From contig JAADGA010000026.1 of the NCBI GenBank assembly GCA_013152615.1, positions 1 to 12,579 on the forward strand: a DNA stretch of 12,579 bases, in the 5' to 3' direction. The stretch is from Alphaproteobacteria bacterium (GTDB taxonomy: Bacteria; Pseudomonadota; Alphaproteobacteria; Sphingomonadales; Emcibacteraceae). Positions within the stretch are counted from its first letter, which is position 1. Every line of letters starts with the position of its first letter. Positions 1 through 12,579 of the stretch are shown here, piece after piece. The position numbers and the translations under genes are program-made. The notes below the pieces were generated by a model, which worked only from the letters and a program-made list of their open reading frames with translations, made no database searches and was not told the origin of the DNA.

Positions 1-1131
1 AAAGCAGAGGCGATATCCGCGCGGGAAGAAGCTGTCAAAAATAGCCGGGCCAAAACAAAATTCCTTGCCGCCGCCAGCCATGACTTGCGCCAGCCCCTTA
101 ATGCCATGGGTTTTTTTATCGAAGCCCTGCAACAGGAACAGGATCCCGCCGAGGGCCACAAACTGGTCGATAAAATTAATGCATCCGCCACATCGCTCCG
201 GGATCTGCTCAACGCCCTGCTGGATATTTCGCGTATCGAGTCCGGTATTCTGCACCCCGAATGGGAAAATTTCCCCATTGACCGCCTCCTCGGTCATATC
301 GCCGATGACTATAAACTGGTGTTCGCAGAGAAAAATATTGATTTCAGCTATGTCCCGAGTTCGGCCTGGGTCAAAAGCGACAGTCCGATGCTGGAGCGTA
401 TGGTGCGCAATATTATCGAGAACGCCCTGCAGCATTCCGCCCGCGCCAAAATCCTGCTCGGCTGTCGGCTGCGGGGCGAAATGGTCTCCATCGAGATCCG
501 GGATCAGGGGCCGGGCATCCCGTTACCCATGCAGGAAAAAATCTTCGAGGAATTCTATCAGATCGACAACCCGGAACGGGACCGGCGCAAGGGCCTCGGC
601 CTTGGTCTCGCCGTGGTCAGTGGTCTGTCCCGAGAACTCGGCCATGATATCAATATCTGGTCCGAACCCGGCAAGGGCGTCTGTTTCAAAATTCTGGTAC
701 CGGGAGCAACGGAAGAAATTATCCTGCCCGGAGAAGAAATTCAGGCCGACAGGACGCCGCCCCCGAATGTCACTATTCTGATAGTGGATGATGATCCGGC
801 CTCTCTGGACGCCATGGCCCGGATGTGCTGCCGGTGGGATTATGATGTGCTGGCTGCGGGCAGTCTTGACCAGGCTCTCGACCTGATTGACGCCGACAGG
901 CGGCCGGATGTCATCATCACCGACCACCGCCTGCAAAAAGGCTTGACCGGCAGCGAAGCCATCGACCGGATCAGGCGCAGGATACATAATGACTGCCCGG
1001 CCATCATTGTCACCGGCGACACCGCCCCTGAACGGCTCAGCGATGCACAGAAAGCCGGCTTTCCCCTGCTTCACAAACCCGTCTTACCCGCCCGTTTAAG
1101 GGCGACGCTCCAGAATATTACCCCGGACTGA
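1..1131 (+). CDS. Hybrid sensor histidine kinase/response regulator, 3' part
   Basis: The reading frame is open from base 1, so the start and the sensor part lie outside the window; 376 codons remain. A dimerisation/H-box motif (FLAAASHDLRQPLNAM) puts the phospho-accepting His at window codon 27, after a helical KAEAISAREEA linker. The HATPase domain follows, with an N-box (RNIIENALQH, about codons 136-145), G1 (DQGPG, about 168-172) and G2 (GLGLGL, about 198-203). A receiver domain begins near codon 258 (ILIVDDDPAS), with the likely phospho-acceptor Asp at codon 308 (IITDHRL), Thr 338 and Lys 359 (HKP). The AAASHDLRQPL H-box is typical of PAS-containing hybrid kinases of the NahK type. Phosphorelay from His to the attached receiver and then to an external partner is inferred. 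The sensed signal cannot be seen. It ends with TGA at 1129-1131, and no partner regulator is in the window. Confidence 0.93.
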   Translation, partial: KAEAISAREEAVKNSRAKTKFLAAASHDLRQPLNAMGFFIEALQQEQDPAEGHKLVDKINASATSLRDLLNALLDISRIESGILHPEWENFPIDRLLGHIADDYKLVFAEKNIDFSYVPSSAWVKSDSPMLERMVRNIIENALQHSARAKILLGCRLRGEMVSIEIRDQGPGIPLPMQEKIFEEFYQIDNPERDRRKGLGLGLAVVSGLSRELGHDINIWSEPGKGVCFKILVPGATEEIILPGEEIQADRTPPPNVTILIVDDDPASLDAMARMCCRWDYDVLAAGSLDQALDLIDADRRPDVIITDHRLQKGLTGSEAIDRIRRRIHNDCPAIIVTGDTAPERLSDAQKAGFPLLHKPVLPARLRATLQNITPD

Positions 1132-1161
1132 CGGAATTTTTTACAGTTTTAACATCCGGGG
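1121..1161 (+). terminator. Possible terminator-like inverted repeat after the kinase gene
   Basis: CCCCGGA (1121-1127) and TCCGGGG (1155-1161) are perfect 7-base arms that span the kinase stop codon and are followed by CATTTTAG. The 27-base loop and short T-run make it a poor intrinsic terminator, so the role is tentative. Confidence 0.25.
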
Positions 1162-1228
1162 CATTTTAGTTAACATATTGACTTTAAATGTATTTATATT
1201 AAACACCGACCATATTCACGCTAATTTA

Positions 1229-1240
1229 GGGGATATCCCC
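1229..1240. promoter_or_regulatory. Perfect 12-base palindrome, candidate activator site
   Basis: GGGGATATCCCC is a perfect palindrome about 100 bases upstream of the sigma-54 promoter at 1342-1358. Enhancer-binding activators of sigma-54 usually bind dyads 80-150 bases upstream of the start, so the position fits. It is a single copy, and the binding protein is unknown. Confidence 0.35.
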
Positions 1241-1341
1241 CAGATCAAACCTTTACACATTAAGCATTTTCTTCGACTTAATCCTGATTCCCGCCTGAAA
1301 AAAACGTAAAGAACCGCAGAAAACCGCCATAACTCAGGGGC

Positions 1342-1358
1342 TGGCATGATAGTTGCTT
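1342..1358 (+). promoter_or_regulatory. Sigma-54 (RpoN) -24/-12 promoter
   Basis: TGGCATGATAGTTGCTT matches the RpoN consensus TGGCAC-N5-TTGCW closely. The GG (1343-1344) and GC (1355-1356) doublets are separated by exactly 10 bases, as required. The expected transcription start is near 1367, leaving a leader of about 30 bases before the ATG at 1399. Sigma-54 promoters are known in front of genes for exosortase-sorted PEP-CTERM proteins in PrsK/PrsR systems, which fits the tail found at 3030-3122. An enhancer-binding activator is required but none is encoded here. Confidence 0.75.
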
Positions 1359-1398
1359 GTCATATTGTATCGGACAAAAAAATACTCAGGGCACACTC

Positions 1399-3054
1399 AT
1401 GAAATATAAATTAATCCATTTTATTATCATCGGCAGTATCGGTTTTTCGACAGCGATTGCCGTTTCCGTATCACCATCATCCGCCGGGGTCATGCGATAT
1501 AACGCCTATTTCACAAAGAAACAGGGGATGTGGGGCAATAACCGGATCGCAAATATCAGCCAGAATTCGCCGATATTCTCCCTACTCAAACCACGCTTCT
1601 TCAACCAAAGCGTAGGCTCCATTAAAAATGTAACGGTAAAGGTGCCGGTTAAGGGCAATGTTAATCTCGGTTCCTATGGTGCCAGAGTTTCCGCAAGAAT
1701 GGGGGTTAATCTTGGCATTGGTCTCAACAGCAGCTTCACGGGCGGCACCGTGGATACCCGCTATCCGGTTCAGTTCAGTATTGATATCCCCGACCTTACC
1801 AACGCCCGGGTCGGTGACAAGGTCACGATCAGGACCTCTTATAAAATCCTTCCTGGCAGCAATATTTCCAGCAAGATCGGCGAGGCAACCCTGAGCCTCA
1901 ACGCCAAGATGAATATATCCGGCAATGTTTCGACAACCACCTGCCTTAGAACATGCAACAGCAAGAGCTATTATAATATCAATGAGAACCGGACAACCAC
2001 ACTGTTTAAAGCTAAAAACTCGAACCTGAAGCTCAATCTCAGCATAGCCGATATGAGGAGGGGCGTGGCACCGCTTGCCGACGCCATCGCCAGTGGCGCT
2101 CTGAGCCTTGCCGGGATCAATAAAGTGGTGAATACCCCCAGTCAATTAGCGGCATTTTTGCCGTCTTTGGGGTTTAAGAATCTGGCTTTTGAAGCCCCGT
2201 CCCTGACCACCAACGGCTCAACTATCAATGGGGCCGGACTATTGGGTTCGTCCAATTCCCAGAATATATTAGGTCTCGACTGGAGCCTGACCAAGCTCGC
2301 GACCTCCATGGCCTGTCCGTTCAAATTCTGTCCGACCTTAAGTGGGGGATACGCATCCGGTACCTCACCATTTGGCTATAATCTTTTTAAGGATACGGAA
2401 AAATTCAGCGTGGGCCTGAAACAGAAATTCGGCTTCGTGGCTAACACACCGTCAATCCTGCTCAAATTTGGTAATGGCAGTAGTCAGATTATTAAAGCCG
2501 GTGACGCCCTCACCGTGACCCTAGGCAAGGATGGTCTTAATTTACGGCCAACCTTTTTGCTTGGTGGCAAGACCAGCAATTTGACCAACCTGACTTTTGG
2601 ACGGGGTATTGACTGGTCTTCTATGGCCCTATGGGCAAAATTCAGCCATGCCAATATAGCCATTCCCTATACGAAGTGGGTCTCCAGATTTGTTAACGAG
2701 ACTTATAACAAGGTTGTATCCGGTTGGGGCTTTGTCACCTGTCCCTTTCATGGACGCTGGTGGTGGAACAGCAAATGCTGGAAAAAGGCAAGTCGGCGCG
2801 TGGATCGTGGGGGCAACAAATCATTTTCCTTTTCCGCCGCCATCCCGGGTTTTAATGTTGGTTCTTCAAATCCCTTATATAGAGGGTCCGCCTATGACGT
2901 AAATGATCTGTCGGTTTTCAACAGGAGCTGGGAGACTAATTTTCAGTCTCTGTCCGGCAAAACCCTCAAGGTCGCTCTGGGCAGCCCAGCCGTATTTCCG
3001 CTCTGGCAAGTGCGCAACCGCAGACTGCGGTTAACGCCCCCGCCACCGGCCTGA
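1399..3054 (+). CDS. Secreted exosortase-type (PEP-CTERM-like) protein, frameshifted at its 3' end
   Basis: 551 residues from ATG 1399, chosen because an AGGG Shine-Dalgarno (1388-1391) sits 7 bases upstream. The TTG at 1357 lies inside the -12 promoter element and cannot be transcribed. The N-terminus (MKYKLIHFIIIGSIGFSTAI, ending near PSSAG) is a signal peptide, so the product is exported. The mature part is rich in Ser, Asn and Gly, has beta-type alternation and no recognised enzyme motif. It has three cysteine pairs: C182/C186, C306/C311 and C448/C460. The last residues in this frame (QVRNRRLRLTPPPPA) look unnatural. A PEP-CTERM-like tail is open in the -1 frame immediately after, so a one-base indel around 2940-3029 (most simply in TTT 2995-2997) probably truncated the gene; the restored product would be about 575 residues. 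I do not recognise the family of the mature domain. It is read from a sigma-54 promoter. Confidence 0.8.
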   Translation: MKYKLIHFIIIGSIGFSTAIAVSVSPSSAGVMRYNAYFTKKQGMWGNNRIANISQNSPIFSLLKPRFFNQSVGSIKNVTVKVPVKGNVNLGSYGARVSARMGVNLGIGLNSSFTGGTVDTRYPVQFSIDIPDLTNARVGDKVTIRTSYKILPGSNISSKIGEATLSLNAKMNISGNVSTTTCLRTCNSKSYYNINENRTTTLFKAKNSNLKLNLSIADMRRGVAPLADAIASGALSLAGINKVVNTPSQLAAFLPSLGFKNLAFEAPSLTTNGSTINGAGLLGSSNSQNILGLDWSLTKLATSMACPFKFCPTLSGGYASGTSPFGYNLFKDTEKFSVGLKQKFGFVANTPSILLKFGNGSSQIIKAGDALTVTLGKDGLNLRPTFLLGGKTSNLTNLTFGRGIDWSSMALWAKFSHANIAIPYTKWVSRFVNETYNKVVSGWGFVTCPFHGRWWWNSKCWKKASRRVDRGGNKSFSFSAAIPGFNVGSSNPLYRGSAYDVNDLSVFNRSWETNFQSLSGKTLKVALGSPAVFPLWQVRNRRLRLTPPPPA

Positions 3055-3125
3055 TGTTTATGGCTGCCTACGGATTATTTTTCTACCGCCGCCGTCGCCG
3101 GTTCGCTGAAAAACCCGAAAAGTGA
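2997..3125 (+). pseudogene. Out-of-frame PEP-CTERM-like sorting tail of the preceding gene
   Basis: In the frame starting at 2997 the codons read SALASAQPQTA, then VNAPAT (3030-3047), a hydrophobic stretch GLMFMAAYGLFFY, five Arg (3087-3101), FAEKPEK and TGA (3123-3125). The order of short V-x-x-P-A motif, single membrane helix and basic cluster is the architecture of PEP-CTERM signals recognised by exosortase (EpsH/XrtA-type). The frame has a TAA at 2937-2939, so it can only be joined to the upstream gene between 2940 and 3029. There is no start codon with a ribosome site of its own. No canonical slippery heptamer is seen in the joining interval, which argues against programmed frameshifting. 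Confidence 0.72.
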
Positions 3126-3161
3126 TTGCACCGCGATCCGGCGCTGTTGGCAGGGTGACGA

Positions 3162-3677
3162 TTACGCGTCCGGATGCGGCCCCGATGCCAGCCACGAAAA
3201 TCTGCCAAGTTTTGACGTCAACCATTTATCCAGTCCGCAATAAAGCCCGGCGTGGGAAAAAAACAACAATGCGAAAACAATGGCATATATGATCGAAGCC
3301 CCAATATCGGTCGATCCGGCGACATAGGGTCCGCCCAGCCCTTCGGCTGTCGACCAGATGACCAGCGCCAGCAAGCCGCCGCCAATATAGGCAAGATTGG
3401 AAAATATCCCCAGCAACAGTGCGAGCGCCAGACCGGTCTCGGCGGCAGCGATGAAATAGGCGAAAACGGTCGGATCGACCTTGACAATATCAATCCAGAA
3501 ACTGATCCATTCCTTGACCAGAAATGGCTGGCCGTCGCGCCCGCTGACCAGATAACTGACCAAATCATTGATGAAAGAAGGCCGCCATTTAAACTGCGCG
3601 TCAATCGCCCACACCACGCCAAACAGGATTCGGCATATCCCGATCCCGTTTGCCCGCCATTTCCTCAGTCTTACCAT
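3162..3677 (-). CDS. DoxD/DoxX-family membrane protein
   Basis: 171 residues. The ATG at 3677 is chosen because AAAGGG lies 7 bases upstream and the membrane-protein sequence begins there; the frame stays open further upstream but only across the neighbouring gene. There are four hydrophobic segments (about residues 12-27, 68-91, 95-110 and 127-146). The EGLGGPYVAGSTDIGA stretch (about 112-127) resembles the GGPYG-x-GTDIG region of DoxD-like proteins, the small subunit of thiosulfate:quinone oxidoreductase, within the wider DoxX superfamily. A role in quinone-linked thiosulfate or sulfide chemistry is inferred from family and neighbours; many DoxX proteins have no proven function. It is the last gene of a minus-strand cluster with a DsbA-fold protein and a rhodanese, 49 bases after the former. 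It converges on the secreted-protein gene, with 36 bases between the tail stop and this stop. Confidence 0.82.
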   Translation of the reverse strand: MVRLRKWRANGIGICRILFGVVWAIDAQFKWRPSFINDLVSYLVSGRDGQPFLVKEWISFWIDIVKVDPTVFAYFIAAAETGLALALLLGIFSNLAYIGGGLLALVIWSTAEGLGGPYVAGSTDIGASIIYAIVFALLFFSHAGLYCGLDKWLTSKLGRFSWLASGPHPDA

Positions 3678-3726
3678 AAACTGACCCTTTCCTGCCTTAT
3701 AGTGTAAGATAATCCCCAACCGGCGA

Positions 3727-4386
3727 TCAGCACCAACTGGCTTCATAAGCGGGATGCTCGGTGATCTCCCGGATATTGGCGTCCAGAATCCGGTAACCGA
3801 CATTACCGGATAAAGTCTGGCGGCCATTATTCATCACCCATGACGGACTGCCCTTAAGACCTTTTTCCCGGGCAGTCTGATAATCCCGCAACAGCGCCGC
3901 CATCGCGGTACCGTTATCAAGATGAGCGGATAATTTATCGGGACTGAGGCCGTCTTGCTCTGCCAGCGACAACAAAATATCCAACCGGGCAATATCCTGA
4001 GTATCAACAAAAAAGCTTTTGCGGATGGTGGTGGCAAAGGATAAGGCGGTCTGTGCCGAAAAGGCCAGTTCCACGGCCTTTAGCACCCTGTGGGCCGTGG
4101 CCGAGGTCGCCGGTCGCGCCTGCTGCCAGATGGTTGCGCTGACCGGCGCATTGTCATAGGGGGATGATGAGTCAAGAACATGTTTGCCAAAACCGTTATA
4201 GCCCCCGCGATCCTGCCACTGTTTGCCAATACGGGTCGCGGTATCACCAAAAATATCGAGCCAGTGAGGCCGCAGATCGATTTTATTCCCCCACTGATCT
4301 TCGAGTTCATCATTGCGGCGCTGGGCAATCCATGCCCACACACATAATATATCCGTATAATAATCAATCACCAACGGGGATTTCAT
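3727..4386 (-). CDS. DsbA-family (FrnE/HCCA-isomerase-like) thioredoxin-fold protein with degenerate active site
   Basis: 219 residues. The N-terminal strand (VIDYYTDILCVWAW) matches the DsbA/FrnE start, where D-x-x-CPWC is usual. Only the first Cys (C15) is kept, and the second position is Ala18. The cis-proline loop is present (KGSPSWVMNNGR, P181), and the helical insert between the two halves has the length usual for DSBA-like domains. The last residue is Cys219. No signal peptide is seen, so a cytoplasmic location is likely. With one Cys it could act in mono-thiol, glutathione- or thiol-adduct chemistry, as in 2-hydroxychromene-2-carboxylate isomerases and glutathione transferase kappa, rather than as a disulfide oxidase; this is inference. 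The start codon overlaps the rhodanese stop by four bases (ATGA), with AAGGGAG at 4394-4400 serving as ribosome site, so the two are translationally coupled. Confidence 0.87.
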   Translation of the reverse strand: MKSPLVIDYYTDILCVWAWIAQRRNDELEDQWGNKIDLRPHWLDIFGDTATRIGKQWQDRGGYNGFGKHVLDSSSPYDNAPVSATIWQQARPATSATAHRVLKAVELAFSAQTALSFATTIRKSFFVDTQDIARLDILLSLAEQDGLSPDKLSAHLDNGTAMAALLRDYQTAREKGLKGSPSWVMNNGRQTLSGNVGYRILDANIREITEHPAYEASWC

Positions 4387-4742
4387 GATAATGCTCCCTT
4401 ATTCCGGGCGTGAAAAATTTCGTCAAGCGCACAGGAGATAGCCGTAACCCTTGAATAGCCAAGCCGCTGCAACTGTTCCGCCGCCAGCGTTGCCCGAACC
4501 CCGGTCGCACAGTGGATGAAGATCGGCGTATCGGCCTCAAGCCCAAGGGCCGATATTTTCATTTCCAGCAGTCCGCGCGGAATATTCAGCGAACCGTCAA
4601 CCGGCTTGTCCGCGACCTCATCAGCCTCGCGCACGTCTATGACCAGGCCGTCAAGCTGCCGACATTCCCGGTAAGCCGTGATCGCATCGATGCGCCGAAT
4701 ATTTCCGCTTATCTGTTCAATCAGCTCCGGAACAGTCAACAT
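4383..4742 (-). CDS. Single-domain rhodanese-like sulfurtransferase
   Basis: 119 residues, the usual size of a one-domain rhodanese. The fold markers are LVIDVREADEV (about 33-43), LNIPRGLLE (about 52-60), and the active-site loop HCATGVRA with the persulfide-forming Cys78 and Arg83. LGYSRVTAISCALDEI follows as the C-terminal helix region, with a second Cys at 104. It would carry sulfane sulfur as a Cys persulfide and pass it to a thiol acceptor; the physiological donor is unknown. The start is supported by AGGAG at 4751-4755, 8 bases upstream. It is the first gene of the cluster rhodanese, DsbA-fold, DoxD, and is divergent from merT across 191 bases. Rhodanese next to DoxD points to thiosulfate, polysulfide or persulfide handling. 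Confidence 0.9.
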   Translation of the reverse strand: MLTVPELIEQISGNIRRIDAITAYRECRQLDGLVIDVREADEVADKPVDGSLNIPRGLLEMKISALGLEADTPIFIHCATGVRATLAAEQLQRLGYSRVTAISCALDEIFHARNKGALS

Positions 4743-4868
4743 TTATCTCTCTCCTGAAAAATTTTTATATGGGGGTGGCAAGCGTACAGTATCCGCCGGA
4801 TTATGCAAATAATTTTGATATCAGGTTGATGACAGAATCACTTTTCTGCCAAAGCATATAAATAGCGC

Positions 4869-4899
4869 TTGAGTCTATAGTTACTACAGGGTTTATGGT
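4869..4899 (+). promoter_or_regulatory. MerR-type metal-responsive promoter/operator for merTP
   Basis: A -35 box TTGAGT (4869-4874) and a -10 box TATGGT (4894-4899) are separated by 19 bases, longer than the usual 17. The spacer holds the dyad CTATAGTTACTACAG (4875-4889), which is symmetric about 4882 except for one mismatched pair. An over-long spacer filled by a dyad is the hallmark of promoters twisted open by MerR-family activators. The sequence resembles PbrR/CadR/MerR-type operators. The merT ATG is 35 bases downstream. No merR-family gene is adjacent, so the regulator is encoded elsewhere. Confidence 0.75.
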
Positions 4900-4933
4900 G
4901 AAAACAGAATAAGAATATCAGGAGCGATCAGCC

Positions 4934-5314
4934 ATGAATGTCACGGAAACGCCGGCTATTACGGCCCCCCCGGCGCAGGGGCGCCTCGCCGCCACGGGAA
5001 GCATCTTTGGCGCGCTTTTAACCTCCAGCTGCTGTATTGTCCCGCTGGTTTTATTAACCCTTGGCGTCAGTGGCGCATGGATTGGCACCCTTACCGCGCT
5101 GGAGCCTTATAAACCCTATTTCATTGCGATCACGCTGAGCTTTCTCGCCCTCGGCTTCTGGCAGGTCTATGTCAAACCGCGGAAAGCCTGCGACCCGGAG
5201 TCTTATTGTGCCAGTGCAAAATCCCGCTGGATCGTCAAGACCGCTTTATGGCTGTCAACAGTGCTGATCATTCTGGCTGCGACCCTCGGATTATGGGCGC
5301 CGTATTTTTATTAG
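4934..5314 (+). CDS. merT: Mercuric ion transport protein MerT
   Basis: 126 residues, close to the usual MerT length of about 116. Three membrane helices are visible (about 21-49, 62-80 and 99-121). The vicinal cysteine pair that takes Hg(II) from MerP is in the first helix (SSCCIVPL, C33/C34). The second pair expected on the cytoplasmic loop is C86 and C92 (KACDPESYC). The protein would carry Hg(II) across the inner membrane for a cytoplasmic reductase. AGGAG at 4920-4924 lies 9 bases before the ATG, and the gene is read from the MerR-type promoter just upstream. merP follows after 10 bases. No merA reductase is in the window, so detoxification would depend on a gene elsewhere. Confidence 0.93.
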   Translation: MNVTETPAITAPPAQGRLAATGSIFGALLTSSCCIVPLVLLTLGVSGAWIGTLTALEPYKPYFIAITLSFLALGFWQVYVKPRKACDPESYCASAKSRWIVKTALWLSTVLIILAATLGLWAPYFY

Positions 5315-5324
5315 GAGAATAGAG

Positions 5325-5660
5325 ATGAAACGCATCGTGACAATCATGTTAACCGTTTTCGCGTTGGCACTGGCCACAGTCGCCCCATCCTTTGGTGCGA
5401 CCGGAACCCCTGTGGCACCGGCAAAAACAAATATGCGGACCCTTGGCTTTGCCATTGAAAATATGACCTGTGCCTTATGTCCGATTACTGTGCGCAAGGC
5501 GATGAAGAAGGTTAAAGGGGTCAAAAAGGTCAAGGTTGATTTCAAGACGAAAACCGCAACAGTCACCTTTGACCCGGCAGAAACAACGGCAACAGCCATC
5601 GCGGCGGCCTCTGCCAGTGCCGGCTATCCCGCCAAAGCCATTGAGGTTAAAACTCAGTAA
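5325..5660 (+). CDS. merP: Periplasmic mercury-binding protein MerP
   Basis: 111 residues. A signal peptide covers about residues 1-24 (hydrophobic FALALATVA, cut near SFG-A). The mature part is one heavy-metal-associated (HMA) domain with the metal site NMTCALCPITV (C49/C52). The CPITV following the second Cys is characteristic of MerP, as opposed to copper chaperones. The lysine-rich helix and VDFKTKTATVTFDPAE strand complete the ferredoxin-like fold. A linker of about 18 residues (TGTPVAPAKTNMR) separates signal peptide and domain, longer than in the classic MerP. It binds Hg(II) in the periplasm and passes it to MerT. AGGAGA at 5313-5318, overlapping the merT stop, gives the ribosome site. 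Its last 14 bases overlap a small antisense-strand ORF. Confidence 0.93.
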   Translation: MKRIVTIMLTVFALALATVAPSFGATGTPVAPAKTNMRTLGFAIENMTCALCPITVRKAMKKVKGVKKVKVDFKTKTATVTFDPAETTATAIAAASASAGYPAKAIEVKTQ

Positions 5661-5778
5661 TCAGGAAATCAAACATACTGTTCATTAAAAACAAAAAGAA
5701 ACCACCTGTCAGAACACCGATCAGGAGTGCTTTAAAGAATTGTTTTAGAACATCTGTCCGCAAGATGCGATATTGCAT
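5647..5778 (-). CDS. Small single-helix membrane protein, 43 residues
   Basis: A short ORF from ATG 5778 to TAA at 5647-5649. AAGGAG (5784-5789 on the minus strand) lies 5 bases before the ATG, one of the best ribosome sites in the window. The product starts with a basic, polar segment (MQYRILRTDVLKQFF), followed by a hydrophobic helix (ALLIGVLTGGFFLFLMNSMF) and a short acidic end (DFLITEF), a plausible small inner-membrane protein with the N-terminus inside. Its 3' end overlaps the last 14 bases of merP on the other strand. It lies upstream of nothing on its own strand except rodA's far end, and its promoter is not clear. I do not recognise a family, and no function is proposed. Confidence 0.62.
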   Translation of the reverse strand: MQYRILRTDVLKQFFKALLIGVLTGGFFLFLMNSMFDFLITEF

Positions 5779-5807
5779 TTCTTCTCCTTGCCCACGTCAA
5801 CCTGTAA

Positions 5808-5829
5808 ACCCGTTTTGGGTCTTTTTTTT
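5808..5829 (+). terminator. Possible intrinsic terminator of merTP
   Basis: ACCC (5808-5811), loop GTTTT, GGGT (5817-5820), then C and eight T (5822-5829). The T-run is good but the stem is only four pairs, so termination strength is uncertain. It lies about 150 bases after the merP stop. Confidence 0.35.
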
Positions 5830-5914
5830 CAGCAGAAACCGATGACATCTTACCTGTGCCGAGTCTGCTTTATTGTTGGCCATATACTAATATATTTTGG
5901 CCGGTAAAGCAACT

Positions 5915-5953
5915 GTTCAGCATGCCGGATCGGGCTTTGTCGGCCTGCTGAAC
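5915..5953. terminator. Hairpin at the end of the rod-shape operon
   Basis: GTTCAGCA (5915-5922) and TGCTGAAC (5946-5953) form a perfect 8-pair stem. After one mismatch it continues with GCCG/CGGC, giving twelve pairs in all. It sits 16 bases past the rodA stop and is likely the transcript end or an RNA-stabilising structure. No T-run follows on either strand, so it is not a standard intrinsic terminator. Confidence 0.5.
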
Positions 5954-5968
5954 CCTAAAACCATATCA

Positions 5969-7114
5969 TCAGGCAAAGGCACCCCCGCGCGAAATCGACA
6001 TATCCCGATGAATGGCCGCACATAACACAAATCCAATTCCCGCCAGCAGGCTGAGCATTGCCGAACCGCCATATGATACCAGCGGTAACGGCACCCCGAC
6101 CACCGGCACCATACCAAGATTCATCGCAATATTTATGAACATATAAAGAAAAAATGTTACCGCGATCCCCAGCGACAGCAAGCGGGCAAACTGACTCCTT
6201 GCCCCCATGGCGGTAATGAAGGCATAGCCAAGCACGATAACATACAGCACGATGAGGCTGATGCCGCCGATCAGACCAAATTCTTCCGCAAGCACGGTAA
6301 AGATAAAATCCGTATGCTTCTCCGGCAGGAAGTTTAACTGGCTCTGGCTGCCCTGCATGAATCCCTTGCCATAAATTCCCCCTGAGCCAATGGCGATTTT
6401 GGCCTGAATACTGTGATAGCCCGCACCGAGCGGATCCCTTTCCGGATTTAGAAAAGTCAGGACTCTGGATTTTTGATAGGGCTTCATGAACCCCCACGCG
6501 CCGAAGGCCGCCGGAACCATGGCAACCAGCCCGACGATAAAAAGCCACAACCTGACCCCGCCACAGAATAAAACCGACATCCCGCCAATAATGATCAGCA
6601 GGGACGTCCCGAGGTCCGGCTCAAGCACCACCAGAATAACCGGGGCGATAATCAATAACAAGGGTATGATCAGGCGCCGGTATTGCCCGACCTCCTCCTT
6701 TGCCAGACAATGATAATAGCGCGCCAGCGCCAGAATAAGGGTAATTTTTACCAGCTCTGACGGCTGAAAATTCATGAATCCAAAATTGATCCACCGGGTC
6801 GCCCCCATCCCGGTCTGCCCCATGACACTGACAATCACCAGCATCACCAGCGACAGGAAATAAAGCGGATAGGCCAGAAACATCCACAGCCGGATATCAA
6901 TAACCGCAATCATGATCATGCCCGCCATGCCGATGACAAAGCGGATCACCTGTTTTTTCGCCCACGGCTCCACCGTCCCCCCGGCCACAGAATAAAGCAG
7001 GGCAAACCCGACCCTGGCAATCAGGATCACGACGATAACGATCAGCCAGTTCAACTCGGATAATTTCTGCAACAGAGGTTTTGACCGACGGCGGCTCTGC
7101 ACCCGGAGCATCAC
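5969..7114 (-). CDS. rodA: Rod-shape SEDS peptidoglycan glycosyltransferase RodA
   Basis: 381 residues with about ten membrane helices, the normal RodA length. SEDS-family markers are visible in order: RWINFGFMNFQPSELVK (about 107-123), LEPDLGTSL (164-172), GSGGIYGKG (243-251), LNFLPEKHTDFIF (260-272) and the C-terminal PLPLVSYGGS (342-351). Asp269 in HTDFIF matches the Asp of the fourth periplasmic loop that is essential in RodA enzymes. It polymerises lipid II into glycan strands, paired with the PBP2 transpeptidase encoded immediately upstream. Two starts are possible: GTG 7114, with AGGAG 8 bases away and a GTGA overlap with the mrdA stop, and ATG 7111, with 11 bases. GTG is reported on spacing, but the difference is one residue. 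It is the last gene of the operon. Confidence 0.97.
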   Translation of the reverse strand: MMLRVQSRRRSKPLLQKLSELNWLIVIVVILIARVGFALLYSVAGGTVEPWAKKQVIRFVIGMAGMIMIAVIDIRLWMFLAYPLYFLSLVMLVIVSVMGQTGMGATRWINFGFMNFQPSELVKITLILALARYYHCLAKEEVGQYRRLIIPLLLIIAPVILVVLEPDLGTSLLIIIGGMSVLFCGGVRLWLFIVGLVAMVPAAFGAWGFMKPYQKSRVLTFLNPERDPLGAGYHSIQAKIAIGSGGIYGKGFMQGSQSQLNFLPEKHTDFIFTVLAEEFGLIGGISLIVLYVIVLGYAFITAMGARSQFARLLSLGIAVTFFLYMFINIAMNLGMVPVVGVPLPLVSYGGSAMLSLLAGIGFVLCAAIHRDMSISRGGAFA

Positions 7115-8967
7115 GATTCTCTCTCCTGCTTTTTGGCCTTGCGCCGATCACGAACGAACATAAATTCCAGAACATCCTTGGCCACCGGGGCCGCTTTTTT
7201 TGACCCGCCACCGCCATGCTCAACAATGACACTGATGGCATAACGAGGATTTTCCAGCGGACCAAAGCCGACAAACAGGGCATGATCCCGTTCTATCCAC
7301 GGTTTTTCATAATTTTTAATAACGCCGGCTTCCCGTTCACTCTTTGATATGCGCCGGACCTGAGCCGATCCGGTTTTACCGCCAAAAGACATGCCCATCC
7401 GTTCCATCTTACGGCCCATTCTCTGGGCATAGGCGACCCCTATCGGACGATTGATCACCGCCGCCATCCCTTTCAGGATTGTTGCCATATGCTGGCGGTT
7501 ATAGGGGATAATGGCCGGATTCTGGTTGATATGGTCGGTATTTGACATCAGAATACGCGGCATGACCGCCCGGCCACCATTGACCAGACGCGCCGTCATC
7601 ACCGCAAGCTGGAGCGGGGTTACCAGAACATATCCCTGTCCAATGCCGACATTTGCCGTATCCCCGCCCTGCCACGATGCCCCGCGGGCCGCCCTTTTCC
7701 AGGCTTTTGACGGATTGAGACCACTTTTCTCCCCGGGAATATCAATGCCGAATTTCTGGCCAAGACCAAACCGTGCCGCCATTTGATGAATTTTGTCAAT
7801 CCCCACCCGGACGGCAATGGTGTAAAAATAAATATCGCACGATCCGGCAATCGCCTCGACCATATTGACAAAACCATGCCCCCCGCGTTTCCAGCCGTAT
7901 TTGGTGGTATTGCCAATCTGGAACGTCCCGTTGCAGAATATTTTTTCGTCCTTGTCAATGACCCCCGCTTCCAGCGCGGCCAACGCCACCATCATTTTAA
8001 AGGTTGATCCGGGGGGGTATTCCCCCTGTACGGTCTTGTTGATCAATGGCTTGCGAATATCATTGAGCAGAGCATCATATTTTTTCTGGCTGATGCCGAG
8101 GTTGAAATCATTGGGATCAAAAGACGGGGTCGAGGTCAGCGCCAATATCTCGCCGTTATGAACATCCATCACCACCACGGCGGCACTTTCGTCCCGCACC
8201 CGGTCGGCGGTGAATTTCTGAATATCCCGGTCTATGGTCAGTTTCAGATTCTCTCCCGGGATACTGTTCCTGCGCGATAATTCCCGGATAACCCGGCCCA
8301 TGACATTGACCTCGACCCGGCTGTTACCGGCCTTGCCCCGCAATTTCAGGTCCAGCACCCGCTCCATCCCGTTCTTGCCGATCTTGAAGCCGGGAAGTTC
8401 CAGCAGCGGATCTCTGCCAATTTCACGTTTATTGACCGAACCGACATAGCCGACAATATGGGCGGTAAGGTCTTTTTCAGGATAGTAGCGCGTCAGGCCG
8501 ATATCCGGCTGAATTCCGGGCAGATCAGGGATATTGATATTGACCCGGGCAAAGGTTTTCCAGTCAAGATTTTCGGCCACGGTGACCGGCAGGAAAGCGC
8601 GCTGCCGCTTGACCGCTCTGAGGATTCGCCTTTTTTGCCGCTCTGAAACCGGCAGGATAATATTCAGCGCCTTCAGGGTGTCTTCGACATTCTCGGCCTG
8701 TTCCGGGATGATATTCACCCGGTAATCCGTCCGGTTAACCGCCAGCCCATAGCCATTTCTGTCCAGTATTCTACCTCTGGTCGGGGCCAGCAGACGCAGG
8801 CTGATACGATTGCGGTCAGCCAGCAGCTTATACTGGTTCTGACCAACGACCTGAAGAAAATACATCCGCCCGATCAGGCCGGATGTCAGCACCAGCATCC
8901 CGGCAGAAATCAATCCGGCACGCCGGGTGAATAATTTATATTTCTGATCATCCGGATAGGTTACCAT
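7111..8967 (-). CDS. mrdA: Penicillin-binding protein 2 (elongasome transpeptidase)
   Basis: 618 residues from ATG 8967, preferred over a longer open frame because it follows the mreD stop by 4 bases, has AGGTGA upstream, and gives the usual N-terminus (short cytoplasmic tail, one helix at about 17-40). The PBP dimerisation domain follows (APTRGRILDRNG, 61-72). In the transpeptidase domain the catalytic Ser321 is in PPGSTFKMM (SxxK 321-324), the second motif is SCD (376-378), as is usual in PBP2 in place of SxN, and KTG is at 531-533 (GGKTGSAQV). It cross-links the glycan made by RodA during lateral wall growth and is the target of mecillinam. The C-terminus is short and basic. The stop overlaps the rodA start, so the two partner enzymes are translationally coupled. 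Confidence 0.97.
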   Translation of the reverse strand: MVTYPDDQKYKLFTRRAGLISAGMLVLTSGLIGRMYFLQVVGQNQYKLLADRNRISLRLLAPTRGRILDRNGYGLAVNRTDYRVNIIPEQAENVEDTLKALNIILPVSERQKRRILRAVKRQRAFLPVTVAENLDWKTFARVNINIPDLPGIQPDIGLTRYYPEKDLTAHIVGYVGSVNKREIGRDPLLELPGFKIGKNGMERVLDLKLRGKAGNSRVEVNVMGRVIRELSRRNSIPGENLKLTIDRDIQKFTADRVRDESAAVVVMDVHNGEILALTSTPSFDPNDFNLGISQKKYDALLNDIRKPLINKTVQGEYPPGSTFKMMVALAALEAGVIDKDEKIFCNGTFQIGNTTKYGWKRGGHGFVNMVEAIAGSCDIYFYTIAVRVGIDKIHQMAARFGLGQKFGIDIPGEKSGLNPSKAWKRAARGASWQGGDTANVGIGQGYVLVTPLQLAVMTARLVNGGRAVMPRILMSNTDHINQNPAIIPYNRQHMATILKGMAAVINRPIGVAYAQRMGRKMERMGMSFGGKTGSAQVRRISKSEREAGVIKNYEKPWIERDHALFVGFGPLENPRYAISVIVEHGGGGSKKAAPVAKDVLEFMFVRDRRKAKKQERES

Positions 8968-8971
8968 GCCG

Positions 8972-9499
8972 TCACCTGTTGTCGTCGACCAGCAGATCGC
9001 GAACCAGACCAAGCGCCCACACCACCAGCGGAAACAGCGCTATCGTCATGATACTCTGTCCAAGAACATTCCATATATTCTGCATTTCCTTCAGGTAAAG
9101 CGAGGCAATCACCCAGGTTGCCAGTCCGAATGCCAGTGAAACCATAATGAACCCCAGCCAGTTAAACAGAAATTCCCGCTCAAGAAACCGCCGCCCCTGA
9201 CGAATAACAAATATTCTGACCAGAATGAATAACAAGGCGGTCATGCCGAGCGGACCACCGCTTAATATATCCTGCAACAACCCCAGCAGGAAAACCAGAC
9301 TGACCGGCATCAGCCCGGGCTTGAAAATACACCAGTAATAGACCGCGATCAATGACAGGAAGGGAAACAGATTGTCAAGAAAAGCCAACCGGTACTGCAA
9401 CTGCATCAGCAGCAGCAGCAGCAATGTGGTTATAACCGGCAACAGCCCCCGGAGCCCCCGTTCGGCCCTGCCGTCCGTTCTTCTGTCCAGCCCCGTCAT
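8972..9499 (-). CDS. mreD: Rod-shape-determining membrane protein MreD
   Basis: 175 residues, the usual MreD size, with about five hydrophobic segments and a positively charged N-terminus (TGLDRRTDGRAERGLRG). GLLQDILSGGPLGMTALLF (about 73-91) is the conserved MreD region. It is an inner-membrane scaffold linking MreC, MreB and the RodA-PBP2 enzymes. The start overlaps the mreC stop by four bases (ATGA at 9496-9499), and mrdA starts 4 bases after its stop, so all three are likely made together. A run of Leu in the first helix (LLLLLL, residues 26-31) is encoded largely by repeated CTG codons (9407-9423 on the plus strand). Confidence 0.93.
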   Translation of the reverse strand: MTGLDRRTDGRAERGLRGLLPVITTLLLLLLMQLQYRLAFLDNLFPFLSLIAVYYWCIFKPGLMPVSLVFLLGLLQDILSGGPLGMTALLFILVRIFVIRQGRRFLEREFLFNWLGFIMVSLAFGLATWVIASLYLKEMQNIWNVLGQSIMTIALFPLVVWALGLVRDLLVDDNR

Positions 9500-10329
9500 C
9501 GCCCGGGTTTCCCGTCGTCATTTGCGCCAACCGGGCTGCGGATAATTTCATATTTTACCGCCGTGACATAATTCAGATTATATAATTTAGCCGATAATTT
9601 TACCCTTATTCCGTCCTTGTCAATCTTCACCACCTGTCCCACCGGCAGATCATGGGGAAAGACCATGCCATAGCCGGAGGTCAGCACCAGATCACCAATA
9701 GCGGGTTTTTTGCCGATCGGCAGAAAGGCAAGCTTGGGAAAGGGGGAGTTGTCGCCTTCCAGAATCATGTTGATACCGTTTGCCGCCAGCTTGACCGGAA
9801 TCCGGCTGTTGATATCCGTCACCAGCAACACCCGTGACGATGAACTGCCGACATTAATAACCCGGCCAACAATACCGTCTTCATTGATGATCGCCTGACC
9901 CTTCTTCACCCCGTCCCGCGTTCCCCGGTTGATCAGAACACTTTTGAAAAACGGACTGTCACTATCCGCAACCACCCGCGCGGCGGCAATGATATTCACC
10001 CGCCCTGCCCCGACATTCAACAGTTTCTTCAGCCGTTGATTGTCAATGGCGAGCTGAGACGCCGTAATCTGTGCCTGTCTCAACTGCCGGTTTTCTGCGC
10101 GTAACCGTTCGTTATCCGAAAACACAATCGCCACCTGCCGGGTCCAGTCAACAAAATTATTTGCCAGTTCAATCGGGCGCGAGGCAATATCCAGCACCGG
10201 CACGAAGAAATTAACAATTTCCGAACGTATTCTGGCCACAACCAGGGCGCTATTACCGCCGAATACCAACAGGGCAAGAGCAAGAATTATGAAGAAAGCG
10301 GAGGGGAATCTGTGTCTTAACGCCTTCAT
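9496..10329 (-). CDS. mreC: Rod-shape-determining protein MreC
   Basis: 277 residues. A single N-terminal membrane anchor (about 10-30, SAFFIILALALLVFGG) is followed by a coiled coil (about 71-105, SDNERLRAENRQLR and on) used for dimerisation. Then comes the beta-barrel periplasmic domain with conserved VVADSDSPFFKSVLINRGTR and VGRVINVGSSSSRVLLVTD stretches. It forms periplasmic assemblies that bind PBP2 and activate RodA-PBP2. The ATG at 10329 has AGGA at 10337-10340, 7 bases upstream, and lies 26 bases after the mreB stop. The C-terminus (GANDDGKPGR) is short and polar, without the long extension found in some alphaproteobacteria. Confidence 0.95.
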   Translation of the reverse strand: MKALRHRFPSAFFIILALALLVFGGNSALVVARIRSEIVNFFVPVLDIASRPIELANNFVDWTRQVAIVFSDNERLRAENRQLRQAQITASQLAIDNQRLKKLLNVGAGRVNIIAAARVVADSDSPFFKSVLINRGTRDGVKKGQAIINEDGIVGRVINVGSSSSRVLLVTDINSRIPVKLAANGINMILEGDNSPFPKLAFLPIGKKPAIGDLVLTSGYGMVFPHDLPVGQVVKIDKDGIRVKLSAKLYNLNYVTAVKYEIIRSPVGANDDGKPGR

Positions 10330-10355
10330 ATCCTAATCCTGAATGTCAACCACCC

Positions 10356-11456
<1,101 letters not shown>

Positions 11457-11458
11457 CT

Positions 11459-11486
11459 TATATATTGTTTGTATTAACATCGTCAC
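11459..11486 (-). promoter_or_regulatory. Possible sigma-70-type promoter of mreB
   Basis: On the minus strand GTGACG (11486-11481) and TATATA (11464-11459) are separated by 16 bases in the AT-rich gap between leuA and mreB. Transcription would start at about 11452, within the hairpin. The boxes are imperfect, so this is a weak call. Confidence 0.3.
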
Positions 11487-11535
11487 GGGAAAGCAATTTT
11501 TTTGTGGGCAAACCGGTGCTTTTATGGCTTTTCCG

Positions 11536-12579
11536 TTACAACATGGCTTCGGGAGCGGTTTTCAGCCGCTTGACCTGCAACTTGTTCAGGGCATTGACAT
11601 AGGCCTTGACCGACGCCACCAGGGTATCAACATGGGCGCCGTGACCATTAACGGTCTTGCCGTCTTCTTCCAGACGAACCGTGACCTCCGCCTGGGCATC
11701 GGTGCCGCGCGTTACCGCATGGACCTGATAAAGTTCAAGACGCGGTGCGCCGTCAACAAGCCCGCGTAGCGCTTTGAAGGCGGCATCAACCGGGCCATTG
11801 CCCACGCTGGAAACCCTGACTTTCTCGCCGTCAACATCAAGACCGAAGCTCGCCGTGCTCGGCTGATCGCTGTCACAGACAAAGGACCAGCTTTCCAGCG
11901 TCATATAATCATTATCCCGGCGGTTTTCATCGACGATGGCAATGATATCATCATCATAGAGCGTCTTTTTAACGTCGGCCAGATCCTTGAAGCGGGTGAA
12001 GGCGCTGATGAATTCATTATCGCCCAACTCATAGCCCAGACTTTTCAGTTTTTCCCGAAAGGCATGGCGGCCGGAATGCTTGCCCATCACCAGTTCGGAT
12101 TTGGTCAGCCCGACCGATTCCGGAGTCATAATCTCATAGGTCCCGGCGTTTTTCAGCATGCCGTCCTGATGAATACCGCTTTCATGGGCAAAGGCATTGG
12201 CACCGACAATCGCCTTGTTATGCTGGACCTCAAGCCCGGTCACCGACGATATCAGCCGCGAGCTGCGGATGATATTCTGCGCAATAATGCCGGTGTGATA
12301 GGGCAAGGCGTCATGGCGGGTGCGAAAGGCCATGACAATTTCTTCGAGCGCCGCATTGCCGGCCCGCTCGCCGATACCGTTGACCGTGCATTCAATCTGA
12401 CGCGCCCCGCCCTGCACCGCCGCGATCGAATTTGATACCGCCAGCCCCAGATCATTATGGCAGTGAGTCGAGAAAACCGTCTGGTCGGCATTGGGCACAT
12501 TGGCGATAATCTTCTGCATAATAAGCCGATATTCGTCGGGGGTGGTATAGCCGACGGTATCGGGCACATTAATGGTGGT
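11536..12579 (-). CDS. leuA: 2-isopropylmalate synthase, C-terminal part
   Basis: 347 codons remain; the frame is open to the right edge (TTINVPDTVGYTTP), so the N-terminal part is outside the window. The HMGL-like catalytic barrel shows the metal-binding HCHNDLGLA (about window residues 39-47) and NGIGERAGNA (67-76). The subdomains with HESGIHQDGMLKN follow, and the C-terminal LeuA dimer/regulatory domain ends the protein (SVGNGPVDAAFKALRG, then HGAHVDTLVASVKAYVNALN). It joins acetyl-CoA and 2-oxoisovalerate as the first step of leucine synthesis, and the C-terminal domain is where leucine inhibits. Citramalate synthase is a close relative but less likely, given the TTINVPDTVGY and NGIGERAGNA forms. 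It ends with TAA at 11536-11538, 142 bases before mreB on the same strand. Confidence 0.93.
   Translation of the reverse strand, partial: TTINVPDTVGYTTPDEYRLIMQKIIANVPNADQTVFSTHCHNDLGLAVSNSIAAVQGGARQIECTVNGIGERAGNAALEEIVMAFRTRHDALPYHTGIIAQNIIRSSRLISSVTGLEVQHNKAIVGANAFAHESGIHQDGMLKNAGTYEIMTPESVGLTKSELVMGKHSGRHAFREKLKSLGYELGDNEFISAFTRFKDLADVKKTLYDDDIIAIVDENRRDNDYMTLESWSFVCDSDQPSTASFGLDVDGEKVRVSSVGNGPVDAAFKALRGLVDGAPRLELYQVHAVTRGTDAQAEVTVRLEEDGKTVNGHGAHVDTLVASVKAYVNALNKLQVKRLKTAPEAML

Follow-up and report, generated by a model that had tools for sequence, protein, structure and literature searches.

The PEP-CTERM motif and the exosortase EpsH are thought to form a protein sorting system like that of LPXTG and sortase (Haft et al., 2006, PMC1569441). 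That paper describes a motif 1 ending in TTTACA, a –24/–12 motif 2, a large upstream gap, the PrsK, PrsR and PrsT proteins and an EpsH-type exosortase, all of which have their counterparts in the genome considered here, and it states that PEP-CTERM genes are often duplicated and lost. PepA of Aquincola tertiaricarbonis RN12 provides a second point of comparison, since, according to the report (PMC9850573), it is the product of an RpoN-dependent PEP-CTERM gene in an organism that likewise has PrsK, PrsR and PrsT genes, and pepA and prsT act in floc formation. In the genus Ferrovum the group 2 strains have no PEP-CTERM genes, and the authors suggest that the system was lost in one lineage of the genus (PMC4886054), a course of events similar to that which we consider here. 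The genome described below differs from each of these. Compared with the PEP-CTERM/EpsH system it has a tail that is out of frame, a broken prsT gene and a box-to-promoter spacer of 191 nt where Haft et al. (2006) give 32–92 nt, a difference that makes the match less than perfect; compared with RN12, prsT is broken and the body of the protein is an orphan; and compared with the Ferrovum strains, the genes are present but damaged. In one literature collection we found no report of frameshifted PEP-CTERM tails nor, by title, of exosortase phase variation. The gene that concerns us lies in a stretch of DNA of 12,579 nucleotides (the window), and from its sequence we take it to encode, or to have once encoded, an XrtA substrate whose tail now lies out of frame, in an Emcibacter-like alphaproteobacterium (Table 1).

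Table 1. Positions of predicted and observed features in the window.
Feature	Position	Strand	Basis or remark
PrsR-binding box (PEP-CTERM motif 1), predicted, ACTGACGGAATTTTTTACAGTTTT	1127..1150	+	27.3 bits; overlaps the stop codon of the upstream kinase gene
Sigma-54 –24/–12 promoter (motif 2), predicted, TGGCATGATAGTTGCT	1342..1357	+	41 nt 5' of the ATG
Putatively exported orphan protein, 551 aa	1399..3054	+	N-terminal hydrophobic export signal at about 1399–1485, by eye
–1-frame open stretch with sorting tail	2940..3125	+	Frame reading and profile scores
8-nt direct repeat CGCTCTGG	2973–2980 and 2999–3006	+	Spacing 26; phase matches the frame jump
Stem-loop AACCGCAG/CTGCGGTT	3016..3032	+	Precedes and enters the VNAPAT codons
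PEP-CTERM-like tail	3030..3101	+	VNAPAT 3030–3047, hydrophobic stretch 3048–3086, RRRRR 3087–3101
TGATG	3052..3056	+	–1-frame ATG overlaps the frame-0 stop; sequence reading

Results

A sorting-like tail in the –1 frame

Read from its ATG at 1399, frame 0 of the gene ends in a run of Arg and Pro (...VRNRRLRLTPPPPA*), and the translated protein closes without a PEP-CTERM motif, a hydrophobic stretch or a basic cluster. All three are found in the –1 frame only, which reads ...SALASAQPQTAVNAPATGLMFMAAYGLFFYRRRRRFAEKPEK* as far as a stop codon at 3123–3125. The frame change is placed 3' of position 2939, because the last upstream stop codon of the –1 frame is at 2937–2939. A sequence-only reading of this DNA, which had reported an odd Arg/Pro ending in frame 0 and, stranded in the –1 frame, a sorting-like tail of VNAPAT, a hydrophobic stretch and five Arg, is borne out on both counts. 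Beyond the tail lie two minus-strand genes (3162–3827 and 3727–4386), whose listed ORFs overlap, the start of the first being uncertain, and which we take to be DoxX-like and DsbA/FrnE-like, respectively.

Against TIGR02595 the tail reaches 15.5 bits, slightly below the cut-off of 16, and 19.5 bits (E = 7.5e-4) over the last 31 model positions of NF041927, for which the whole-protein cut-off is 125. With PF07589 it is the weakest of three weak matches in the genome, none of them above the cut-off. A tail model was also constructed from relatives of the same genus and family, using 57 tails from 60 PEP-CTERM genes that had been chosen by hand from the TIGR02595 matches listed, and applied to 3,614 frame ends taken from the window and from loci outside the 60 training stretches. 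By this model the window tail reaches 12.9 bits (E = 0.008 for 3,614 frame ends), and the best-scoring frame end outside the PEP-CTERM tails reaches 6.1 bits; every frame end that scores above the window tail is, by eye, a PEP-CTERM tail, many of the top-scoring ones belonging to the same genes as the training set. The coding log-odds of the last 41 codons of the –1 frame are +4.7, to be compared with means of –21.5 for off-frame and 8.0 for in-frame stretches of the same gene, and none of 2,000 off-frame stretches equalled this value; in the last 23 codons taken alone, codon bias favours frame 0 (+4.1 vs –1.1 for the –1 frame). A genome-wide search for the codons of V-x-A-P-A-T gave seven matches and its reversed control 14, and was uninformative. 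The view that the tail is a divergent PEP-CTERM signal is well supported by these sequence comparisons.

The body of the protein had no relative in any collection searched. When the best 8,000 word-sharing candidates among about 5.8 billion proteins were scored against all 551 residues, the protein found only itself, as it did when residues 280–551 were scored against 2,345 candidates from about 5.8 billion proteins and, with a threshold of E = 1e-3, when the body was compared with 60 relatives and with 396 genomes of the order. The latter comparison listed 52 further matches, all weak (best E = 0.003). Exact peptide patterns of the body gave no match in a collection of genome contigs, nor did NCBIfam profiles on the body, and Pfam gave a weak SVA match alone (E = 0.26). 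Since the body has no homologue in these searches, no intact version ties the tail to it.

Regulatory sites and sorting genes

The matrix for the predicted PrsR box is derived from 44 distinct sites that precede PEP-CTERM genes of relatives and score 20.2–34.2 bits, a range that includes the box in the window, where the runner-up reaches 3.5 bits. Sites above 13 bits were found only in the window and on contig C242 in the 488,220 strand-bases sampled from the same genome (some counted twice), and the strict pattern GTCRGN5TTTACA, from which the window box departs by one mismatch, has its sole genome-wide match on C242. The promoter pattern TGGCAYN5TTGCW occurs eight times in the whole genome, including the site in the window, and its reversed control twice. 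In relatives, TGGC[AC][CT]N5TTGC is found upstream of 32 of the 60 PEP-CTERM genes, with a density of 1.20 per kb on the upstream strand and 0.022 per kb in the rest of those loci, a 55-fold difference. A relaxed form of the box precedes 48 of these 60 genes, a box or a sigma-54 site 53 and both together 27; the relaxed pattern has 100 matches in 300,170 strand-bases of the relatives' loci, and 58 of them fall within the 600-nt upstream stretches. The window gene carries both motif 1 and motif 2 upstream, the mark of the regulon, and because both are present it is marked as a PEP-CTERM gene independently of its tail.

A second gene of the genome is preceded by a box (35.4 bits) and a sigma-54 site. 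It lies on C242 (locus L165, 1535–2337) and has an export-type N-terminus, and its frame runs off the end of the contig after AVP, where a PEP motif is expected. Further sigma-54-like sites stand on contigs C122 and C75 upstream of three other genes, which, judging their names from sequence, we presume to be flagellin-like, nitrite-reductase-like and transporter-like. The kinase encoded upstream of the window box has many paralogues and is at most 42% identical to relatives among the matches listed. Residues 1–47 of the kinase frame (window 1–141) match positions 4162–4302 of contig C170 with 96% identity, which suggests that the two contigs overlap or that the match reflects a paralogue or strain variants.

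A single exosortase is encoded in the genome; it is classed as XrtA (300 bits, cut-off 208), and adjoining its gene is that of a PEP-CTERM FemAB protein (442 bits, cut-off 260); EpsB (538 bits, cut-off 393), PrsK (646, cut-off 300) and PrsR (689, cut-off 503) are all encoded on contig C262. The nearest named relatives of this XrtA are eight loci with 62–67% identity, from MAGs labelled Emcibacter sp. (three) or Alphaproteobacteria bacterium (five), and it is on these labels that our term Emcibacter-like is based. Exosortase A and accessory genes are present, though prsT is broken. This gene, which lies 3' of prsR on C262 (locus L167), is split by two frameshifts at about 5095 and 6540, each falling on an exact tandem duplication, one of 8 nt and the other of 11 nt. 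In all five relatives fetched prsT is a single frame of 927–945 codons, and their PrsT matches the present sequence piecewise, in frames 2, 1 and 3, the frame-2 N-terminal piece being listed for three of the five queries; the two pieces that were scanned score 295 and 239, each below the PrsT cut-off of 312 when taken alone. The sequence-only reading had proposed that the genome be searched for an exosortase gene and for similar tails. The former was found together with its accessory genes; in the search for the latter one further gene with the box and promoter came to light, that on C242, whose frame meets the contig end before any tail. The PEP-CTERM interpretation offered in that reading is upheld by the tail scores, the predicted PrsR box and sigma-54 promoter, and the XrtA, PrsK and PrsR genes.

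With NF041927 the only match in the genome is that in the window, compared with 3–28 in each of 15 genomes of the same genus, and with TIGR02595 there is again one match, compared with 6–29 in genomes of the genus and 1, 5, 0, 4 and 0 in five genomes from a second genus within the family (G019–G023). The low count is due in part to the 83% completeness of the assembly, and a single PEP-CTERM gene is also known from Rhodospirillum rubrum, as noted by Haft et al. (2006, PMC1569441). Among 12 short tail frames fetched from relatives, five reach a contig edge and seven do not. L194 amounts to a tail remnant, Ns are present in L196, and L193, L198 and L199 were set aside, which leaves L195 and L197 as comparable breaks. 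L195 has a promoter, a frame with an export signal and a tail in another frame, and the alignment of its homologue L136 covers both parts but leaves out the middle, so that the break, judged against L136, is an internal deletion with a frame change. In L197, which comes from a genome of one contig, an in-frame stop lies 50 codons from the end; residues 87–229 are 89% identical to a homologue across that stop, and for residues 1–86 no match was found. Apparent tail loss by different lesions is seen in these sequences to recur around this genus.

The frame break and the assembly

Under a codon model with one assumed jump to the –1 frame, the switch point is distributed over about 2980–3043 and has no sharp peak; the TTT at 2995–2997, where the sequence-only reading would have inserted one T, is not singled out. 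The CGCTCTGG repeat sits at the start of this interval. Its spacing and both prsT duplication units are equal to 2 mod 3 and shift the frame in the same direction; a repeat of such length and phase arose by chance in 302 of 5,000 order-1 random sequences (about 6%), and the 18 nt between its copies have no other occurrence in the genome with two mismatches allowed. As the cause of the frame jump the repeat is suggestive only. Homopolymer slippage or sequencing error as the cause is not supported by the positions of the runs of four or more near the junction, of which TTTT at 2940 and AAAA at 2959 are outside the switch interval and CCCCC at 3037 is within the motif. No X XXY YYZ slippery heptamer was found between 2937 and 3046, in agreement with the sequence-only reading. 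The 86 nt around the stem-loop fold with a z of –2.58, and three of 200 shuffles fold equally well.

All of these results rest on one assembly, a metagenome-type draft of 272 contigs that is 83% complete, and this assembly has some faults. The flgI gene is broken at a run of 10 N (C122, locus L245, about 5389), and a gene for a TonB-dependent receptor has an in-frame stop between two matching halves (C251, locus L242, about 3989). A loose screen for breaks, which covered 227,723 bases of the genome and missed the window gene because its tail is too short, flagged 29 of 90 neighbouring coding pairs. Two of these are the prsT breaks, six more junctions were checked by profile (two of them from one side only) and 21 were outside the check; the six consist of the N-run break in flgI, the in-frame stop in the receptor gene, a two-gene pair with no break (topA followed by an RNase R-like gene) and three with no clear call. 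In this small and loose sample three breaks away from N runs are thus clear, of which two belong to prsT. The 12 other listed ORFs of the window all lack internal stops, by ORF reading rather than a profile test of full length. We considered and rejected the idea that the assembly is rich in short tandem duplications, as repeats whose lengths are not multiples of three make up eight of 25 (in 225,565 bases) and, in relatives, 13 of 20 (in 174,390 bases), and there is no excess.

Discussion

We propose, with moderate confidence, that anchoring has been lost in this gene, in that a mutation put the tail of an exosortase A substrate out of frame as the sorting system decays in the lineage. In the hypothetical course of events PrsR would activate the sigma-54 promoter, leading to transcription of the substrate gene, in which a small length-changing mutation, probably at about 2970–3043, would have moved the sorting tail out of frame. 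The protein, if expressed, would be exported by means of its N-terminal signal, but it would have neither a hydrophobic/Arg tail nor a motif for XrtA to recognise. The sorting step would be impossible because the tail is absent from the translated protein, and this would most likely be released into the periplasm or the medium. We read the lesion as part of a decay of PEP-CTERM sorting in the lineage because the same assembly shows other damage, that in prsT, and we infer that the cell itself carries the lesions. In favour of this proposal are the tail scores and coding bias, the box and promoter, the machinery, the prsT breaks, the few substrates and the stranded tails of relatives; against it are the single assembly, the absence of a body homologue, the sub-cut-off tail, the bias of the last 23 codons and the 191-nt spacer.

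Its main rival is a fault of assembly or consensus, such that the gene is continuous in the cell and its product is an ordinary PEP-CTERM protein, which we regard as possible though not probable. The genome is a draft of the metagenome type in which flgI has one break and prsT two, and the intact –1 tail would fit a break that is very recent or artificial; moreover, since the flgI break at 10 N is assembly-made, those in prsT may be so too. The stretch itself, however, is free of N, and where the switch probably lies it has no long homopolymer; the neighbouring ORFs of the window are free of internal stops, and few clear breaks away from N runs came out of the screen. An improbable alternative is that anchoring is switchable, with slipped mispairing at the CGCTCTGG repeats (26 nt), or a similar event, toggling the tail so that released and anchored forms would exist in one population. 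In its favour, the phase of the repeat is the one required, relatives show stranded tails more than once and prsT likewise breaks on short duplications; but a repeat of such phase also arises by chance in about 6% of random sequences, the comparable breaks in relatives (a deletion and a stop) have no common repeat, no second allele was seen, and the sequence between the repeat copies is unique in the genome. Yet more doubtful is the group-wide form of this idea, in which repeat-mediated length changes before the tail would reversibly switch exosortase A anchoring and the stranded tails of relatives would be off states; if it were true, populations would hold both anchored and released forms of matrix proteins.

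Programmed –1 frameshifting, by which one gene would yield both a released and an anchored form, is barely credible. The stem-loop with its stable local fold would suit such a mechanism, as would the fact that each frame looks coding on its own side of the junction, but the region has no slippery heptamer, no homologue was found that shows a conserved arrangement of frames, and the prsT breaks need no such mechanism. Slippage is unlikely, and of the three options in the sequence-only reading it has little positive support, there being a stem-loop without a slippery site; an assembly fault remains a rival and loss of the anchor fits best. It is also extremely unlikely that the tail is a chance resemblance, or that it reflects a separate peptide of 23 residues made by re-initiation at TGATG, where the –1-frame ATG overlaps the frame-0 stop. 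The tail does fall below the TIGR02595 cut-off, but such a peptide would have neither VNAPAT nor an export signal, and the box and promoter mark a PEP-CTERM gene independently.

Loss of anchoring, as we propose it, is a modest case of a known system decaying and not a new mechanism, and it points to a piecewise loss of PEP-CTERM sorting in one Emcibacter-like lineage. With the box and promoter as a guide, a sorting substrate is recognisable even where the tail is out of frame and below the cut-off, and counts of exosortase substrates that are made from annotated C-termini alone miss such genes.
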